From IMG/VR virus record IMGVR_UViG_3300040856_003054, positions 1 through 64,000 of that record: a stretch of 64,000 nucleotides of DNA; one strand, 5' to 3'. Numbering within the stretch: position 1 is the first letter of the stretch; each line of letters opens with the position of its first letter. This DNA is from a virus. The notes under the pieces are model-generated. The model was not told where the DNA came from, searched no databases, and saw only the letters and a program-made list of their open reading frames with translations. A program made the translations under genes and the position numbers. Below are positions 1-64,000 of the stretch, piece after piece.

Positions 1-107
1 CCCACGAATGCCCGACTCCTTAATAAACATAAGGATGAAGAGATAGTCTGAACTTACTGGCGACAGTAAGAAGTAAAGAATAAAGAGTCTTTACGATAAC
101 ACAATTG
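1..107 (+). ncRNA. 3' part of a group I intron in psbA
   Basis: Non-coding stretch directly before the last psbA exon. It contains gatgaagagatagtctgaac (33-52), which looks like the P7/S-element of group I introns, followed by hairpin-forming sequence (cttactg/cagtaag, 53-70). The intron would end at G107, the terminal guanosine typical of group I introns. psbA introns at this position are known in cyanophages such as S-PM2. The 5' part of the intron and exon 1 lie outside the window, so the fold cannot be completed. Confidence 0.8.
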
Positions 108-179
108 CACAATTTCCCTCTTGACCTCGCAGCAGCAGAAACCACTCCTGTGGCAATGACCGCTCCTTCCATCGGTTGA
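108..179 (+). CDS. psbA: photosystem II D1 protein, 3' exon
   Basis: Encodes the C-terminus of D1 (HNFPLDLAAAE...MTAPSIG, 23 residues, stop at 177-179), the photosystem II reaction-centre core protein that cyanophages carry to sustain photosynthesis during infection. The H-N-F-P-L-D-L segment and the processed C-terminal tail are diagnostic. The reading frame opens exactly after G107, so this is the exon following the group I intron. The main exon is upstream of the window. Followed by its own terminator. Confidence 0.9.
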   Translation, partial: HNFPLDLAAAETTPVAMTAPSIG

Positions 180-205
180 ATTTTCTAAAAACTGAATAAA
201 CAAGA

Positions 206-230
206 AAGGAACCTTCGGGTTCCTTTTTTT
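206..230 (+). terminator. psbA Rho-independent terminator
   Basis: Perfect 8-bp stem AAGGAACC/GGTTCCTT with a TTCG tetraloop, followed by a run of T to 230. It lies 27 nt after the psbA stop. Confidence 0.92.
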
Positions 231-241
231 ATGCTATAATG

Positions 242-249
242 TATAAATA
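242..249 (+). promoter_or_regulatory. late promoter TATAAATA
   Basis: TATAAATA directly after the psbA terminator and 27 nt before the next start codon. It matches the T4-like late-promoter core read by gp55-type sigma. Motif match only. Confidence 0.5.
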
Positions 250-275
250 GTTATGGAAAGTTATGAGCAACTTAT

Positions 276-869
276 ATGGATTTACACCAACTAGTAATAT
301 CTGAATGTGAAAGAAGGGGATTGGAACTTATACATCTTCCAGAAAAACTTGTTCGCCGTTCTACTGATGTGGTTGTTAGTTGTCCTTGCACAGGCCAAAG
401 AACTATGAGTATAAGAAACTTTATTGTTACCTATGAAAAGGGTGGGGAAGCATTCTGTTGCAAAAGAAAATCAAAAGTTGGAAAAAATAATCCTGCATTT
501 GGAAAACCAACTTGGAATGCTGGAACTGTTGGAGTATCAAAAAGTTATGGATTTTTTGGATTTAAAGAAGAGTGGTCTGATAGAGAAGATTACTTATATT
601 TTATTGAAACCATATATGGAACTTATAAGATTGGTAGGTCTTTTCATGGAATAAAATATCGCTTCACTGAAACTGTAAAAGAACTTGGTGAATGGAAGGC
701 GTCTCATAAGGAAGTATTTGACTGCGAAAGATATATTTTGAATACTTATAAACAATATCAAAAAAAGATTGATGGTATAATTGGTGGGTCTGAGCACTTT
801 ACAAAAGATTTGCCCATTCAAGAAATTATGGAATATGCTAATCAATATTTAAGCACTAACACCTATTGA
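276..869 (+). CDS. free-standing homing endonuclease-like protein (GIY-YIG/T5orf172-like)
   Basis: 197 residues. Residues 107-120 (DYLYFIE..YGTYKIGRS) resemble the first strands of the GIY-YIG fold in T5orf172/MUG113-type proteins, followed by a Glu-containing helix (CERYIL) near 150. The N-terminal half has paired cysteines (CPC near 38, CC near 62) of unknown role. The gene sits between intron-bearing psbA and psbD, the place where S-PM2 carries its free-standing psbA homing endonuclease F-CphI; whether this is the same family is not established. A short hairpin AAGTT/AACTT (258-273) precedes the start. Confidence 0.6.
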   Translation: MDLHQLVISECERRGLELIHLPEKLVRRSTDVVVSCPCTGQRTMSIRNFIVTYEKGGEAFCCKRKSKVGKNNPAFGKPTWNAGTVGVSKSYGFFGFKEEWSDREDYLYFIETIYGTYKIGRSFHGIKYRFTETVKELGEWKASHKEVFDCERYILNTYKQYQKKIDGIIGGSEHFTKDLPIQEIMEYANQYLSTNTY

Positions 870-892
870 CTCTTATTGTAAACTAATGTAAA

Positions 893-899
893 CTAAATA
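893..899 (+). promoter_or_regulatory. late promoter CTAAATA before psbD
   Basis: CTAAATA ends 20 nt before the psbD ATG. The ribosome-binding site GGAGG (913-917) is unusually close, only 2 nt from the start at 920. Motif match only. Confidence 0.5.
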
Positions 900-919
900 T
901 GAGAAATACATAGGAGGAT

Positions 920-1981
920 ATGACTTCTTCAACACTTTCACAACCTATTCAATCACGGGGGTGGTTTGATGTCCTGGATGACTGGCTTAAACGAGATCGC
1001 TTTGTATTTGTGGGTTGGTCTGGACTACTACTTTTTCCCACTGCTTATCTTGCCCTTGGTGGCTGGCTTACTGGCACAACGTTTGTTACAAGCTGGTACA
1101 CCCACGGGTTGGCGTCTAGTTACCTTGAGGGGGCTAATTTCCTTACGGCAGCTGTGTCAACGCCTGCAGATTCTATGGGTCATTCTCTTCTTCTACTTTG
1201 GGGTCCTGAGTCTCAAGGGGATTTCGTCAGGTGGTGCCAACTTGGGGGACTCTGGACTTTTGTGGCGCTCCACGGGGCCTTTAGTCTGATCGGATTCATG
1301 CTTCGCCAGTTTGAGATTTCTAGACTGGTGGGTATCAGACCATATAACGCAATCGCATTCTCTGGTCCTATCGCTGTGTTCGTCAGCGTGTTCCTGATGT
1401 ATCCACTAGGACAATCATCCTGGTTCTTCGCACCATCATTTGGTGTAGCAGCGATCTTCAGGTTCCTGCTGTTCCTACAAGGGTTCCACAACTGGACACT
1501 CAACCCCTTCCATATGATGGGAGTTGCTGGTATACTGGGAGGAGCACTTCTCTGTGCAATTCACGGTGCAACAGTTGAGAACACACTTTATGAAGACAGT
1601 GATCAGTCAAACACTTTCAAGGCTTTTGAACCAACTCAAGAGGAGGAAACTTATTCGATGGTTACTGCTAACCGTTTCTGGTCACAGATTTTCGGTATTG
1701 CTTTTAGTAACAAGCGTTGGTTGCATTTCTTTATGCTATTTGTTCCCGTCATGGGTCTTTGGACTTCTTCTATTGGAATCATTGGTCTTGCTCTCAATCT
1801 ACGTGCATACGATTTTGTATCTCAAGAGATTAGAGCGGCGGAGGATCCAGAGTTCGAGACCTTCTACACGAAGAATATTCTTCTGAATGAAGGTCTTCGT
1901 GCTTGGATGGCTCCAGTAGACCAACCCGGAGCAAACTTTGTATTTCCAGAGGAAGTTTTACCTCGTGGAAATGCTTTATGA
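920..1981 (+). CDS. psbD: photosystem II D2 protein
   Basis: Full-length D2 (353 residues; host D2 is 352-353). It opens with [19 protein letters not shown] and contains five hydrophobic helices, the LRQFEI segment, the [13 protein letters not shown] helix with pigment/quinone ligands, the conserved [19 protein letters not shown] loop, and the ending [13 protein letters not shown]2 pairs with D1 in the photosystem II core in thylakoids; with psbA it supports photosynthetic electron flow during the lytic cycle. The D1/D2 gene order with endonuclease genes on both sides points to repeated homing activity here. Confidence 0.98.
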
Positions 1982-2012
1982 TATAAATAATTCTATCGTG
2001 TGGTAGAATTAT
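1982..2012 (+). promoter_or_regulatory. late promoter plus start-codon hairpin of the next endonuclease gene
   Basis: TATAAATA (1982-1989) immediately after the psbD stop, then an inverted repeat ATAATTCTA (1987-1995)/TAGAATTAT (2004-2012) with an 8-nt loop. The 3' arm includes the A and U of the start codon at 2011, so the start would be base-paired in RNA. Seen directly; the regulatory effect is inference. Confidence 0.55.
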
Positions 2013-2460
2013 GGAAAAGATAGGAATGCTTACCATTCTTGATGAATGGTCTGATAAGGTTCACAGATACTGTAAAGTTCAGTGTGAATGTGGAACTATA
2101 AAAACAGTTCGCAGATCATCTATGAAACCTGGGCAAACAGTATCTTGTGGATGTTATAGACGAGAACTTGATAGAAAGAAGGGGAGAGATCTTCGTTCAC
2201 CTATGTGGTCTCGGGCAAAATATAGAGCAAAGCAAAAGGGTCTGGATTTTAATATCACAAAAGAAGATATTGTTATTCCAGACACCTGTCCTTTGTTAGG
2301 CACTCCTATGGAATCACCATCATTAGATCGTATTGATTCTTCCAAAGGATATATCAAAGGTAATGTGTGGGTCATCAGCAACAGAGCCAATACTCTTAAA
2401 AATGATGCAACTCTAACAGAACTTAAAACTTTAGTGGAGAATCTACAGAGGTTAAAATAA
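2011..2460 (+). CDS. HNH/Endo VII-like (beta-beta-alpha-metal) homing endonuclease
   Basis: 149 residues. The C-terminal half has the widespread phage pattern CPLLG...SLDRIDSSKGYIKGNV followed by SNRANTLKND (about residues 92-132), typical of free-standing HNH-type endonucleases in which the Asp/Arg and Asn residues belong to the metal-finger active site. The N-terminal half carries CECG and CGC motifs, a probable Zn-binding DNA-recognition module, and basic residues. Lies directly behind psbD with its start codon in a hairpin. The target site is not visible here. Confidence 0.75.
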   Translation: MEKIGMLTILDEWSDKVHRYCKVQCECGTIKTVRRSSMKPGQTVSCGCYRRELDRKKGRDLRSPMWSRAKYRAKQKGLDFNITKEDIVIPDTCPLLGTPMESPSLDRIDSSKGYIKGNVWVISNRANTLKNDATLTELKTLVENLQRLK

Positions 2461-2464
2461 ATAT

Positions 2465-2490
2465 AAGGAGTTCCCCGAACTCCTTTTTTT
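2465..2490 (+). terminator. Rho-independent terminator
   Basis: AAGGAGTTC (2465-2473), loop CCC, GAACTCCTT (2477-2485), then T to 2490. Perfect 9-bp stem, 5 nt after the endonuclease stop. Confidence 0.93.
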
Positions 2491-2571
2491 ATGACTGGTA
2501 TTCTAGTATTCTTCATAACCTTTGGCATCTTTCTAACTGTACTATCACTCACAGATCATTATCATTATTGA
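2491..2571 (+). CDS. 26-residue single-pass membrane micropeptide (candidate)
   Basis: ATG immediately after the terminator opens MTGILVFFITFGIFL..., 26 residues with one hydrophobic stretch (residues 3-20) and a polar DHYHY tail. Size and topology recall the one-helix subunits of photosystems or cytochrome b6f, but no family is recognised. No clear ribosome-binding site, because the terminator T-run precedes it; expression would need RNA escaping that terminator or an unseen start. Could be chance. Confidence 0.3.
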   Translation: MTGILVFFITFGIFLTVLSLTDHYHY

Positions 2572-2587
2572 TAAGACGTGATATAAT
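2559..2587 (+). promoter_or_regulatory. sigma-70-like promoter
   Basis: TTATCA (2559-2564), 17 nt, TATAAT (2582-2587), 24 nt before the next start codon. Good -10, weak -35. Confidence 0.45.
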
Positions 2588-2610
2588 ATTTTAAGTAGTT
2601 ATTTTGAATT

Positions 2611-2868
2611 ATGGTTAACTTTAATATTGGTGACATTTGTAGAATAGATAATCCTCTTCAGAAAAAACATGGAAGAGAATTTGAGATTATAGGATTCGTT
2701 TATGACAAAACTTTGGATATGCATAACCATTTTCCATGTAGGTTAAAAGTAAGATATCTTGATACTAATCGTAAAGGAACATACTCTAATTCATTTGATT
2801 CCTTGGTAAAGGTTGGCGAATCTGAAAATCCAAATAAAAAGGATATTATTGAAGTTCTTCACTACTGA
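2611..2868 (+). CDS. hypothetical protein, 85 aa
   Basis: Not recognised. Soluble, charged, beta-rich by eye. The N-terminal GDICRIDNPLQKKHGREFEI and RLKVRY...GTY suggest a small SH3-like/KOW-type barrel, but this is a guess. Preceded by its own -10 element and followed by an AT-rich spacer of about 75 nt. Confidence 0.65.
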   Translation: MVNFNIGDICRIDNPLQKKHGREFEIIGFVYDKTLDMHNHFPCRLKVRYLDTNRKGTYSNSFDSLVKVGESENPNKKDIIEVLHY

Positions 2869-2946
2869 GAATTTTGTAGAAATCAAGACAAAACTTATAT
2901 CAAATATCTGGTACAATTTCTAAATAATTTTTTACAATACTTAAAG

Positions 2947-3612
2947 ATGCTTTTAGACTTAGCACACACAATTGCTGACTATACTATTTGTGGTGAAGGT
3001 AATGTATCGGAAAGACATACTGAGGATACATTTCTAATCAAAGCAAGTGGCACAAGTCTTCATACATTATCAGAAGAAGATTTAGTTCTTGTAGATACAG
3101 ACGCGCAACAACTTAATCCTGAACATAAGAAACCAAGCATTGAGGTATTGTTTCATGCTTGGATTATGAAGCACTTCCCAGAAATCAATTATATTGCTCA
3201 TACACATCCACCTAAGACAACTCAGATACTCTGCTCTCCTGCTGTAAATGATTTTGCCTGTCAGAGGTGGTTCCCAGATCAAATCGTAAGGAATGGTGTA
3301 CTGTCCTGTTTGGTCCCTTATGCGCCTCCTGGGGCGCGACTACTTGCCAATGTGGAGAAGTATGTTGGTGAGTTTGTGGATTATCATGGATACATTCCCA
3401 AGTTGATTCTTCTAGAAAATCATGGTATCATTACAGCATCACCTTATCAAAAAGATTGTGCTGCTGCTACATTAATGTGTGAGAAGTCAGCAGAAATCTT
3501 TGTTGGTGCCAAACTTCTTGGTGGTGTCAACTTTCTTCCTGATGAAGAGATTGAGCATCTAGAAAACTGCCCAGGTGAGCAGTATCGTCGTCGTATGTAT
3601 TTTGTAAAATAA
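2947..3612 (+). CDS. class II aldolase/adducin family protein
   Basis: 221 residues, the usual length of class II (zinc) aldolases such as fuculose- or ribulose-phosphate aldolases. Visible motifs in order: GNVSER (about 18), KASGTSL (about 33), the zinc ligands in AHTHPP (about 79-84), PYAPPG (about 119), and ENHGII (about 153) with a further His. The family cleaves or epimerises phosphorylated sugars; the substrate cannot be deduced. Such genes occur in cyanophage host-like metabolic sets. It lies between two endonuclease genes. Confidence 0.88.
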   Translation: MLLDLAHTIADYTICGEGNVSERHTEDTFLIKASGTSLHTLSEEDLVLVDTDAQQLNPEHKKPSIEVLFHAWIMKHFPEINYIAHTHPPKTTQILCSPAVNDFACQRWFPDQIVRNGVLSCLVPYAPPGARLLANVEKYVGEFVDYHGYIPKLILLENHGIITASPYQKDCAAATLMCEKSAEIFVGAKLLGGVNFLPDEEIEHLENCPGEQYRRRMYFVK

Positions 3613-3638
3613 ATACTCATAAGTCGCAAGCACTTATG
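3609..3638 (+). promoter_or_regulatory. late promoter plus start-codon hairpin of the HNH gene
   Basis: ATAAATA (3609-3615) overlaps the aldolase stop, then CATAAGT (3618-3624), 7-nt loop, ACTTATG (3632-3638). The last three bases of the 3' arm are the ATG at 3636, so the start codon is in the stem. Same arrangement as at 1987-2012 with different sequence. Confidence 0.55.
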
Positions 3639-4007
3639 GGACCTCTCCAATCGCCCGAAGAATACTTGTTCAATCTACATGCAACAAGTCAATCAGAAGC
3701 AAAACGATTATGGAGGAAACAAATAAAGGAAAGTTGGGATCATAAATGTGCTTACTGTGGTTCGGAAGAAGATTTAACTCTGGACCACGTTATTCCACAG
3801 TCAAAAGGTGGGTTAGATATTACAAGGAACGTTGTATGTTGCTGTAAGTCATGTAATCAATCCAAAGGACATGATCACTGGAAATTGTGGTATGTTCAGC
3901 AAGATTTTTATTGTGAAGAAAAGTTTTATATTATAGAAGAGTGGATGAAACCACCAAAACCAGCCAATCTTTTTGCTTATCGTCCAAGGAAAAATATTAG
4001 ATACTAG
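3636..4007 (+). CDS. HNH endonuclease
   Basis: 123 residues with a classical HNH domain: CAYCG (38-42), LTLDHVIPQSKGG (about 47-59), N-V-V-C-C and C-x2-C-N-x3-K (about 65-78). The two Cys pairs bind structural zinc, and the DH and N supply the metal site. No terminase-type context; the phage is T4-like with a multi-subunit terminase, so a free-standing mobile endonuclease is the best reading. Confidence 0.9.
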   Translation: MGPLQSPEEYLFNLHATSQSEAKRLWRKQIKESWDHKCAYCGSEEDLTLDHVIPQSKGGLDITRNVVCCCKSCNQSKGHDHWKLWYVQQDFYCEEKFYIIEEWMKPPKPANLFAYRPRKNIRY

Positions 4008-4040
4008 TAATTTTATACATATAAGAGTTGCAAAACTAAA

Positions 4041-4202
4041 ATGAAAACTTTAACACTCACAGAAGACCAGGTTAAACTTCTGGCGGATGCGGTATGGATG
4101 CGTCAAAGATGTTTTATTGCAGGTGATAAAAGATTTAAAGAGTATGGTATAATCTTGGAAGATATTCTTGGAGACCTTGAGTATACACCATCAAGATATT
4201 AA
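4041..4202 (+). CDS. hypothetical protein, 53 aa
   Basis: Complete small ORF opening MKTLTLTEDQVKLLADAVW. The pattern (short beta segment, then xTEDQVxxL helix) resembles small T4-like early proteins and the two paralogues at 62671 and 63202 (LTEQQAKELY, FTEDQARQLY). Function unknown. Stops 1 nt before the next ATG, indicating an operon. Confidence 0.65.
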   Translation: MKTLTLTEDQVKLLADAVWMRQRCFIAGDKRFKEYGIILEDILGDLEYTPSRY

Positions 4203-4203
4203 A

Positions 4204-4323
4204 ATGATTACTTCTGAGACACCTTATAAACTTGCAGAAATTATTAGAGATACTTGGCCAAATCTTTACAGACCATCAAAAGAAACTTATAATACAAAAA
4301 GTCAGAAGAAAAAGAATGTATGA
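4204..4323 (+). CDS. hypothetical peptide, 39 aa
   Basis: MITSETPYKLAEIIRDTW..., basic C-terminus (SQKKKNV). Placed 1 nt after the previous stop and overlapping the next start by 8 nt, the tight spacing seen throughout this phage. No recognised family. Confidence 0.5.
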   Translation: MITSETPYKLAEIIRDTWPNLYRPSKETYNTKSQKKKNV

Positions 4324-4600
4324 TTATTGGGTGGTGACAGATAAAATCGCAGGTAGAGTTATAGCTCACTGTGGTGAAGAACATGACGCATTGTTGATGG
4401 TTAGTTTTGCTCCTGATAAAAGAACATACAGGAAGCAAAAGTTTATTATGGACCAAGTGATTACAGTCACATCAACAACAGACAAACAACTTTTTGGTCA
4501 GCAAGGATTGCCAGCAGCAAAAGAAGAACTACCTCCAATAGAACTTCAGCAGCAAGTATGGCTTCCCGAAGGTCAAGGAATTCCAGTTAACGCTAAATAA
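4316..4600 (+). CDS. hypothetical protein, 94 aa
   Basis: Start chosen at MYDYWVVTD (4316) because the upstream part of the frame overlaps the 39-aa peptide. Predicted soluble, with a basic centre (PDKRTYRKQKF) and a proline/glutamine-rich C-terminus. Not recognised. Its stop codon forms part of CTAAATA (4593-4599), a late-promoter core for the downstream genes. Confidence 0.6.
   Translation: MYDYWVVTDKIAGRVIAHCGEEHDALLMVSFAPDKRTYRKQKFIMDQVITVTSTTDKQLFGQQGLPAAKEELPPIELQQQVWLPEGQGIPVNAK
4593..4599 (+). promoter_or_regulatory. late promoter CTAAATA overlapping a stop codon
   Basis: CTAAATA spans the last Lys codon and TAA stop of the upstream gene, 21 nt before the glutaredoxin ATG. Confidence 0.45.
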
Positions 4601-4620
4601 CTTTCAGTTTTATACCAATT

Positions 4621-4857
4621 ATGAAGTTTACAGTTTATTCGAAAGACGGTTGCCCATATTGCACAAAAGTTCAACAGGTGCTAGATTTAGCAGAACTACA
4701 ACACGTAGTTTATAAACTTGGTGTGGATTTTAGTCGTGAAGAATTCTATGCAGAGTTTGGTAATGGTTCTACATTCCCTCAAGTGATTGTAGATGAAAAA
4801 CCCATTGGAGGTTGTACAGATACTGTTCAATATCTCAAGGAGCAAAACCTAGTTTAA
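4621..4857 (+). CDS. grx: glutaredoxin
   Basis: 78 residues, typical for a monodomain dithiol glutaredoxin. Active site C-P-Y-C at about residues 11-14 after a beta strand, the cis-proline segment STFPQVIVD (about 49-58), and the IGGCTD glutathione-binding turn (about 61-66). In T4-like phages, glutaredoxin or thioredoxin proteins reduce ribonucleotide reductase; that partner is not in this window. Overlaps the next ATG by 1 nt (TAATG). Confidence 0.93.
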   Translation: MKFTVYSKDGCPYCTKVQQVLDLAELQHVVYKLGVDFSREEFYAEFGNGSTFPQVIVDEKPIGGCTDTVQYLKEQNLV

Positions 4858-5216
4858 TGATTAACAATTTTCACGAAGTTTACAATGACGTTGAAAAAGC
4901 AATTGACTATGCTTTTAATGGACAATTTGTGTTAAAATTTTATGACTATCTAAAGGTTCGTGGAACAAAAAAAATTGAGGTTGACGAGTTTATTGAAAGC
5001 GCAACTGCTAAAGAAATTGATAGTTTAGTAGTTGACCTTAATGAATATCTTGAAGGTGGTTCAGATGAAGTTCATAAACAACTTCGTGAAGGATACGGAC
5101 ATATTCCAAAACCACAAGCAAGAAAAATTAGAAATTACCTTCACGGAATACTAGAGGATGCCCGAAAGTACAGTTATGACAAAAGACCAGGGCGAAGGAA
5201 AAAGCAAACTAAATAA
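4857..5216 (+). CDS. hypothetical protein, 119 aa
   Basis: Start at the ATG overlapping the glutaredoxin stop. Mostly helical, acidic middle (VVDLNEYLEGGSDE) and strongly basic C-terminus (KRPGRRKKQTK), suggesting nucleic-acid contact. Not recognised. Its stop overlaps CTAAATA (5209-5215), a late-promoter core. Confidence 0.7.
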   Translation: MINNFHEVYNDVEKAIDYAFNGQFVLKFYDYLKVRGTKKIEVDEFIESATAKEIDSLVVDLNEYLEGGSDEVHKQLREGYGHIPKPQARKIRNYLHGILEDARKYSYDKRPGRRKKQTK

Positions 5217-5382
5217 CAGTGAACCCCAGATTAATCGGGGCGTTGAGTTATTACTACGCAATAGGAGGAGAAAATCTGAAAGACCAAAAACTTTTCAAGT
5301 GAAGTTTGGTAAGATGATTTCTCTCTTCCACAGAGAGTTTCATTTCTTTATTGATCTTCACTTTGATATAAAGAAAAAGTAA
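5176..5382 (+). CDS. hypothetical protein, 68 aa
   Basis: Start chosen at MTKDQGEGKSK (5176), giving a 41-nt overlap with the gene before. Basic N-terminal half (LLLRNRRRKSER) and aromatic C-terminus (FHREFHFFIDLHF). No family recognised. The overlap lowers confidence. Confidence 0.5.
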   Translation: MTKDQGEGKSKLNNSEPQINRGVELLLRNRRRKSERPKTFQVKFGKMISLFHREFHFFIDLHFDIKKK

Positions 5383-5400
5383 ATTCTCTGGAGAAGACAA

Positions 5401-5631
5401 ATGCTAGCAGTAGCTCTAACCATAGGAACATTAGTTTCAATTATGTTCTTTTTTGTAGGAGGAGTAGTAGGATGGTTAGCAAAGGAACACTTCTACCAAA
5501 CTCAACCAGTTTACACTCACCCAGAGATGTTTGATTCAAATGGGAATGTAATACCCGACGAAATTTTAGCTGTGAGATTTGAAAACGATTATGACTACGA
5601 CTACGACGAGGAAGAAGAAGACAACGACTGA
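5401..5631 (+). CDS. small membrane protein with acidic tail, 76 aa
   Basis: One transmembrane helix (residues 2-26, rich in V/I/F/G), then a soluble part ending in a run of Asp/Tyr/Glu (DYDYDYDEEEEDND). Good ribosome-binding site (ctggagaagacaaATG). Likely inner-membrane anchored; function unknown. Confidence 0.75.
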   Translation: MLAVALTIGTLVSIMFFFVGGVVGWLAKEHFYQTQPVYTHPEMFDSNGNVIPDEILAVRFENDYDYDYDEEEEDND

Positions 5632-6166
5632 AAAACCAATCGAAACTCTTCCTATCAATCCATTTGTTTATGAAATTTTAGATCTTGCATCAAAGCAAAG
5701 ATCTAATGCAAAGAAAGTTGAAGTGCTTAAAACTTATGAGCATGATTCTCTAAAGACCATTTTTATTTGGAATTTTGACGAAACTGTAATTAGCCTTCTT
5801 CCAGAGGGTGATGTTCCTTATGCAAATGCTGAAGAGCAAACAGTTTATTCTGGCACTCTTTCTGAAAACTTGTCTAAAGAAGCATCAGGTGGAGAATCTG
5901 CTACTGGTCAAGATCTAGATGGACGAGGACGCACATCTCTACGTAGAGAGTATCAAAATCTCTATCACTATGTAAAAGGTGGCAATGCGGGTCTCAATAC
6001 AATCCGTAGAGAGATGATGTTTATTAATCTTCTAACAGGTCTTCATCCTAGAGAAGCGGAAGTATTAATTCTTACAAAAGATAAAAAGTTAACTGATAAA
6101 TATAAGATAAGTTTTGAAAATGTCAAAGAAGCATATCCCGACATTCAATGGGGTGGGCGTTCATGA
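5591..6166 (+). CDS. DUF6433-type conserved cyanophage protein
   Basis: 191 residues from the ATG at 5591 (an in-frame TTG at 5579 is possible). Recognisable as a protein found across T4-like cyanophages: PFVYEILDLASKQR, FIWNFDETVISLLPEG, ATGQDLDGRGRT, REMMFINLLTGLHPREA, and ending PDIQWGG. No known activity. Overlaps the preceding gene by 41 nt in another frame, the acidic tail of one encoding the Thr/Lys-rich N-terminus of the other. Overlaps the next gene by 4 nt. Confidence 0.8.
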   Translation: MTTTTTRKKKTTTEKPIETLPINPFVYEILDLASKQRSNAKKVEVLKTYEHDSLKTIFIWNFDETVISLLPEGDVPYANAEEQTVYSGTLSENLSKEASGGESATGQDLDGRGRTSLRREYQNLYHYVKGGNAGLNTIRREMMFINLLTGLHPREAEVLILTKDKKLTDKYKISFENVKEAYPDIQWGGRS

Positions 6167-6501
6167 CGGTCGCTGTAAGTACGGAGAAAAGTATGGCAGA
6201 AAATGGAAGAGAAGAAAAAAACATTCTGCCAAGTAGTTATGGGTGTGATATCCTACTTCAGGACACTGCACTAAACAATGTAAAAGATCCTTCTTTTCCA
6301 AATGATGCATACTTGATTTGGTACAACAATGATGGAACTGAACGTCTTGATTTAGTAAGAGGGTCTAGAGTTCGTATCTTTGATATGTACTATGACAAAT
6401 ACGGTCCAGGAGTTATTCAAAAGATTGACTTTGGATATGGAAGAACTAACCCTAAACTGTGGGGATATAAGCAACCTGAGAAGAAAAAGAAAGGAAGATG
6501 A
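6163..6501 (+). CDS. hypothetical protein, 112 aa
   Basis: Start at the ATG overlapping the previous stop (ATGA). Central beta-rich part (AYLIWYNNDG, RLDLVRGSRVRIFDMYYDKYGPGVIQKIDFGYGR) and a basic C-terminal tail (PEKKKKGR). Not recognised. Overlaps the next gene by 4 nt. Confidence 0.7.
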   Translation: MTVAVSTEKSMAENGREEKNILPSSYGCDILLQDTALNNVKDPSFPNDAYLIWYNNDGTERLDLVRGSRVRIFDMYYDKYGPGVIQKIDFGYGRTNPKLWGYKQPEKKKKGR

Positions 6502-6716
6502 GTGAAGGTTTTAGAGGTTTTGCTAAACCAGCAAAAGATAAAGAATTTAAACTGTATATTAAAAACAGAGAAGTAGAAAAACTTATTAAAGAATATAAGA
6601 AAATTAAAAAGTATCAAAAGTCATCTATTTTCGAAATAGAAAAACTATCAGGACAAGAAACCAAGATAGATAAATTACTAAACGAATATGGAATAGACCC
6701 CGAAGCAATTGAATAA
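6498..6716 (+). CDS. hypothetical protein, 72 aa
   Basis: Lys/Glu-rich and predicted helical (EVEKLIKEYKKIKKYQK), with a conserved-looking end LLNEYGIDPEAIE. ATGA overlap on the left and 1-nt overlap with speD on the right. Unknown function. Confidence 0.7.
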   Translation: MSEGFRGFAKPAKDKEFKLYIKNREVEKLIKEYKKIKKYQKSSIFEIEKLSGQETKIDKLLNEYGIDPEAIE

Positions 6717-7042
6717 TGGGAAAACATTATCTCCTTAATTTGTATGGATGCTCGTTTGTTCTTTTGGACGACGAGCGTTGTCTTATAGATCTGCTGGAAA
6801 ATGCTGCAGCAGCAAGCGGTGCTACAGTGGTTCAAACTATATCAAAAAAGTTTGAACCACAAGGAGTTACTGTTATTTGTTTACTTTCAGAAAGTCACAT
6901 TAGTATTCATACTTGGCCTGAAGAAGGTAAGGCGGCAGTTGATGTTTATACTTGCGGCGATTGTAATCCAAAAATTGGATGTGATATTATCATTCAACAA
7001 CTCTATGCTCAAGATCATACCCTAAGTTATATTGAGCGTTAA
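6716..7042 (+). CDS. speD: S-adenosylmethionine decarboxylase proenzyme
   Basis: 108 residues, close to the short bacterial/archaeal class. Contains the self-cleavage and active-site block SESHISIHTWPE (about residues 60-71), in which the Ser after Glu becomes the pyruvoyl group, and the catalytic Cys in VYTCGDC (about 79-85). Makes decarboxylated AdoMet for spermidine synthesis. speD is a frequent auxiliary gene in T4-like cyanophages; polyamines may neutralise packaged DNA. Confidence 0.95.
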   Translation: MGKHYLLNLYGCSFVLLDDERCLIDLLENAAAASGATVVQTISKKFEPQGVTVICLLSESHISIHTWPEEGKAAVDVYTCGDCNPKIGCDIIIQQLYAQDHTLSYIER

Positions 7043-7049
7043 CTAAATA
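7043..7049 (+). promoter_or_regulatory. late promoter CTAAATA
   Basis: CTAAATA starts directly after the speD stop and ends 20 nt before the ATG at 7070. Confidence 0.5.
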
Positions 7050-7069
7050 CACTATATTTGGAGAATTCT

Positions 7070-7387
7070 ATGCTCTCTACACAATATCGTTTGCGCCTTG
7101 AAGCAATCTGTGAAAGAATTGTTGCAGGCGAATCCGTAGAGTTAAGTGAAATGATTTGGGCAGAAAAACTTGCCAAAGCAAATCGTTCTGCAGCAACTAT
7201 TCTAAGACAAGCAAGACGCCGTGCATCTAATCCTAATATGCAGGAAGGTGGTCTAGATGACTTTATGAATGCGTTGGACCTTGGTGATCCTGATCCATCA
7301 AACCATAGAAGCAGATTTAATGGTGCTGATGATATCATTGATTTCTTTACAGGAGATAAACCAGAGGACTGGAGACAGAGAGATTAA
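7070..7387 (+). CDS. conserved cyanophage protein, 105 aa
   Basis: Start at 7070 rather than the upstream TTG: GGAG (7060-7063) is well placed for this ATG. Sequence begins MLSTQYRLRLEAICERI, has a basic helix (ILRQARRRAS) and ends DKPEDWRQRD. I recognise it as widely conserved in T4-like cyanophages but know no function. Late-promoter motif just upstream. Confidence 0.8.
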   Translation: MLSTQYRLRLEAICERIVAGESVELSEMIWAEKLAKANRSAATILRQARRRASNPNMQEGGLDDFMNALDLGDPDPSNHRSRFNGADDIIDFFTGDKPEDWRQRD

Positions 7388-7424
7388 GAAATAATAAAAT
7401 TGGTATAACGTTTTACAAACTTAC

Positions 7425-7453
7425 TTGCATAACTATATTGATAGGTCTATAAT
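7425..7453 (+). promoter_or_regulatory. sigma-70 promoter of the riboswitch operon
   Basis: TTGCAT (7425-7430), 17 nt, TATAAT (7448-7453). Transcription would start near 7460, exactly where the riboswitch begins. Confidence 0.75.
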
Positions 7454-7459
7454 GACCTT

Positions 7460-7552
7460 ACGTTCATCGGAGAAATCCGACGCAAGTAGGACGGCGGAAC
7501 GGAACGTTCATTCGCTATTTGCAAATAGCGAACGCAAACCGCCCAAAGGAAC
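7460..7552 (+). ncRNA. glutamine-II (downstream-peptide) riboswitch
   Basis: ACGTTC (7460-7465) pairs with GAACGT (7502-7507). Inside is hairpin TCGGA/TCCGA with GAAA loop (7467-7480), then the conserved GACGCAAGTAGG-type block (7479-7490). A perfect 22-nt palindromic hairpin (7511-7532) follows. GGCGG (7493-7497) can form a pseudoknot with CCGCC (7539-7543). This matches the layout of glnA/downstream-peptide RNAs, which bind L-glutamine and occur in marine cyanobacteria and phages upstream of very short genes. It lies between a sigma-70 promoter and a 45-codon gene. The family assignment is from recalled consensus, not a covariance search. Confidence 0.85.
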
Positions 7553-7586
7553 GGGAATTAAAACTCTCATTCTGGAGGAAACCCCA

Positions 7587-7724
7587 ATGTCTAAAGTAGT
7601 ATATCGTGGTGTTGAGTATGATACCCAGAAGCGTCTGGAGTATCAACAACAGATGATGCAACAACCCCAACAATACAACGAAAACTATCGTGGTGTTCGT
7701 TTTGTAAAGGAGGGTCATAAGTGA
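7587..7724 (+). CDS. DUF4278-type small protein, 45 aa
   Basis: Start at 7587 with GGAGG at 7574-7578; an in-frame extension upstream would run through the riboswitch and is rejected. Contains two copies of the DUF4278-like Y-R-G-V pattern (VVYRGVEY near residue 5, YRGVRF near 34) around a Gln/Met-rich linker. DUF4278 proteins are small cyanobacterial proteins. I recall, without being able to check, a link of some of them to nitrogen (PII) signalling, which would fit a glutamine switch. First gene of a four-gene micro-operon. Confidence 0.85.
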   Translation: MSKVVYRGVEYDTQKRLEYQQQMMQQPQQYNENYRGVRFVKEGHK

Positions 7725-7822
7725 TGAAGAAACTCAACGTGCTCCAACTCATTAAAGAGCAGAAGCAAAAAGAGAATCGTCGTTATCAAGCACTTCTAGC
7801 AAACGCAGGAGCAGGTAAGTGA
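7724..7822 (+). CDS. hypothetical peptide, 32 aa
   Basis: Start overlaps the previous stop (TGATG) and the reading frame ends by overlapping the next GTG, so it is translationally coupled on both sides. Basic amphipathic helix (LIKEQKQKENRRYQALL) with a Gly/Ala tail. No family recognised. Confidence 0.65.
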   Translation: MKKLNVLQLIKEQKQKENRRYQALLANAGAGK

Positions 7823-7905
7823 TTGCTACTATCGCGGCTATTATGGGCGCATCAACAGCATTCATTTATCTCATATATATTGAAGTTCTATTACTTAATA
7901 GGTAG
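7819..7905 (+). CDS. single-pass membrane peptide, 28 aa
   Basis: GTG start overlapping the previous stop (GTGA). Almost entirely hydrophobic (IATIAAIMGASTAFIYLIYIEVLLL), one transmembrane helix. Stop TAG overlaps the next GTG by 1 nt. Small but its coupling to both neighbours supports it. Confidence 0.5.
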   Translation: MIATIAAIMGASTAFIYLIYIEVLLLNR

Positions 7906-8060
7906 TGGAAAATTACCGTTATCACTATGATGATATGGACAAGGACAATAGAGGTCCCGCTTGTTATCTTTTAACATATCGTGGTTGTCGCTATTGGTCT
8001 TGTTATCGTATTCATCTAGTGGAATGGTTTGAGAAAATGTTTAATGTAGAGGGTTCTTGA
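7905..8060 (+). CDS. DUF4278-like small protein, 51 aa
   Basis: GTG start overlapping the previous TAG by 1 nt. Contains LLTYRGCRYW (about residues 22-31), the same Y-R-G core as the first gene of the operon, four Cys and many Tyr/Arg. The gene ends inside the terminator stem (8049-8076). Second DUF4278-like member under the same riboswitch. Confidence 0.7.
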   Translation: MENYRYHYDDMDKDNRGPACYLLTYRGCRYWSCYRIHLVEWFEKMFNVEGS

Positions 8061-8076
8061 CGAACCCTCTTTTTTT
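8049..8076 (+). terminator. terminator of the riboswitch operon
   Basis: GAGGGTTC (8049-8056), loop TTGAC, GAACCCTC (8062-8069), then T to 8076. The 5' arm codes the last residues of the 51-aa gene. Confidence 0.93.
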
Positions 8077-8085
8077 GTGTATAAT
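8057..8085 (+). promoter_or_regulatory. sigma-70 promoter overlapping the terminator
   Basis: TTGACG (8057-8062) is the terminator loop plus one base; 17 nt later TATAAT (8080-8085) follows the T-run. Both elements and spacing are near consensus. It would start RNA about 17 nt before the next gene. Confidence 0.7.
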
Positions 8086-8108
8086 TAGCTTTGTCAGCGT
8101 TCAATTTG

Positions 8109-8282
8109 ATGGATAGAGAAAAGCTTAAGCTAATTGTCAGAAACCTTGAATCTCTGGTAGAATGTCTAAAGTCAGAGATTTATTCTGATGTAGATTCGTA
8201 CAAACCAAACTATGAGGAAGTTGTTCCTTATCTTGCCGACTATGATGAAATCTTTGAGGATAGTGATTTAGATGACTATTGA
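8109..8282 (+). CDS. hypothetical acidic protein, 57 aa
   Basis: Start at ATG 8109. Helical N-terminus (MDREKLKLIVRNLESLVECL) and very acidic C-terminus (DYDEIFEDSDLDDY). Overlaps thyX by 11 nt. Unknown. Confidence 0.65.
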   Translation: MDREKLKLIVRNLESLVECLKSEIYSDVDSYKPNYEEVVPYLADYDEIFEDSDLDDY

Positions 8283-8994
8283 GAACTATACAGAATTTGA
8301 GTTTATGAAACCAGAAGTTAAACTCATCAGTGTTACACCCGATGCAGAGAAGCATATGGCTTACTGCGCAAGGGTGAGTAATCCTGCTAATCAAGAGAAT
8401 GAAAAGTTCTCTGGACTTCTTAAGTATTGTATCCAGCATCAACACTGGAGCATCTTTGAGCAAGCAACGATGACTGTAGAAATCAATACTACAAGAGGTA
8501 TTGCGGCTCAGATTTTGCGTCATAGGTCTTTCACATATCAAGAATTTTCACAACGATATGCTGATACCAATCTTCTAAACAAAACTATTCCTCTTCCTGA
8601 ATTGCGTCGTCAGGACGATAAGAATCGTCAGAATAGTATTGATGACATTCCTGCCTATTTGGCTCTGACACTAACAGAAGATATTCGCGTTCATTTTGAG
8701 AGCGCTCTGCGACTCTACAACCGACTTCTAGAGAAAGGTGTAGCAAAGGAGTGTGCAAGGTTTGTACTGCCTCTAGCGACCCCTACACGACTCTATATGA
8801 CCGGTTCTGTAAGGTCATGGATACACTACATCGATCTTCGCTCTGCACACGGGACTCAGAAGGAACACATGGAGATTGCAGAACTTGTTCGTTGTATCTT
8901 TACCTGTCAGTTTCCTGCGGTATCTGAAGCACTTGGTTGGACTCGTGAAGGGTGCTCTGAGTGTACTGACGCACCTTCTATTACTATCGAATAA
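8272..8994 (+). CDS. thyX: flavin-dependent thymidylate synthase
   Basis: 240 residues. Signature RHRSFTYQEFSQR (about 82-94) is the ThyX RHR-x7-S motif that binds FAD and dUMP; YCARVSNP near 31 and the C-terminal LRSAHGTQKEHMEIAELVR, with the second nucleotide-binding region, are also present. Converts dUMP to dTMP using methylene-tetrahydrofolate and FADH2, supporting phage DNA synthesis. An alternative start at 8305 (MKPEVKLISV) is plausible; the first gives an 11-nt overlap with the gene before. Confidence 0.96.
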   Translation: MTIENYTEFEFMKPEVKLISVTPDAEKHMAYCARVSNPANQENEKFSGLLKYCIQHQHWSIFEQATMTVEINTTRGIAAQILRHRSFTYQEFSQRYADTNLLNKTIPLPELRRQDDKNRQNSIDDIPAYLALTLTEDIRVHFESALRLYNRLLEKGVAKECARFVLPLATPTRLYMTGSVRSWIHYIDLRSAHGTQKEHMEIAELVRCIFTCQFPAVSEALGWTREGCSECTDAPSITIE

Positions 8995-9022
8995 ATATCT
9001 GCATATAGAATGGAGGTTTAAA

Positions 9023-9271
9023 TTGCCCACGTATCCTGTAGTTAATAAAGCAACTGGTGAACAGAAAGAAGTTAAAATGAGTGTCCTTGATTGGGATCAA
9101 TGGAAACAAGACAATCCACAATGGGAAAGAGATTGGTCTGATCCATCAACTTGTCCTTCATCCGCAGAAGTCGGTGAAGTTTATGACCGACTTCGTAAAA
9201 CTCATCCAGGTTGGAATGATGTTCTTCATAAAGCATCAAAAGCACCCGGTTCAAAAGTAAAACCAGTTTGA
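9023..9271 (+). CDS. FmdB-like small conserved cyanophage protein, 82 aa
   Basis: TTG start chosen because GGAGG (9012-9016) sits 6 nt upstream and the product begins MPTYPVVNKATGE, the N-terminus typical of FmdB-like phage proteins. Continues with VKMSVLDWDQWKQDNPQW and ends PGWNDVLHKASK. It lacks the CxxC zinc pair of genuine FmdB regulators. An ATAAATA motif lies upstream (about 8992). Function unknown. Confidence 0.75.
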   Translation: MPTYPVVNKATGEQKEVKMSVLDWDQWKQDNPQWERDWSDPSTCPSSAEVGEVYDRLRKTHPGWNDVLHKASKAPGSKVKPV

Positions 9272-9277
9272 TAAATT

Positions 9278-10036
9278 ATGCCCTCTAAGAAAAGAAACAC
9301 TCCTCAAAATCCTGTTCCTTTTGGAATGAGTAATCGTCAGATGAAGAGGAAGAAGCCAATTAATCTTGACTTGATGAGGACAGTTGAACCTCTGACAGAT
9401 AACCAAGAATTGCTATTCAAATCTTATAAGAAAGATCAGAATATCGTTGCATATGGTGCCGCTGGTACAGGTAAAACTTTCATCACTCTTTACAATGCAC
9501 TAAGAGATGTACTTGACGAAAAATCTCCTTACGAAAAAATTTATATTGTAAGGTCTCTTGTTGCAACTCGTGAGATTGGTTTTCTTCCTGGAGACCATGA
9601 GGATAAGTCCTCTCTTTATCAGATTCCATATAAGAATATGGTAAAGTATATGTTTGAGATGCCTGATGACTCTGCATTTGAGATGCTTTATGGTAATCTT
9701 AAAACTCAGGGAACAATTAGTTTTTGGAGTACTTCTTTCATTCGTGGTACAACTCTTGACAATTGCATTATTATTGTCGATGAGTTTCAGAATCTAAATT
9801 TCCACGAACTTGATTCTATTATCACTCGTGTTGGTGAAGATTCTAAGATTATGTTCTGTGGTGACGCGACACAATCTGACCTAGTGAAAACCGCAGAAAA
9901 GAATGGTATTATTGATTTTATGCGAATTCTAAATGTTATGCCCTCCGTGGATGTAATTGAATTTGGTGTTGATGATATTGTTCGTTCAGGTCTCTGTAAG
10001 GAATATCTAATTGCAAAATCGGAATTGAATCTATGA
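9278..10036 (+). CDS. phoH: PhoH-like P-loop ATPase
   Basis: 252 residues. Walker A GAAGTGKT (about residues 60-67), Walker B IIIVDEFQN (about 166-174), then FCGDATQSDL, all typical of PhoH. A phosphate-regulon gene in bacteria and one of the most common cyanophage genes; its role in phages is unknown (possibly RNA helicase or phosphate-stress response). No pho box was recognised upstream. Overlaps the next start by 4 nt. Confidence 0.95.
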   Translation: MPSKKRNTPQNPVPFGMSNRQMKRKKPINLDLMRTVEPLTDNQELLFKSYKKDQNIVAYGAAGTGKTFITLYNALRDVLDEKSPYEKIYIVRSLVATREIGFLPGDHEDKSSLYQIPYKNMVKYMFEMPDDSAFEMLYGNLKTQGTISFWSTSFIRGTTLDNCIIIVDEFQNLNFHELDSIITRVGEDSKIMFCGDATQSDLVKTAEKNGIIDFMRILNVMPSVDVIEFGVDDIVRSGLCKEYLIAKSELNL

Positions 10037-10713
10037 CATTTGTTCATCATAATTTTTTAGGTGATATTGAACTAGAATGTAAAACAACAGAAAGCATCCG
10101 TCTCTATAACATTCCTAATGGAGATTGGGTGCCTTCTATTACTTCAGTTACTTCATTTTACAATCGTCAGATTTTTGTAAAGTGGAGAGAAAGAGTAGGA
10201 CTTGAAGAAGCAAATCGTATTACAAAAAGAGCAACAGCAAGAGGAACTGATTTTCACCAGGTATGTCAGGACTATCTTGAAAATAAAGAGTTGAACTGGG
10301 ATGATTATCAACTCCTGACAAAACACATGTTTCATCATGCAAAACCATATCTCGATAAGATAAATAATATTCATGCAATTGAAAGAACTCTTTATTCAGA
10401 ATATCTTGGACTAGCAGGTAGAGTAGATTGCATTGCAGAATACGAAGGTGAACTTGCTGTTATTGACTTTAAGACATCAGAAAAAATTAAACCAGAAGCA
10501 TGGATTGAAAATTACTTTGTTCAAGAAACATTCTATGCAGCTGCATATTATGAACTGACTGGTAAGGTAGTTAAAAAACTCATCACATTAATGGTTACTC
10601 CAGGTGGAGAAGTCAAAGTATTTGACAAAAGAAACAAAGACGACTATATTAGATTATTAGTTCGTTATATCAAAGAATTTGTACATCACAATACTGGGTC
10701 AAATGGAGAATGA
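10033..10713 (+). CDS. PD-(D/E)XK exonuclease (RecB/Cas4-like)
   Basis: 226 residues. Catalytic core GLAGRVDCIAEYEGELAVIDFKTS (about 119-142 region; key residues Asp in RVD, Asp and Lys in IDFKT) followed by Q and Y in FVQETFYAAAYY, the RecB-type arrangement. T4-like cyanophages regularly carry this exonuclease near phoH. Probable role: host DNA breakdown or recombination end processing. Confidence 0.88.
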   Translation: MTFVHHNFLGDIELECKTTESIRLYNIPNGDWVPSITSVTSFYNRQIFVKWRERVGLEEANRITKRATARGTDFHQVCQDYLENKELNWDDYQLLTKHMFHHAKPYLDKINNIHAIERTLYSEYLGLAGRVDCIAEYEGELAVIDFKTSEKIKPEAWIENYFVQETFYAAAYYELTGKVVKKLITLMVTPGGEVKVFDKRNKDDYIRLLVRYIKEFVHHNTGSNGE

Positions 10714-10960
10714 GTTAGAGAAAGTACTTGAAAGTAAATTCTTTTGTCCTTCCAGGTTTGCACAAGAGATTGAATCTTTAGTACAAACAAATGAAGATAT
10801 GAACTACATCGATGCGATTGTTCATTTCTGTGAAAAGAACAACATCGATGTAGAATCTGTTCCTAAACTTATTTCAAAACCACTGAAGGAAAAGATTAAA
10901 TATGAGGCAATGGAACTTAACTTTCTAAAGAAAACTTCCCGTGCTAAATTGATTTTTTAA
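10703..10960 (+). CDS. 33: late transcription coactivator gp33
   Basis: 85 residues from ATG 10703 (overlaps the exonuclease by 11 nt). Resembles cyanophage gp33: SRFAQEIESLV, YIDAIVHFCEKNNIDVESVPKLI, KPLKEKIKYEAMELNFLKK. In T4, gp33 bridges RNA polymerase and the sliding clamp to activate TATAAATA late promoters, which fits the many such motifs in this window. Followed directly by gp59, the usual cyanophage order. Confidence 0.8.
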   Translation: MENELEKVLESKFFCPSRFAQEIESLVQTNEDMNYIDAIVHFCEKNNIDVESVPKLISKPLKEKIKYEAMELNFLKKTSRAKLIF

Positions 10961-11557
10961 ATGATGCCAGTAGATGCTTATAGACAGTATCTTGCACTGA
11001 AGAATCACTTTACTAAAGATAGTTACGATTATCATAAGTATTGTGGTAAGAGTCGTGCTACAGTCCAATCTTTCTACAAACGGAAAGATAGATTCTGGTT
11101 CGAAAAAGTAGCAAGACAAAAATCAGATCAAGAGATTGTTGAATTCTTTGTTGCAAATTTTGTATCCTGTCCCGATCCAGAAACACTCTGGATTGGCGAA
11201 ATGATTAAAGAAGGAGAGGAGAGATACACGAACTGGAAGAGAAAGGTTCAATCGCTCTCTTATGTTTTTAAAGAAGAATCAGAGGAACTCTTCGGTCAAA
11301 CTAAAGTAGACGAAGTATTTCAGTGTTCAAAAGGTCATCCTTTGATTCTTAAAAAGTTCCTGAGCGGTAAAATTAGCTTGGAAACTATGGTCATTTACAA
11401 TAGAATATTCCTGTTCGGGAATGACTATGACCAAAAATTACAAGACCCGGTGTGGCAAACCGTCAGTCGTAAAATTAGAAAGTACAATCCTTTTCTAAAT
11501 ATTGATGTATTCCGTTATCGTAAAATTCTAAAAGAAATTATTCTAGGAGATGCATGA
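10961..11557 (+). CDS. 59: helicase loader gp59
   Basis: 198 residues, close to T4 gp59 (217). Matches the cyanophage form: AYRQYLALKNHFTKDSYDYHKYCGKSRA, FYKRKDRFWFEKVARQ, FVANFVSCPDPETLWIGE, and NPFLNIDVFRYRK near the C-terminus. Loads gp41 helicase onto gp32-coated forks. An alternative start is the next codon (ATG 10964). Basic overall, as expected for a fork-DNA binder. Confidence 0.9.
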   Translation: MMPVDAYRQYLALKNHFTKDSYDYHKYCGKSRATVQSFYKRKDRFWFEKVARQKSDQEIVEFFVANFVSCPDPETLWIGEMIKEGEERYTNWKRKVQSLSYVFKEESEELFGQTKVDEVFQCSKGHPLILKKFLSGKISLETMVIYNRIFLFGNDYDQKLQDPVWQTVSRKIRKYNPFLNIDVFRYRKILKEIILGDA

Positions 11558-11898
11558 GTTTCTTTAAATCTGAAGTCGTCCGTGCAGAGATGACTGAAAT
11601 CTCAGAAATGCAAGAACAAATTTATAAAAATGTTTTTGATTTTCCTCGTATGACTAAAGAGGAAAAGATGTTTCATGTAAATCTTCTTGGACAACTTTTA
11701 GAAAAACAAAAAGTGCTTTATACTCGCCTGAGTTTATCAGATGATCCTGAAGCACAAGAAATGAAAAAACGTATTGCTGAATCAGCGTCAATGATGGGTC
11801 TTCCATCAAACGTTGATATGAATGTGATTTTTAACAACATGAGCAAGATGCTTGAAGCAATGCGCGAAAGGATTGACGAAACAGGTTCAGACCTGTAG
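11554..11898 (+). CDS. DUF1825 family protein
   Basis: 114 residues, helical, beginning MSFFKSEVVRAEMTEISEMQEQIY, a recognisable DUF1825 protein shared by cyanobacteria and their phages. Overlaps gp59 by 4 nt. Ends AMRERIDETGSDL. Function unknown; its constant position between gp59 and gp32 suggests a link to replication, which is inference. Confidence 0.85.
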   Translation: MSFFKSEVVRAEMTEISEMQEQIYKNVFDFPRMTKEEKMFHVNLLGQLLEKQKVLYTRLSLSDDPEAQEMKKRIAESASMMGLPSNVDMNVIFNNMSKMLEAMRERIDETGSDL

Positions 11899-11948
11899 AA
11901 TAACGAGGTACACACAAGCCAAATCCGTACAAATACGAGGTAATCCGA

Positions 11949-12893
11949 ATGTCTTTTAACGATCTTAAAAAGCAATCTTCTCTTGGTTCGCTCACTGCAA
12001 AACTGGTAAAAGAAGTAGAGAAGATGAGTACAACTTCTGGTAGCGCAGATGAGCGTCTCTGGAAACCTGAAATGGACAAAACTGGTAACGGTTTTGCAGT
12101 GATTCGCTTCCTTCCTGCACCAGAAGGTGAAGAACTTCCCTGGGCAAAACTCTATACTCATGCCTTCCAAGGTCCTGGTGGTTGGTACATTGAAAACTCT
12201 CTGACCACTCTTGGTCAGAAAGATCCTGTGTCCGAGCACAACCGCGAACTCTGGAATAGTGGTCATGATGCAGACAAAGAAACTGTTCGTAAGCAGAAGC
12301 GTAAACTGTCTTACTACTCTAACATCTATGTTGTAAAGGATCCCACTAATCCTCAAAACGAAGGTAAGGTTTTCCTGTTCAAGTATGGTAAGAAGATCTT
12401 TGATAAGATCATGGAAGCAATGCAACCTGAGTTTGAGGATGAAACTCCTATTAATCCTTTTGACTTCTGGCAGGGTGCTAACTTTAAACTCAAAATCGTA
12501 AAGAAAGATGGGTATTGGAACTACGACAAGTCAGAATTTGACCGCGTTGCACCACTCCTGGATGATGATGATGCTCTTGAAGCCGTCTGGAAGAAGCAAT
12601 ACTCGCTCGCAGCGGTAACTGCTCCAGATCAATTCAAGTCCTATGAAGATCTTGAGAAGCGTCTGAAAATGGTTCTAGGTCAGAAGAGTGCTCGTGCTGC
12701 AGTTCAGGAGCAAGAGGAACAGTATGAATCCTATGTTCAAACTCCTTCTAAAGAAGAGAATGTGATTGCTGAACTGGAACAATCCTTTGCTCGCTCTAAG
12801 TCACCTTCACCTTCACTTCCTGTAGTCAACAAGCAAGTTGATGAAGATGAAGATGACGCACTCTCATACTTTCAACGTCTAGCAGAAGAGTGA
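11949..12893 (+). CDS. 32: single-stranded DNA-binding protein gp32
   Basis: 314 residues (T4 gp32 301). The N-terminal basic LKKQSSLGSL segment corresponds to the cooperativity domain, the core follows (ADERLWKPEMDKTGNGFAVIRFLP, LPWAKLYTHAF, KRKLSYYSNIYVVKDP, GKVFLFKYGKKIFDKI), and an acidic tail ends in DEDEDDALSYFQRLAEE. No cysteine occurs in the whole protein, so the T4 Zn site is absent. Two copies of ACGAGGTA (11903, 11934) precede the gene. Terminates against the minus-strand gp53. Confidence 0.93.
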   Translation: MSFNDLKKQSSLGSLTAKLVKEVEKMSTTSGSADERLWKPEMDKTGNGFAVIRFLPAPEGEELPWAKLYTHAFQGPGGWYIENSLTTLGQKDPVSEHNRELWNSGHDADKETVRKQKRKLSYYSNIYVVKDPTNPQNEGKVFLFKYGKKIFDKIMEAMQPEFEDETPINPFDFWQGANFKLKIVKKDGYWNYDKSEFDRVAPLLDDDDALEAVWKKQYSLAAVTAPDQFKSYEDLEKRLKMVLGQKSARAAVQEQEEQYESYVQTPSKEENVIAELEQSFARSKSPSPSLPVVNKQVDEDEDDALSYFQRLAEE

Positions 12894-13565
12894 TTATTGG
12901 AATAATCTAATATTATCTCCTCTCTTCAAGGTAGCATTCACATATTGAGTGCTACCTTTTTTATATGGCATAATATCTTCTAGGTCATTGAAGATAACAT
13001 TTAGATATGTTGGTTTCAGAATGAATATGTTTCTCTTATTATCTTGAATTTTTTCTTCATAATCATAGTTAGTTACTTCAACAGTAATGTTTGTATTGGA
13101 TACTGTCTGACCAGTGTTTGAATCGAAGTAAGAGATGCTATAGTCAGATGGAACAGTGAGACCTGCAGGAACTACTATAGCACCATCAGATGTTTTGACC
13201 TGAATAGTTTCATAGTGATGAACTTGATTTAGAACTTCCTCTGAACCATACTTATCAATTAAGTAATTGTAGAATGCTTGTTGACTTAATGGCCATTCTG
13301 TTTGAACATTGATAATGTTATTGGAAAGTAAAATAATCCAATCTAGTGTTGAATCATTATAGAACTTATATGCAACACTATCTGGTCTTTCATTGCCAAG
13401 AATAGAATACTTGGTAAAGAAACTTAAATCAGAAAAAATATCATCACGAAGTTTTGCTCTCTTGAAAAGATTTTTTACTTCTGTGTAGTTTGATATAGTT
13501 TGATCTCCTGTAGACCTATCAACATATTGGAAGTTAGGAACTTGTCTGAAATAAGGTTTTGTCAT
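12894..13565 (-). CDS. 53: baseplate wedge subunit gp53
   Basis: 223 residues from the ATG at 13565 (T4 gp53 196). Typical start MTKPYFRQVPNFQYVDRSTGDQ and block YKFYNDSTLDWIILLSNNI. The C-terminal PTYLNVIFNDLEDIMPYKK is also conserved. Part of the baseplate wedge. Its start lies within a few bases of the gp48 stop, and its stop abuts the gp32 stop. First of four minus-strand structural genes. Confidence 0.88.
   Translation of the reverse strand: MTKPYFRQVPNFQYVDRSTGDQTISNYTEVKNLFKRAKLRDDIFSDLSFFTKYSILGNERPDSVAYKFYNDSTLDWIILLSNNIINVQTEWPLSQQAFYNYLIDKYGSEEVLNQVHHYETIQVKTSDGAIVVPAGLTVPSDYSISYFDSNTGQTVSNTNITVEVTNYDYEEKIQDNKRNIFILKPTYLNVIFNDLEDIMPYKKGSTQYVNATLKRGDNIRLFQ
12928..12962 (+). terminator. 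gp32 terminator, inside the 3' end of gp53
   Basis: AAGGTAGCA (12928-12936), 13-nt loop, TGCTACCTT (12950-12958), T to 12962. On the minus strand the same bases code the C-terminus of gp53, so the two convergent genes share the sequence. Confidence 0.8.
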
Positions 13566-13566
13566 C

Positions 13567-14892
13567 TTAGTAATCCATTGTTTCTGACTCAAGATCTTGA
13601 GAAATATCTTCATTGTATATTGGTTCTAGTTCATCAAACTGCATGTCAACTGTATATGATGTCATTGAACCATCTTGATATGTCATATAACTTCCGTCTG
13701 GTGCATAGTTTACATTAAATCCAGTTAATGCACATGGTTTTAATTTATTTAAGAAAGGGTGATCACCTCCACCATTGTAGATATATCTTATCTGATAAAC
13801 CGCAGGAACTCCTAAAAATAGAGATCCTGCGGTTTTTCTTGGAGCCATTGTTTTCTTTAATACTTTAATTATTCTTCTTATCTCTTTTGCTTCTTCTTCA
13901 TCTCTAGGTGTGAATGTATAGTTGTATCTAAAACTTCTAAGTTTTGGTCCTTGGAAAAGAAGTTCTAGATTTGGATTAAGAACTATACCAGATCTACCAA
14001 GAAAATTTGCACTAACTGCTTGACCAGCAAAATAAATTGCAGCAGCATTTGCTAGTTGTGAATCATTTAAAACTGTTTGGGCCGCATTGATTATATTTGA
14101 AGCTGCTTCTCTCATTCCAGAAAGTGGATTTGATGCAATGGCATTAATTGAATTTGCAGCTGCTTGTCCAAATGCCATTTGAATAGGATTTAGTTCATCG
14201 GAACCCCATCCAATAGAATTGGTTTCTGATATACTTGTGGACATTGGAAGATAAATGGTTGGATATGATCTAGTATCTTTTATCCTTTCAGTAACAGATG
14301 GTACTTGAGTTGTTGGATCACGACCGATATTAAAACCTGCAACATATTCTACAGGTTGAATTTGCATATAATCATATTGCTCAGAACTTTGATTAAGAGG
14401 ATATCTCAATAGTGGTTTAGTATCTGAATAAAATCCTTGTTTTTCTGTTATTTTTGTAAGTTCTTCTGCAGAGAAAGGAACAACAGTTGCACCACTTGGA
14501 TCTGTTCCAACTTGTGGAGGAACTCCATCCTGTATAGGTTGCGGTGTTGATGCTAAGTTGGTTCCTAAAATTTCATTTACTTTTACATTTCCAGAATCAT
14601 TTGGTTCTCCAATACCTCTTCTAAGAACTGGAATTGCTTGTTCTGTTATAATTTTATTTTTGTTTGATGAGATGAATTGAATTTCTTCTCTACTAGCATT
14701 TCCTGTATTATTAAAGTTTCCTTTTTTAGGTATTTCTCCTATGTTTGTGATTTGATTATCTTTTGTTTTTCTAAAAATAGTTGTTATTCCAGTATCAGTT
14801 ACTGTAACATAGTAACCACTTACATTTTTGACAGAATTGTTTGGAATATTTAACGGAAAATATTGTGGATTTGCGTCTTGATAAGTAACCAT
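13567..14892 (-). CDS. 48: baseplate tail-tube cap gp48
   Basis: 441 residues (T4 gp48 364). Central and C-terminal parts carry the tube-cap features: SVTERIKDTRSYPTIYLPMS, FQGPKLRSFRYNYTFTPRDEEEAKEIRRIIK, MAPRKTAGSLFLGVPAVYQIRYIYNGG. GGAGGATTTCTG precedes the start. Caps the baseplate and initiates the tail tube with gp54. A late-promoter match (CTAAATAAATA on the minus strand, about 14961-14975) lies upstream. Confidence 0.88.
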   Translation of the reverse strand: MVTYQDANPQYFPLNIPNNSVKNVSGYYVTVTDTGITTIFRKTKDNQITNIGEIPKKGNFNNTGNASREEIQFISSNKNKIITEQAIPVLRRGIGEPNDSGNVKVNEILGTNLASTPQPIQDGVPPQVGTDPSGATVVPFSAEELTKITEKQGFYSDTKPLLRYPLNQSSEQYDYMQIQPVEYVAGFNIGRDPTTQVPSVTERIKDTRSYPTIYLPMSTSISETNSIGWGSDELNPIQMAFGQAAANSINAIASNPLSGMREAASNIINAAQTVLNDSQLANAAAIYFAGQAVSANFLGRSGIVLNPNLELLFQGPKLRSFRYNYTFTPRDEEEAKEIRRIIKVLKKTMAPRKTAGSLFLGVPAVYQIRYIYNGGGDHPFLNKLKPCALTGFNVNYAPDGSYMTYQDGSMTSYTVDMQFDELEPIYNEDISQDLESETMDY

Positions 14893-14960
14893 CAGAAATC
14901 CTCCTTAACTACAAGAGGATTGAGTATCTCAATTTTTTGTAGAGTATGAGACATTTATAG

Positions 14961-14975
14961 TTCTTTTTTATTTAT
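14961..14975 (-). promoter_or_regulatory. late promoter CTAAATAAATA (minus strand)
   Basis: The plus strand reads tatttatttag, giving ctaaataaata on the minus strand, about 70 nt before the gp48 start. Confidence 0.45.
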
Positions 14976-14979
14976 TTAG

Positions 14980-15363
14980 TTAGGGTTTCTTCAAGAACCT
15001 GGCATATGGAACAGAACGTAAGTAGTCAATCTCATTGTTCTTTATAATATGCAATGGTCCTGCTACCTCTTGCCATGTATAATTTCTTACAGTTCCCCAG
15101 TGAAAGTTTAATCCTTTAAATCCCCATCTTTGAATATCAATACATGCAATCAATGGGTGAACATCAAAAGTGATTCCTGGTGTCTTTGCAAGATATATGA
15201 AGGTATAATATTTTCCAACGTCTGGTATGAATTCAGTTTCACGAAACACATCTAAAATTTCCATCATGATAGAATCTGGATCAGTAAGACCTCTGACTCT
15301 TCTTTTAAGTTGATTCACTCTTGATGAAGAAGATCTAATATCCTTACCAAAACCTTCTGCCAT
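14980..15363 (-). CDS. conserved structural-region protein, 127 aa
   Basis: MAEGFGKDIRSSSSRVNQLKRRV..., then GKYYTFIYLAKTPGITFDVHPLI and WGFKGLNFHWGTVRNYTWQEV. The sequence looks like a myovirus head/tail accessory protein conserved next to gp4, but I cannot name it. Overlaps the gp4 stop by 1 nt, so it is co-expressed with gp4, gp48 and gp53. Confidence 0.7.
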   Translation of the reverse strand: MAEGFGKDIRSSSSRVNQLKRRVRGLTDPDSIMMEILDVFRETEFIPDVGKYYTFIYLAKTPGITFDVHPLIACIDIQRWGFKGLNFHWGTVRNYTWQEVAGPLHIIKNNEIDYLRSVPYARFLKKP

Positions 15364-15815
15364 TATTTGATACCTAATTCAGATTCGGTTATCACACGAA
15401 AACCTATCATGCGGTCGTCACACCATTCTTGAATTGATTTCCATTTTGCTTGATTCACCATATAAGTTTTCATTTCATTTAGGTATGTTTGTTTTCTTTT
15501 GTTTCCTTTTACTGGAGGTATAGTTTGTTTTTTTGGTTTTATTTCTATAATATATTTTCTTACTTTATTATCATTTTCCAATACCTCAATAATAAAATCT
15601 GGAAAATATCTACAAACTTTATTTTTCACTGGATTGAAATATGGAACAAAAAATTCCTCCGAACCATATCTCAATACACTCGGTGTTCTATCACACCATC
15701 TCATAAACTTTAATTCCCAAGAACTTCTGTATACTATATTTCGCGGATTTCCAATATATTTTTCTGGATTTTGTGGATGGAAAAACCCTTGATGATACTT
15801 TGAATCACGCGGCAT
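15363..15815 (-). CDS. 4: head completion protein gp4
   Basis: 150 residues from ATG 15815 (GGGAG upstream), matching T4 gp4 (150). Motifs: YRSSWELKFMRWCD, RYGSEEFFVPYFNP, YFPDFIIEV, IIEIKPKKQT, an endonuclease-like PD...ExK core (PDFIIEV...EIKPK). gp4 is required to finish DNA-filled heads before tail joining. First gene of the minus-strand unit, divergent from gp54. Confidence 0.9.
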   Translation of the reverse strand: MPRDSKYHQGFFHPQNPEKYIGNPRNIVYRSSWELKFMRWCDRTPSVLRYGSEEFFVPYFNPVKNKVCRYFPDFIIEVLENDNKVRKYIIEIKPKKQTIPPVKGNKRKQTYLNEMKTYMVNQAKWKSIQEWCDDRMIGFRVITESELGIK

Positions 15816-15866
15816 TTTTTTCTCCCATATCCTTACTACATAATATATAAGCAAAAATATTTATAA

Positions 15867-16685
15867 ATGGCAGGTCCATCTCCAAATACGCTTTCGGTTA
15901 GTGAACTTAAGAGTAGAGTTTTAAACCTCGCTCAAACTTCAGTATACCTTGTAAAATTAGGACCTTCTCCTGGGTTGCCGTCTTTCGGTGATTTTAGAGG
16001 AGTTACTAGTGGAGATATTTCCAATCTGGAACTTTTGTGCTCAGAAACAAATCTTCCGGGTTCATCATTAGCAACTCATGATGTAACCAATGATTATCCT
16101 GGAGTAACTGAAAAGTTTGCCTATAGGAGAATATATGATGACACTATTGATTTTACTTTTTATGTAGATAGTGAATACAAAGTAATTGAATATCTAGATA
16201 CTTGGATTAATTATATTACTGGACAAGGAAGCACATTTAGTACCACAGAATATGTTGATAGAACTCGTTATTATAGGATGAATTATCCTAGAAGTTATAA
16301 GACAGACAATCTCTATATCACAAAATTTGAGAAGGATAATAAAAATTCAATGACTTATCAGTTTATTGGTGCATTTCCTATAAACATAATTTCATCTCCT
16401 ATATCATATGAAGCAAGTGGTATTTTAAAATGCACAGTTTCATTTTCCTATATGAGATATGTTAGAACTAGATCTATTACATCAAATCCGACATTATTAC
16501 AAAATCCAAATTCTCCTGGAAATCCCAATATTCCTTTTTTAAATACTCTTTCAGAAAGAAATACAATAACCAACCAATCTACCTCATCTGATGAAATAGT
16601 TGACTATTCTGTATTTCAACCACAAAGAGTTGAAGCTGGACTTCCCTATGTTGGTAGAAACATTGGACCAATTGCTCCATTTTAG
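15867..16685 (+). CDS. 54: baseplate tail-tube initiator gp54
   Basis: 272 residues (T4 gp54 320). Tube-like fold signature LELLCSETNLPGSS (about residues 50-63), then YRRIYDDTIDFTFYVDSEY and INIISSPISYEASGILKCTVSFSYMRY, shared with gp19 tube proteins. Starts tube polymerisation on gp48. Divergent from gp4 across a 51-nt AT-rich spacer. Confidence 0.88.
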   Translation: MAGPSPNTLSVSELKSRVLNLAQTSVYLVKLGPSPGLPSFGDFRGVTSGDISNLELLCSETNLPGSSLATHDVTNDYPGVTEKFAYRRIYDDTIDFTFYVDSEYKVIEYLDTWINYITGQGSTFSTTEYVDRTRYYRMNYPRSYKTDNLYITKFEKDNKNSMTYQFIGAFPINIISSPISYEASGILKCTVSFSYMRYVRTRSITSNPTLLQNPNSPGNPNIPFLNTLSERNTITNQSTSSDEIVDYSVFQPQRVEAGLPYVGRNIGPIAPF

Positions 16686-16727
16686 ATACTAAAATAAATA
16701 ATAATACTGAAACTTCTATAGGACATT

Positions 16728-17447
16728 ATGCCTTTACCAACTATTGCGACTCCGACTTATGAACTTGAGTTGCCTTCATCTGGACAAACGATTAAGTATA
16801 GACCTTTCCTAGTAAAAGAGGAAAAACTTTTAGTTCTTGCGTTGGAAAGTGAAAGTACAAAAGATATATCCAACGCAATTAAAACTGTACTAAAAAATTG
16901 TATTCAAACAAAAGGTATTAAAGTTGAAACACTTCCTACTTTTGATATTGAATATCTATTCTTAAATATTCGCGGCAAATCCGTTGGAGAAGAAATAGAA
17001 GTTAATATTATTGCACCTGATGATAGTGAAACGACCATTCCTGTAAAAATTAATATTGATGATATAAAAGTTCAGACGAAAGAAAATCATAGTAAACAAA
17101 TTAAACTAGATGATCATTTAATGATGGAAATGAAATATCCATCACTTGAGCAATTTATCAAGAGTAATTTTGACTTTTCTGGTGATTCTGGATTGGATCA
17201 ATCTTTCGAATTGATTGCTACATGTATTGACAAAATTTATAATGAAGAGGAAGTTTGGACAACTGCCGATTGTACAAAAAAAGAAATAATAGAATTTTTG
17301 GAGCAGATGAATAGTTTGCAGTTTAAACAAATAGAGCATTTTTTTGAAACAATGCCAAAACTTTCTCATGAAGTCGAACTTACAAATCCAAAAACTAAAG
17401 TAAAAAGTAATGTAGTTTTGGAGGGATTATCCAGTTTTTTCGGATAG
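16728..17447 (+). CDS. 26: baseplate hub subunit gp26
   Basis: 239 residues (T4 gp26 208). Highly typical start MPLPTIATPTYELELPSSGQ followed by KYRPFLVKEEKLLVLA and DIEYLFLNIRGKSVGE. Hub assembly protein. An ATAAATA-type late promoter lies upstream (16693-16699). Followed 2 nt later by the gp51-like gene. Confidence 0.9.
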   Translation: MPLPTIATPTYELELPSSGQTIKYRPFLVKEEKLLVLALESESTKDISNAIKTVLKNCIQTKGIKVETLPTFDIEYLFLNIRGKSVGEEIEVNIIAPDDSETTIPVKINIDDIKVQTKENHSKQIKLDDHLMMEMKYPSLEQFIKSNFDFSGDSGLDQSFELIATCIDKIYNEEEVWTTADCTKKEIIEFLEQMNSLQFKQIEHFFETMPKLSHEVELTNPKTKVKSNVVLEGLSSFFG

Positions 17448-17449
17448 GT

Positions 17450-17623
17450 ATGGTCCATATGGACCTTGAGAGTTTTTATAAAATTAATTTTGCTTTGATG
17501 CAGTTCCATAAATATTCATTAACAGAGATTGAAAATATGATACCTTGGGAGAGAGATGTTTATGTTTCTCTACTTCAGCAACATTTAGAAGAAGAAAAAT
17601 TAAAACAACAGCAAAATGGATGA
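17450..17623 (+). CDS. 51: baseplate hub assembly protein gp51 (short)
   Basis: 57 residues, shorter than T4 gp51 (249) but matching the short cyanophage form: MDLESFYKINFALMQFHKYSLTEIENMIPWERDVYVSLL. Starts 2 nt after gp26 and overlaps the next gene by 8 nt. In T4, gp51 acts catalytically in hub assembly. The same helix pattern ends many tail-assembly chaperones, so a chaperone for the following tape-measure-like genes is an alternative. Confidence 0.75.
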   Translation: MVHMDLESFYKINFALMQFHKYSLTEIENMIPWERDVYVSLLQQHLEEEKLKQQQNG

Positions 17624-19709
17624 TAAAGGAACAAATACTACCGAAGAAAAAAATGCTCCTTCTTCAGGAGGAGCATTGGTTGTTGTTCCTAAAAACAGAG
17701 ATGATTTTGTAGAGGAAGAAATAAATTCACAAATTCTTTCAATCATTGGGTTGGAAGATATATTTGATCTTACCTATGAAGAATATGCAACTCTTTTGAA
17801 AGAGGCTGCAGTTAGAGGTAGAATGTCAAGTAGTCAAATGACTACTGAGTCAATTGAACTAGTTACAAACGAACTTAAAAGAGTAAGAGGAAAAACGGGA
17901 AGATTTAAAGTTAAAAGAGGAAAGATTAGCATCGATAAGGTGATGAATCGTAGAACACCATCACCACAAAGAATTCTTCCACAGAACTTGACTCCACCTG
18001 ATGAAGAGAAAGAAAACAAAAAAGTTAAAAAGTTTTTGATGGGAAATCTTCTTGATAGATTATCTCTTGTTGCAAATTCTTTAGATAATATTAATAGGAC
18101 ACTTCAACAACAGCTTGGTATAGAAAAGAAAGTTTCTGAAGAGGAAAGAAAATCAGAATCAAAATCAAAAAAAGCACAGAGAGAGAGTGAAATAGAAAAG
18201 AAAGATAAAAAGAGATCCGATGAAGGAATCAAAAAACTTAAAGGTCCAGTAACTGGATTTTTTGATACTATCAAAAGATATTTTGGAAATATCCTTGCAG
18301 GATCCATTGTTGTTGGTTTAGTTAATTGGTTTCAAAATCCTGCCAATAAAGGTGCGATTGATAATTTTGGAAATTTTATAACTGATAATGCACCATTAAT
18401 TTTGGGTGGTATACTTGCACTTGCACTACTACCAGTTGCTTCTACTTTGATTGGATTTACTGGAAGTATTCTTGGTGGAATTGGAATGCTTACAAAAGCT
18501 ATAGGTGGTCTAGGTGGATTACTATTAAAAATACCTGGCCTTGGAGCAGCTGCCACTGCCGTTGCTCCTGCAGCCGCAGCAATTGGAATAAGTGCAGTTG
18601 GTGCGGTTGGCACTGCTTTACTTATGAAAGCAACTTATGATGCCATTCGTGGAGAAATAGCTGGTGGTGGAGATTTTGCTAAAGTTGATGAACAACTTAG
18701 AAATAAACTTGCTGGTTATGGAATAACAGAAACTGGAATGGCTTTTAAAAAAGGCAGTAGAAAACAGCAAAAATTATCAGCATCTCAGCAAAAAGTTTAT
18801 GAAGAAATTCAAGGAAAAAGAGATGCTTTGAGAAAGCTAAAGGAAGAAAGAGATTCTGAATTGGCAAAACATTATACTCAAAGATCTCCAAGATCTGCTA
18901 GAGTATTAACTCAAAAGGGTAAAGAAATAAAAAGAAAATACGATCAAAAAGCATTGGAGTTATTCGGACAAGAACAACCACAAGTTCAACCACAAACACC
19001 AGCAGTTTCTGATTATGTAAGTCCTTTTGCTGGAGCAAGGGATAGAGAAATGCTAAAGGCAAGTAAAATAACTGGAAATGCTCCAATAACTGTTGGTGAA
19101 AGAGCAGGATATAGTGCCTCTAGAGGAAGAGTGCATAGAGGAAGAGACATCGCTGCACCATCAGGTACAGGTTTAACAGTTCCTTCAGAATCTGTAATTA
19201 CTGATAAGGGAACCGAGGGAACATATGGAAATTATGTTGTATTTAAAGACGCTAACGGAGTGGAACATTTTTATGGTCATATGATAGAACCATCTCCACT
19301 TAGTATTGGTGACAGTGTAACTCCTGGAGATATTATTGGTAGAGTTGGATCTACAGGACGAAGCACAGGATCACATCTTCATTGGGAAGTATCACGTGTA
19401 ATGGGTGAAGTTGGAAGACCAAGAGAAAATGTTATAGATCCAATAGAAGTTGGATTTTCTGCACAGACACCTTTCACTGGTAAAGTTGAAGCAGCACAAC
19501 TTGCAAAGACATCTCCATCAATTCCTACAATATCTTCTCCAACGGGCAGGAGTGGAATAGGTGGATTTGTTCCTGTACCTATTGGGGGTCAACAGCAAGT
19601 TACGAGTGCTTCTTCTGCATCTCAACCATCAATTCCTGCTTTTTCTCCAGAAGATCCTAATAATACAAATATTATGACAATAAAGGCAATTTATAATTTG
19701 GTAGGATAG
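17616..19709 (+). CDS. tape-measure-like hub protein with M23 peptidase domain
   Basis: 697 residues. N-terminal DIFDLTYEEYATLLKEAAVRGR and basic GKTGRFKVKRGKI, coiled coil about 140-205 (Lys/Glu-rich), a long hydrophobic Gly/Ala region about 225-345, a second coil about 380-440, then an M23 (LytM) endopeptidase domain about 495-615 with HxxxD (H507, D511) and HLH (H587, H589). Pro/Gln-rich linkers flank it. Occupies the gp27-gp29 region, so a tape-measure/hub role is inferred; M23 would cut peptidoglycan cross-links during DNA entry. Confidence 0.78.
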   Translation: MDDKGTNTTEEKNAPSSGGALVVVPKNRDDFVEEEINSQILSIIGLEDIFDLTYEEYATLLKEAAVRGRMSSSQMTTESIELVTNELKRVRGKTGRFKVKRGKISIDKVMNRRTPSPQRILPQNLTPPDEEKENKKVKKFLMGNLLDRLSLVANSLDNINRTLQQQLGIEKKVSEEERKSESKSKKAQRESEIEKKDKKRSDEGIKKLKGPVTGFFDTIKRYFGNILAGSIVVGLVNWFQNPANKGAIDNFGNFITDNAPLILGGILALALLPVASTLIGFTGSILGGIGMLTKAIGGLGGLLLKIPGLGAAATAVAPAAAAIGISAVGAVGTALLMKATYDAIRGEIAGGGDFAKVDEQLRNKLAGYGITETGMAFKKGSRKQQKLSASQQKVYEEIQGKRDALRKLKEERDSELAKHYTQRSPRSARVLTQKGKEIKRKYDQKALELFGQEQPQVQPQTPAVSDYVSPFAGARDREMLKASKITGNAPITVGERAGYSASRGRVHRGRDIAAPSGTGLTVPSESVITDKGTEGTYGNYVVFKDANGVEHFYGHMIEPSPLSIGDSVTPGDIIGRVGSTGRSTGSHLHWEVSRVMGEVGRPRENVIDPIEVGFSAQTPFTGKVEAAQLAKTSPSIPTISSPTGRSGIGGFVPVPIGGQQQVTSASSASQPSIPAFSPEDPNNTNIMTIKAIYNLVG

Positions 19710-19710
19710 T

Positions 19711-21438
19711 ATGTTACCTTTACTCGCTGGCGCTGCATCTAAACTACTATTACCTTCTGTAAAGAAGAAAAAGTCCGGTGCAGAAGTAGCTTCTGCAATA
19801 ACTAAACGACAATCTAAACAAAGTGATGGTGAAAATGGTTCTACTACAAAACCTTCAACATTAATAAAAACTATATCTACTACCAAACTACTTGATCTTA
19901 AGATTCCAGATTCTAGAGAAAATGCAACTGTTAGAGGTGAAAAAAGTGATGGTGATTTTGAACTTATTGATGATGTTTTGGATAAAATAGATGATATTCT
20001 TTCTAGCATTAAAAGGACTATAATCAGCACTAATAAATTTAAAAAAGATAAACTCTCAAAGGAAAATCAGGAAAAGAAAAGGACACAAAAGAGAGAAAGA
20101 GAGTCACAACTTGAAAGAAAACCTAGAACTTTTGGATTAGGAAAACTAAAACCAAAAGTTCCTGACATACCATTTTTGGATAGAATCTCTCAATTTTTTG
20201 GAGCAATATTGATAGGATCTCTTGTTTCATTTCTGATTAACAAATATGAGGAAATAGTTTCTTTCGTAACTAATATTTTTGAGAAAATAAAATTATTTTT
20301 TGATTCATTAAAACCTATTTTTAATCCTATTTGGGATGGACTTAAATGGATTGTTGGTGAAGGTGCAAAATTGATTGCTAAAATTATAGGTGTTCCTTCT
20401 ATAGATGCTGATAAAAATACTATTCTTCAAAATCTTAGTGAAATTACAAAGAGTATTCCTATAATAGGTAATTTGTTCAAAGGAATTGAAGATATTGTTA
20501 AGGGTCTTGGATTTGGTGGAACTCCTGGTCAACTTCCAGGACAACCTGGTGGGCTTCCTACTGCTAGTGGTGATCTATTTGAGATAATTGCTGGTGGGGA
20601 AGGTGGATATAACTCTGTAAACAGAGGAAATGCTGGAGATACTCCAGGTGGTGCTCAATCAGTTTTTGGAAAACCTTTAACTGAAATGACAGTTGGAGAA
20701 GTTAGAAGAGCTCAAAAATCTAGAAGAGTTTTTGCAGTTGGTAAGTATCAAATCATTCCTGATACCATGGATGGTTTTGTAAGAGTAATGAAAATCTCCG
20801 ATTCTGATAAGTTTGATGCAACCACTCAAGAAAAATTCAAGGAGTATGTAATTAACTATAAAAGACCTGCAGTTGGTAGATATATTCGTGGTGAATCTTC
20901 TAACAGAGCATTAGCTGCTCAAGAATTAGCAAGAGAGTTTGCTTCTGTTGGACTTGCTTTTCCTGAGGCAGGTAGAGTTAGAGGCGAATCTAGATATTCT
21001 GGATCTGCGGGTAATCGTGCATCAATATCTCCAGAAAGAGTTGAGGCTGCCTTAGATATCGCTAGATCTGGTAAAGGAGTTTCCACTCCCATTTCTCCTT
21101 CCACTCCTGCTTCTCTTCTACCATCAACACAACCTCCTTCGGTTTCCTCGCAACCAACACCACCAACTTCACAATCTATTCCTTTATCTTCACTTCAACA
21201 AGTTGCTTCAAAATCAAAAAATCAGGATATGATAATCTCAATATCCAATCAAGCAGACTATGAAGTTCCTGGTGGTGCTCAAAAAAATTCTATTATACCA
21301 TTACCAATTAATACACAAACTTCTGTTCCTATGATGGGTGGATCATCATCATTAATTCCTATAGGTTTAAGTAAAGCAGATGCATTAAATAGTTACTACA
21401 GAGCCCAACTTATGGGATTCTTATACAAGCAAGGTTAA
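19711..21438 (+). CDS. tape-measure-like hub protein with lysozyme-like domain
   Basis: 575 residues; same architecture as its neighbour but a different enzyme. Basic coiled N-terminus (about 90-145), hydrophobic helices 150-230, then a lysozyme-like domain about 290-440: GGEGGYNSVNRGNAGD with the probable catalytic Glu, MTVGEVRRAQ, FAVGKYQIIPDTM. Gly/Pro/Ser linker and a C-terminus ending YYRAQLMGFLYKQG. The shared segment (FFGxILxGSLV vs YFGNILAGSIV) suggests duplication. Overlaps gp27 by 1 nt. Placement suggests a gp28/gp29 equivalent. Confidence 0.75.
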   Translation: MLPLLAGAASKLLLPSVKKKKSGAEVASAITKRQSKQSDGENGSTTKPSTLIKTISTTKLLDLKIPDSRENATVRGEKSDGDFELIDDVLDKIDDILSSIKRTIISTNKFKKDKLSKENQEKKRTQKRERESQLERKPRTFGLGKLKPKVPDIPFLDRISQFFGAILIGSLVSFLINKYEEIVSFVTNIFEKIKLFFDSLKPIFNPIWDGLKWIVGEGAKLIAKIIGVPSIDADKNTILQNLSEITKSIPIIGNLFKGIEDIVKGLGFGGTPGQLPGQPGGLPTASGDLFEIIAGGEGGYNSVNRGNAGDTPGGAQSVFGKPLTEMTVGEVRRAQKSRRVFAVGKYQIIPDTMDGFVRVMKISDSDKFDATTQEKFKEYVINYKRPAVGRYIRGESSNRALAAQELAREFASVGLAFPEAGRVRGESRYSGSAGNRASISPERVEAALDIARSGKGVSTPISPSTPASLLPSTQPPSVSSQPTPPTSQSIPLSSLQQVASKSKNQDMIISISNQADYEVPGGAQKNSIIPLPINTQTSVPMMGGSSSLIPIGLSKADALNSYYRAQLMGFLYKQG

Positions 21439-22802
21439 TGGCAGATAACTCAGCAGCACTCTCTGGTAATATTACTAGGTTTCAAATCTACCAAGCAAAG
21501 AATGGTGGAGATTCTATCGACATGTCTACTGGCACTGTTGAGTTAAATTACTATGAGAGTGTTCTATCAAACTCCGTATCTGCTAGTGTTACGATTGTAG
21601 AAACAGGACTTACTGATAAAAGAATTGGTGGTGAAGTAAAACCAAGAGGAATTATAGATACTCTTCCTATTCGTGGTGGAGAACAAGTTATTCTTGAATT
21701 TGAAGATGCACAAACCACACCAAACAAGTTATCATTTAAAGCAGAGAAGTCATTCTATGTAAATCGTGTTCGTGGAATTGATCCAGGGACTCAGAAAGAT
21801 GTTTATTCGATTGATTTATGTACTCGTGAGTTTATTGTGAATGAACAAACAAGAGTTGTAAAAAGATATGATGGAAAGATATCTGATAGTATTGGAAAAT
21901 TACTTACAGATAAAATAGGATTGAACGTAGAAAAAGATGTTAATATTGATGTGAGTGCAGTAGATTATAATTTTATTGGTAATGATAGAAAACCTTTTTA
22001 TGTTTGTACATGGTTAGCATCAAAATCAATTCCTGAGTTAAGTGTTGATGGTAAAAATAGTATAGGTGGAGCTGCTGGATATTTCTTTTTTGAAAATTAC
22101 AATGGATTTCAGTTTAGATCTTTAGATAAACTATTAGACGAAAAAGGTAGAACTGGAATCAAGAAGTACATATACACTGGTAATCCAGATAAACCTCAAG
22201 AATATGATGGTAAAATCCTTTCAGTAAATATTGAAAGAGATATTGATTTGCAACAAAATCTAACACTAGGAACATATGCAAATCGTAGTTTGTTTTTTGA
22301 CTTTGCAGGAATGAAATATGTTGTGAGAGATTACAACATTGATGAAAACCAGAAAGATAGAATCAAAAATGCAGGTTCTCAGGATATTACTTGGGTTGCA
22401 GAGGACTTCAGAAAAGGTCCATCTAGGTTGATGAATCATATTTTAGATGTAGGTGTTCTTCCTCCAGGAGCAACTCCAGAAGAACAGTTAAATCATTGGA
22501 AGCAGAATAAAGAAAAACCAACATATGATGCTGCTAATACAATGGTTCAGTCCATCATGAGATATAATCAGTTGTTCACAATCAAGACAAATATTATAAT
22601 ACCTGGAGATTTTAGTTTAAGAGCGGGCGATTTAATTCATTGCGACTTTCCAGAACTGACTATTGACCAAAATACAGAAACCAACAAGCAATCTGGCGGT
22701 ATATATATGATAGCAAGTTTGTGTCATCGTATTACACCTGGAAAAACCTATACTAGTTTGGCACTCGTTAGAGACACCTTCGGAAGAAAACCGTTTAAGT
22801 AG
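21438..22802 (+). CDS. 27: baseplate hub subunit gp27
   Basis: 454 residues (T4 gp27 391). Features: ITRFQIYQAKNGGDSIDMSTG, LNYYESVLSNSVSASVTIVETG, RGGEQVILEFED, FYVNRVRGID, and the C-terminal RAGDLIHCDFPEL...GGIYMIASLCHRITPGKTYTSLALVRD. gp27 forms the trimeric torus holding the gp5 spike. Confidence 0.9.
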   Translation: MADNSAALSGNITRFQIYQAKNGGDSIDMSTGTVELNYYESVLSNSVSASVTIVETGLTDKRIGGEVKPRGIIDTLPIRGGEQVILEFEDAQTTPNKLSFKAEKSFYVNRVRGIDPGTQKDVYSIDLCTREFIVNEQTRVVKRYDGKISDSIGKLLTDKIGLNVEKDVNIDVSAVDYNFIGNDRKPFYVCTWLASKSIPELSVDGKNSIGGAAGYFFFENYNGFQFRSLDKLLDEKGRTGIKKYIYTGNPDKPQEYDGKILSVNIERDIDLQQNLTLGTYANRSLFFDFAGMKYVVRDYNIDENQKDRIKNAGSQDITWVAEDFRKGPSRLMNHILDVGVLPPGATPEEQLNHWKQNKEKPTYDAANTMVQSIMRYNQLFTIKTNIIIPGDFSLRAGDLIHCDFPELTIDQNTETNKQSGGIYMIASLCHRITPGKTYTSLALVRDTFGRKPFK

Positions 22803-22806
22803 TAAC

Positions 22807-23022
22807 ATGGAAAGAAGTATTCAACAGCACATTAATAATAATAAAGATGCATTGGACAATCCAGAACTTTCCTCACAACGTCGTCGTCATCTAGAGGGAG
22901 AACTTGATTCATTGGAAAAGTATCAAGCAAACCATCCAGATGTGGATCATGATCCAACTCCTTTAGAGTTATTTTGTGACGAAAATCCTGGTGCTTCGGA
23001 ATGTAAAATATATGAAGATTAA
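22807..23022 (+). CDS. CP12-like small protein in the baseplate cluster
   Basis: 71 residues. C-terminal PLELFCDENPGASECKIYED closely resembles the C-terminal Cys-loop of CP12 (pattern LExFCxxNPxxxECRxYxD), which binds GAPDH. The middle (RRRHLEGELDSLEKYQANHPD) loosely recalls the CP12 helical core but lacks the AWD motif and the N-terminal Cys pair. Between gp27 and gp5, 4 nt and 2 nt from its neighbours. Could be a CP12 mimic of Calvin-cycle enzymes or a baseplate component that converged on the motif. Confidence 0.65.
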   Translation: MERSIQQHINNNKDALDNPELSSQRRRHLEGELDSLEKYQANHPDVDHDPTPLELFCDENPGASECKIYED

Positions 23023-23024
23023 TA

Positions 23025-25394
23025 ATGATTGAACAAGGTTTATTCAAGAGACATTTTGTAGGTAGAGACGGATTCATTTGGTGGATCGGTCAGATTGCTA
23101 ATGATTCCTGGACAAAAAACCTACAAGGAAGTAAGCCGACAAATACTTTGGTATCAGATCAACCTGGATTTGGTTATCGATATCAAGTCCGTATTATGGG
23201 TTATCATACTGCGGATGATAACGAATTAAAAGATGTAGATTTGCCATGGGCATCTGTAATGTATCCTGTTACCTCTGGTGGAGGTGGTGATGCTTCTTTT
23301 GAAACACCTGCACTTAGAAAAGGTAATTTTGTTTATGGATTTTTCTTAGATGGTGAGGATGCTCAGCAACCTATCATCATGGGAATCTTGGGGTATAACC
23401 AATATCAAGCAATCTATAAAGATTCTCCAAGACCATTTGTTCCTTTCAGAGGATATAATAATACAAATCCTATTGCAGCTTATGGAGTTCTATCTTCTAC
23501 AGAATCTAATCCAACTCGACCAGATGTAACACAAACTCCAGATAATGCAAACAGAGGTGTGGGATCTCCATCTTCTGCTCAAAATAATAATATAGCAAGA
23601 GATCAAGAGTTTGAAAGTGGTAAAAGTAAAGAACCTTTACCACTACCATATACTTGTGAAAAAAGTAAATCTCCTGGTCAGATACAAAAAGATATTCAGA
23701 AGATGATTCAGAATATCCAGAATGCACAAAAAGGATTAAAGAATTTCAAGTATAGTATTACCAATCCAATTCAATTTGAAGGCCAGCAAGTAAGCATTCA
23801 AGAATATATTCAGATACAAATTGATAGAGGTGCAGCAGCAATTAGTGGATGGGTAAGAGATAGAATTGCAGGTGCTCAAGAGTGGATAACTAGGAAAATT
23901 AATAATGGACTGAAGGATCTTTACTTTTTATTATTTCCAGATAAACAATCTGATGCCAAGGCAGCAGTAGAAACTGCGATGGATTTATTAGCATGTTTGT
24001 TTAAAAAAATAATCAAGAATCTTTTAAATATTATTCGTAAAGCACTTCTAACAATTGTCGATACTTTTATTAATGTTCCTTTGTGTGCTGCTGAAAATAT
24101 TCTTGCTGCAATTATTGGTAAACTTTCTGGTTTAATAAATGCAGCGGTTTCTGTAATTCTTGCTCCTCTTAATGCAATATTTGGAGTTGTTGATCTTGTT
24201 GGTGATGTTCTTGGATTCATTGAAGGAATTCTATCTTTCTTATCATGTGAAGAGCAACCAGAGTGCCCTGAGATAGATGGTTGGAGTTTGTGGGATGGCG
24301 CAGATATTCCAGCAGCAAACTTTGATCCTACATCACTAATTAATAAAATCAGAGATTTTGCGAGTAATGTTACTCAAGCAATTGATCCTGACAATTTTGA
24401 TTTTGATCTTGACTTTAGTGACATCTTTAGTGATACTTGTGGAACAGATGCCATTTTCTGTGGACCACCAAATGCTGTTTTCTGGGGAGGATCTGGATCT
24501 GGAGCAACAGGAAATGTAATTGTGAGTGCAGTTGGTGATATCCTTGGAGTTGATATTACAAATTCTGGATTTGGATATGGAACTAGGTCACCATTTTTAA
24601 ATTTTGAAGATTCTTGTGGTAGAGGTGTTGGTGCAACTGGAAGAGTGATACTTGGACCAGTATCATTGCAAGAAGATGGAACATATCAATCCGATTCAAA
24701 TGGAACTGAAACTGGTGTAACAGGTGTAGTTGTTGAAAATTCTGGTTATGGATACCTACCAGTTCCTGATGGTTCTCAAGGTGGTGACGGTAGAGTTTGG
24801 GCAGATGCAAATCAAACCACTGTAAAAAGATCTGATGGAACATGGGATATTCCATATGATCCAGGAGAACTTATTCAAGTATTATCTGGAGATGTTGTTC
24901 GCACTCCTATTGGTTCTATATCAGAGTTGGTTAATTCTGATGGTTCATCTATTTCTATTCCAGGAGGCATAAACTTTAATGTTGACTCTCCAGGAATTGT
25001 AACTTCACCAGAACCAAATCTTACAACGATTAAAACGGGCGATTATCCTATCAAAGATAATCAACAATATCCTGTTATTCTTTATATGTGTGATGCGATT
25101 ATTAAAAATCCTGGTGTTGGATATCAACAAGACGACAAAGTTATCATTGAACCAAGTTATGGTGCAGAAATAACTCCACAGTTTAATGAACTTGGACAAC
25201 TAACTTCAGTCAAAATTATATCTGGTGGAGAAGGATTCCAACAAATTCCTACAATTTATATTGAGAGTGAAACTGGTTTTAATGCAGAAATCGTTCCTAG
25301 ATTCTGTATAGATAGAGTTGGTGTTGATCAAGTTAAAGAACCAACGACACAAGATAAAATTATTTCAGTAATAGATTGTGTAGGTAAAGGATAA
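23025..25394 (+). CDS. 5: baseplate hub / spike protein gp5 (OB-fold, no lysozyme domain seen)
   Basis: 789 residues. N-terminus (about 1-130) is a gp5/VgrG OB-fold: GFIWWIGQIANDSW, YQVRIMGYHTADDNEL, LPWASVMYPVTSGGGG, GNFVYGFFLDGEDAQQPIIMGILG. Middle: amphipathic helices 210-330 and a hydrophobic helix region 340-400. C-terminus: repeated G-x-G-Y units (NSGFGYG, NSGYGYL, NPGVGYQ). The T4 gp5 lysozyme domain is not visible; hydrolases are in the two tape-measure-like proteins instead. Overlaps the next gene by 1 nt. Confidence 0.82.
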   Translation: MIEQGLFKRHFVGRDGFIWWIGQIANDSWTKNLQGSKPTNTLVSDQPGFGYRYQVRIMGYHTADDNELKDVDLPWASVMYPVTSGGGGDASFETPALRKGNFVYGFFLDGEDAQQPIIMGILGYNQYQAIYKDSPRPFVPFRGYNNTNPIAAYGVLSSTESNPTRPDVTQTPDNANRGVGSPSSAQNNNIARDQEFESGKSKEPLPLPYTCEKSKSPGQIQKDIQKMIQNIQNAQKGLKNFKYSITNPIQFEGQQVSIQEYIQIQIDRGAAAISGWVRDRIAGAQEWITRKINNGLKDLYFLLFPDKQSDAKAAVETAMDLLACLFKKIIKNLLNIIRKALLTIVDTFINVPLCAAENILAAIIGKLSGLINAAVSVILAPLNAIFGVVDLVGDVLGFIEGILSFLSCEEQPECPEIDGWSLWDGADIPAANFDPTSLINKIRDFASNVTQAIDPDNFDFDLDFSDIFSDTCGTDAIFCGPPNAVFWGGSGSGATGNVIVSAVGDILGVDITNSGFGYGTRSPFLNFEDSCGRGVGATGRVILGPVSLQEDGTYQSDSNGTETGVTGVVVENSGYGYLPVPDGSQGGDGRVWADANQTTVKRSDGTWDIPYDPGELIQVLSGDVVRTPIGSISELVNSDGSSISIPGGINFNVDSPGIVTSPEPNLTTIKTGDYPIKDNQQYPVILYMCDAIIKNPGVGYQQDDKVIIEPSYGAEITPQFNELGQLTSVKIISGGEGFQQIPTIYIESETGFNAEIVPRFCIDRVGVDQVKEPTTQDKIISVIDCVGKG

Positions 25395-26038
25395 TGTCAG
25401 AAAATATTAATTATGACTATAAACGAATAGGTACAAATGATGCTGAAATAACTTTTGGTGAAATAGATCGTTATAATGTGACTTCTGGTGTCACCATGCG
25501 AGTTGGAACTTCAGCGCCAGATGGAATTCCTCATTACTTTAGAATGGATAAGGATGGGGATGCTAAAGAAAAAGCAAGAAGAGGCACTATATTCCAGTGT
25601 CCAGGAGCATTTCAAGTATCAGCAGGTCATTCTGTTAAAAAAGGTATACCTGGAGTATACATTGATTCACAAAATGGTGATCTGATTTTAAAAAGTAATG
25701 GTCGTATCAGAATCATTGCAGAAAATATTGATCTTATTGCAACTGGAGTTCCTAGTGAAGAAGGTGAGAATGGTGTAATTAATATTAATGCTAGTGAAAA
25801 AATTATAATTGACTCTAAAGGTTCAATTGCAGTACAATCTACAGTATCTACTTATATTTTTTCTGAAAAAACTGTAGAAGTAGTGGGAAATTCTATTTGT
25901 AATTTATATGGTGGACTTATGGAAATGCTTGATGGTCCGTCATCGAAGAAAGGATCTAGAACTTTAATACCTTTCTTACCAGCAACTCCTAGAGAAATAC
26001 TTCAAACAGTTAAGAATACCATAGAAACGATAGCATAA
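25394..26038 (+). CDS. gp5 C-terminal-like spike protein
   Basis: 214 residues. The central repeats of alternating polar/hydrophobic residues (GVYIDSQNGDLILKSNGRIRIIAENIDLIATG, GVININASEKIIIDSKGSIAVQS) are typical of the gp5C/VgrG triple beta-helix needle. Probably the membrane-piercing needle, separate here from the OB-fold hub protein. Overlaps both neighbours by 1 nt. Confidence 0.75.
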   Translation: MSENINYDYKRIGTNDAEITFGEIDRYNVTSGVTMRVGTSAPDGIPHYFRMDKDGDAKEKARRGTIFQCPGAFQVSAGHSVKKGIPGVYIDSQNGDLILKSNGRIRIIAENIDLIATGVPSEEGENGVININASEKIIIDSKGSIAVQSTVSTYIFSEKTVEVVGNSICNLYGGLMEMLDGPSSKKGSRTLIPFLPATPREILQTVKNTIETIA

Positions 26039-26976
26039 TGGCAAAAGCAGGAGATTTTTACGTCGGTAGTCAATTATTTTGTGGAGTAGCAGAACATGCT
26101 GGTGCTCCACTTCCTCCTGTAGGACTTGGTATAGGTGGATCTAAAATTCGTGGTGCTGGATTTATTGCAGGTCCTCTTCTAGTAGGTTCTCCTTTTACAT
26201 TTACTAAAGGTCCAAATGTAAATGAAGCAAATTTAATGGTTGCTCGTTGTGGAAATCCCGAAGCACTTCCACCACCACCATCTATTCTTAAGGTTTCGTC
26301 TCTTGGATTTCCTCCAACTCCAATCGATGTAATGCTTGGAGATCCAGCAGGTCCAGTCGGAATAACTTGTGTCGCACTAGTTGTTAATATTACAAGTAAC
26401 ACTTCGATTAATATTTTATCACCTGTAACAACAGGGAATGGAATTTTAAATTGGTTTGGTGCAAAAACTTTAACGGGCGCGGAATCCTTAACGGGAACAA
26501 AAGCGCAAGCTGGCACTGAAGCAAGAAGTAGTTCAAAAGTTTTTAACGGTAATGTTACAATTAATGGCAAACTAACTTGCAGTAATGTATCTCTAATAGG
26601 AACGATTAATGTTCAAGGATGGAAGGAATTCGATATTCCACATCCAACTAAATCAAATCATAGATTAGCACATGCTTGTATTGAAGGTCCTGAAATTGGC
26701 GTTTATTATAGGGGTAAATTAAAAAATAATACATCTATTGATCTTCCGGAGTATTGGAGAGGTCTTGTGGATGCAGAATCAATCACAGTTAACTTAACTC
26801 CACATGGTTGTTATCAAGAGTTATTTGTGAAATCTATTGAGTGGGGAACCAAAATTATTATTCAAAATAATTCTGGTGGTCCTATAAATTGTAGTTATGT
26901 TGTCTATGGTAAGAGAAAGGATGTTCCTGATTTGGAAGTTGAGTATGTTGGAACTGAAATGAAAGGAGGTAAGTAA
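26038..26976 (+). CDS. spike-tip/tail structural protein, 312 aa
   Basis: N-terminal 120 residues are Gly/Pro-rich with Cys and His (CGVAEHAGAPLPPVGLG, GDPAGPVGITC), possibly a PAAR-like tip. The C-terminal 115 residues form a separate module: IPHPTKSNHRLAHACIEGPEIGVYYRG, LPEYWRGLV, ending in a VYGKRKDVPDLEVEY strand. A related module stands alone at 28396-28731. Follows the needle gene with 1-nt overlap, so a spike-tip role is a reasonable inference. Confidence 0.65.
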   Translation: MAKAGDFYVGSQLFCGVAEHAGAPLPPVGLGIGGSKIRGAGFIAGPLLVGSPFTFTKGPNVNEANLMVARCGNPEALPPPPSILKVSSLGFPPTPIDVMLGDPAGPVGITCVALVVNITSNTSINILSPVTTGNGILNWFGAKTLTGAESLTGTKAQAGTEARSSSKVFNGNVTINGKLTCSNVSLIGTINVQGWKEFDIPHPTKSNHRLAHACIEGPEIGVYYRGKLKNNTSIDLPEYWRGLVDAESITVNLTPHGCYQELFVKSIEWGTKIIIQNNSGGPINCSYVVYGKRKDVPDLEVEYVGTEMKGGK

Positions 26977-28391
26977 TGACGTTATCTGATAAAATTAAAA
27001 AAGATGTTGCTGAGAAAAAGCAACAAAAACTTGAAAATATTGAATTCTTTAAAGAGCAAATATTATTAACCGATGCTCTTAAGGAAGATTATGATAGTGC
27101 AATAGCATCAATTGATACTGATCTTCTTTCTGATATAACAACTGTCAATGATACTTTATATGCTGTACAGGAAGCATATCAAGATCGCATTGATACTGGA
27201 TGTAGAAGTGATTTATTTTGGAGTGTTGCTGGTTTGGATACTAGCACTGGAGATTATTCACTAATTGTTACAAAACTATCAATCGTTGGATATGGAACTA
27301 CTGTATCTGTAGTTAGTGCTTCTGGAACTTTTACTTCATATCCTGATGGAACGATTGAAATACCTGGTGTAGAAGGTGATAATTTACATGCAATAAAATA
27401 TTACAATGAACCATATACAAAAGATATTGGTGATACAACTCTTGGAAGTTTCATAGGAGTTGTTGGGGCGGCTTCTACGGTTCTATCAATTATTTCAGAA
27501 TCATCTGAAGAACTTATTACTAATTTTGATGTTGGAAATTTAATTATATGTTCAAAATCTGGAGTTTTTCCAAGTGGAAATAATAAAATAGTTGGATTTG
27601 GATCAACTGTATTCACTGGAATCACAACAACTCTTATGGAAGAAGTAGTCGGTATTGCAACTACTTCTATTAACGTATCAACAATACTTTTGGAAACATC
27701 TACTGTTGGGTTTGCAACTTTACCAGAAAGTGATGGTTCTTTTGTTGAGTTTACTGTAGTAACTGATCCCGATACTTTTGATGAAACTAAAACTAGGTTT
27801 AGATACCAAGTTAAGTTTACTAAAAATCCATTCTCTCCACAAACGATTGGAATTATGACATCTGGTGATATTGGAATTGGAACTTATATTGAGTATGATA
27901 ATAGTGCAAAACCACCAAATGCACAAAGTTGGCGACCTGAATATGAAGGTATAGAAAAGAATGGTGAAAAAATTAAACAACCAAAAGTTGGTGCTGGTAG
28001 AATCTATAATATAGTTGGATTTACAAGTGAACCTACTTATCTTGGTATTGCTCAGACAGAAGGAACCACAATTACAGTAAACCTTCTTACATCATTGTAT
28101 ACACCTATAAGTCCTCCAGGTGGATGCACTGCGATTGAAAATACATTAACTTCTGCAATCTCAGCAAGAGATGCAGCAGAGTCAGCACTTTCTGCTGGTG
28201 GTAATTGTGTTCAGACAAAAGTAGATGCAGCAAATGCTCTTCGGACCGAAAGGAATGATTATTCAATTAAGATTTGGGGAATGAGACAAACTATTGGTGC
28301 AGAAAGTGATAAAGTTGATCAATATGATGCGCTTGAAACTTATATAAATGATACTGAAGAAACATTAGACGGAACAACAACTTGCTTGTGA
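26976..28391 (+). CDS. virion structural protein, 471 aa
   Basis: Two coiled-coil ends (about 5-75 and 395-460) around a beta-rich centre (Val/Thr/Gly, FGSTVFTGITTTL type segments). 1-nt overlap with the gene before and 4 nt from the next. No family recognised; context makes it a baseplate or tail component. Confidence 0.65.
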   Translation: MTLSDKIKKDVAEKKQQKLENIEFFKEQILLTDALKEDYDSAIASIDTDLLSDITTVNDTLYAVQEAYQDRIDTGCRSDLFWSVAGLDTSTGDYSLIVTKLSIVGYGTTVSVVSASGTFTSYPDGTIEIPGVEGDNLHAIKYYNEPYTKDIGDTTLGSFIGVVGAASTVLSIISESSEELITNFDVGNLIICSKSGVFPSGNNKIVGFGSTVFTGITTTLMEEVVGIATTSINVSTILLETSTVGFATLPESDGSFVEFTVVTDPDTFDETKTRFRYQVKFTKNPFSPQTIGIMTSGDIGIGTYIEYDNSAKPPNAQSWRPEYEGIEKNGEKIKQPKVGAGRIYNIVGFTSEPTYLGIAQTEGTTITVNLLTSLYTPISPPGGCTAIENTLTSAISARDAAESALSAGGNCVQTKVDAANALRTERNDYSIKIWGMRQTIGAESDKVDQYDALETYINDTEETLDGTTTCL

Positions 28392-28395
28392 ACTT

Positions 28396-28731
28396 ATGAA
28401 AATTCCACATCCATCAATTAAAGATTATAATTTAAATCTTGAAAGTTTACTTGGTCCAGAGAATGCAGTATTCTTTCGAGGTAGAGTTACAAGTAAAAAT
28501 GAAATTAATCTTCCAAGTTATTGGGAAGCATTCGTAGAGCAAACAACAATTTCTGTTCACCTAACTCCTATTGGTGCTCATCAGAATGTAATCGTAAAAC
28601 GTATTGGTGAGAATAAAGTGTTTCTTCAAGCAAGCGGTGGTATGCCCATTGATTGCTATTACCTAGTCATCGGTGAGCGCAATGATGTGCCACGTCTCAA
28701 AGCGGAACAGAGGGTTGCCACAGAGGACTGA
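28396..28731 (+). CDS. stand-alone spike/fibre C-terminal module, 111 aa
   Basis: KIPHPSIKDYNLNLESLLGPENAVFFRGRV...LPSYWEAFVEQTTISVHLTPIGAHQ and VIGERNDVPRL match the C-terminal module of the 312-aa protein at 26038 (IPHP, GPE, Y/F-RG, LPxYW, LTPxG, V-x-G-x-R-x-D-V-P). It is therefore a paralogous domain encoded as its own gene. Last gene of the hub operon. Confidence 0.7.
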   Translation: MKIPHPSIKDYNLNLESLLGPENAVFFRGRVTSKNEINLPSYWEAFVEQTTISVHLTPIGAHQNVIVKRIGENKVFLQASGGMPIDCYYLVIGERNDVPRLKAEQRVATED

Positions 28732-28744
28732 GAGGTGCTATACT
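28715..28744 (+). promoter_or_regulatory. sigma-70-like promoter
   Basis: TTGCCA (28715-28720), 18 nt, TATACT (28739-28744), 26 nt before the next ATG and overlapping the end of the gene before. Confidence 0.45.
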
Positions 28745-28769
28745 ACTAAGGTAATCAAAGGACGACCGA

Positions 28770-28952
28770 ATGCAAGACGAGTACCTGACACGCTGCGTGG
28801 TAGATCCAATCAAGCGAACCGTCTACCTTTACTCTAGTGAAGGAGATGAAAAGCAAGTCACCTGTGATACGGTAGAAGAGTTTATGAGTGTGTTGGACTT
28901 TGTTCGTGCTACAGTAGATGCAGAGACACTCTCATACGCAAATCCACTTTAG
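28770..28952 (+). CDS. hypothetical protein, 60 aa
   Basis: MQDEYLTRCVVDPIKRTVYLYSSEGDEKQVTC... beta strands followed by a helix (EEFMSVLDFVRATV). Unknown. The sigma-70-type promoter suggests early expression, unlike the late structural genes before it. Confidence 0.65.
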   Translation: MQDEYLTRCVVDPIKRTVYLYSSEGDEKQVTCDTVEEFMSVLDFVRATVDAETLSYANPL

Positions 28953-29011
28953 TTTCCAAAAAGGACCGAAAAAAATCCCGGTAAATTTTTACGCACGATA
29001 CTTTTTTTAAA

Positions 29012-29218
29012 ATGAATCCTTATCGCATTAGCTACAAAGCACTGAAAGAAGAACCAGTGAAAACCACACCAGAGAATGTAAAGGAAGCAAATGAAAACTT
29101 GTTTTGTGCGAAGTGGAATCTTCCTCAAGCAGCAAAACACTGCGGAATGTCACATAAAGAAATGAAGTTGACATTCTGGGAGTATCTGAAGTATAATCCT
29201 GTTACTTACAAAGCGTAA
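29012..29218 (+). CDS. hypothetical helix-turn-helix-like protein, 68 aa
   Basis: Basic small protein; residues 35-60 (AKWNLPQAAKHCGMSHKEMKLTFWEYLK) read as a helix-turn-helix (helix, G turn, helix) as in FIS or recombinase-type DNA-binding domains. This suggests a DNA-binding regulator, unproven. Ends 7 nt before the tRNA. Confidence 0.65.
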   Translation: MNPYRISYKALKEEPVKTTPENVKEANENLFCAKWNLPQAAKHCGMSHKEMKLTFWEYLKYNPVTYKA

Positions 29219-29225
29219 GTTTTTT

Positions 29226-29298
29226 GCCCGTGTAGTCCAGCGGCAGAGACAGGGCGCTTAAAACGCCTCCAGGGTCGGTTCGAATCCGACCACGGGTA
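29226..29298 (+). tRNA. tRNA-Leu(UAA) with a short variable loop
   Basis: Acceptor GCCCGTG/CACGGGT (7 bp, first pair G-T), D-arm 29235-29250, anticodon stem GGGCG/CGCCT with loop CTTAAAA (anticodon TAA), variable region only CCAGG, T-arm GTCGG/CCGAC with TTCGAAT loop, discriminator A. No CCA encoded. Leu tRNAs normally have a long variable arm, so identity by anticodon and by shape disagree. Confidence 0.85.
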
Positions 29299-29312
29299 CT
29301 AAATAATAATAC

Positions 29313-29385
29313 CTGTGACCGGCAAACTTACAGGAGGAGGGTGAAAGTCCCTCCATTTTAATATAAATAATAATGCCGGTTACAG
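29313..29385 (+). promoter_or_regulatory. nested leader of GIY-YIG gene: outer inverted repeat, inner hairpin, late promoter
   Basis: Outer arms CTGTGACCGGC (29313-29323) and GCCGGTTACAG (29375-29385) pair over 11 bp with one G-U. Inside are hairpin GGAGGG (29336-29341)/CCCTCC (29349-29354) and TATAAATA (about 29362-29369). Another TAAATA lies just upstream of the first arm. The start codon follows at 29395 after AGTAGAATT. RNA read from upstream could fold the outer stem; RNA from the inner late promoter lacks the first arm. Confidence 0.7.
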
Positions 29386-29394
29386 AGTAGAATT

Positions 29395-30087
29395 ATGTCT
29401 AATAGAAAATATTTTTATGTTTATTATTCTTATGAACCTTGGGGAAGAGGATACATAGGAAAAAGAGAATGTTGGTGTCTACCTGAAGAAGATATAAAAT
29501 ATTTTGGAAGTTTTACTGATAAAACATTCAATCCAAAAGAAAAAATTATATTACAAACTTTTGATACCAGAAAGGAGTCTTATGAAGCGGAAGAAAAATT
29601 GCATAAATTCTATGATGTGAAAAATAATCCACATTTTGCAAACAGAGTAAATCAATTTGCAACTGGATTTAGTCATAGGAGAAAAATATTAGATAAATCA
29701 TATAAACAAAATTTTATTGATATCGTTAAATCTTCATATTCTGTGTATGAAATTTTAATAAAATTGGGTATAAAACCTACCGGAGGAAGTAGTGTAAATA
29801 GAGTAAATTTGCTAATAAAGGAATTAAATTTAGACACTTCACATTTTAAAGTTCGTTCTAGTAAAAAAAGAAAAAAGACTCCCGAAGAAATAGAAAGAAT
29901 TAGACAAATGAATAAAGGAAATAAGTATAATCTGGGCAAAAAAAGAAGTGAGGAATCTAAAGAAAAAATGAGAAAAAGAAGAGAAGGATTGAAATGGTGG
30001 AACAATGGTAAATCAAATGTAATGAAAAAAGAATGTCCAGGAGAAGAGTGGAAACCTGGTAGATTGTATTATTGTAGAACTAAATAA
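29395..30087 (+). CDS. GIY-YIG homing endonuclease
   Basis: 230 residues. GIY-YIG domain at the N-terminus: FYVYYSYEPWGRGYIGKREC (about 7-26; the Y-V-Y and Y-I-G halves), a basic K-R pair, then YEAEEKLHKFYDV with the catalytic Glu (about 63). The middle has an HTH-like segment (YSVYEILIKLGIKPTGGSSVNRVNLLIKELN), then a basic NUMOD-like stretch, and ends with KWWNNGKSN...EEWKPGRLYY, a C-terminal module common in phage GIY-YIG enzymes. Sits behind tRNA-Leu with its own leader. Confidence 0.88.
   Translation: MSNRKYFYVYYSYEPWGRGYIGKRECWCLPEEDIKYFGSFTDKTFNPKEKIILQTFDTRKESYEAEEKLHKFYDVKNNPHFANRVNQFATGFSHRRKILDKSYKQNFIDIVKSSYSVYEILIKLGIKPTGGSSVNRVNLLIKELNLDTSHFKVRSSKKRKKTPEEIERIRQMNKGNKYNLGKKRSEESKEKMRKRREGLKWWNNGKSNVMKKECPGEEWKPGRLYYCRTK
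30080..30086 (+). promoter_or_regulatory. late promoter CTAAATA overlapping a stop codon
   Basis: CTAAATA spans the last Lys and the stop of the endonuclease, 12 nt before the next ATG. Confidence 0.35.
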
Positions 30088-30098
30088 AATCAAAACCA

Positions 30099-30386
30099 AT
30101 GAAATATAAGATTTCTTTTTCTTATAATTGGTATGAAAGTGAGGAAGGTAGAGATATTATAAAAACATATTATATTAGTGGAGTTGCGTTTACTTTCGAT
30201 AATGTCTCTCCCATTTTTCAAGACCATCCAGAAATAATAATCCAAGCAAATCAAAATCTCACATATACACCAGAGTACTTTTACCAAAAATCATTTTATT
30301 TAATAAGTGAAGAGTGTCATCCACTGTTATTTGAGTTGGATATAGAAAATCCAGAAATGCTTGAAGAACTTGACAGTTTATCATAA
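30099..30386 (+). CDS. hypothetical protein, 95 aa
   Basis: MKYKISFSYNWYESEEGRDIIKTYYISGVAF..., beta-rich and acidic at the C-terminus (ELDIENPEMLEELDSLS). Not recognised. Ends 21 nt before the second tRNA. Confidence 0.65.
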   Translation: MKYKISFSYNWYESEEGRDIIKTYYISGVAFTFDNVSPIFQDHPEIIIQANQNLTYTPEYFYQKSFYLISEECHPLLFELDIENPEMLEELDSLS

Positions 30387-30407
30387 ATACTTTATAATCT
30401 TTTTATT

Positions 30408-30492
30408 GCTGGAGTTAGCGTAGAGGTCGAACGCACCGGTTTTGTAATCCGGATCCGAAAGGGCATCGCAGGTTCAAATCCTGTCTCCAGCT
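30408..30492 (+). tRNA. tRNA-Thr(UGU) with an expanded variable region
   Basis: Acceptor GCTGGAG/CTCCAGC, short D-stem GCG/CGC, anticodon stem CCGG(T)/(T)CCGG with loop TTTGTAA (anticodon TGT), T-arm GCAGG/CCTGT with TTCAAAT, discriminator T. The variable region is about 15 nt (ATCCGAAAGGGCATC) and can form a small CC-GAAA-GG stem, instead of the usual 5 nt for Thr. The 31-39 pair is T-T. May be a functional variant or a decaying gene. Confidence 0.75.
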
Positions 30493-30511
30493 TGAGTTCT
30501 TTATAACTCCA

Positions 30512-30670
30512 ATGTCACTTATTTCACAACAAGACCGTCAAATGGTCATTGAAGCACTTGAATATTATGTTCAAAAACTTAAGGACGATAATTGCACAGA
30601 TGCTTCCATTACAGCATTCCAAACACTCCTTAACTGGGTCGAACTTGAGCATTTCAAGCATGAAGATTAA
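30512..30670 (+). CDS. hypothetical protein, 52 aa
   Basis: Helical: MSLISQQDRQMVIEALEYYVQKLKDDN, ending NWVELEHFKHED. Complete ORF with the start 20 nt after the tRNA. Overlaps the next gene by 11 nt. Unknown. Confidence 0.65.
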   Translation: MSLISQQDRQMVIEALEYYVQKLKDDNCTDASITAFQTLLNWVELEHFKHED

Positions 30671-30833
30671 TTTATGGTTCTGTCCAGAGATGAATCAGTG
30701 GCGGTGGACGCTAACAGATTCTTCTCGTCCTATTCGTAAACAAGAATCTGGACAGAGACCATTTCTTCGTGATGCAATGAATGATGTTGCAAATACTGTA
30801 GAATATATGTTAGAATGCAAACAAAGTGAGTAA
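30660..30833 (+). CDS. hypothetical protein, 57 aa
   Basis: Start at ATG 30660 (overlapping the previous gene). MKINLWFCPEMNQWRWTLTDSS... Trp-rich beta N-terminus, then helix DAMNDVANTVEYMLE. No family recognised. Confidence 0.65.
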   Translation: MKINLWFCPEMNQWRWTLTDSSRPIRKQESGQRPFLRDAMNDVANTVEYMLECKQSE

Positions 30834-30843
30834 AAATACTTAG

Positions 30844-31464
30844 ATGAAATCAGATTTTTATATAGATAGAGTAGGTAAAGAAGAAATCAAAGAACTTCTT
30901 TATACTCATCACTATCTTAAAGACGAATCAAAGGATTTTAAAAGTGGATATAATTACTCACTTTACCGCAAGTCATTCACAGACATCCTTAATATTGGCG
31001 GCAGTATTGGTGCTTGCGTTTTCAGCACTCTCCCAGTTCCAGAAATAGCAGTTGGTGCTTTTGGTTTACAAAGAAACCAGCAAGAGGGTATCTACGAACT
31101 CTCACGTTTGTGTATTCATCCAGATGTTCAAAAAGAAGAGTATAATATTACATCTTGGTTCGTCAGTCGTTGTATAAGGAGATTTAGAAAAGATGCCACA
31201 GTTCGTGCTATTCTTAGTTATGCTGACTTTTCTCACCACACTGGAGTCATATATCGTGCAACAAATTTCAAGTATTACGGTCTGACCGATAAGAAATCTG
31301 ATTTCTGGATTAAGCAATCCGATGGTTCATACATTAAACATTCAAGAGGACCAACAAAAGGTGTAGAGGGTGAGTGGAGAGAGCGTAGTCGCAAACATAG
31401 ATACTTAATGATATTTGATAAGGATCTGAAAAAAAGGTTGACATGGAAAGAAGAGAAGTGGTAA
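30844..31464 (+). CDS. Mom-like GNAT-fold DNA-modification protein
   Basis: 206 residues. The layout matches the Mom family (phage Mu Mom, adenine methylcarbamoylation; GNAT-like fold): an N-terminal HHYLK segment, strand GACVFS, then YELSRLCIHPD, TSWFVSRCIRRFRK, and ILSYADFSHHTGVIYRATNFKYYG. In Mu the product shields phage DNA from restriction. Ends with a basic tail. Starts 10 nt after the gene before and is followed by a strong terminator. A related acetyltransferase with another substrate is possible. Confidence 0.75.
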   Translation: MKSDFYIDRVGKEEIKELLYTHHYLKDESKDFKSGYNYSLYRKSFTDILNIGGSIGACVFSTLPVPEIAVGAFGLQRNQQEGIYELSRLCIHPDVQKEEYNITSWFVSRCIRRFRKDATVRAILSYADFSHHTGVIYRATNFKYYGLTDKKSDFWIKQSDGSYIKHSRGPTKGVEGEWRERSRKHRYLMIFDKDLKKRLTWKEEKW

Positions 31465-31490
31465 AATAGTATGGTGTGAAGGAAGTGCGA

Positions 31491-31523
31491 AAGAGGAAAT
31501 CCTTATGGGGTTTCCTCTTTTTT
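31491..31523 (+). terminator. Rho-independent terminator
   Basis: AAGAGGAAA (31491-31499), 11-nt loop, TTTCCTCTT (31511-31519) and T to 31523. Separates the small-gene operon from the tail-fibre region. Confidence 0.9.
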
Positions 31524-31529
31524 CTTGTG

Positions 31530-31536
31530 ATAAATA
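31530..31536 (+). promoter_or_regulatory. late promoter ATAAATA
   Basis: ATAAATA 30 nt before the start of the 1945-codon gene, directly after the terminator. Confidence 0.5.
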
Positions 31537-31566
31537 ATCTATAATAGAACTTATCGTGCAAGCAAA

Positions 31567-34500
31567 ATGCCATTGTCAAGATTAGATAATTTCCTGAAGA
31601 ATGCGCGTGGAAATATCCTTTATGTAAATCCAAATGATTTAGATGCAACAGATAGCATTGAAAATCAGGGTAATTCACTTGCCCGACCCTTTAAAACAAT
31701 TCAACGTGCTTTAGTTGAGGCATCAAGATTTTCATATCAGAGAGGTCTTGATAATGATAGATTTGGTCAAACAACAATTCTTGTATATCCTGGCGATCAT
31801 TTAATTGACAATAGACCTGGATGGATTCCGGATGGTGCAAGTAGTTTTAAACTTAGAAATGGAACCACGTCAAGTGATTTCCCTCAGTTTGATTTATCGA
31901 CTAACTTTGATCTGACGACTGATGGTAATGCACTCTACAAACTTAACAGTATTTACGGTGGTGTAATTATTCCAAGAGGTACTTCTCTTGTTGGTCTTGA
32001 TCTCCGTAAGACCAAAATTCGTCCAAAGTATATTCCAAATCCTGAGAATGATAATATTGAAAGATCTGCAATTTTCAGAGTAACTGGTGCATGTTACTTT
32101 TGGCAGTATTCAATTCTTGATGGTGATCCAAGTAGCGTAGTATATAAAGATTATACAACTAACACATTTGTTCCTAACTTCTCTCACCACAAACTCACCT
32201 GTTTTGAGTATGCTGATGGAACTAATCCAGTAGATATTGATGATGCTTTCCTAACTTATAGTACAACCAGAACTGATCTGGACATTTACTATGAGAAGGT
32301 AGGACTTGCATATGGTCCTTCTTCTGGACGTGAAATCGAACCAGATTATCCTTCATCTTCACTTGATATTCAACCAAAGATTGATGAATTTCGTATTGTT
32401 GGTCCAACAGGCGGTGAAGTTGGTATCAGTAGCATCAGAGCAGGTGATGGAGTAACATCATCCACAGTGATCACTGTCACAACTACTGATGTATTTGAGC
32501 AACTTGCTGTTGATACTGCAATTCAAGTTAATGGAATTACTGCAACTGGATATGATGGTCAGTATGTTGTAACTGATGTTGTTAGTGCAAATGAATTTAA
32601 GTATCAGGTATCTTCTGCACCTTCAAATCCACTTCCAACACCAACAGGAGCAACAGTAAATCTTTCTGTTGATACAGTTTCTTCTGCTTCTCCATATATC
32701 TTTAACGTATCACTAAGATCCGTTTATGGTATGTGTGGTCTTCATGCAGATGGAGATAAGGCAGATGGATTCAAGTCAATGGTTGTTGCTCAATTCACTG
32801 GAATTGGACTACAAAAAGATAACAATGCATTTGTAAAATATGATCCAAATAGTGGAACATATAAGGATTCCACTTTTGCTGGAAATGAGAACATTCATAG
32901 TGATTCATTAGCAGTTTATAAACCAACATACGAAAACTACCATATTAAGTGTTCAAATAATTCATTCCTACAGATTGTTTCTGTATTTGCGATTGGATTT
33001 GCACAACACTTTGTTGGAGAAACTGGTGGAGATCAATCAATCACCAACTCTAACTCTAACTTCGGTGCTAAATCACTGATTGCATCTGGTTTCAGAAAGG
33101 ATGCATTTTCTAGAGATGATGTTGGTTACATTACTCATGTCATTCCACCAAAAGAACTCACTACTCCAACTACAAACATTGAATTTGATGCAATTGATGT
33201 TGCAGCAACTGTTGGAGTTGCATCAACCAATCGTCTATACTTATATAATAGAACTAACGAAGACGTTAGACCGGATAATGTTATCGAAGGATATCGTATT
33301 GGTGCAAAAGAAAATGATTCTATTCAGTGTCTGATCTCTCAAGGTGGGTCACCTATTGAGTATTCGGCAAGAATCATTATTCCTAATACTCAATTTACAT
33401 CTGATGAAGTAACTTCAGAAAAGAAATTTGTAGTAGGAAGATCTTCAGGTATCAATAGCATTTCTTCTAACGTTATTACTCTTACAAGACCACATAGTTT
33501 TATTGAAGGTGAATCAATTCGCTTCTTAAGTGATACTGGACAACTTCCTGATGGACTTGAGAATAATAGAATTTATTACTCAATTACTAGTGGCATCAAC
33601 ACAGATCAAATTAAGGTTGCAAAGACACTTAATGATGCGCTAAATGACCAAGAACTTACGATTAATAATAAGGGTGGATCAATCAATGTAGTTTCTAGAG
33701 TTTCTGACAAGAATTCTGGAGACATTGGACATCCAATTCAATATGATTCTTTACAAAGTCAATGGTATATTAACGTTGCAACTGCATCAACTGATAATAA
33801 TCTATACTCAACTATTGTATCTCTTGGTTCTTCTGTTCTTGGTGCCGCAACTCCAAGAACTTATATCACAAGACAACCAGATACAAGAAACCTTGCAGAT
33901 ACAATTTATAAAGTTAGATATGTAATTCCTTCTGGTTCTGGTATCACTTCTGCAAGACCTCCAATTGATGGATTTGTTATTCAGGAATCTGGTGATACTT
34001 CAGGAGCAACAAATGCTGAGGTTCAAAGTTACTTCAGTCCAACAACAGTTTCTCTGTCAAATGTAAGTGAGCAAAGAAACTTCAAGTTCATTTCAAATGT
34101 AACTTGGGATGGTACTTTTGCATATTATCAAACTGAACTTCCTCATAATCTATCTGTAGGATCTGTTGTTGAAGTTCTGAATGTAACCAGTACAAATAAC
34201 ACGACTGGTATTGCAAGTGCTGCATTTAACAATACATTTAATGTTGTCGGTGTCAGTAGTGCCAAGTCATTCCAAGTTGCTCTTGGAGAGAATCCTGGAA
34301 CGTTCACAAACGATCTTTCAAGTAGAACAACGTCTCTTCCAACATTTAGACGTAAGAGATTTAACGATACCTATTACATCTATCGTTCTCAAGAGATTCA
34401 ACGATATGTTCCAGGTGAGCAAGATGGTGTCTATCACTTAGTTGTTCTAAATGCATCTAACAAACCAACAGTAACACCATTCTCTGGACAAAACTTCTCA

Positions 34501-37404
34501 CAACCTGTTCAGAATCTATATCCACAAACCAATCGTGATAATCCTGCATCTGATCCACAGGAATCTGTGTCTTATGCAGTAGCAACTCCAGTTGGTCAGG
34601 TTGTAATTGATGATCCAAAGCACAGTGTTACAAAAGAAACAATTAACAAGAATCTAGATGATATTAATGTAGGTTTTGGAATTACTAATATTGTTTCAAA
34701 TGTAGCAGGAACTGCACATACCATCTATACAAATATTGATCATGGACTAAACAGAATCACATCAGTAAGTATTGCAAGTAGTGGTACTGGTTATGGTAGT
34801 GGATCTGCAGTATCACTTTATAATGCACGTCTTGTAGGATTTGCTGGTTCTACAACAGGTAACTATGCAACTGCAAGAATTACTGTTGATGGAATTGGTG
34901 GAATCACTGCTGTCAAGATTATGGACGGTGGTTCTGCATATGGTATTGGTAATACTCTTGCTGTTGTCGGTGTTGCAACCACTGCAGGATTTGTACAAGG
35001 TTATGTTACTGTTACTGATATCTATGATAACACTGGTGATGTAGTCAGAATTACTGGCGTATCATCTGAATCACTATCACACTATAACCAACTCTATAGA
35101 GTCACTTCTGTTCCTGTTGGAGCAACTAAAGAAATCATCGTTGCTTCTGCATCAACAGTTGGTAATGCACATACAACAGGAATCGGTGCAGATTTAACAA
35201 CAGATGCTTTTGGATATCTTACTGGTGAAGCACTCAATGTAACTTCTCTTGTTTATGATAATGTTTCTGGTCTTGCAACAGTTACGACTGCACAGAGACA
35301 TGGACTTCGTGTTGATAACAAGGTTCGTATTGCAGGTGCTGATAATGCCTTCTATAATCGTGATTTTATTGTTACTAGAAATACTGATCTGAATAATTTT
35401 GTAATGAATATTGGTGTCGGAACCAATGTTCCCTCAACTTCTGGAACCATTTATGTTTACAGAAATGGTATTACTTCAAATGAAGGTAATGTGACAATTG
35501 AGAATGAAAATCTTGGTGGTCGTCAGGTTGTAGAATATGCAGGCATTACTACAACACTATCTGCAGTTATCTCAAGTGCATCTACTACTGATATTGAGAT
35601 TCAAGATATTTCCACACTAGATATCAACATTGGTGATTATCTGTTGATTGATGATGAAATTGTAAGAGTTAAGACAACTGTAACTGCAAATCCAATCTCA
35701 GTGTTCAGAGGTGTTCTTGGAACAAGAGCAACGACGCATGTTATTAATAGTGTGGTTAGAAGAATTCGCGTAAATCCCGTTGAGTTTAGAAGAAACTCTA
35801 TTCTTCGTGCATCGGGTCATACCTTTGAGTATCTTGGTTATGGTCCTGGTAACTACTCAACTGCGCTTCCTGAAAGACAGGATAGACAACTTTCTTCAGC
35901 AGAAGAATTTCTATCACAATCCATCAAGTATGATGGTGGTATCGTCGTTTACACTGGTATGAACAGTGATGGCGACTTTTATATTGGTAATAAGAAAGTC
36001 AGTTCTGCAACAGGTCAAGAAGAAGTATTTGATGCACCAATTCCTACAGTTACTGGTGAAGATATTGCACCAACTGGAGTTAGTGTTGGATTTGATGTTC
36101 TTTCACCACTTGAGGTTTCGATTAGTCGTTCACTCAGAGTTGAAGGTGGTCCAGATAACAACATCATTTCTGAATTTGATGGACCTGTTATTCTAAACAA
36201 CAAACTGACTTCCACATCTGATAAAGGTATGGAAGCGGCGTCAATCTTCCTACAAGGTGATGCTACAGTTTCTAGAAAGTTCACGGTAGGTATTACAACT
36301 CCTTCACTTTCTGGTAATCCTGGTGATGTTGTTTATAATGCAAGACCTGATCGAGGGGGAAATCTTGGATGGGTTTATACAAATCAAAACGACTGGTATC
36401 GTTTTGGATATATAAGTCTATCTCAAGATAAAAATATAGCAATTTTTGATCAGGTTGGTGTTGGAACAACTGCAAGAATTCCTGGTGATAATACTTTCCA
36501 AGTCGGTTCAGGTTCTTCTGAGTTCTTTGTCAGCGGATCTGGTGAGGTTGGTATAGGAACAACTTCAACTCAAGGATATAAAGTATTTGTTGATGGTAGT
36601 GTATATGGAACATTCGTTGGAGATGGTGCAGGATTAACAAATCTTGATAGTATTTGGGCAGAAGATCTAACTTCAAACTGGATATACACTAGAGATAATG
36701 TAGATTTTAAAGTCGGAATTGGTACAAGCATTGGAGTTACAGCACAACTTGAAATTGCAGGAACTGCTGCAACATCACTTTATGTAAAAAATGGATCAAG
36801 ATTTATTTCCACAGCAAACTTTGAATCTGAAGTTTCTATTGGTGGAACTTTAACTGCTACCAAGTTTAGGTTAGATAGTCCTACAAGTGGGTATATTCGA
36901 AGTGGAGTTACTACATCATCAATTATCCATGTTGGAACTTCAGGAACAACATTCAATGCAAGTGTTTCTACTGGTAATGTTGGTATTGGAACTTCTGTTG
37001 CCAGAGCAAAACTTGATGTAGAAGGAACTGTAAGATTTAAAACTTACTTTGAAGCGGTACATCAATTAAGCATAAGTTCTGGTGTGGTTACGGTAGATTT
37101 ATCTAAAGCAAGATCATTTACATTAAATGTAAATGAAAATATTACTCAGTTCACACTAACTAATCCACCAACAGATGCTACATCATTTACACTCAAGATA
37201 ACCCAAGATTCTACTGGTGGTCACAATGTCGGTATTGATACATTCAAGACATCAGGTGGTGTTACTATTCCTGTATATTGGCCAGGTGGTGGTGTTCTAC
37301 CTATTGTTACGACGACAGCAGATAGAACTGACATCTATTCATTCATGACTTTTGATGGTTGTAGTTCTCTCTATGGTGTAATTGGAGGTCAGAACTTCTC
37401 ATGA
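31567..37404 (+). CDS. giant virion structural protein (tail fibre/baseplate), 1945 aa
   Basis: Opens MPLSRLDNFLKNARGNILYVNPNDLDATDS, ARPFKTIQRALVEASRF, ILVYPGDH, a pectate-lyase-like beta-helix start seen in the giant structural proteins of T4-like cyanophages. Long Ser/Thr/Val/Gly repeat region, one GTGYGSG unit like those in gp5, then fibre repeats (VGIGT, YKVFVDGSVYG, NVGIGTS). C-terminal KARSFTLNVNENITQFTLTNPP...WPGGGVLP ends typical of cyanophage fibres. Largest gene in the window, overlapping the next by 4 nt. Exact particle position unknown. Confidence 0.75.
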   Translation: MPLSRLDNFLKNARGNILYVNPNDLDATDSIENQGNSLARPFKTIQRALVEASRFSYQRGLDNDRFGQTTILVYPGDHLIDNRPGWIPDGASSFKLRNGTTSSDFPQFDLSTNFDLTTDGNALYKLNSIYGGVIIPRGTSLVGLDLRKTKIRPKYIPNPENDNIERSAIFRVTGACYFWQYSILDGDPSSVVYKDYTTNTFVPNFSHHKLTCFEYADGTNPVDIDDAFLTYSTTRTDLDIYYEKVGLAYGPSSGREIEPDYPSSSLDIQPKIDEFRIVGPTGGEVGISSIRAGDGVTSSTVITVTTTDVFEQLAVDTAIQVNGITATGYDGQYVVTDVVSANEFKYQVSSAPSNPLPTPTGATVNLSVDTVSSASPYIFNVSLRSVYGMCGLHADGDKADGFKSMVVAQFTGIGLQKDNNAFVKYDPNSGTYKDSTFAGNENIHSDSLAVYKPTYENYHIKCSNNSFLQIVSVFAIGFAQHFVGETGGDQSITNSNSNFGAKSLIASGFRKDAFSRDDVGYITHVIPPKELTTPTTNIEFDAIDVAATVGVASTNRLYLYNRTNEDVRPDNVIEGYRIGAKENDSIQCLISQGGSPIEYSARIIIPNTQFTSDEVTSEKKFVVGRSSGINSISSNVITLTRPHSFIEGESIRFLSDTGQLPDGLENNRIYYSITSGINTDQIKVAKTLNDALNDQELTINNKGGSINVVSRVSDKNSGDIGHPIQYDSLQSQWYINVATASTDNNLYSTIVSLGSSVLGAATPRTYITRQPDTRNLADTIYKVRYVIPSGSGITSARPPIDGFVIQESGDTSGATNAEVQSYFSPTTVSLSNVSEQRNFKFISNVTWDGTFAYYQTELPHNLSVGSVVEVLNVTSTNNTTGIASAAFNNTFNVVGVSSAKSFQVALGENPGTFTNDLSSRTTSLPTFRRKRFNDTYYIYRSQEIQRYVPGEQDGVYHLVVLNASNKPTVTPFSGQNFSQPVQNLYPQTNRDNPASDPQESVSYAVATPVGQVVIDDPKHSVTKETINKNLDDINVGFGITNIVSNVAGTAHTIYTNIDHGLNRITSVSIASSGTGYGSGSAVSLYNARLVGFAGSTTGNYATARITVDGIGGITAVKIMDGGSAYGIGNTLAVVGVATTAGFVQGYVTVTDIYDNTGDVVRITGVSSESLSHYNQLYRVTSVPVGATKEIIVASASTVGNAHTTGIGADLTTDAFGYLTGEALNVTSLVYDNVSGLATVTTAQRHGLRVDNKVRIAGADNAFYNRDFIVTRNTDLNNFVMNIGVGTNVPSTSGTIYVYRNGITSNEGNVTIENENLGGRQVVEYAGITTTLSAVISSASTTDIEIQDISTLDINIGDYLLIDDEIVRVKTTVTANPISVFRGVLGTRATTHVINSVVRRIRVNPVEFRRNSILRASGHTFEYLGYGPGNYSTALPERQDRQLSSAEEFLSQSIKYDGGIVVYTGMNSDGDFYIGNKKVSSATGQEEVFDAPIPTVTGEDIAPTGVSVGFDVLSPLEVSISRSLRVEGGPDNNIISEFDGPVILNNKLTSTSDKGMEAASIFLQGDATVSRKFTVGITTPSLSGNPGDVVYNARPDRGGNLGWVYTNQNDWYRFGYISLSQDKNIAIFDQVGVGTTARIPGDNTFQVGSGSSEFFVSGSGEVGIGTTSTQGYKVFVDGSVYGTFVGDGAGLTNLDSIWAEDLTSNWIYTRDNVDFKVGIGTSIGVTAQLEIAGTAATSLYVKNGSRFISTANFESEVSIGGTLTATKFRLDSPTSGYIRSGVTTSSIIHVGTSGTTFNASVSTGNVGIGTSVARAKLDVEGTVRFKTYFEAVHQLSISSGVVTVDLSKARSFTLNVNENITQFTLTNPPTDATSFTLKITQDSTGGHNVGIDTFKTSGGVTIPVYWPGGGVLPIVTTTADRTDIYSFMTFDGCSSLYGVIGGQNFS

Positions 37405-39752
37405 GTCCTATTTCAGTAAATCTATCAAGAAAAATACCAACTGGTTTAGAAATAAATGGTCCAATATTGAGTTTTATTCAACAACCAGAATCTTTTTCTG
37501 CTTGTAGTGGAAATATATCAACCAGTTTTGTTGGATTTGCAACAGCTCTTTTTCCTGAGCAAACACCAGCAAATCCAGCACAAAATATAGGATCAATTGG
37601 TTATCAGTGGTATGAAGTTGGTGTTGGACCACTTTCTGACTCTGAAAGGATTGTTGGATCTGCAACTAGTTTTCTTACACTGGTCAATTTAACAAGCCCA
37701 GATGATAGTGAAAGAGAATTCTTTTTGAGAGCAACTCATAATGGAAGTGGATATGGTATTGGAAGTTCAACTCCAATAGCACAAAATAGTCCACTTGACT
37801 CTAACATTGTATCTCTAACAATTTTTCCAAGCATATCAATATCAACTCAACCTATTGATCTAACCGTTGGTATTGATAGATTTGCTGAGTTTACAGTTGG
37901 TGTTGATCTAAGTGATACTAGACAAGGAAATCTTTCCTATCAATGGACTTTAAATGGAAGTAATTTAGTTGATTCTACAAATGTTCAAGGGTCCAATACA
38001 GACACTCTTAGAATTCAGTCACAAAATGTTGGAATTAATACTGTTCAAGTAATTGTTACTCACCCAACTTCATGCATATCTCCACTATATTCTGAAGTTG
38101 TCTCCTTTAATGTTGTTGAACCTAGAGAAATTCTTAGGTTAGAAGGTATTACAAATTCATCAACTGCTATTGTTCAGGATTATGATTTATCAAATGGACA
38201 ATTTGAGTTTGATTATAGGAACTTTGATTCAAACTTAGTATATCTTTCTTTTTACTCTTTGGAAAAACCCATAGAATTAGAATTAGATCTTTATGGTGCA
38301 AAGGGTACTAATAATGGATCTTATATTGGTGGAAATGGTGGATACTCCAGAATCAGAGTGAATATGGATAAAAATGAAGAATTTATTTTTTCTGGATTTG
38401 CTGGAGGATCTCTTTCATTATATCGAAAATCAAAATTAATTGCTACTGTTGGCGCTGGCGGGGATGCTGGATCTGCAGGGAATGGTGGTTCTGGCGGCGG
38501 CGTAAATCTTTCTGGTATTGCTGGTGTTGGTAAAGATGGTGGTGCAGGAGGTACTCTTAAATCTGCTGGGCAACTAACTCTCAATGGAACTTTTGGATCA
38601 AAATATACTGGTTCGTTGTTACCAAAAGCATCTACACCAAGTGGAGGAGTAACAATTTCATGTAGTAAAGGAGATTATTGGGTAAACAGAGGATTTTCTC
38701 CTTGCACAGATATTGGCACTCAAAAGTTTTATCTGTCATCTGGAACAGAAGTTACAAATACTTCTTCAATCACTAGGGGATTTAAGGCAGGATATACTGT
38801 AACATCTACCGGTGGATTGGGATTAGTTGGTGGAGGTAATGGTGGAAATGGTGCTACTGGAGGAAGTGGGGGAAGAAATGGTGCTGGTGGTGGAGGGGGA
38901 TCAGGATATACTGATGGTTCATCGGAAATTGTTAGAACATTGACTGGAGAGAGTACAAACACGACTCCTTTAATTCTTGTTCGTTCTCGTACATTTGTAT
39001 TTGATGTTGAATTTGATATTGAAATGTGGGGAGGAAAAGGTGCCGATCAAGGAATATTCCCAGACCTTCTCGATCCAAATAGTTCACAAAGAAAAGGTGG
39101 ACTTGGTGGATATACAAAACTATCAATGATTGTTCCTTCAAATTATACCTTACAAGTTAGACCATCTTACTATGCAGGTGGTGCATGGGGAGGTGGAGTT
39201 GCCTCTGGATTTGGAATACAGGATGAATGGATGTCAGTTGTTGGTGGTGGAGGAGGTGCTGGATCTTCAACATTATTCAGTTTCAATCCAGTATTTCCGG
39301 GCCCATTATCTTTAGGAGTCAGTCCTGGAGGTGCTGGATCTGGTGGATATGGATCTGGAGATCCTGCAAAAGGAGAAGATGGATCTGGATGTAGCGGAAC
39401 TGAACCCTCAAGAGATTTACTCTTTGGGGGAAGAGCAACTGGAGGTGGTGGAGGTGGAGCACCAAGAGGATTGGCCAATGGTGAAGTTTCTCCGTGCAGA
39501 GGATTTTGGTATGATCCAGGTGGAAGTGGATCTGGTGGATCGGGTGGTGGAGGAAATATAAGAATCTATAAAGATCAATCAATTCTTGATGGATACTTAA
39601 ATCTATTCTCAGATATTAAAATGACATATGTTACTCATTCAAATGGAGTAAGTAGTGCAGCAAAAGTTAGAATTACCAATAAAGAAACTGGAAATTTTGT
39701 TGACTATACAACTAACTCTGATGTTCCTCTAGTTGATATAAGTAATTTTTAA
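37401..39752 (+). CDS. tail adhesin with Ig-like and polyglycine domains, 783 aa
   Basis: Two Ig-like segments about 30-140 and 145-235 (Y-Q-W-Y and S-Y-Q-W-T-L-N-G cores, ending in VVSFNV). Then Gly-rich domains about 300-390, 460-510 and 535-720 with runs of GGxGG, resembling the polyglycine adhesin heads of T-even gp38 proteins. Likely contacts the cell surface. Gly-rich loops would tolerate variation and set host range. Overlaps the giant protein by 4 nt. Confidence 0.7.
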   Translation: MSPISVNLSRKIPTGLEINGPILSFIQQPESFSACSGNISTSFVGFATALFPEQTPANPAQNIGSIGYQWYEVGVGPLSDSERIVGSATSFLTLVNLTSPDDSEREFFLRATHNGSGYGIGSSTPIAQNSPLDSNIVSLTIFPSISISTQPIDLTVGIDRFAEFTVGVDLSDTRQGNLSYQWTLNGSNLVDSTNVQGSNTDTLRIQSQNVGINTVQVIVTHPTSCISPLYSEVVSFNVVEPREILRLEGITNSSTAIVQDYDLSNGQFEFDYRNFDSNLVYLSFYSLEKPIELELDLYGAKGTNNGSYIGGNGGYSRIRVNMDKNEEFIFSGFAGGSLSLYRKSKLIATVGAGGDAGSAGNGGSGGGVNLSGIAGVGKDGGAGGTLKSAGQLTLNGTFGSKYTGSLLPKASTPSGGVTISCSKGDYWVNRGFSPCTDIGTQKFYLSSGTEVTNTSSITRGFKAGYTVTSTGGLGLVGGGNGGNGATGGSGGRNGAGGGGGSGYTDGSSEIVRTLTGESTNTTPLILVRSRTFVFDVEFDIEMWGGKGADQGIFPDLLDPNSSQRKGGLGGYTKLSMIVPSNYTLQVRPSYYAGGAWGGGVASGFGIQDEWMSVVGGGGGAGSSTLFSFNPVFPGPLSLGVSPGGAGSGGYGSGDPAKGEDGSGCSGTEPSRDLLFGGRATGGGGGGAPRGLANGEVSPCRGFWYDPGGSGSGGSGGGGNIRIYKDQSILDGYLNLFSDIKMTYVTHSNGVSSAAKVRITNKETGNFVDYTTNSDVPLVDISNF

Positions 39753-39775
39753 TTATAAATAGTTAAAATTAAAAA
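39746..39775 (+). promoter_or_regulatory. late promoter inside an AT-rich inverted repeat
   Basis: TTTTTAATT (39746-39754) and AATTAAAAA (39767-39775) flank ATAAATA (39755-39761), 28 nt before the GIY-YIG start. Resembles the nested leaders of the other GIY-YIG genes, but the arms are pure A/T and could be chance. No inner hairpin. Confidence 0.4.
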
Positions 39776-39802
39776 AGGTAGGCGCTCTCCTCCTTTAAGC
39801 AA

Positions 39803-40291
39803 ATGTCAAAAAGTAAAAAACATTTTTATGTCTATTATTCCTATGAACCGTGGGGAAGAGGTTATATAGGAAAAAGAGAATGTTGGTGTACTCCAGAAGA
39901 AGATGTAAAATACTTTGGTAGTTTTAGAGATAAGACATTTAAACCAACAGAAAAAATTATATTGGAAACATTTAGTAATGTAAATGATGCACTTAGTGCC
40001 GAATCTATGCTGCATTTTTTTTATGATGTAGATAATAATTCTCATTTTGTTAATACTTCAAAACAAACGACTACTAAATTTTATTTTAGTGCTTCCGGTA
40101 AAGATCATCCAAGATATGGAAAAGTAACTCCAAAAGAAGTTCGTGAAAAGCAAAGTAAAAGTATGATGGGTAAAAACAATCCAATGTATGGGAAAAAAAG
40201 ATGTCATAATGAAGAAACAAGATTAAAAATCAGCAAAAAAGTGAGAGAATATGAATTAAGAAAACTTCAACATCAATCTGGAGGTAACTAA
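39803..40291 (+). CDS. GIY-YIG homing endonuclease in the tail-fibre cluster
   Basis: 162 residues. N-terminal FYVYYSYEPWGRGYIGKREC is nearly identical to the enzyme at 29395, as is EEDVKYFGSFRDKTFKP. Glu in LSAESMLHFFYDV is the likely catalytic residue. C-terminal half: NUMOD3-like HPRYGKVTPKEVREKQSKSMMGKNNPMYGKK. Shorter than its paralogue and lacking the KWWNNG end. Placed between two fibre genes, 2 nt before the next ATG. Confidence 0.88.
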   Translation: MSKSKKHFYVYYSYEPWGRGYIGKRECWCTPEEDVKYFGSFRDKTFKPTEKIILETFSNVNDALSAESMLHFFYDVDNNSHFVNTSKQTTTKFYFSASGKDHPRYGKVTPKEVREKQSKSMMGKNNPMYGKKRCHNEETRLKISKKVREYELRKLQHQSGGN

Positions 40292-40293
40292 TC

Positions 40294-42672
40294 ATGTCTG
40301 TCAATAAGAATTTTGCCATAAAAAATGGTTTGGAGGTAAATACCAAACTCATTCTGGCAGATGCTAATACAAATAAGGTAGGTATTGGTTCTACTGGTCC
40401 AAGATTTGAACTAGATGTTGCTGGCGGTATTGGTGCAACAGATCTTTATGTTAGTGGAATTTCTACAGTCATTTATGAGTTTAATGTAGGAACTGATGGT
40501 AACGTTCTTACTGTTTTAGGTGTTGGTGGTTCTGTTGGTGTCGGAACTGCTCTCCCAGGTTATCTACTAGATGTAAGATCTCCTGTAAGCACTGGACAAA
40601 CAGCACTTTACGTTTATGGTGACTTAGGTGTAAGTGGCGATCTTAATATTGATGATATCAATCTAGATCAAGCTAATATTAATAGATTATATGTAGCACA
40701 AAATCTTGACATAACTGGATCAGGAACTCTAAATGTTGGTGGAATAAGTACATTTAATGGTTATGTAGATATAAACTCTAATACTGACATCTTAGGAACT
40801 CTAAATGTTGGTGGAATAAGTACATTTAATGGTTATGTAGATATAAACTCTAATACTGACATCTTAGGAACTCTAAATGTTGGTGGAATCACTACAATTA
40901 CCGATGTTACAGATTCGACTTCTCCAAATAGTGGATCACTTGTAGTAGATGGTGGTCTTGGTGTTGAGAAATCTGTTTATATTGGACAAAATCTTAATGT
41001 TCTTGGTAATGTTTCAGTCGCTGGAACATTTTTTACTGTTAATACTCAAGATGTCTATATTGCAAACAAAGACATCATTCTTGGATTTACAACTAATCCA
41101 ACTCCAAATGATGATACTGCGAATCATGCTGGTGTTGCAATTGCGTCAACTGAAGGAAGTCCTTTAATACCTTTTTCAGCATCTGGAATTAACACACTTC
41201 CAGATACTTACAAACAATTAATGTGGTTCAAGAGTGGAACTCTTGGATTCTCCACTGATATGTTTGGATTTAATTATGGTCTTGCTATTGGAACTACAAC
41301 AGTATCTGATGGTATTCGACTTGCTGTTGGATCTGACATAAGAATTACTGATGATACAATCAATACTGTTAATCTTAATGTCAACGGTATTGTTACATCT
41401 ACCTCAGGTATTGCAACTTATTATGGAGATGGACAATATCTTAATCTAAAGAATAGTTCATATGCTGGTATTGGTATTGGAACCACTGGTGGCACTGTTG
41501 GATATGGAATTACTTTCCTGGATTTTAAAGGTGCGGGTGTTTCTACCACACAATATAATTCAATCACTGGAATTGCTACTATCTTCTTTGAAGGTGGCGG
41601 TGGTGGTGGATCTATTAGTATTAGTACAGTCGCACCAACTTTACCAGGTTCCGGTGACTTGTGGTATAGTCCTGATTATGGAAGAACATTCATTTATTAT
41701 GATGAAACTGCAGTTGGATACGGAACAGATGCATATTGGGTTGATGCTGCTCCATTTAATCAAGGAATTAATGGTATTCTTGCTGGAGTTGCGTTCTCTA
41801 CTGGTAGTGCAACTTCTCCAAGTTTATATTTTGAAGGCGATGTTCAAACTGGTTTCTTCTCACCAACATTAGGGGAATTTACAGTAGTATCTACTGGTTC
41901 TTCCATATTAAATGTAAATTCTGGTGGAATTATTGTAACTGGTATTGCAACTGTTCCTTCTTTGAGTGTAACTAATGATGCGACGGTTGGTGGTGCATTA
42001 ACTGTCACTGGAAACTTTACTGTAAATGGAACTACAACAATTATTGACACAGTAAATTTAGTTATTGAAGATAAAAATATCAGTATTGGTTCAACTTCTG
42101 CAGCAACAGATTTAACAGCTGATGGTGGTGGAATTACAATTTTTGGTTCGACTGATAAGACCTGGACTTGGGAAAGAGATACTGGATGCTTTGAATATTC
42201 TGATCCAAATAAGTTTAAAGGTGTTGTAGAAACTGTAGCAGTTGGTGCAACTTATGACTTAGGTGGTGGTAAAGTTATTCTTGAGTTAGATGTCAGAAAT
42301 GCAACGACATATACTCACAGTTTAGCAAATGGTAGTGTAGGTATTGTATCCTTTAAGAATATGCCTGCTGATACTGGTGTTCAAAACGGTAGTACAATTA
42401 CTGTTTTATTCACTCAAAACGCAACAGGAACTGGCAATACTACTGGAGATGTTGGTGTTGGAACTGATTGTACTGTGATTGGTTATGAAGACGGAGCATC
42501 AGTTGTAGGAGTTACTACAGTTGCATTGGTAGGATCTGGTACAACTGTAACTCTTTCAGAAACTGCAAATGATGTAGATTTTGTATCATTCTTTATTCAT
42601 TATAATGGTGGTACAAATACTGATGATGCAAGTTATAAGATTTATGCCACCAAGAACGGTGGATTCCGCTGA
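40294..42672 (+). CDS. tail fibre protein, 792 aa
   Basis: Starts MSVNKNFAIKNGLEVNTKLILADANTNKVGIGSTGPRFELDVAGGIG, the usual cyanophage fibre opening. Repeats of LNVGGISTFNGYVDINSNTDILG, a collar-like segment YIANKDIILGFTTNP, repeated again in form as VIEDKNISIGST near 590, and a C-terminal domain (KTWTWERDTGCFEYSD, ELDVRNATTYTHSL...FFIHYNGGT). Two exact 72-bp copies lie at 40723-40866. Distal host-binding fibre part is likely. Confidence 0.8.
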   Translation: MSVNKNFAIKNGLEVNTKLILADANTNKVGIGSTGPRFELDVAGGIGATDLYVSGISTVIYEFNVGTDGNVLTVLGVGGSVGVGTALPGYLLDVRSPVSTGQTALYVYGDLGVSGDLNIDDINLDQANINRLYVAQNLDITGSGTLNVGGISTFNGYVDINSNTDILGTLNVGGISTFNGYVDINSNTDILGTLNVGGITTITDVTDSTSPNSGSLVVDGGLGVEKSVYIGQNLNVLGNVSVAGTFFTVNTQDVYIANKDIILGFTTNPTPNDDTANHAGVAIASTEGSPLIPFSASGINTLPDTYKQLMWFKSGTLGFSTDMFGFNYGLAIGTTTVSDGIRLAVGSDIRITDDTINTVNLNVNGIVTSTSGIATYYGDGQYLNLKNSSYAGIGIGTTGGTVGYGITFLDFKGAGVSTTQYNSITGIATIFFEGGGGGGSISISTVAPTLPGSGDLWYSPDYGRTFIYYDETAVGYGTDAYWVDAAPFNQGINGILAGVAFSTGSATSPSLYFEGDVQTGFFSPTLGEFTVVSTGSSILNVNSGGIIVTGIATVPSLSVTNDATVGGALTVTGNFTVNGTTTIIDTVNLVIEDKNISIGSTSAATDLTADGGGITIFGSTDKTWTWERDTGCFEYSDPNKFKGVVETVAVGATYDLGGGKVILELDVRNATTYTHSLANGSVGIVSFKNMPADTGVQNGSTITVLFTQNATGTGNTTGDVGVGTDCTVIGYEDGASVVGVTTVALVGSGTTVTLSETANDVDFVSFFIHYNGGTNTDDASYKIYATKNGGFR
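40723..40889 (+). repeat. exact 72-bp tandem repeat in the tail-fibre gene
   Basis: Unit 40723-40794 is repeated exactly at 40795-40866, with a partial third copy to 40889. Each unit codes 24 residues (GTLNVGGISTFN...). Identity at all codon positions means recent duplication. Confidence 0.92.
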
Positions 42673-42684
42673 TAAGAGGTAGAT

Positions 42685-43857
42685 ATGGCTCCTATTTTTA
42701 CTGGTTTTAGATTTGGGTTTGGTTCTGGTGGTGATGCAATTGTAAATAATTATTTTGGTGATGGTAGTGATGGTGCATTAAACACTAGTGGAAATGTCAC
42801 ATATACTGTATCAAATAAATCTGGAAGTTATGATGGAGACACCGTTGTATTACAATATTCTTCATTAACTGTCAATACTGGTCACATTTTAACAGTTGAT
42901 CAACCTTGCAGGGGATTAGTAATTTATGTTAATGGAAATTGTACTATAAATGGTACAATTAGTATGACATCAAAAGGTGGAAAATCCGATCCGACTTTGA
43001 GTGGGGGTAGTGATTCGTCAACAGTAAGTCCACTAGGTCTCAGGTGGATATTTAAAACACCTACACCAAATGGAGATTCTTTAACCATATCACCAGATCT
43101 TTATTCTGGTTGTGGAAACTTACTCAGAAGTGTTGCAGGTTCTGCTACTCCCATTTCTGATGGAACTATAATGGGAATATCAAGAGATGGATATGGACAA
43201 CCATCTAGACCAGGTGGAGATTCTGGTGGTTTTAATGGAGTATCTTGGACATTTACAAATCCATTTATAGTTGGGTCCGGTTCTGGTGGTGGTGGTGCTT
43301 CACTTCAAAATGGAGCTCCTTATCCTGGAACGGCTGGTGAAGGTGGTCTTGGTGGATGTTTTAGTGGAGGTGCTGGCGGCGGTGCTGCTGGTGGTCCTCC
43401 CTTTCCTGGACCTCTACCAGGCGGTGAAAACTATGGTGGGGCCGGCGGAGCTGCTTATGTTGGAACTAGTTATGCTCCTGCTTATGGTGCAGGTGGTGTT
43501 GGAAATCCTCCTGGAGCTAATGGTGGAGGAACTCCATCTCCTGTAACATCTTATGGAACGGGTGTTGGTGGAATGATAGTTTTAATTGTAGGCGGCACTT
43601 TGACACTTGGTGCATCTGCAAGTATTCAGGCAAAAGGAATCAGAGGACAAACCGTAAATCCTCCTGTTTATTATGGGAAGCCAGGTGGAGCGTCTGGAGG
43701 TGGAAATATAATGATAGTTGCAAAATCTTTCAGTGGTGCAACAGCAGGATCTTATGTTGGTGCAGACCCAACAAGTAAAATTGATGCCGATGGAGGTAGT
43801 GGCAATCCTGGCGGTAATGGTGGTAATGGAGGAATTTTGCTAGCGGAAGTTACCTAA
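42685..43857 (+). CDS. polyglycine-rich tail adhesin, 390 aa
   Basis: N-terminal strand region (FGFGSGGDAIVNNYFGDGSDG, VNGNCTINGTISM), then long Gly-rich segments about 165-300 and 330-388 with GGGGA, GGAGGGAAGG and GNGGNGG runs. Similar in kind to the adhesins at 37401 and 46571, pointing to receptor binding at the fibre tip. Starts 13 nt after the fibre gene. Confidence 0.68.
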   Translation: MAPIFTGFRFGFGSGGDAIVNNYFGDGSDGALNTSGNVTYTVSNKSGSYDGDTVVLQYSSLTVNTGHILTVDQPCRGLVIYVNGNCTINGTISMTSKGGKSDPTLSGGSDSSTVSPLGLRWIFKTPTPNGDSLTISPDLYSGCGNLLRSVAGSATPISDGTIMGISRDGYGQPSRPGGDSGGFNGVSWTFTNPFIVGSGSGGGGASLQNGAPYPGTAGEGGLGGCFSGGAGGGAAGGPPFPGPLPGGENYGGAGGAAYVGTSYAPAYGAGGVGNPPGANGGGTPSPVTSYGTGVGGMIVLIVGGTLTLGASASIQAKGIRGQTVNPPVYYGKPGGASGGGNIMIVAKSFSGATAGSYVGADPTSKIDADGGSGNPGGNGGNGGILLAEVT

Positions 43858-43875
43858 GATAAATGTAAAAATTAT

Positions 43876-43904
43876 TTGACACTTCTAGAAAGTTTCTATA
43901 TAAT
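43876..43904 (+). promoter_or_regulatory. consensus sigma-70 promoter
   Basis: TTGACA (43876-43881), exactly 17 nt, TATAAT (43899-43904). The spacer contains the palindrome TTCTAGAA. The only perfect host-type promoter I see in the window, placed in the middle of the late structural region. Confidence 0.9.
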
Positions 43905-43937
43905 AGCGTTGAAGACATTATAGGGAGATGAAATCCG

Positions 43938-44558
43938 GTGGCGATGCAATCAATCTGGTACTACACTGACTTAAATCCAGAAATCATAGATATTCTGGAA
44001 CGAGACCTTTCAGAAAAGTTCGAAGAGCAAATGGCGGACAGTCGTTTACACGGCGACGCATTAAACAAAGATAAAAGAAACTCACAAAACGCCTGGATTC
44101 CAACAACTCATTGGGTTGGTGGATTTGTATGGCATTATATTGAACGAGCAAACCGTGAGAACTTCCTGTATGACCTCCGTTGTATTGATGGAGAATCTAT
44201 GCAGTTCACTAAGTATAGTGAAGGGCAGTTCTATGGTTGGCATAATGATGCAGGACTTGCGACTCAATACAAACCTGTAAGTGTCGGTAATCGTCAAGAT
44301 GGTCTTGCACAAGATTTCTTGAATGAGAACATTGAACTTGTGCGTAAACTTTCATTTGTGGTACAACTAAGTGACCCTGATGATTACGAGGGTGGCAACC
44401 TGCAACTTCTTGATGAGGCAGGACAGAGTTACATTGCACCTCGTAAGCGTGGCACTGTGATTCTGTTTGATTCTCGCACACAACATAGAGTTCTTAAAGT
44501 TACAAAAGGAACCCGTAAGTCACTGGTTGGCTGGACGGTGGGCTCGCGTTGGAAATAG
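43938..44558 (+). CDS. 2-oxoglutarate/Fe(II) oxygenase (PiuC/prolyl-hydroxylase type)
   Basis: 206 residues. Iron ligands WHND (HxD, about 94-97) and the distal His in DSRTQHRV (about 182), plus the 2-oxoglutarate-binding Arg in GTRKSLVGWTVG. Family members hydroxylate protein or small-molecule substrates using O2 and 2-oxoglutarate. Start is GTG 43938 or ATG 43944. Paired with another oxygenase and driven by a consensus promoter. Substrate unknown. Confidence 0.88.
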   Translation: MAMQSIWYYTDLNPEIIDILERDLSEKFEEQMADSRLHGDALNKDKRNSQNAWIPTTHWVGGFVWHYIERANRENFLYDLRCIDGESMQFTKYSEGQFYGWHNDAGLATQYKPVSVGNRQDGLAQDFLNENIELVRKLSFVVQLSDPDDYEGGNLQLLDEAGQSYIAPRKRGTVILFDSRTQHRVLKVTKGTRKSLVGWTVGSRWK

Positions 44559-44594
44559 GACCCCGATGGAAGTAACACTATAAGAGGTTAAATT

Positions 44595-45317
44595 ATGGCA
44601 GAACAAATGAGCGAACTGCAACTGATGATGCAGGAAAGGATGAATACGGGAACTGCATGGACTCGTAACGAATCCTTTGAAAAGAATGGATATTTGGTGA
44701 TTAAAAATCTGTGGGACCCAGAAGAACTTTATCATCCTCTTCCACAAGAACGTGGACAGATGAACTGGTGGGGTAAAAAAATGGACCAGTTTACTCATAG
44801 TGAAGTGGAAATGCAAGTTGAAGGTTCACTTGCGCGTTATTGGCACCCACAATACCGTCAGATTCATTGTGGTATTCGCACAAAACTAGAAGAAGCACTG
44901 GGTCGTAAACTTTATAATACTTATTATTACGATCGCTACTACTTCCCAGGTCAGGAACTTACACGTCACGCAGACCGTGATGCTTGTGAGATTTCAGTAA
45001 CAGTTCATATCAGCACTAACCTAGAAGGAAATGATGGTGATTGGCCTATCTGGATTAAAACTCCCGATACCTATGCTGATAAGAAAAAGACACAAGTTCT
45101 AGTTCCTGGTGAGAATCGCTCTGTGATTCTGAAAGCAGGTGACGGAATGGTTTACAAAGGTTGCGAACGCCCACACTGGCGTGATGTGATGCCTGATGCA
45201 AAAAGACGTAAGAAACTGTTTGGTAAGAGTCCTGAACTTTACTATCACCAAATCTTTTTTCATTATGTCTTACAAGATGGCCAACGTGCTCAATGTGCTT
45301 GGGATCGTGCCCGGTAG
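44595..45317 (+). CDS. 2-oxoglutarate/Fe(II) oxygenase-like protein, 240 aa
   Basis: Contains YYYDRYYFPGQELTRHADRDACEISVTVHIS with the HxD pair (H-A-D) and a second His in YKGCERPHWRD, the layout of a double-stranded beta-helix dioxygenase; the closing Arg is probably within FGKSPELYYHQIFFHYV or nearby. Such proteins are common in T4-like cyanophage fibre regions. Forms a pair with the preceding gene. Modification of fibres or host proteins is possible but unproven. Confidence 0.78.
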   Translation: MAEQMSELQLMMQERMNTGTAWTRNESFEKNGYLVIKNLWDPEELYHPLPQERGQMNWWGKKMDQFTHSEVEMQVEGSLARYWHPQYRQIHCGIRTKLEEALGRKLYNTYYYDRYYFPGQELTRHADRDACEISVTVHISTNLEGNDGDWPIWIKTPDTYADKKKTQVLVPGENRSVILKAGDGMVYKGCERPHWRDVMPDAKRRKKLFGKSPELYYHQIFFHYVLQDGQRAQCAWDRAR

Positions 45318-45358
45318 AGATAAATAATATGACTGACTGGTTGTCACTATTGTAGTCG

Positions 45359-45369
45359 AATAAATAACT
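45359..45369 (+). promoter_or_regulatory. late promoter ATAAATA
   Basis: gaataaataac, 24-34 nt before the GTG start of the next fibre gene; a second gataaata lies at about 45320. Confidence 0.45.
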
Positions 45370-45392
45370 AAAAGAGATTATAGCGAAAAGAA

Positions 45393-46148
45393 GTGGCACT
45401 TAATTTTCCTAGTTCTCCTACCATAGGAGATGTTTATACCGATACAACATCAGGGTTCTCCTATGAGTGGGACGGTACTGTATGGAAGAGTTATACACCA
45501 GCAAGTTCAAGTAATATTAGAGTATTAGATGATATTTCTGGTTCTTTTAATGGAAGTCAAAATACATTTTCACTTACTGTTTTAGGAACAGCATTAACAC
45601 CAACAAATGCACAACAACTTAGAATAGTTCTTGGTGGTGTTGTGCAGGGCCCAGGTACTGATTACACCGTAAGTGGTTCAAGTATATCTTTTACAACACC
45701 TCCAACAGGAGGTCTTTCTTTCTCTGGAGTATCTTTAGGACCTTCAATTCCTGTAAGTGTTCCTGGTGATGGAACTGTAACACCTGCAAAATTATCAACA
45801 GGTGGACCTTTTTGGAATACAAATGGGGATCTTTACATTGCTGGTATTAATACTATTCAGACATTAGATGTCAATGGTTCCGCTGATTTATCGCAATTAA
45901 ATGTAACTGGAGTTTCCACCGTTGGTATTGTCACTGGTGCGACTTATTATGGTGACGGATCAAACCTAACTGGTGTCATCAGTGGTGTAGGAATTGCAAC
46001 CGAATCCGGACTTGTAGGATCTGGAGCAACAGTTCTTGACTTTAGGGGAGCAGGGATTTCTACAGTCACTGTTTCTTCTGGTATTGCAACCGTTAATATT
46101 GAGGGTGGTGATGTTGGAATTAATCCTATTAATTATATTATATTTTAA
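45393..46148 (+). CDS. tail fibre protein, 251 aa
   Basis: GTG start giving MALNFPSSPTIGDVYTDTTSGFSYEWDGTVWKSY, the standard N-terminus of cyanophage short fibre proteins (baseplate attachment). Middle beta-sandwich VVQGPGTDYTVSGSSISFTTPP, then YYGDGSNLTGV and VGSGATVLDFRGAGIS repeats related to those in the 792-aa fibre. Ends PINYIIF. Virion protein. Confidence 0.8.
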   Translation: MALNFPSSPTIGDVYTDTTSGFSYEWDGTVWKSYTPASSSNIRVLDDISGSFNGSQNTFSLTVLGTALTPTNAQQLRIVLGGVVQGPGTDYTVSGSSISFTTPPTGGLSFSGVSLGPSIPVSVPGDGTVTPAKLSTGGPFWNTNGDLYIAGINTIQTLDVNGSADLSQLNVTGVSTVGIVTGATYYGDGSNLTGVISGVGIATESGLVGSGATVLDFRGAGISTVTVSSGIATVNIEGGDVGINPINYIIF

Positions 46149-46174
46149 TTCTAAATAAAATAAAGTAGAAAAAA

Positions 46175-46549
46175 ATGGCAGCACCAAACATAGTTAGAGT
46201 ATCTTCAATTATTGGGATGACGACAGCAGTAGGATTAAGCACTACTACAGATGTTGTTTTTCTTTCAAATGGAGCTTCTAGTGGGAAGGTTTTTAAAATT
46301 AATACGATAACAGCAACAAATATTGATGGAACAGATAATGCAGATATTACTGTGAGATATAATTTATCTGCAGCGGGTGCAGGTAGTTCTGTTCCTATTG
46401 CATATACTATTAGCGTTCCTGCAGATTCTTCTCTTGTTATTATTGGAAAAGATACACCAATGTATCTTGAAGAAAATAGGTCACTCACTGCACAATCATC
46501 TGCAATAGATGATATTGCTATTATGTGCTCGTATGAAGAAATTTTTTAA
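46175..46549 (+). CDS. small virion protein, 124 aa
   Basis: MAAPNIVRVSSIIGMTTAVGLSTTTDVVFLSNG, beta-rich, like small cyanophage structural proteins; a paralogue-like protein is at 49139. CTAAATAA (about 46152) upstream is a late-promoter match. Role unknown, probably fibre or capsid decoration. Confidence 0.7.
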   Translation: MAAPNIVRVSSIIGMTTAVGLSTTTDVVFLSNGASSGKVFKINTITATNIDGTDNADITVRYNLSAAGAGSSVPIAYTISVPADSSLVIIGKDTPMYLEENRSLTAQSSAIDDIAIMCSYEEIF

Positions 46550-46570
46550 TATAATTGAGGAAATAAAAAA

Positions 46571-47440
46571 ATGACCAAATATGTAGGAAATTATATTGGA
46601 TTTTCTAGTAATCCAAGCTTATATCAAGCTAGTGGTATTTGGAATAAATTTAATCAATATTTTTATAAAAAATTAAAGAGTTGGCCATATGCTGATGTTT
46701 ACATTGGTGGTGGTGAAGTTGGAATAACTTCTTCTGTCGATAATTATAATTATATTGCATTTAAATCTCCTGGATTTTTAAATGTAGCAAACATAAATCC
46801 CCAGGTTTCAATTGATTATTATGTTATAGCTGGAGGTGGTGGTGGTTCAGGTGGCGGTGGTGGTGCAGGTGGTGTTATATCTGGAACTATTCCAGGAGCA
46901 TCTATTGGAATAGGATCCTATCCGGTAACAGTTGGTGCTGCAGGAAATCCTAGCACCATAATTATTGGAACTGCATTTACCGCAACTGCTGGAGGTAGTG
47001 GAGGATCATATGGATGCGGTGGTAACGGAGGGCCTGGAGGTTCTGGAGGGGGTGGTAGGGCATATTGTGGTGGTGGCCCAAACCCTGCAGGAGCAGGAAT
47101 TCCGGGGCAGGGCAATCCGGGAGGAGATGGGAATACTTCACCACCTTATGGTGGAGGTGGCGGTGGTGGAAAAGGTGCATCTGGTCAGCCTGGAGGAAGT
47201 CATCCTTTAGGTGGAATTGGTGGTGCAGGTATTGGATACACTCAATTTCCTGCGTCCGTTGGTACTCCAGGACCAGATCCAAGCAGAAGATATTTTGCGT
47301 CTGGTGGAAGTGGAAGATCTGATTCTGGCGCTAGAAGTCCTGTTGGTTATGGAACTGGACCAAATAGTGGGGGTGGTGGTAGTGCAGGAGGCGAAGCTGC
47401 AGGATCTGGTATTGTTATAATTAGGTGGTATTTTAATTAA
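46571..47440 (+). CDS. polyglycine-rich tail adhesin, 289 aa
   Basis: N-terminus WNKFNQYFYKKLKSWP, then residues 90-280 are extremely Gly-rich (GGGGSGGGGGAGG, GGNGGPGGSGGGG), ending GGEAAGSGIVIIRWYFN, a terminal motif of Gly-rich phage adhesins. Third such protein here. Ends tail-to-tail with the minus-strand gene, overlapping by 8 nt. Confidence 0.72.
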   Translation: MTKYVGNYIGFSSNPSLYQASGIWNKFNQYFYKKLKSWPYADVYIGGGEVGITSSVDNYNYIAFKSPGFLNVANINPQVSIDYYVIAGGGGGSGGGGGAGGVISGTIPGASIGIGSYPVTVGAAGNPSTIIIGTAFTATAGGSGGSYGCGGNGGPGGSGGGGRAYCGGGPNPAGAGIPGQGNPGGDGNTSPPYGGGGGGGKGASGQPGGSHPLGGIGGAGIGYTQFPASVGTPGPDPSRRYFASGGSGRSDSGARSPVGYGTGPNSGGGGSAGGEAAGSGIVIIRWYFN

Positions 47441-47813
47441 AATATATTGGTTTCCAGTTGTCTAATTCATTATCCCAAATATAATCAGTAGCACCTTCTT
47501 TTGGTTTTTCTATAGGTGGTTCCCATTCTTTTTTCTCCGTATTTAGAATCCAAGAATCGTCCTGTTTTGGTGGAATAAACGCATCTAATTCATCACTATA
47601 AGAGTAACCAGGCCAAGCAAACTTACTTCTAAAATTGTTATTAAAACTTGTTTGTATCCAACGATCACCTACTGATTCTGAAATTGTAGAATAAAGATGT
47701 GGTAATGCTCTTTCTTCATGTTCTACACCATTCTCATCAGTAATCATCTCATTTGGAATTGGAGTTACATAAGTAACAATATTGTCAGCATTAACTCTTG
47801 CGTAGTGTGCCAT
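47433..47813 (-). CDS. fibre-region protein, minus strand, 126 aa
   Basis: MAHYARVNADNIVTYVTPIPNEMI...WIQTSFNNNFRSKFAWPGYSYSDELDAFIPPKQDDSWILN. Homologous to the plus-strand gene at 48660 (MAHFAQIDENNVVTQVIVV...WKQTSYNN, FSEELNAFIPPQPFASWILN). This family is widespread beside phage fibres. The only minus-strand gene of the fibre region. The minus-strand late-promoter match GTCTAAATAA lies in the divergent spacer 47814-47858. Confidence 0.78.
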   Translation of the reverse strand: MAHYARVNADNIVTYVTPIPNEMITDENGVEHEERALPHLYSTISESVGDRWIQTSFNNNFRSKFAWPGYSYSDELDAFIPPKQDDSWILNTEKKEWEPPIEKPKEGATDYIWDNELDNWKPIYFN

Positions 47814-47858
47814 ATTTAAATATAATGCATATAAATTTCTAAAAATTATTTAGACCCC

Positions 47859-48548
47859 ATGTTACTTTATTCATATAAAGGAAAAGAACCTGCTCCTTTA
47901 CCAAATCGTATTCGCATGAAAGATGGATCTACAAAGACCTCATTGAATAAATTAAGCAAAAAAGAACTGGAATCTATTGGTTTTTTTGGTCCAATTTTAA
48001 AACCAGAGTATGATAAAGACACTCAAAGATTATATTGGAATGGAAATGAATATGAAATTTCTGACTTAACTAAAGAAGAACTTTCAATGAAAATAGAAAA
48101 TATTAATTATATTAATTTTTGGGAAAAATTTATTAAAACTAATTTTTTTCAAAAACTTCGTAGAGAATCATTAGAATCATCCTTTAAAAATATAATATAT
48201 ACGGAATTAATTTCTATTTTTTGTGAAGCAAGATTTGGAACTCCAAATATTAAAGAAATTCAAAAATATATAGATATTCTATTCTTTGTTTATGAATTTA
48301 CAGAAGAAGAAATTGAAGATCTAAAAAAAAATTTAAAAGAAACAAATTTGAGTTTTCAATATGAAATACCAAGTCAAGAATATATTCTATCAAATACTTA
48401 TAATGTAAGTTTAAATAAAATTATACCAATATCACCATTTCCTTCCTGGATTTTTATAAATGATAAGTGGGAAGCACCAATTCCTTATCCCAATGATGGA
48501 AAAATTTATAAATGGAAAGAAGAGTATAAAAGTTGGATAGAATTGTAA
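47859..48548 (+). CDS. fibre-region protein, 229 aa
   Basis: MLLYSYKGKEPAPLPNRIRMKDGSTKTSLNKLSKKELESIGF..., middle helical and very Lys/Ile/Asn-rich with more A/T than its neighbours, C-terminal PFPSWIFINDKWEAPIPYPNDGKIYKWKEEYKSWIEL echoing the SWILN...W-x-P-P...Y-x-W segment of the 126- and 139-aa proteins. So the C-terminus belongs to the same family with a different N-terminal part. Divergent from the minus-strand gene. Confidence 0.72.
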   Translation: MLLYSYKGKEPAPLPNRIRMKDGSTKTSLNKLSKKELESIGFFGPILKPEYDKDTQRLYWNGNEYEISDLTKEELSMKIENINYINFWEKFIKTNFFQKLRRESLESSFKNIIYTELISIFCEARFGTPNIKEIQKYIDILFFVYEFTEEEIEDLKKNLKETNLSFQYEIPSQEYILSNTYNVSLNKIIPISPFPSWIFINDKWEAPIPYPNDGKIYKWKEEYKSWIEL

Positions 48549-48659
48549 ATAATTACCTTTTCTTTTTATTAGATATGCAAAATAAGTAAAATAATAAATT
48601 CTATCAGAACTTCATAGTTCTAAATACTTTCACGCTAACATTTATTCATATAGAGGACT

Positions 48660-49079
48660 ATGGCCCATTTTGCCCAGATTGATGAAAATAATGTAGTTAC
48701 TCAAGTTATCGTTGTGAGTAACGAAGATACTTCTGATTCTAATGGAGTAGAAGTAGAAGAAATCGGAGTTGCATTTTGTAAGAAACTCCTAGGTGCTGAT
48801 ACTCGCTGGAAGCAAACCTCATACAATAACAGTATTAGAGTTCGCTATGCTGGTATCGGTTATATCTTCTCAGAAGAACTCAATGCATTTATCCCACCAC
48901 AACCTTTTGCTTCGTGGATTCTAAATGAAGAAACTGCTGATTGGGAATCACCACTCGGAGCAGCACCAGAACTCACAGAAGCAGAGATTGAAGCTCGTTC
49001 ATTCTATAAGTGGGATGAAGAAAATCTGAAGTGGGTTCTAGAAACACCTCCAGCACCCGAAGAAGCACCTGCTGAATAA
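48660..49079 (+). CDS. fibre-region protein, 139 aa
   Basis: MAHFAQIDENNVVTQVIVVSNED..., KKLLGADTRWKQTSYNNSIRVRYAGIGYIFSEELNAFIPPQPFASWILNEET, then an acidic tail (PPAPEEAPAE). Common phage family next to tail fibres; function unknown (possible fibre cap or assembly factor). CTAAATA late-promoter match at about 48622. Followed by a terminator. Confidence 0.82.
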   Translation: MAHFAQIDENNVVTQVIVVSNEDTSDSNGVEVEEIGVAFCKKLLGADTRWKQTSYNNSIRVRYAGIGYIFSEELNAFIPPQPFASWILNEETADWESPLGAAPELTEAEIEARSFYKWDEENLKWVLETPPAPEEAPAE

Positions 49080-49085
49080 GAATCA

Positions 49086-49112
49086 AAAGGAGGTCTTAAA
49101 CCTCCTTTTTTA
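49086..49112 (+). terminator. Rho-independent terminator
   Basis: AAAGGAGGT (49086-49094), loop CTTAA, ACCTCCTTT (49100-49108), T to 49112. Confidence 0.93.
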
Positions 49113-49138
49113 TTATCTAAATATTTAAAAAAAGACAA

Positions 49139-49474
49139 ATGGCAGCAGTCATAGCAGAAAACTTTGTAATGCAACAAGGAGAAGATTTCTTTAAGGATTT
49201 CGTTTTAACAAATCCGGATAAATCTTTAGTTGGAGTATCTTCATATACATCATCTGCATATATGGCAAAGTATGCAGGGGATACTACAACATATCCATTT
49301 ACCGTTGGTATTACAACAAGTACAAGCACCATTCGTATTTCAATGGCAAATACAGTGACTGCTGCTCTTGATTCTGGTAGATATTATTATAATGTCTTTA
49401 CTGTTGATGGTAGTTCTCAAAAAGTCAAACAAAGAGAGGGTAGTATCATTGTCAATGCGTCTGTTTTGAGTTAA
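49139..49474 (+). CDS. small virion protein, 111 aa
   Basis: MAAVIAENFVMQQGEDFFKDFVLTNPDKSLVGVSSYTSSAYMAKY..., then GITTSTSTIRISMANTVTAAL and GRYYYNVFTVDGSSQKVKQREGSIIVNASV. Resembles small beta-sandwich proteins of phage virions (Ig-like). Late-promoter match CTAAATA at about 49117. Last gene of the structural region. Confidence 0.75.
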   Translation: MAAVIAENFVMQQGEDFFKDFVLTNPDKSLVGVSSYTSSAYMAKYAGDTTTYPFTVGITTSTSTIRISMANTVTAALDSGRYYYNVFTVDGSSQKVKQREGSIIVNASVLS

Positions 49475-49518
49475 AATAAATATCTAAACAGTAGTTAAAT
49501 TATATAAGTGGCACTTAA

Positions 49519-49575
49519 GACACTTCAAAAACTGGCACACCAACCTTCCAGAACACCACTGGAAGGTTTTATAGT
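49519..49575 (+). promoter_or_regulatory. early cassette C1: upstream box, hairpin, TATAGT
   Basis: GACACTT (49519-49525), N4, AACTGGCACA (49530-49539), 30 nt, TATAGT (49570-49575). The 30 nt contain ACCTTCCAG (49543-49551)/CTGGAAGGT (49559-49567) followed by TTTT, a probable terminator. First of eight copies. It lies inside the N-terminal part of a GTG-started reading frame (49508), so that start is probably not used. Confidence 0.75.
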
Positions 49576-49597
49576 ATCTGGAGACACACAAAGACCG

Positions 49598-49708
49598 ATG
49601 AGGTACTCCACACTAGACAGATTGATTTTTGTCACATCCTTCGTCTGGATGATCCACTGGGGTGTTAAAGTATCCGAAGTGGCAATCAATGCTCTGATGT
49701 TGCCTTGA
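49598..49708 (+). CDS. small membrane peptide, 36 aa
   Basis: ATG 49598 lies 22 nt after the C1 TATAGT. Product MRYSTLDRLIFVTSFVWMIHWGVKV..., one hydrophobic helix. A longer in-frame form from GTG 49508 (66 aa) would code through the cassette, and late-promoter motif ATAAATA (about 49478) lies before it, so both forms could exist at different times. Unknown function. Confidence 0.55.
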   Translation: MRYSTLDRLIFVTSFVWMIHWGVKVSEVAINALMLP

Positions 49709-49761
49709 CTCTACATAAAAGGACTTGATGATGCTTTCATTATACACCAGCGGGTACAACT

Positions 49762-50190
49762 ATGTACTCCCTTGACATCACTGGTTATGGTGCTCGTAAG
49801 AGACGCTGTGAGGACGCTGTAGCATGGTTCCTACAGAAATACCTACCCAGACATCATATCTACATTGAAATGCTTCACAGAGGTCTCCGTAGAGAGCAAT
49901 CCTATGGGTATTGTTCTGTGTCTGGTGCTATCTACAAACCAAGAGAGTTTCTGATTGAGATTGATCCTAAACTTGATCTTGAACTTTATACAAAAACAAT
50001 TCTACATGAAATGATTCACCTACGTCAATGGGTATCAGGAACACTCAAAGAGCGTAGGGGAAAGATGTACTACAAAGACATCAAGTGTGAGGATCTGGAT
50101 TACTGGGAACAACCTCATGAGATTGAAGCACATGGTCTTGAGGAATCCTATTACCACGACTACTTGACAGATACCCATCAATCCGTCTAG
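49762..50190 (+). CDS. SprT-like zinc metalloprotease
   Basis: 142 residues. HEMIH (HExxH, about 78-82) within TILHEMIHLRQW, followed by E in HEIEAHGLEE (about 117-126) as the possible third ligand. N-terminal helix and strand FLIEIDPKLDLELY match the SprT-like layout. SprT/Spartan-type proteases cleave DNA-protein cross-links; a role during phage DNA synthesis is plausible. SD not obvious. Confidence 0.75.
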   Translation: MYSLDITGYGARKRRCEDAVAWFLQKYLPRHHIYIEMLHRGLRREQSYGYCSVSGAIYKPREFLIEIDPKLDLELYTKTILHEMIHLRQWVSGTLKERRGKMYYKDIKCEDLDYWEQPHEIEAHGLEESYYHDYLTDTHQSV

Positions 50191-50219
50191 AATCACCTTT
50201 GTGAGGGTTGATAGAAAAG

Positions 50220-50249
50220 CTTTAAGAACCTTTAAGACACTTTAAAACA
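50220..50249 (+). repeat. three tandem 10-bp repeats before a start codon
   Basis: ctttaagaac, ctttaagaca, ctttaaaaca in exact 10-bp phase, ending directly at the ATG 50250. Could be an operator or a translation signal. Confidence 0.75.
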
Positions 50250-50453
50250 ATGATGAAGACCAAGAAACAACTGATTAATGTTCAACCCAAGAGTTCCAAG
50301 GCACGCAATAGGTTCATCAACCAAATGGATTCTCTTCACGCAATGGAAGTGGAGCAGGAAACTGATAGTCAACTCTTTGTCGTTTCTATCAATAAGAAGT
50401 ACTGTTTCTGGTTGAATAAGGAGAATGATTCTAACTGGGAAATTATCAAATAG
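50250..50453 (+). CDS. hypothetical protein, 67 aa
   Basis: MMKTKKQLINVQPKSSKARNRFINQMDSL..., basic N-terminus, then VEQETDSQLFVVSINKKYCFWLNKEND as beta hairpins. Unknown. The start is fixed by the 10-bp repeat array ending at it; no Shine-Dalgarno sequence. Confidence 0.65.
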   Translation: MMKTKKQLINVQPKSSKARNRFINQMDSLHAMEVEQETDSQLFVVSINKKYCFWLNKENDSNWEIIK

Positions 50454-50458
50454 ATAGT

Positions 50459-50644
50459 ATGATTGGATTACTTGCCACAACTATTATCAGTTGCAGTGAT
50501 GCTGTAAGAATTATCAACCGAATTTCAAATGTAATTGGTCTTTCTTATCAACAAAAAATTGAACTGATTCAAGTTATCAATCAACATATTCCAACTTGTC
50601 CCATTAAAATTATTTCTGATGAAAGACCAGAATCCAGTACCTGA
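50459..50644 (+). CDS. hypothetical protein, 61 aa
   Basis: MIGLLATTIISCSDAVRIINRISNVIGLSYQQKIELIQVINQHIP..., N-terminal hydrophobic segment then amphipathic helices. Starts 5 nt after the gene before and overlaps the next by 26 nt. Not recognised. Confidence 0.55.
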   Translation: MIGLLATTIISCSDAVRIINRISNVIGLSYQQKIELIQVINQHIPTCPIKIISDERPESST

Positions 50645-50825
50645 TAACGAATCCAAAGATGTAAAGTGGAATCGTGGATTGGACCTTTTTATAGAATCAG
50701 TTCATAAACCTGATAGTGAGCTTCGCCAAGCAGCCCACGACCAACGCTGTTACAATGAACTCCTAGAAGTTCGTGGCACAGTGCTAGAGTACCTTCATAC
50801 ATTAAGAAGGTATGAGTGGCAATGA
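50619..50825 (+). CDS. hypothetical protein, 68 aa
   Basis: MKDQNPVPDNESKDVKWNRGLDLFIESVHKPDSELRQAAHDQRCYNELLEVRGTVLEYLHTLRRYEW, helical and acidic/basic mixed. Overlaps both neighbours. Unknown. Confidence 0.6.
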   Translation: MKDQNPVPDNESKDVKWNRGLDLFIESVHKPDSELRQAAHDQRCYNELLEVRGTVLEYLHTLRRYEWQ

Positions 50826-51058
50826 CAACGCAATACATTTACCTGATTATATTTTTTTGTATAGGATATTTGATTGTTACTGATGCGTCAGTTGCTAAAG
50901 GTTTTTATTTACTCATACAAGTCTTAAAGATTCAGTATGAGAAATACAGATGGATTATTATACATCATCCAAAGACACCTTGGGCGCGTTATTCAATGCA
51001 TCGACGTTCTATGAAACTTGCAGAAGAACTGATGAAAGAACTTGAGGACAGACAATAA
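50822..51058 (+). CDS. small membrane protein, 78 aa
   Basis: Start at the ATG overlapping the previous stop (ATGA). N-terminal transmembrane helix (YIYLIIFFCIGYLIV), then basic region HHPKTPWARYSMHRRSMKLAEELM. Probably membrane-anchored with a cytoplasmic basic tail. Ends at cassette C2. Confidence 0.65.
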   Translation: MTTQYIYLIIFFCIGYLIVTDASVAKGFYLLIQVLKIQYEKYRWIIIHHPKTPWARYSMHRRSMKLAEELMKELEDRQ

Positions 51059-51103
51059 ACTGTCACAACACCACTTGATTTTCTTGTCAAGTGCTCTTAT
51101 AGT
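51047..51103 (+). promoter_or_regulatory. early cassette C2
   Basis: GACAGAC (51047-51053), N4, AACTGTCACA (51058-51067), 30 nt, TATAGT (51098-51103). Inverted repeat CACTTGA (51072-51078)/TCAAGTG (51087-51093). A -35-like TTGATT is in the same stretch. The upstream half overlaps the end of the preceding gene. Confidence 0.65.
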
Positions 51104-51127
51104 ATAAACATTGAAACACCTTTAAAA

Positions 51128-51595
51128 ATGTCTTATTCTGCTGAAGTCAAATTTTCTTTTGACGCTACTTGGACACCATCTTATAGTTCTTCATTTAATG
51201 ATGAGGATTTTATTCCCGAAGAACACTATCTGATTACTGCACCTGCTGCGGATTTGAACGCAAAGCAGTATTTCAAACTGTTTGAGAAGTTCATGCTCTG
51301 TGTGGGTATGAATCCTGCCAGTATTCGTAGTGGTGCAATGTCTCTGGTGTTTAATGATTGGACCAGTGAAGAAGAACAACGCAAGGTTTGTAAGGAATAT
51401 GAACTGACGATGGATGAAGACCTTGATAAGAAGTTTGAAGAATGGAAAGTGCGTGAAGAAGAGATTGCTCGTCTTCAAAAGATTACTGAGGAAACGATTG
51501 CTAAACACTATCAACAATCAGAACCAAAAGTTAAAGGTGATTGGGAATATACTGATGAAGAAGTGAAGCAAATGAACATGGAGAGTGGACAATGA
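51128..51595 (+). CDS. hypothetical protein, 155 aa
   Basis: MSYSAEVKFSFDATWTPSYSSSFNDEDFIPEEHYLITAPAADLNAKQYFKLFEKFMLCVGMNPASIRSGAMSLVFND..., beta N-terminus, long acidic/basic helix (EEEQRKVCKEYELTMDEDLDKKFEEWKVREEEIARLQ) at the C-terminus. Looks conserved in phage early regions, but I cannot name it. First gene after cassette C2. Confidence 0.7.
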   Translation: MSYSAEVKFSFDATWTPSYSSSFNDEDFIPEEHYLITAPAADLNAKQYFKLFEKFMLCVGMNPASIRSGAMSLVFNDWTSEEEQRKVCKEYELTMDEDLDKKFEEWKVREEEIARLQKITEETIAKHYQQSEPKVKGDWEYTDEEVKQMNMESGQ

Positions 51596-51861
51596 AACTG
51601 ATTTCCTTTAAGCATCGTGAGGATTATGGTGATGAGTGGTATGTTCAAATCCTTCATAACAAACGCTGGGCACTACTTCAAGCATCAGTTTCTTGGAATG
51701 AATTTGCTGCTTGGCCTTATATTCAATTAAAATCAGGTAATGGCAGTCTATTGAATCTTATGTTCTGGGCTTATAAGTTTGGATTTGATATTGATGTTTT
51801 TTCTAGGACCTGGAACTTTGAATACCTTAATGAACTTGATGAGGAAGAAGAAACTAAATAG
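51592..51861 (+). CDS. hypothetical protein, 89 aa
   Basis: MKLISFKHREDYGDEWYVQILHNKRWALLQASVSWNEF..., beta-rich with many Trp, ending in an acidic tail (NELDEEEETK). ATGA overlap with the gene before. Its stop overlaps CTAAATA (51854-51860). Confidence 0.68.
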   Translation: MKLISFKHREDYGDEWYVQILHNKRWALLQASVSWNEFAAWPYIQLKSGNGSLLNLMFWAYKFGFDIDVFSRTWNFEYLNELDEEEETK

Positions 51862-51870
51862 AAGTGCCTT

Positions 51871-51943
51871 AACTGACCGCAATCTGTAAGGTGGGAGGAG
51901 AGAAATCTCCTCCTTTGTAATATAAATACTAATGCGGTTAGTT
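51871..51943 (+). promoter_or_regulatory. nested leader of GIY-YIG gene
   Basis: Outer arms AACTGACCGCA (51871-51881)/TGCGGTTAGTT (51933-51943), 11 bp with one G-U. Inner hairpin GGAGGAGA (51894-51901), GAAA loop, TCTCCTCC (51906-51913). TATAAATA (about 51921-51928) lies between inner hairpin and second arm. ATG at 51957 after AGTAGAACT. Confidence 0.72.
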
Positions 51944-51956
51944 TAAGAGTAGAACT

Positions 51957-52853
51957 ATGGTAAATCCATATAGATTTTATACCTATGCCTATTTGCGTGA
52001 GGATAGAACTCCTTACTATGTTGGTAAGGGCACTGGAAAGAGAATATATTCAAAAGAAAAAAATATAAATCTCCCCAAAGATAAATCAAGAATAATCTTC
52101 CTCAAACAAAATATAACAGAAAAAGAAGCATTTAAGCACGAAATCTATATGATTGCCGTGTTTGGTAGAAAAGATTTAGGAACTGGTATTCTTTATAATA
52201 GAACTAATGGTGGTGATGGAATAAGTGGATTTAAACATAGTCAAAAATCTAAAAATGAAATGAGTGAAAAAAGAAGAGGTAAAAATAATGCATTTTATGG
52301 TAAAAAACATTTACCAGAAACAATAAAAAGATTAAGTGAAAATAAGAAAGGAAAATATGTTGGAGATAAAAATCCTTTGTTTGGTAAAAAACATTCACAA
52401 GAAACAAGAAATAAAATAAGTGAAGCAAATGCTGGAAAATATGTTGGAGATAAAAATCCTTTTTATGAAAAAAATCACTCACAAGAAACAAAAGATAAAA
52501 TAAGTAGAGCAAATAAAGGAAGAGTTCTATCTATTGAACTAAGAAATGAAATGAGTAAAAGAGTAAAAGGTGAGAATAATCCTATGTTTGGAAAAAATCA
52601 CTCACAAGAAACAAAAGATAAAATAAGTAAAGTAAGTAAAGGAAAAACTTGCTCCGATGAAATAAAACAAAAAATATCTTCCACACATAATAAACTTCTG
52701 CGTTTTATATCACCGACTGGAGAAGTTATAGAGGAATTCACTACAATTACTAAATTTTGTAAAAAATATAATTTACATAAATCCAATTTGATTAAATTGA
52801 TGAAAGGAAAAAGTAAAACTTGTAAAGGATGGACACTTTACAAACTGGAATAG
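51957..52853 (+). CDS. GIY-YIG homing endonuclease with NUMOD3 repeats
   Basis: 298 residues. N-terminus RFYTYAYLREDRTPYYVGKGTGKR (GIY-YIG core about 6-29), EAFKHEIYMIAVFGRKDLGTGILYNRTNGGDG with the catalytic Glu (about 63-90). Then five NUMOD3-type units of about 22-30 residues (KNNxxYGKKHxxET...KIS), a DNA-contact array. The C-terminus, SPTGEVIEEFTTITKFCKKYNLHKSNLIKLMKGKSKTCKGWTLYKLE, is an IENR/NUMOD1 helix-turn-helix. The last codons overlap cassette C8. Confidence 0.92.
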   Translation: MVNPYRFYTYAYLREDRTPYYVGKGTGKRIYSKEKNINLPKDKSRIIFLKQNITEKEAFKHEIYMIAVFGRKDLGTGILYNRTNGGDGISGFKHSQKSKNEMSEKRRGKNNAFYGKKHLPETIKRLSENKKGKYVGDKNPLFGKKHSQETRNKISEANAGKYVGDKNPFYEKNHSQETKDKISRANKGRVLSIELRNEMSKRVKGENNPMFGKNHSQETKDKISKVSKGKTCSDEIKQKISSTHNKLLRFISPTGEVIEEFTTITKFCKKYNLHKSNLIKLMKGKSKTCKGWTLYKLE

Positions 52854-52887
52854 GACACACCAAAATCTTGTATGAATGTCCTATAAT
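52832..52887 (+). promoter_or_regulatory. early cassette C8, overlapping the end of an endonuclease gene
   Basis: GACACTT (52832-52838), N4, AACTGGAATA (52843-52852), 29 nt, TATAAT (52882-52887). Inverted repeat GGACA (52853-52857)/TGTCC (52877-52881) is at the same relative position as in the other copies. The box is also the codons for the last residues (TLYKLE). Confidence 0.7.
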
Positions 52888-52914
52888 GACTTCATATACA
52901 ACAAAACCAATCCT

Positions 52915-53184
52915 ATGAGATTTAGAAACATAGAATTTAGATGGAGTAAATGCAACAACAAGTATGAACTCGTCAAGTGGAATACTCCAACAGAAGATAG
53001 TTTCTTCAAAGATCCAACTTGTTATGTGATTGCCTTCTTTGATAAAGACAAAGAGGGTTATAATATGAGAACTATATCTTCAAGATTTTTTGAAGATAAA
53101 GATGCATTCGTAGTGGGAAAATACGCAATTGAGTTTCTCAACGAAACTTTTGAAATTGAAAGACAAGAAGAAGAACTTAAATAA
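52915..53184 (+). CDS. hypothetical protein, 89 aa
   Basis: Start at ATG 52915, 27 nt after TATAAT of C8; the upstream in-frame part covers the leader and is rejected. MRFRNIEFRWSKCNNKYELVKWNTPT..., beta strands then a helix, ending in EEELK. Unknown. Confidence 0.65.
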   Translation: MRFRNIEFRWSKCNNKYELVKWNTPTEDSFFKDPTCYVIAFFDKDKEGYNMRTISSRFFEDKDAFVVGKYAIEFLNETFEIERQEEELK

Positions 53185-53195
53185 ATAAAGATGCT

Positions 53196-53275
53196 TATGT
53201 GTGTCGCAACCAGAAGCAAAGATGGGGTGCTTTCGGGCACCTTTTCTTGTATAAATAGTATTGCGACACAACATA
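53196..53275 (+). promoter_or_regulatory. nested leader of GIY-YIG gene
   Basis: Outer arms TATGTGTGTCGCAA (53196-53209)/TTGCGACACAACATA (53261-53275): 10 perfect bp plus 4 more after one bulged A. Inner terminator-like hairpin GGTGC/GCACC with TTTT (about 53225-53244). TATAAATA (about 53250-53257). ATG at 53286 after AGCAGAACT. Confidence 0.72.
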
Positions 53276-53285
53276 AAGCAGAACT

Positions 53286-54014
53286 ATGGAACTCAAAGAG
53301 TATCATTATGTCTATTATTCCTATGAGGAATATGGTAGAGGATATTTTGGTAGTAGAACTTGTAAATGCCTACCAGAAGAAGATATAAAGTATTTTGGTT
53401 CTTTTAGTGATAAGACATTCAAACCAACTCAAAAAATAATACTCAAAAGTGATTATGCTACAAGAGAAGAGGCATATGCCGATGAGATTATTTTACAACA
53501 ATACTACAAAGTAGTGGAAAATCCACACTTTGCTAATAGAGCATATCAAACTTCTTCAAAATTTCATAATGGAATGACGACAGAAAAAGCAAAAGAATTG
53601 GGAAATAAGACAAAAGAACTTGGTGTAGGTATTCATTCACTTACTTACGAACAAAGGAGTGAATATGGTAAAAAATCAACCGAAATAGCAAAAAAACTTG
53701 GTGTTGGACTTTATGGTTTTACAAAAGAACAAAGAAGTGAAAATGGTAAAAAATCAAAAGAACTTGGTGTTGGTATTTTTTCTTATACAAAAAAACAATT
53801 GAGTGAAAATGGGTTTAATGGTGGAAAAAAAGCATATGAAATGAAAGTTGGGGTTCACGCACTTACCAGAGAACAAATGAGTGAAAATTCTAAGAAAGTT
53901 GCCTCGCAAAAATGGAAATGTCTTGAAACTGGTTTCATTTCTAATGCTGGGGGACTTGCTTGTTATCAAAGAAAAAGAGGAATAGACACCTCCAAAAGAA
54001 TAAGATTATCATAA
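53286..54014 (+). CDS. GIY-YIG endonuclease with repeated basic units
   Basis: 242 residues. YHYVYYSYEEYGRGYFGSRTCKCLPEEDIKYFGSF is a GIY-YIG N-terminus (Y-V-Y and Y-F-G) close to the enzymes at 29395 and 39803. The catalytic Glu lies in YADEIILQQYY. Residues 105-215 consist of four units of about 24 residues, consensus LGVGIxxLTxEQRSENGKK, a likely DNA-binding repeat. Ends with a basic HTH-like segment. The stop is directly followed by cassette C3. Confidence 0.88.
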   Translation: MELKEYHYVYYSYEEYGRGYFGSRTCKCLPEEDIKYFGSFSDKTFKPTQKIILKSDYATREEAYADEIILQQYYKVVENPHFANRAYQTSSKFHNGMTTEKAKELGNKTKELGVGIHSLTYEQRSEYGKKSTEIAKKLGVGLYGFTKEQRSENGKKSKELGVGIFSYTKKQLSENGFNGGKKAYEMKVGVHALTREQMSENSKKVASQKWKCLETGFISNAGGLACYQRKRGIDTSKRIRLS

Positions 54015-54071
54015 GACACTTGGGAAACTGGCACAAGGGCATCTCCACAGGTGCCCTTTTTGGTCTATAAT
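54015..54071 (+). promoter_or_regulatory. early cassette C3, directly after an endonuclease gene
   Basis: GACACTT (54015-54021) starts the base after the endonuclease stop, N4, AACTGGCACA (54026-54035), 30 nt, TATAAT (54066-54071). Inverted repeat GGGCA (54037-54041)/TGCCC (54052-54056) plus TTTTT acts as a terminator. Confidence 0.78.
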
Positions 54072-54092
54072 GACTTCATAAGAAACAAACCG

Positions 54093-54401
54093 ATGATTGA
54101 AATCACATTTACAAGAGAAGAACTCCGTCATCTTTATGATGTTCTTCTTAGAAATAATCTTCAAGTCAAGCAATCAGTAATGAATAAAATTGATGAAGAA
54201 CTTATTGCCGATGAAATCTATGAACTTCTTGGTGATCTTGAGTGTTTGGATCCTACTCTTGATGAGGAATGGCAGAACAAACTATGGTATGATGACCCAG
54301 AAGATGAGCACACTATTGCTGTGAAACGAAACCGTGACCTGTGGAATCGTCAAACGATTGCTGAGCTCAAAACTCTTATTGGTAAACTTGAAGAAAAATG
54401 A
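54093..54401 (+). CDS. hypothetical protein, 102 aa
   Basis: Start 54093, 22 nt after TATAAT of C3. MIEITFTREELRHLYDVLLRNNLQVKQSVMNKIDEELIADEIYELLGDLE..., helical. The start resembles the paralogues at 62671 and 63202 (MIE-x-x-x-x...T-x-E-x-x-x-x-L-Y). Unknown function. ATGA overlap with the next gene. Confidence 0.7.
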   Translation: MIEITFTREELRHLYDVLLRNNLQVKQSVMNKIDEELIADEIYELLGDLECLDPTLDEEWQNKLWYDDPEDEHTIAVKRNRDLWNRQTIAELKTLIGKLEEK

Positions 54402-54571
54402 ACTACCTCTGCCTTGTTGATGGTCTTGTAGAATACGCCAGCACTTCTGAAAGTTCCTTTGCTCATTACCAACTGATGTATGCCGAAGAACACCAAGATG
54501 CTGATGTTCAGTATCTCACACTGACTGATGAAGAGTATGATGCCATGTTCCCTGTGGAGGATGAAGAATGA
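54398..54571 (+). CDS. hypothetical protein, 57 aa
   Basis: MNYLCLVDGLVEYASTSESSFAHYQLMYAEEHQDADVQYLTLTDEEYDAMFPVEDEE, acidic. ATGA overlaps on both sides. Looks like the small beta-helix 'TDEEYDAM' type found in phage early proteins; no function known. Confidence 0.65.
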   Translation: MNYLCLVDGLVEYASTSESSFAHYQLMYAEEHQDADVQYLTLTDEEYDAMFPVEDEE

Positions 54572-54828
54572 CTAACTGGAAAAAACTTATTCAACTAGAA
54601 ATGAATAGTTTTGATGAAACCTTTGATGATGTTGTGAGTTCTACTCTTACAAAAGAAGAACTCCTTGAAAATTTTGATGATGGTTATGGAGGAAGTGAAG
54701 GAGTTTCATTTACTCTTTGGACTACTAATCGTGTTTATTTCCCTGCGGTCTATGATGGTGCTGAATGGGTAGAAAGTGTATCACGCAATCCTGACGGAAA
54801 ACCAACACCTCATATTGGAGGACAATAA
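54568..54828 (+). CDS. hypothetical protein, 86 aa
   Basis: MTNWKKLIQLEMNSFDETFDDVVSSTLTKEELLENFDDGYGGSEGVSFTLWTTNRVYFPAVYDGAEWVESVSRNPDGKPTPHIGGQ. Acidic N-terminal helix and a beta C-terminus; contains an ordered F-T-L-W-T-x-x-R-V-Y-F-P strand. Resembles small T4-like early proteins of unknown function. Confidence 0.7.
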   Translation: MTNWKKLIQLEMNSFDETFDDVVSSTLTKEELLENFDDGYGGSEGVSFTLWTTNRVYFPAVYDGAEWVESVSRNPDGKPTPHIGGQ

Positions 54829-54830
54829 AA

Positions 54831-55076
54831 ATGAAACTCTTTCAATACGATAAAAAAGTTTGGGAAAATGGTGAAACTGACCGCACTTGGCAGTTTGGCA
54901 TCTTCAACAATCGTTCATTACTTTGGGTGAATTATGAAAATCCCAGTAGTTTAGTTCATAGTAATGGTGGATTTCACATCATGCTCTCATTTTTTACTTC
55001 TTCTTCTCTTTTTGGAGTAGATTTTCAAGTTGGTAAATTTGGTTTAAGTTTTCATTTCTTTACTGAATACTGTTGA
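54831..55076 (+). CDS. hypothetical protein, 81 aa
   Basis: MKLFQYDKKVWENGETDRTWQFGIFNNRSLLWVNYENPSSLVH..., beta-rich and aromatic, ending VGKFGLSFHFFTEYC. Starts 2 nt after the gene before. Not recognised. Confidence 0.65.
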   Translation: MKLFQYDKKVWENGETDRTWQFGIFNNRSLLWVNYENPSSLVHSNGGFHIMLSFFTSSSLFGVDFQVGKFGLSFHFFTEYC

Positions 55077-55088
55077 GGAGTGGGATGA

Positions 55089-55289
55089 ATGAAAGTTTAT
55101 GATTACCGAATTGTAGAGAAACTTAATGTGGATACTATGAAACCTTATTTCATAATTCAAAAATACAATCTTCTTACACAAGAATATAACCTCCACTCAA
55201 ATGCACGTATTCAAACACTTGAAGAAGCACAAGAAGCAATACGACTAATCAGGAAATACAAAGAACCTATCTATCATTATGTGAAATGA
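55089..55289 (+). CDS. hypothetical protein, 66 aa
   Basis: MKVYDYRIVEKLNVDTMKPYFIIQKYNLLTQEYNLHSNARIQTLEEAQEAIRLIRKY, beta hairpin then a helix. Overlaps the next start by 4 nt. Unknown. Confidence 0.65.
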   Translation: MKVYDYRIVEKLNVDTMKPYFIIQKYNLLTQEYNLHSNARIQTLEEAQEAIRLIRKYKEPIYHYVK

Positions 55290-55594
55290 CTAACACCGCA
55301 TACCAAATCTGGGAAGCATTCAAAGCAGAACTTACACAACCAGCAACAGATGATATGAAAGAAGCACTGGCATCTTCTATTCGTACTCTTGCAGAATTTG
55401 AAGACATCAAACCAGTTTCTGTTGGACCTTGTGATGATACTTATGGTAGATGGGATAGAATAGAAACTATATCTCAGCAAGATTATAACTACGAAAAAGC
55501 ATTAACAATAAAAAAATCACAAGTATCTACTTACAGAAAAATTCTTAGTATTGCTGATGAACTTGAAAACCTAAACACTTTGGAGATTAACTAA
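55286..55594 (+). CDS. small-protein family A member, 102 aa
   Basis: N-terminal AYQIWEAFKAELTQPATDDMKEALASSIRTL is nearly identical to the gene at 58936 (AYKVWEAFKAELIVEPTDDMKEALASSIREV). The ending, SIADELENLNTLEIN, resembles the L-A-D-E-L-E-A-L ends of several ORFs in 57-59 kb. The middle (DIKPVSVGPCDDTYGRW) is unique. ATGA overlap on both sides. Function unknown. Confidence 0.72.
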   Translation: MTNTAYQIWEAFKAELTQPATDDMKEALASSIRTLAEFEDIKPVSVGPCDDTYGRWDRIETISQQDYNYEKALTIKKSQVSTYRKILSIADELENLNTLEIN

Positions 55595-55932
55595 TGAAAT
55601 TTAATTATTATACAGAAGTTTTAAAAAATACATACTGTGAAGAATATAATTTTCACTTCATTTTAACCGAAGATGAAATTAGAAGGAATCTTCATACACG
55701 AGGACTTACTCTTAATTCTATATATGGTTTATTTCCACCAGATTCTCCTGATGATTATAGAATGAGAGCATCCATAGAAATTATTAGGGACTCTCTTTAT
55801 GGTGAGAATGTTGATTTAGGTATTGACTATAAGAAGAAGTATGAGGAACTTGTAGAACTTCTTGAACCATGTAAAATTGATGATATGCCCCCAAAAACAA
55901 CATTAAAAATGATTCTAAAATATAACAAATGA
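55594..55932 (+). CDS. hypothetical protein, 112 aa
   Basis: MKFNYYTEVLKNTYCEEYNFHFILTEDEIRRNLHTRGLTLNSIYGLFPPDSPDDYRMRASIEIIRDSLYGENVDLGIDYKKKYEELVELLEPCK..., helical and acidic. Two Cys. Unknown. 1-nt overlap with the gene before. Confidence 0.65.
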   Translation: MKFNYYTEVLKNTYCEEYNFHFILTEDEIRRNLHTRGLTLNSIYGLFPPDSPDDYRMRASIEIIRDSLYGENVDLGIDYKKKYEELVELLEPCKIDDMPPKTTLKMILKYNK

Positions 55933-56108
55933 GTTATCGTTGGTTAAAAACAGAAGACCTAGAAAATGCTATTAGGCATCAAAACATTATTAATTCCAGA
56001 GTGAAACGAGGAGAGATTGAACAACCGACAGAATATTCTTATGTTGTGTGTGGTTGTGGTGATCCAGGATGTGGATTTATGAGTATTCATACAAAAGACA
56101 ATCCTTGA
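55929..56108 (+). CDS. hypothetical Cys-containing protein, 59 aa
   Basis: MSYRWLKTEDLENAIRHQNIINSRVKRGEIEQPTEYSYVVCGCGDPGCGFMSIHTKDNP. CGCGDPGCG is a compact metal-binding knuckle with three Cys plus a possible His. ATGA overlap with the previous gene. The last codons overlap cassette C4. Confidence 0.6.
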   Translation: MSYRWLKTEDLENAIRHQNIINSRVKRGEIEQPTEYSYVVCGCGDPGCGFMSIHTKDNP

Positions 56109-56152
56109 ACTGCCCACTGACCTCCCAAAGGTCGGTGATTTTCCTGTATAAT
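56097..56152 (+). promoter_or_regulatory. early cassette C4
   Basis: GACAATC (56097-56103), N4, AACTGCCCAC (56108-56117), 29 nt, TATAAT (56147-56152). Inverted repeat CACTGACC (56115-56122)/GGTCGGTG (56130-56137). Box and repeat share bases. Confidence 0.7.
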
Positions 56153-56175
56153 GATTTCATACACAAATAACCCAA

Positions 56176-56667
56176 ATGAAGCACAAACTTCTCCAGAACA
56201 TCACTGAATATCGCAACTGGGCATGGTATGTCTATCAGTATTGGTATAACCATAAAAGTACCTTAACTCTATCAATTCTTGCGACTGATAAGGATCGTGA
56301 TGTTCGTTGTTGGGTTGCAAAACACCCAAACACAACAACAGAAACTTTAACAGTTCTTGTGACTGATGAGTATTGGGATGTTCGTTATTGGGTTGCACAA
56401 CACCCAAACACATCACAAGAAACTCTAGCAATTCTTGTGACTGATGAGGATTGGGTTGTTCGTTGTGCGGTTGCACAACACCCAAACACATCACAAGAAT
56501 CTCTAGCAGTCCTTGCGACTGATAAGTATCCTGTTGTTCGTATTTGGGTTGCACAACACCCAAACACATCACAAGAAACTCTAGCAATTCTTGCGACTGA
56601 TATGGATTCTGTTGTTCGTCGTTGTGTTGCAAAACTCCCACCCACATCACAAGAAACAGACTCTTGA
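56176..56667 (+). CDS. leucine-rich-repeat-variant (LRV) protein, 163 aa
   Basis: After a 30-residue N-terminus (MKHKLLQNITEYRNWAWYVY) come five 26-residue repeats with consensus T-L-x-x-L-x-T-D-x-x-x-x-V-R-x-x-V-A-x-H-P-N-T, the LRV pattern (helical repeat surface found in cyanobacteria, some with an Fe-S domain). DNA of the repeats is about 80 percent identical, so expansion was recent. The last unit is shorter. Probably a protein-binding scaffold; partner unknown. First gene after cassette C4. Confidence 0.78.
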   Translation: MKHKLLQNITEYRNWAWYVYQYWYNHKSTLTLSILATDKDRDVRCWVAKHPNTTTETLTVLVTDEYWDVRYWVAQHPNTSQETLAILVTDEDWVVRCAVAQHPNTSQESLAVLATDKYPVVRIWVAQHPNTSQETLAILATDMDSVVRRCVAKLPPTSQETDS

Positions 56668-56674
56668 ACTGAAT

Positions 56675-56746
56675 ATGAAACAGTATGATGTCCCGAAGAA
56701 ACTCATTGAGTCTTCACAAGATGAGTCTCTTAAGGGTATTATGTGA
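56675..56746 (+). CDS. candidate peptide, 23 aa
   Basis: MKQYDVPKKLIESSQDESLKGIM, ending inside cassette C5. Only supported by position between the LRV gene and the cassette. May be non-coding. Confidence 0.25.
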   Translation: MKQYDVPKKLIESSQDESLKGIM

Positions 56747-56800
56747 CACCTAAAGAACCGACCACTGACCTCCCAAAGGTCGGTGATTTTGTCGTATAAT
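56745..56800 (+). promoter_or_regulatory. early cassette C5
   Basis: GACACCT (56745-56751), N4, AACCGACCAC (56756-56765), 29 nt, TATAAT (56795-56800). Inverted repeat CACTGACC (56763-56770)/GGTCGGTG (56778-56785) is the same sequence as in C4. Confidence 0.7.
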
Positions 56801-56825
56801 ACTCTCATACACACAAACAACCCAA

Positions 56826-57104
56826 ATGACTTCCAAAATTCCTGCTTGTAAGAATTGTAAGCATTTTCAAGAAAGTCCTGATGAGATTTTCAGCACTTGT
56901 GCCCTTTATCAGTATGAGAAGGTTGATTACTTCAACGGCAAAGTGAGTGAGTATAATTGTCTTGCTCTTGCTATGAGGGACAGTGAAGACCATTGTGGTC
57001 GTGAAGGTAAGGACTTTGAGATGAAAGAGTTTGTAGAAGAGGAAGAAGATATTTCCTTCTGGGAATACTTCAAAGGATTTTTCACAAAGAGTTGGATGTT
57101 TTGA
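56826..57104 (+). CDS. Cys-rich hypothetical protein, 92 aa
   Basis: MTSKIPACKNCKHF (C8, C11), C25, C46, C58, pattern fits a zinc-binding domain (C-x2-C and further Cys). The acidic second half (VEEEEDISFWEYFKGFF) is helical. First gene after C5. Not recognised beyond a probable zinc fold. Confidence 0.7.
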   Translation: MTSKIPACKNCKHFQESPDEIFSTCALYQYEKVDYFNGKVSEYNCLALAMRDSEDHCGREGKDFEMKEFVEEEEDISFWEYFKGFFTKSWMF

Positions 57105-57106
57105 TT

Positions 57107-57283
57107 ATGACTGTTGCTGAAATCATTGAGAAACTCCATCAGTATCCACCTGATATGAGAGTTGAAATTACTGATGGATATAAGCTTCATTTCTATAGAG
57201 GTGATTTTGCTTTTCAACTCTTTGAGGGTGATGATGGAGAAACTTTTGTAGATATTGGTATTGGAGGATTTGATTATGACTGA
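57107..57283 (+). CDS. hypothetical protein, 58 aa
   Basis: Start 57107 (MTVAEIIEKLHQYPPDMRVEITDGYKLHFYRGDFAFQLFEGDDGETFVDIGIGGFDYD). Helix followed by beta strands; N-terminus V-A-E-I-I-E-K-L-x-x-Y-P-P-D-M-x-V resembles a widespread small protein family of phages of unknown function. ATG overlaps the start of the next gene by 8 nt at its end. Confidence 0.75.
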   Translation: MTVAEIIEKLHQYPPDMRVEITDGYKLHFYRGDFAFQLFEGDDGETFVDIGIGGFDYD

Positions 57284-57467
57284 ACAACAAGAAACATTTC
57301 TCATTAACAAACTCAAAGAAATTGCAGGTCAAAAAACTTGCTATGAGATGTATGGAGACTTTTATGATGCTGTTCCACAAGCATCAACAAGAATTTTTAC
57401 TGATGGAATTGATTATGGTAAAATCAATCTTTGTAGAGAACTTTTGAAAGATTTGGGTGATGATTGA
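57276..57467 (+). CDS. hypothetical protein, 63 aa
   Basis: Start ATG 57276 (MTEQQETFLINKLKEIAGQKTCYEMYGDFYDAVPQASTRIFTDGIDYGKINLCRELLKDL). Helical. Two Cys. Unknown. Overlaps both neighbours. Confidence 0.7.
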   Translation: MTEQQETFLINKLKEIAGQKTCYEMYGDFYDAVPQASTRIFTDGIDYGKINLCRELLKDLGDD

Positions 57468-57594
57468 CTTTCTCAAAGGATACCTATCCGTCATTATACT
57501 ATCTCTACTGATAGGCAAAGCAATTGTTCTTTCCACACCACCAGAATCTAAAGTTCATAATTGTATTCCAGCACAAAAAACTATTGTAAAATGA
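57460..57594 (+). CDS. single-pass membrane protein, 44 aa
   Basis: MIDFLKGYLSVIILSLLIGKAIVLSTPPESKVHNC..., transmembrane helix residues 8-24, then a short tail with one Cys. Overlaps neighbours by 8 and 4 nt. Unknown. Confidence 0.6.
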   Translation: MIDFLKGYLSVIILSLLIGKAIVLSTPPESKVHNCIPAQKTIVK

Positions 57595-57641
57595 CTAACG
57601 AAAAAATACTTGAACTTGCTGATGAATTGGAGGCACTCTAA
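57591..57641 (+). pseudogene. 16-codon remnant of the DELEAL family
   Basis: MTNEKILELADELEAL is the exact C-terminal signature of neighbouring ORFs (ELADELEAL at 59145), with MTN as in the family A start. It looks like a deleted copy that kept start and end. ATGA overlap with the gene before. Confidence 0.45.
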
Positions 57642-57806
57642 ATGAAAAACCTTGCTAACACTATTTTTATTTTAGTTTGGGTTACGGGTATGGTATTATC
57701 TCCCAATCTTCTTCTTAAAGGTGTCGCATTCTTTTTCCCACCATATTCACTTTGTGTTGTGGTTGAAAGAGTGATTACAACTTATGCTCCAGAACTTCTC
57801 AAATAA
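57642..57806 (+). CDS. membrane protein, 54 aa
   Basis: MKNLANTIFILVWVTGMVLSPNLLLKGVAFFFPPYSLCVVVERV..., two hydrophobic segments. Starts directly after the remnant stop. Unknown. Confidence 0.65.
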   Translation: MKNLANTIFILVWVTGMVLSPNLLLKGVAFFFPPYSLCVVVERVITTYAPELLK

Positions 57807-57809
57807 TAT

Positions 57810-58022
57810 ATGAATAACCAAGAAGCAACAGCATCATTAGTTGCTACATTTTTTGCTATACTTTGTCTTGTTAGTTCTGCCTTTGGACTTCTCAATATGG
57901 GTTCTTATTTTGGAGCAAAAGAAGCAAAAAATCAAACCACAATTGAATGTATAGAAACACCTGAAAAATGTAAGCAAAGGTATGAGTATCTTAAACTTCG
58001 TGAAAAACTTGGAGAAAACTGA
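57810..58022 (+). CDS. membrane family B member, 70 aa
   Basis: One transmembrane helix (residues 9-32), then N-QTTIECIETPEKCKQRYEYLKLREKLGEN. The signature C-(I/V)-E-x-P-x-x-C-K-x-x-Y-x-x-L-K-L is shared with the genes at 59365 and 59549. Two conserved Cys could form a disulfide or metal site. Topology probably N-in. Function unknown. Confidence 0.7.
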   Translation: MNNQEATASLVATFFAILCLVSSAFGLLNMGSYFGAKEAKNQTTIECIETPEKCKQRYEYLKLREKLGEN

Positions 58023-58035
58023 TGAACTGGATGTG

Positions 58036-58107
58036 ATGTTTAATGCTGGATGGGATGAATGTCTCAAAGAGATTGATGCTATTTGTGATGAATTGGAGGA
58101 ACTATGA
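58036..58107 (+). pseudogene. short DELEAL-family remnant, 23 codons
   Basis: MFNAGWDECLKEIDAICDELEEL matches the last 24 residues of the next gene (YDAGRKDCLKEIDGIIDELEALK). The frame stays open upstream to about 58009 (TTG). ATGA overlap with the next gene. Probably a truncated copy. Confidence 0.4.
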
Positions 58108-58346
58108 AAGAACAAGCACAAATAATAAGAGAAGTAGCACGACAAGCACTTTACAGCACTCCTAACGACCAAGAGTGTGAAGTCCCCATTATGGTTGCTA
58201 CTCTTAAAAATCTTCGTGAGCAACTTACCCTCCCATACGGTGCTAGTGTTTGGAAGGATGAAAAAGGTATGTGGTATGATGCTGGACGAAAAGATTGCCT
58301 AAAAGAAATTGATGGTATTATTGATGAATTGGAGGCACTAAAATGA
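58104..58346 (+). CDS. hypothetical protein (DELEAL end), 80 aa
   Basis: MKEQAQIIREVARQALYSTPNDQECEVPIMVATLKNLREQL..., ends YDAGRKDCLKEIDGIIDELEALK. Helical. Shares the C-terminus with the remnants at 57591 and 58036. Overlaps both neighbours by 4 nt. Unknown. Confidence 0.65.
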   Translation: MKEQAQIIREVARQALYSTPNDQECEVPIMVATLKNLREQLTLPYGASVWKDEKGMWYDAGRKDCLKEIDGIIDELEALK

Positions 58347-58540
58347 CAAAACTCTACAATCGTCCTATGAACTTCTTTGAGAAACTTCATAGTGGTTGGT
58401 GGTGGATTGGGCAAATTTTTGGGGAATGGTGTTATACTATGTTTGACAAAAATGGAGAAGAGTTTGGAGGTTTCTTCTTTTATCTTCAAAGTGATTATGT
58501 TGCTTATGAACAGGATATGTATTACCAGGACACTTTCTAA
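58343..58540 (+). CDS. hypothetical protein, 65 aa
   Basis: MTKLYNRPMNFFEKLHSGWWWIGQIFGEWCYTMFDKNGEEFGGFFFYLQSDYVAYEQDMYYQDTF, very aromatic beta protein with N-terminal helix. The stop is inside cassette C6. Not recognised. Confidence 0.65.
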   Translation: MTKLYNRPMNFFEKLHSGWWWIGQIFGEWCYTMFDKNGEEFGGFFFYLQSDYVAYEQDMYYQDTF

Positions 58541-58584
58541 ACTGGTACAAGACCTCACCACAAACCCTGTGAGTGCCTTATAAT
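58529..58584 (+). promoter_or_regulatory. early cassette C6
   Basis: GACACTT (58529-58535), N4, AACTGGTACA (58540-58549), 29 nt, TATAAT (58579-58584). Inverted repeat CTCAC (58554-58558)/GTGAG (58569-58573). The box overlaps the stop codon of the gene before. Confidence 0.72.
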
Positions 58585-58607
58585 ACTCTTATACACACAG
58601 AAACCTG

Positions 58608-58928
58608 ATGACTGAACTTACTCCCGAAGCACAAACAGTTGTGGATGCTTATGAGCAAACTACTGATAAGTATGCTGCTCTTGCTGCTGTTCTTTGTGCT
58701 GCTATTGATATTGTAGTTCCTGAAGAAGCAGAGGCACCGAAGGCACAGTTTGATTGTCCTCCCCATAAGTTATACAGTTTTAGAAAAGATGAGGAAAGGT
58801 GGGGATATGACCATAAAGACTATTTGAGGAGGCAATTTGCTCAAAACAAACTGGATATTCGTTGGGAACAACGGCAACAAACTCGTGCTTTGATGCTTGC
58901 TATTATTACTGAACTTGAGATTAAGTGA
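58608..58928 (+). CDS. hypothetical protein, 106 aa
   Basis: MTELTPEAQTVVDAYEQTTDKYAALAAVLCAAIDIVVPEEAEAPK..., hydrophobic helix (AALAAVLCAAIDIV) and basic C-terminus (DKDYLRRQFAQNKLDIRWEQRQQTRALM). First gene after C6, start 24 nt after TATAAT. Similar helix VLCAAID occurs in other cyanophage early proteins. Unknown. Confidence 0.68.
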   Translation: MTELTPEAQTVVDAYEQTTDKYAALAAVLCAAIDIVVPEEAEAPKAQFDCPPHKLYSFRKDEERWGYDHKDYLRRQFAQNKLDIRWEQRQQTRALMLAIITELEIK

Positions 58929-58935
58929 ATGACTA

Positions 58936-59145
58936 ATGACTGACGCAGCATACAAAGTTTGGGAAGCATTCAAGGCAGAATTGATTGTAGAACCCACAGA
59001 TGATATGAAAGAAGCACTAGCATCTTCTATTCGTGAGGTTGTTATTGAAGTAATACTTAAGTATATGCAGTATGCCGAATGGGAAATAGTCAATAAAATT
59101 ATGGAAGATATTAATGAACTTGCTGATGAATTGGAGGCACTATGA
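58936..59145 (+). CDS. small-protein family A member, 69 aa
   Basis: MTDAAYKVWEAFKAELIVEPTDDMKEALASSIREVVIEVILKYMQYAEWEIVNKIMEDINELADELEAL. N-terminus shared with 55286, C-terminal ELADELEAL shared with 57591. Helical throughout. Start 7 nt after the gene before. ATGA overlap with the next. Confidence 0.7.
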   Translation: MTDAAYKVWEAFKAELIVEPTDDMKEALASSIREVVIEVILKYMQYAEWEIVNKIMEDINELADELEAL

Positions 59146-59363
59146 AATTTGACCCAGATTGGATACTTTTGACTATCCCTGTTTGTGTAATCGTTGCTGC
59201 TGGTGTTCTCACCTATGATGCTCAACAACAACGAGTAACATTCCAACAAACATACAACAAGAACCTGGAGTGTCGTCAATCACTCAAAGGACAAACGATG
59301 GCAAGAGTGAATGAAATTTGTGGTCCTGTTCCACAAATCAAAGATTTTACTGGGGGAAACTGA
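59142..59363 (+). CDS. membrane protein, 73 aa
   Basis: MKFDPDWILLTIPVCVIVAAGVLTYDAQQQRV..., one transmembrane helix (residues 8-25), soluble tail with C-x(14)-C. Distantly reminiscent of family B in size. ATGA overlap with the gene before. Unknown. Confidence 0.65.
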   Translation: MKFDPDWILLTIPVCVIVAAGVLTYDAQQQRVTFQQTYNKNLECRQSLKGQTMARVNEICGPVPQIKDFTGGN

Positions 59364-59364
59364 A

Positions 59365-59559
59365 ATGTGTAAGGTTGAATTGGATGAACTTATTTGTTTT
59401 ATTGTTATTCCATTCACTTTTATGGGTATGATGGCATTTGCTAGCTGGCAAGGATACAAAAAAGGAATGAATGAAACTCTTATTTTGTGTGTAGAAAATC
59501 CCCAACAGTGTAAAACAATTTATGATCATTTGAAGTTGGAGAAAACTGATGTACGATAA
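59365..59559 (+). CDS. membrane family B member, 64 aa
   Basis: Start ATG 59365 (MCKVELDELICFIVIPFTFMGMMAFASWQGYKKGMNETLILCVENPQQCKTIYDHLKLEKTDVR). One transmembrane helix, then the CVENPQQCK...YDHLKL signature. Starts 1 nt after the previous stop and overlaps the next gene by 11 nt. Confidence 0.68.
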   Translation: MCKVELDELICFIVIPFTFMGMMAFASWQGYKKGMNETLILCVENPQQCKTIYDHLKLEKTDVR

Positions 59560-59743
59560 TGATAATGGTAAAAGCACTTTTATACTATTTCTTATTTTAG
59601 TCCCTGTAGTCGGTATATTTCTTGTGGGTTCGTCACTAGGTTATGATAATGGTAAGAATACTACCATTAAGTATTGTATTGAGCAACCCAAAGAATGTAA
59701 AACCACTTATGATTATCTAAAACTTCAGGAGAACCAGAAATGA
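59549..59743 (+). CDS. membrane family B member, 64 aa
   Basis: MYDNDNGKSTFILFLILVPVVGIFLVGSSLGYDNGKNTTIKYCIEQPKECKTTYDYLKLQENQK. Transmembrane helix 11-29 and the CIEQPKECKxxYDYLKL signature. ATGA-type overlap with the next gene (59740). Confidence 0.68.
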   Translation: MYDNDNGKSTFILFLILVPVVGIFLVGSSLGYDNGKNTTIKYCIEQPKECKTTYDYLKLQENQK

Positions 59744-59976
59744 AAGGATGGAAAGACATCTCACAAGAATTAATGGGAGCATACTACACAGACATTGATG
59801 AAGTGAGATTGGGCACGGATAGACCTGCAATTGCGAATGTCCTTAATGAATTAATCAATCAATTCAAAGAGGTTTATGAAATTGATGATCTTCTTGACGA
59901 TGATGGGGATTATCCAGTTGATTTTGTTATTGATGTGCGAGACATTAGAAAACTTATTTGGGAACTCGAAAAATGA
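59740..59976 (+). CDS. hypothetical protein, 78 aa
   Basis: MKGWKDISQELMGAYYTDIDEVRLGTDRPAIANVLNELINQFKEVYEIDDLLDDDGDYPVDFVIDVRDIRKLIWELEK, acidic helical protein. ATGA overlaps both sides. Unknown. Confidence 0.65.
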   Translation: MKGWKDISQELMGAYYTDIDEVRLGTDRPAIANVLNELINQFKEVYEIDDLLDDDGDYPVDFVIDVRDIRKLIWELEK

Positions 59977-60224
59977 CCATCAATACCACACAAGTTCTTG
60001 AATTTTTATTTAAATTGCAAAAACTTCGTCTCTGTCCAGAAATAACTATCTTTGATGGAAATTTTATTATCCACTTTGATGATGTTCATGGTCGTGATAT
60101 GACTGAAAGTGTTATTATCACAAAAGAAAGTGTTTGGAATGGGTACGGATCGAGTTTTGATAAACTTATCAGTGTTCTTGATAAAAAAATAATGGAGCAA
60201 GAAAATGAATTACATTATACTTAA
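59973..60224 (+). CDS. hypothetical protein, 83 aa
   Basis: Start ATG 59973 (MTINTTQVLEFLFKLQKLRLCPEITIFDGNFIIHFDDVHGRDMTESVIITKESVWNGYGSSFDKLISVLDKKIMEQENELHYT). Helix then beta strands and a helix. Not recognised. Overlaps the next gene by 20 nt. Confidence 0.65.
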   Translation: MTINTTQVLEFLFKLQKLRLCPEITIFDGNFIIHFDDVHGRDMTESVIITKESVWNGYGSSFDKLISVLDKKIMEQENELHYT

Positions 60225-60543
60225 AACTGGTTTTGGTAAAGGTATATCTCTTTTCAAATCCACAGAACTAAAAACTTACCACAAAGACGAACTCCCAAAA
60301 GTTCTTTTAACTGTAGGTCAGGAGCTTCTTGATGAAGGGGGATATAATAATGTATATGATTATGAAAGAGATTGCTACCCAGAACCTATTCAAGATAGGA
60401 TTTTGGTTTGTGGAATCTCAACTACTATTGATGGGGAATATATTGGGAATTACATTAGATATCATATCGTTGAAGGTAAAATCAAACAATCTAATGGGGA
60501 ATATGAACTTTACCTCAAACTGAAAGAAAAGTTTGAAAAATAA
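60205..60543 (+). CDS. hypothetical protein, 112 aa
   Basis: MNYIILKTGFGKGISLFKSTELKTYHKDELPKVLLTVGQELLDEGGYNNVYDYERDCYPEPIQDRILVCGISTTIDGEYIGNYIRYHIVEGKIKQSNGEYELYLKLKEKFEK, mixed alpha/beta. Unknown. Ends 2 nt before the S24-like gene. Confidence 0.65.
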   Translation: MNYIILKTGFGKGISLFKSTELKTYHKDELPKVLLTVGQELLDEGGYNNVYDYERDCYPEPIQDRILVCGISTTIDGEYIGNYIRYHIVEGKIKQSNGEYELYLKLKEKFEK

Positions 60544-60545
60544 CT

Positions 60546-60836
60546 ATGAGAAACTATAAGTTAGAAAAACTCCAAAATGGAGAAACATTCATCACGAGTG
60601 AGAAAGGAAACTCTATGGTTCCTCTTATTCATTCAGGACAAGAACATAAACTATCTCCCGCATCTGTTGAGGATGTAGAAGTCGGAGATATTGTGTATTG
60701 TAAGGTGAATGGAAAGTTTTATACTCATCTTGTAAAAGCAGTAGATACTAACAAAGGTTGCTTGATTGGAAACAATCGTGGTAGGATAAATGGATGGACT
60801 AAAAATGTGTATGGGAAGGTGGTGGAGGTTTTATGA
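60546..60836 (+). CDS. S24/S26 peptidase-like small protein, 96 aa
   Basis: GNSMVPLIHSGQ (about 21-32) matches the G-x-S-M-x-P nucleophile segment of LexA/signal peptidase folds; VEVGDIVYCKVNGKFYTHLVKAV (about 45-67) matches the V-G-D-I-V strand and the conserved H-R/L-V region, and GNNRGRINGWTKNVYGKVV the C-terminal strand. A Lys in the HLVK block is the likely general base. No membrane or DNA-binding domain is attached, so substrate and role are unclear. Confidence 0.72.
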   Translation: MRNYKLEKLQNGETFITSEKGNSMVPLIHSGQEHKLSPASVEDVEVGDIVYCKVNGKFYTHLVKAVDTNKGCLIGNNRGRINGWTKNVYGKVVEVL

Positions 60837-60901
60837 TTGAACTGCGGATAGTTGAACCAAAAGATGATATATAAGAGTTGGTATAAATAATAATGCTCTA
60901 A

Positions 60902-60974
60902 TGAGTTCGCATCCATAAGAGTGGAAAAGGTGTCTTCAGGCACCTTTTCTTGTATAAATAGTATTGCGAACTCA
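60902..60974 (+). promoter_or_regulatory. nested leader of GIY-YIG gene
   Basis: Outer arms TGAGTTCGCA (60902-60911)/TGCGAACTCA (60965-60974), perfect 10 bp. Inner terminator-like GGTG(TCTTCAGG)CACCTTTTC (about 60930-60949). TATAAATA (about 60952-60959) inside; a second one (about 60881-60889) precedes the first arm. ATG at 60991 after AGCAGAACT. Confidence 0.75.
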
Positions 60975-60990
60975 ATTTAGAAGCAGAACT

Positions 60991-61638
60991 ATGGTAAATT
61001 CTAATAGGTTTTATACCTACGCATATTTGCGTGAGGACAAAACTCCTTACTATGTTGGTAAAGGTAGTGGGGATAGAGCATATAAAAGAAATAGGAAAGG
61101 CATTAAACCACCAAAAGATAAATCAAGAATAATTTTTCTAAAACAAAATATAACCGAAGAAGAAGCATTTAAGCACGAAATCTATATGATTGATGTGTTT
61201 GGTAGAAAAGATTTGGGGACAGGTATTCTCATCAATAAAACTGATGGTGGAGATGGTGCTTCTGGTGCTATAAGAAGTGAAAAATTTAAAAGAAATGTAA
61301 GTCAAGTAAAAACAGGAAATAAAAATATGTTAGGTAAAACTCTTTCAGAAGAAACTAAACAAAAAATAAGTGAAGGGAATAAAGGTAAAATTCCTCATAA
61401 TAAGGGTAAATCGCATTCTGAAGAAACTAAAAGAAAACAAAGTGAAGCAAAGAAAGGTAAAAAAAATTATCTTTCCAAATTGTGGAAAATAACTAAAATT
61501 ACTGGTGAAGAAATTTTAGTATGGGGATTATATGGTTGGGGTAAAGAAAATAATTATCATCATAATGGTTTGTATAGTGTATATACGGGGAAATATAAAA
61601 AGCATAAAGATGTTATAAAAGTTGAAGTTGTGGGATGA
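60991..61638 (+). CDS. GIY-YIG homing endonuclease with NUMOD3 repeats
   Basis: 215 residues. NRFYTYAYLREDKTPYYVGKGSGDR is close to the enzyme at 51957, as is KHEIYMIDVFGRKDLGTGILINKTDGGDG with the catalytic Glu. Two NUMOD3-like units (SEETKQKISEGNKGK, SEETKRKQSEAKKGK), then a C-terminal recognition domain WKITKITGEEILVWGLYGWGKENNYHHNGLYSVYTGKY. Start at 60991, not the upstream in-frame ATG 60964, which lies in the leader. Stop is 1 nt before cassette C7. Confidence 0.9.
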   Translation: MVNSNRFYTYAYLREDKTPYYVGKGSGDRAYKRNRKGIKPPKDKSRIIFLKQNITEEEAFKHEIYMIDVFGRKDLGTGILINKTDGGDGASGAIRSEKFKRNVSQVKTGNKNMLGKTLSEETKQKISEGNKGKIPHNKGKSHSEETKRKQSEAKKGKKNYLSKLWKITKITGEEILVWGLYGWGKENNYHHNGLYSVYTGKYKKHKDVIKVEVVG

Positions 61639-61639
61639 G

Positions 61640-61695
61640 GACACTTGAATAACTGGCACAAGAGGGCATCCAGAGGGTCTGTGATGCCCTATGAT
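61640..61695 (+). promoter_or_regulatory. early cassette C7, directly after an endonuclease gene
   Basis: GACACTT (61640-61646) starts 2 nt after the stop, N4, AACTGGCACA (61651-61660), 29 nt, TATGAT (61690-61695). Inverted repeat GGGCAT (61664-61669)/ATGCCC (61684-61689). Confidence 0.72.
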
Positions 61696-61723
61696 AGTAG
61701 GACAAACAAAGGAGGAACTCCAA

Positions 61724-61879
61724 ATGACTGAACTTCAAACAAAAGTTTTCAATGCTGTCAAATCAGGAACTACCGATGAAGAAAAGACATTTCTTGCTAT
61801 TGACGCATTGAGAATGTGGTATTATGAGCAGGGATATTTTGCTCGTGCTTATAGTCTTGAATCGGAGAACCCACAATGA
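61724..61879 (+). CDS. hypothetical protein, 51 aa
   Basis: ATG 61724 has a strong GGAGG at 61711-61715; the longer upstream frame covers cassette C7 and is rejected. MTELQTKVFNAVKSGTTDEEKTFLAIDALRMWYYEQGYFARAYSLESENPQ, helical. Unknown. First gene after C7. Confidence 0.68.
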   Translation: MTELQTKVFNAVKSGTTDEEKTFLAIDALRMWYYEQGYFARAYSLESENPQ

Positions 61880-62178
61880 TTGGATCAAATATGTTTAACA
61901 AAATTAAAAATGGATTTTATTGGTATAATAATGCTTTTCAATCTTGGAAAGAATTAATGGTCATTGATAAAAATAATACAGAAAAAATTAAAATCCTTTC
62001 AGACCATATTTTTAGCAATATGAATATTATGACTGGATCTATGAAAGTTTCTAGTAAGGATTGGAAAGAAAAATATATTGCAGAGACAGAATTAAGAAAT
62101 AAAGTGTTTCAAGAACAAGTAGTTCAAAAAATTGAAGCCAATAAGAATATCTCGACAAATGAAACTCACAAGAAATGA
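61876..62178 (+). CDS. hypothetical protein, 100 aa
   Basis: MIGSNMFNKIKNGFYWYNNAFQSWKELMVIDKNNTEKIKILSDHIFSNMNIMTGSMKVSSKDWKEKYIAETELRNKVFQEQVVQKIEANKN..., coiled-coil-like and A/T-rich. ATGA overlaps on both sides. Unknown. Confidence 0.65.
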   Translation: MIGSNMFNKIKNGFYWYNNAFQSWKELMVIDKNNTEKIKILSDHIFSNMNIMTGSMKVSSKDWKEKYIAETELRNKVFQEQVVQKIEANKNISTNETHKK

Positions 62179-62474
62179 TAATGATTGATGTATCTTCTCT
62201 TTCCTATGAGGAAGTCCAAAACTTGGAAAAACAAATTAAAGAATACTATGAGTCCAGAAAAGGACTTCGTGGTTATAAGGTGACTTTCTGTGTCCTTTAT
62301 AATCCAAAAAATCACGAAGAAGATATGCTTGTGAATGTAGAGGATTTTGATGAATGGTTGGTAGATGCTATTCCCGACCAAATTATGGGTCCTTTCAACC
62401 TCAAAAACCCAGAAGAAGTGTTTTTGAAGTCGGTTGAAATTATGAACGATAAAGAAATTGAGGTATTCCAATGA
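62175..62474 (+). CDS. hypothetical protein, 99 aa
   Basis: MIMIDVSSLSYEEVQNLEKQIKEYYESRKGLRGYKVTFCVLYNPKNHEEDMLVNVEDFDEWLVDAIPDQIMGPFNLKNPEEVFLKSVEIMNDKEIEVFQ. Helix plus beta-alpha layout of a small ferredoxin-like fold, by eye. Unknown. Confidence 0.68.
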   Translation: MIMIDVSSLSYEEVQNLEKQIKEYYESRKGLRGYKVTFCVLYNPKNHEEDMLVNVEDFDEWLVDAIPDQIMGPFNLKNPEEVFLKSVEIMNDKEIEVFQ

Positions 62475-62535
62475 CTAAATGTATTCGTGACGGAAAACTT
62501 GCCCTTATGTAAAATACGAAGAGATTGAAAAGTGA
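62471..62535 (+). pseudogene. small ORF interrupted by a frameshift
   Basis: MTKCIRDGKLALM stops at 62512; a one-base shift near tta-tgt restores YVKYEEIEK up to TGA 62533-62535, which then overlaps the next GTG start (GTGA) as usual in this operon. Suggests a 1-nt indel in a roughly 21-codon gene, or a sequence error. Confidence 0.45.
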
Positions 62536-62678
62536 GTATTCTTGAAGATTTTAGAACTTGGTTGTGGATTATGAAAAATAACTATAATCCACATATGAGT
62601 GAATATTTTTTCAATCGTGTTGGTTCTAACCTTCCAGAACAAACATTTATAAAAGCAGAGGAGATTGAAAATGATTGA
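62532..62678 (+). CDS. hypothetical protein, 48 aa
   Basis: GTG start overlapping the restored stop of the gene before. MSILEDFRTWLWIMKNNYNPHMSEYFFNRVGSNLPEQTFIKAEEIEND. Overlaps the next start by 8 nt. Unknown. Confidence 0.55.
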   Translation: MSILEDFRTWLWIMKNNYNPHMSEYFFNRVGSNLPEQTFIKAEEIEND

Positions 62679-62826
62679 AATCAAAAAATCTTATGTCTTG
62701 GAACTAACAGAACAACAAGCAAAAGAACTCTATTGGATTTTGAGAGATGTAGATTTAGAAACTGATAATACACTAAATCTTGTTCATAACGAACTAAAAA
62801 AATTATTTGATACGGGGGTACGATGA
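62671..62826 (+). CDS. small-protein family C member, 51 aa
   Basis: MIEIKKSYVLELTEQQAKELYWILRDVDLETDNTLNLVHNELKKLFDTGVR. Shares beginning and end with the gene at 63202 (MIEVQKNYKITFTEDQARQLY..., LHDELQKLFDTGIR) and the beginning with 4041 and 54093. Both copies end FDTG(V/I)R with the next ATG overlapping in ACGATG. Probable small helical regulator; unknown. Confidence 0.68.
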   Translation: MIEIKKSYVLELTEQQAKELYWILRDVDLETDNTLNLVHNELKKLFDTGVR

Positions 62827-63038
62827 CTGAACAAAAACTTATTGAACTCTGGGGAGATGGAAGTGAGTTTGGAATGAATACTCTTGGTGCTGGTGTTATG
62901 ACTGGTGCTCTCAATAATGCCTTTCGTGAGGTTGCTGTAAAGTTTGCTCAACGAGTTGCTGAAATTGAATATGAAAGAGGTTATAATGATGGATGGGGTA
63001 GAGAAAAATATTCTGGACTTGTAGGAGACCCACAATGA
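62823..63038 (+). CDS. hypothetical protein, 71 aa
   Basis: MTEQKLIELWGDGSEFGMNTLGAGVMTGALNNAFREVAVKFAQRVAEIEYERGYNDGWGREKYSGLVGDPQ. Hydrophobic Gly-rich centre and basic helix (FREVAVKFAQRVAEIEYERGYNDG). Unknown. Confidence 0.65.
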   Translation: MTEQKLIELWGDGSEFGMNTLGAGVMTGALNNAFREVAVKFAQRVAEIEYERGYNDGWGREKYSGLVGDPQ

Positions 63039-63205
63039 CCCTTGTAGCAATCTTTCACCATCACTCTCAAAATCTTCCTATTGTAATGGAAGTATCTTCA
63101 ACTGAAAAGTTTCGTGATTGTTGCGATACAATTCCAACTGATTGGGCATACCTGATGAATAAAGAAACTGGAGAAATTACATACACTTATAGGAATAAAC
63201 TATGA
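63035..63205 (+). CDS. hypothetical protein, 56 aa
   Basis: MTLVAIFHHHSQNLPIVMEVSSTEKFRDCCDTIPTDWAYLMNKETGEITYTYRNKL. Small beta-rich ORF, ATGA overlaps on both sides. Unknown. Confidence 0.62.
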   Translation: MTLVAIFHHHSQNLPIVMEVSSTEKFRDCCDTIPTDWAYLMNKETGEITYTYRNKL

Positions 63206-63372
63206 TTGAAGTCCAAAAGAATTACAAAATTACATTCACCGAAGACCAAGCACGACAACTCTATCGTCTTTTACAATCATCATCAAAAGAATTCTCATAT
63301 GGGGAACGATTTGATGAACTGGGATTTCTTCACGATGAACTACAAAAACTATTTGATACGGGGATACGATGA
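63202..63372 (+). CDS. small-protein family C member, 56 aa
   Basis: MIEVQKNYKITFTEDQARQLYRLLQSSSKEFSYGERFDELGFLHDELQKLFDTGIR; paralogue of 62671. Ends in the same ACGATGA overlap with the next gene, so the junction itself has been duplicated. Confidence 0.66.
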   Translation: MIEVQKNYKITFTEDQARQLYRLLQSSSKEFSYGERFDELGFLHDELQKLFDTGIR

Positions 63373-63716
63373 AAGTTTATTCACTCTATAATAAAGAAAA
63401 AACATTTCTGGGAGCATTTCCTTCTAGAGATATGTGTGTAACTTATGCAAAGGTTCTACATCCTAATGCAGATGGTTGGGACTACGACATCCTTGAAGAG
63501 TATTTGAATAGGACACCTTATCAAATGTATACTCCTCCTTATACTACACCTAATACTATTCCTTGCGTTTCTCCTAATTCCACAAAGATTGTTCATAACT
63601 CTCATCCTAATGACCCAAAACCTCATTTTGATACTTATGGTGGAGTGAAAGCAGAACCTTATAAAGATGTGAGTTTAAGTTGGTATGGAGGTTATAGGGA
63701 CCATTTGGGATTATGA
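63369..63716 (+). CDS. hypothetical protein, 115 aa
   Basis: MKVYSLYNKEKTFLGAFPSRDMCVTYAKVLHPNADGWDYDILEEYLNRTPYQMYTPPYTTPNTIPCVSPNSTK..., folded N-terminal 50 residues and a Pro/Thr/Tyr-rich, low-order tail. Unknown. Overlaps both neighbours by 4 nt. Confidence 0.66.
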   Translation: MKVYSLYNKEKTFLGAFPSRDMCVTYAKVLHPNADGWDYDILEEYLNRTPYQMYTPPYTTPNTIPCVSPNSTKIVHNSHPNDPKPHFDTYGGVKAEPYKDVSLSWYGGYRDHLGL

Positions 63717-64000
63717 ACGAAACACTTAATAAGAACCTCACACTCATTCAAGAGGTTGCTACAAAGGCACTTGAAGAACACAAGAATTCCACAGAACGAT
63801 TTGGTGGTGTAAATTATGCTAACTTACGAGTGGTGGATGTATGGGTGAAGTATAGTATTCACGAAGAGGATTTGGAGTATGGTGTGTTGATTGAAGAATG
63901 CTCACCAACTGCTCACGATTTGGAGAGTTATATGGTATTATATCTTGTAGAAAATCTTCCCAAACACTTGGGATTGAATATAGCAGTGGAGTTGGATTGG
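63713..64000 (+). CDS. hypothetical protein, partial (96+ aa)
   Basis: MNETLNKNLTLIQEVATKALEEHKNSTERFGGVNYANLRVVDVWVKYSIHEEDLEYGVLIEECSPTAHDLESYMVLYLVENLPKHLGLNIAVELDW..., open to the window edge. Helix, beta strands, helix. Unknown. Confidence 0.65.
   Translation, partial: MNETLNKNLTLIQEVATKALEEHKNSTERFGGVNYANLRVVDVWVKYSIHEEDLEYGVLIEECSPTAHDLESYMVLYLVENLPKHLGLNIAVELDW

Follow-up and report, generated by a model that had tools for sequence, protein, structure and literature searches.

Glutamine riboswitches of cyanobacteria raise the expression of DUF4278 genes (gifB, PMM1846) when nitrogen is plentiful (PMC6316151, PMC6698751). Crystal structures have defined the pocket bases and the loop E of the aptamer, and place the long-range pair 23:60 next to the glutamine ligand (PMC6698751, PMC5393176). 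Among phages, a copy in S-CREM1 was already annotated as glnA (PMC9964418) and the S-PM2 homologue was used under RF01739 (PMC6806525). A survey with Riboswitch Scanner reported no riboswitches in pelagimyophages or cyanomyophages (PMC7029224). We describe here a leader of this kind in a 64,000-nucleotide stretch of viral DNA (the window), which belongs to a T4-like cyanophage contig carrying psbD, thyX and phoH, as judged by similarity to cyanophage records; the virus record is 136,140 bp long.

Organization of the operon

The operon lies between thyX on one side and a gene occupying the place of S-PM2 speD on the other. An initial annotation had mapped it as a promoter, a glutamine-riboswitch leader, four micro-genes and a terminator, and this map is correct apart from the class of the RNA. 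Four overlapping ORFs of 45, 32, 28 and 51 codons span 7587-8060, and all four recur in the same order in two related loci (L103 and L128). The 32- and 28-codon genes were said to be easily missed; the tiny ORFs of the operon are real by conservation and such genes have sometimes been overlooked, a homologue of ORF4 in S-WAM2 (182634-182786) being located where no feature is annotated. The coordinates are collected in Table 1.

The promoter had been called near-consensus, which is true of the −10 box, a perfect TATAAT, but not of the −35 box, in which only 3/6 positions match. As to the proposed transcription start at the first base of the RNA, C1 lies 7 nt past the −10 box in the window, and the −10 box ends 7-9 nt upstream of C1 in 86 of 114 distinct upstream regions of related elements. 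An inverted repeat, GGTC-TATAAT-GACC, surrounds the −10 box in the window (7444-7457) and upstream of many relatives. Its arms vary together, with full complementarity (4/4) in 43/114 regions and a mean of 2.68 of 4 complementary positions vs 2.26 after shuffling. At the other end, the terminator that had been noted consists of a hairpin followed by a T-tract. In the window (8048-8085) and in other loci (L040, L096, L128 and others) it forms a chimera with the next promoter, in which TTGAC of the hairpin loop is the −35 box and TATAAT stands directly past the T-tract. By a script count, this layout occurs, with widely different stems, in about 40/117 related loci.

Table 1. Features of the leader, the operon and the free-standing phrog_504 gene (window coordinates)
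Feature	Position	Strand	Basis or remark
Promoter: −35 TTGCAT (7425-7430), 17-nt spacer, −10 TATAAT (7448-7453)	7425..7453	+	Sequence; −10 placement relative to C1 kept in relatives
Strand a CGTTC, outer P1, 5′ side	7461..7465	+	Pairs with strand d
P2 hairpin, outer copy	7467..7480	+	4/4 tested pairs covary
J23 CGCAAGTA, outer copy: G22 (7482), base 23 (7483), loop E 5′ side AGTA	7481..7488	+	23:60 covariation, 129/129
Shared P3, 5′ strand GGACGG	7489..7494	+	P3 covariation
Strand b CGGAACG, inner P1′, paired with strand c	7495..7501	+	CAACG/CGTTG compensation among relatives
Inner base 60′ (G7502) and 2-nt linker closing the circularly permuted inner copy	7502..7504	+	23′:60′ standard, 128/129
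Strand c CGTTC, inner P1′	7505..7509	+	
P2′ hairpin TTCGCTATTTGCAAATAGCGAA	7511..7532	+	phrog_504 gene at the same position in 99/129 elements
J23′ CGCAAA, inner copy: G22′ (7534), base 23′ (7535), without AGTA	7533..7538	+	
Shared P3, 3′ strand CCGCCC	7539..7544	+	
J31 AAA, loop E 3′ side (mostly GAA in relatives)	7545..7547	+	Site of the stop codon of the embedded gene in relatives
Strand d GGAACG, outer P1, 3′ side, and base 60 (G7554)	7548..7554	+	
ORF1, 45 aa, DUF4278-like, two YRG motifs, phrog_5049	7587..7724	+	
ORF2, 32 aa, basic helical peptide	7724..7822	+	In other phages, part of a fusion with a YRG domain
ORF3, 28 aa, hydrophobic (membrane-type) peptide, GTG start	7819..7905	+	ATG start in L027
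ORF4, 51 aa, one YRG triplet, GTG start	7905..8060	+	ATG start in L128
Intrinsic terminator: hairpin (8048-8070) and T-tract	8048..8078	+	TTGACG in its loop is the −35 of the following promoter
Free-standing phrog_504, 61 aa, without DAND/DAKAD tail	50459..50644	+	Most relatives have this family inside the aptamer

The leader matches the glutamine-I class

The leader contains two 5′ signatures (CGTTCA-hairpin-CGnAA) and two 3′ signatures (GGAACG). In an Rfam search with 301 bases, 7461-7555 was recognized far above chance by RF01739 (glnA, glutamine-I), with 33.0 bits (E 1.3e-5), which is 2 bits below the gathering threshold of 35. The alignment spans 7459-7557 with a 52-nt insert in P3; it follows the outermost parts of the leader (the outer copy) and treats the remainder (the inner copy) as the insert. 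The same element scored 37.6 bits in L103, 35.1 in L128, 43.6 in L045 and 43.7 in S-H34, and a covariance model of cyanophage relatives gave 88.7 bits for the window leader, which is itself one of the 31 sequences of that model. The outer copy has the P1/P2/P3 three-way junction, in which P2 and P3 covary, and the pocket bases C1:G59, G2:C58, G22 and 23:60. Its loop E has AGTA, with AAA in place of GAA as in some other relatives.

Covariation supports a strand-swapped arrangement of two aptamer copies

At least 129 distinct full elements were assembled from a DNA-pattern scan of IMG/VR, named phages and an independent protein-based scan. The DNA-pattern scan fixed strands b and c by design, whereas the protein-based scan is free of that bias; the elements are related, and the counts given here are not counts of independent events. 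The two strands of P3, one after J23 of copy 1 and the other before J31 of copy 2, are complementary and covary (AGTCG:CGACT, GGACGG:CCGCCC, and AGCCGAC-N with N′-GCCGACT). P3 pairing between the copies was observed at 77.7%, compared with a mean of 66.4% and a maximum of 71.8% in 2000 shuffles. In the 31-sequence alignment, 93.8% of the cells of the whole structure were paired (83.8 ± 0.6 in shuffled alignments) and 15 pairs were doubly changed (7.6 shuffled).

Compensatory changes were found in the inner P1′ of 18 elements, where b is CAACG or CAACC, c is CGTTG and d remains GAACG. These elements keep the b-c pairing, with one mismatch in 2 of the 18, and lose both a-b and c-d. The outer 23:60 pair is standard in 129/129 elements (111 C:G, 18 G:C) and the inner 23′:60′ pair in 128/129 (126 C:G, 2 G:C). 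Each of the tandem combinations, by contrast, breaks down in 18 elements. The outer and inner pairs are both G:C in L027, and the outer pair is C:G and the inner one G:C in L092, showing that the two vary independently. In 28/29 leaders the nested fold came out as the more stable, with an average advantage of 2.9 kcal/mol over the linear one.

Based on the P3, P1′ and 23:60 tests, we conclude that P1 strand a is paired with d and b with c, a single strand thereby forming a strand-swapped aptamer dimer. The covariation thus shows 7461-7555 to encode a predicted glutamine-I-class RNA with two strand-swapped aptamer copies. The predicted outer aptamer joins the 5′ half of copy 1 (P1a-P2-J23) to the 3′ half of copy 2 (J31-P1d). 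The inner aptamer, composed of the 3′ half of copy 1 and the 5′ half of copy 2, is circularly permuted, with its ends in P3; 2-5 nt link its base 60 to its base 1. The outer and inner aptamers stand back to back, with one P3 common to both. The ligand-pocket bases are kept in both copies, and loop E in the outer copy only. The palindrome TTCGCTATTNGCAAATAGCGAA of the window (7511-7532) recurs, slightly changed, at P2′ of some elements and at the outer P2 position of others (L060, L071, L093, L122 and others), much like a small hairpin that can be exchanged.

Most related elements carry a gene within the aptamer

An ORF, usually 49-66 codons long, takes the place of the hairpin in the inner P2 loop of 99/129 elements. 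In the set inspected first, its ATG lies 3-5 nt past CGTTCA; the ends of the P2′ stem are kept around the ORF (TCCC:GGGA, TCTA:TAGA, TCCT:AGGA). A single frame runs open through the loop in 97/99 elements, compared with 1/99 and 0/99 for the other two. The last base of P3 and the first two bases of J31, within loop E, make up the stop codon (TGA or TAA) in 94/99. The embedded gene is in frame with the aptamer: the length of P3 is 5 or 8 in 98/99 gene-bearing elements, which keeps the reading frame, and lengths of 6 and 9 also occur in gene-less ones. Single-change codon differences, summed over pairs, comprised 16269 synonymous vs 8694 non-synonymous changes.

The embedded protein family is phrog_504, which is found in 311 cyanophage records and was seen inside the element by sequence in S-SKS1, S-ShM2, S-SSM7 and S-SZBM1. 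Among 77 IMG/VR homologues with enough flanking sequence, 53 fitted the strict pattern and 22 came close to it, almost always with a compensated inner P1′; the other 2 were without copy 1. Copy 1 is missing altogether from L353 and L354, and in Syn9 (L361, about 920-1000) the embedded phrog_504 is kept while the first P1 strand is seemingly lost. In the phage of the window, a 22-nt palindrome fills the inner P2 loop and the phrog_504 gene stands free at another site; in S-CAM7 phrog_504 is likewise located elsewhere. The DAND/DAKAD tail, which is encoded by aptamer sequence in the embedded copies, is missing from both free copies. The family had no sequence homology to solved structures; its model consists of three helices (mean pLDDT 79.6) and gave no significant fold match.

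The downstream micro-genes

A DUF4278-like ORF with a YRG motif comes next after the element in all of the 119 elements with enough downstream sequence. Two genes of the window operon had initially been given a DUF4278-like core. ORF1 scored 17.9 bits against PF14105 (DUF4278), below the Pfam gathering score of 25.3, and is called DUF4278-like here without being counted as a member, yet all 30 of the proteins tested from related elements matched PF14105 at E ≤ 0.01 (best 2.3e-7). For ORF4 the proposal was not borne out, as the YRG triplet is present but no Pfam match was obtained; tblastn detected its homologues in 37 phage records. Segments like ORF1 and ORF2 are naturally fused in other phages, with the ORF2-like segment either before or after the YRG domain, which argues that both ORFs are real and act together. 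The ORF1 model, of moderate confidence, has a helix flanked by two β hairpins, and the ORF2-DUF4278 fusion had no sequence homology to solved structures. The results support the description of the locus as a cyanophage leader of glutamine-riboswitch class above a compact, conserved micro-gene operon, the first member of which is DUF4278-like, an RNA-protein pairing known from cyanobacteria (PMC6316151).

Distribution of the nested form

When 386 cyanobacterial genomes were searched with the nested model, only short single aptamers with an ordinary P3 hairpin were recovered (L259-L273), and no full nested match was obtained under strict filters. In one small-genome family the nested model matched 0/239, a result of little weight given that the positive control, RF01704, was itself weak there (1/40). 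Matches to CGGAACG-N-CGTTCAT in a scan of genome contigs came from unrelated bacterial phyla and were dismissed as apparently due to chance. Within the limits of the 386-genome sample and the filters used, the nested form looks phage-specific, and it may explain misses such as that of PMC7029224.

Alternative explanations

The initial annotation had taken the RNA for a glutamine-II aptamer, citing pairing, a palindromic hairpin and a pseudoknot. RF01704 does align weakly with the 3′ part of the leader (7502-7555; 21.9 bits, E 0.0019), but the score is 11 bits under the threshold of 33, the helix that encloses the pseudoknot is missing from the alignment, and the outer copy shows the glnA three-way junction and, with AAA for GAA, loop E. 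With the covariation data also against it, we rejected this assignment as barely conceivable in favor of glnA/glutamine-I (RF01739), the threshold of which close relatives pass. The features cited are instead parts of the proposed nested two-copy element; the palindromic hairpin would be P2′ of the second, strand-swapped copy, where most relatives have a gene. Two independent tandem aptamers, each closing its own P1 to yield the steeper response that has been suggested for glutamine doublets in the literature (PMC9481103), would fit the ordered arrangement of the two 5′ and two 3′ signatures and the single unit matched by Rfam in some loci (L011, L052, L063). However, neither unit has its own P3, the halves of loop E are split between different units, and the covariation of P3, inner P1′ and 23:60 fits nested pairing only; this arrangement, too, was rejected as highly improbable. 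A far more serious competitor is a single ordinary glutamine-I aptamer whose P3 has grown into a structured cap, the inner copy being a relic that stabilizes P3 and binds nothing. Retention of loop E (AGTA/[GA]AA) by the outer copy only, the RF01739 alignment with the inner copy as an insert, and the plain hairpin at that place in cyanobacterial single aptamers all agree with it. Nevertheless, the inner pocket bases are kept, with G22′ and 23′:60′ in 128/129 elements and two G:C replacements of the latter, and the inner equivalents of C1:G59 and G2:C58 are invariant; a mere cap would need none of these. We judge the chances of this explanation to be good but somewhat short of even, and because the inner copy is without loop E, it may be non-binding.

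It could also be argued that the fold has been kept in the phage while its role as a glutamine switch has been lost, the RNA now serving another ligand, a protein or mRNA protection. Host glutamine may vary little during infection, and thermodynamic folding showed no consistent expression-platform signal, Shine-Dalgarno accessibility undergoing no consistent change between states. On the other hand, the pocket bases are conserved across all elements and the association with a DUF4278-like gene is constant, as in cyanobacteria (PMC6316151), so we regard such a change of function as unlikely.

Proposed mechanism

Taken as a whole, the locus is probably best explained by a strand-swapped glutamine-I RNA that acts as an L-glutamine-responsive translational ON switch of the micro-operon. 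According to this model, the RNA would bind L-glutamine during infection and P1 and P3 would close, such that plentiful glutamine would lead to more translation of the DUF4278-like micro-operon; the ON direction is adopted because of the cyanobacterial precedents (PMC6316151, PMC6698751). It is plausible that the phage senses the nitrogen state of its host. No link of the operon's proteins to PII or glutamine synthetase emerged from the comparisons. The shared P3 may couple the two sites, and conservation of both pockets suggests that both could bind and cooperate. In gene-bearing elements, a ribosome at the loop E stop codon would cover strand d, and hence translation and closure of the aptamer should exclude each other. 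The boldest form of the model is a natural single-strand RNA dimer with two glutamine pockets, one circularly permuted, cooperating through the shared P3; in most cyanomyoviruses the embedded gene, with its stop in loop E, would make translation and glutamine binding exclusive, and changes in glutamine would move the phage from phrog_504 to DUF4278-like products or back. We offer this version tentatively and consider it more doubtful than probable.

Comparison with known systems

A riboswitch architecture was thus revealed by covariation alone, with strand-exchanging tandem copies, a circularly permuted second aptamer and a shared helix; in most relatives, moreover, a protein-coding gene with its frame locked to the RNA occupies the aptamer loop. 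How lytic cyanophages read host nitrogen status becomes testable, phrog_504, an uncharacterized family in over 300 cyanophage records, gains a context, and the published glutamine doublets merit re-examination. The literature searched yielded no description of the strand-swapped architecture or of a frame-locked gene in an aptamer loop, a search that does not prove its absence from the literature.

The glutamine-II (downstream-peptide) riboswitch, RF01704, shares with the phage element a CGUUCA hairpin, a GGAACGG pocket and small downstream genes with DUF4278, but its fold is a pseudoknot, and the score here is far below its threshold. The glutamine riboswitch of the marine methylophage Melnitz was predicted with a tmRNA gene and not with DUF4278 micro-genes (PMC9004378). 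Tandem (doublet) glutamine riboswitches also carry the aptamer sequence twice in a single leader; they were described as separate aptamers with a steeper response (PMC2864571, PMC9481103), whereas the phage strands are exchanged and P3 is shared. The elements of S-CREM1 (PMC9964418) and S-PM2 (PMC6806525) are of the same kind as that of the window and, in the available portions of those papers, are handled as an ordinary glnA motif, with no strand swap or embedded gene described. The glutamine-I (glnA) riboswitch, RF01739, has the same P1/P2/P3 junction, pocket bases and DUF4278 gene association, and a loop E that the window matches except for AAA in place of GAA; the phage RNA differs from it in that P3 also belongs to a second copy, which is circularly permuted and arises by strand exchange, and in that most phage elements have a gene in the inner P2 loop.
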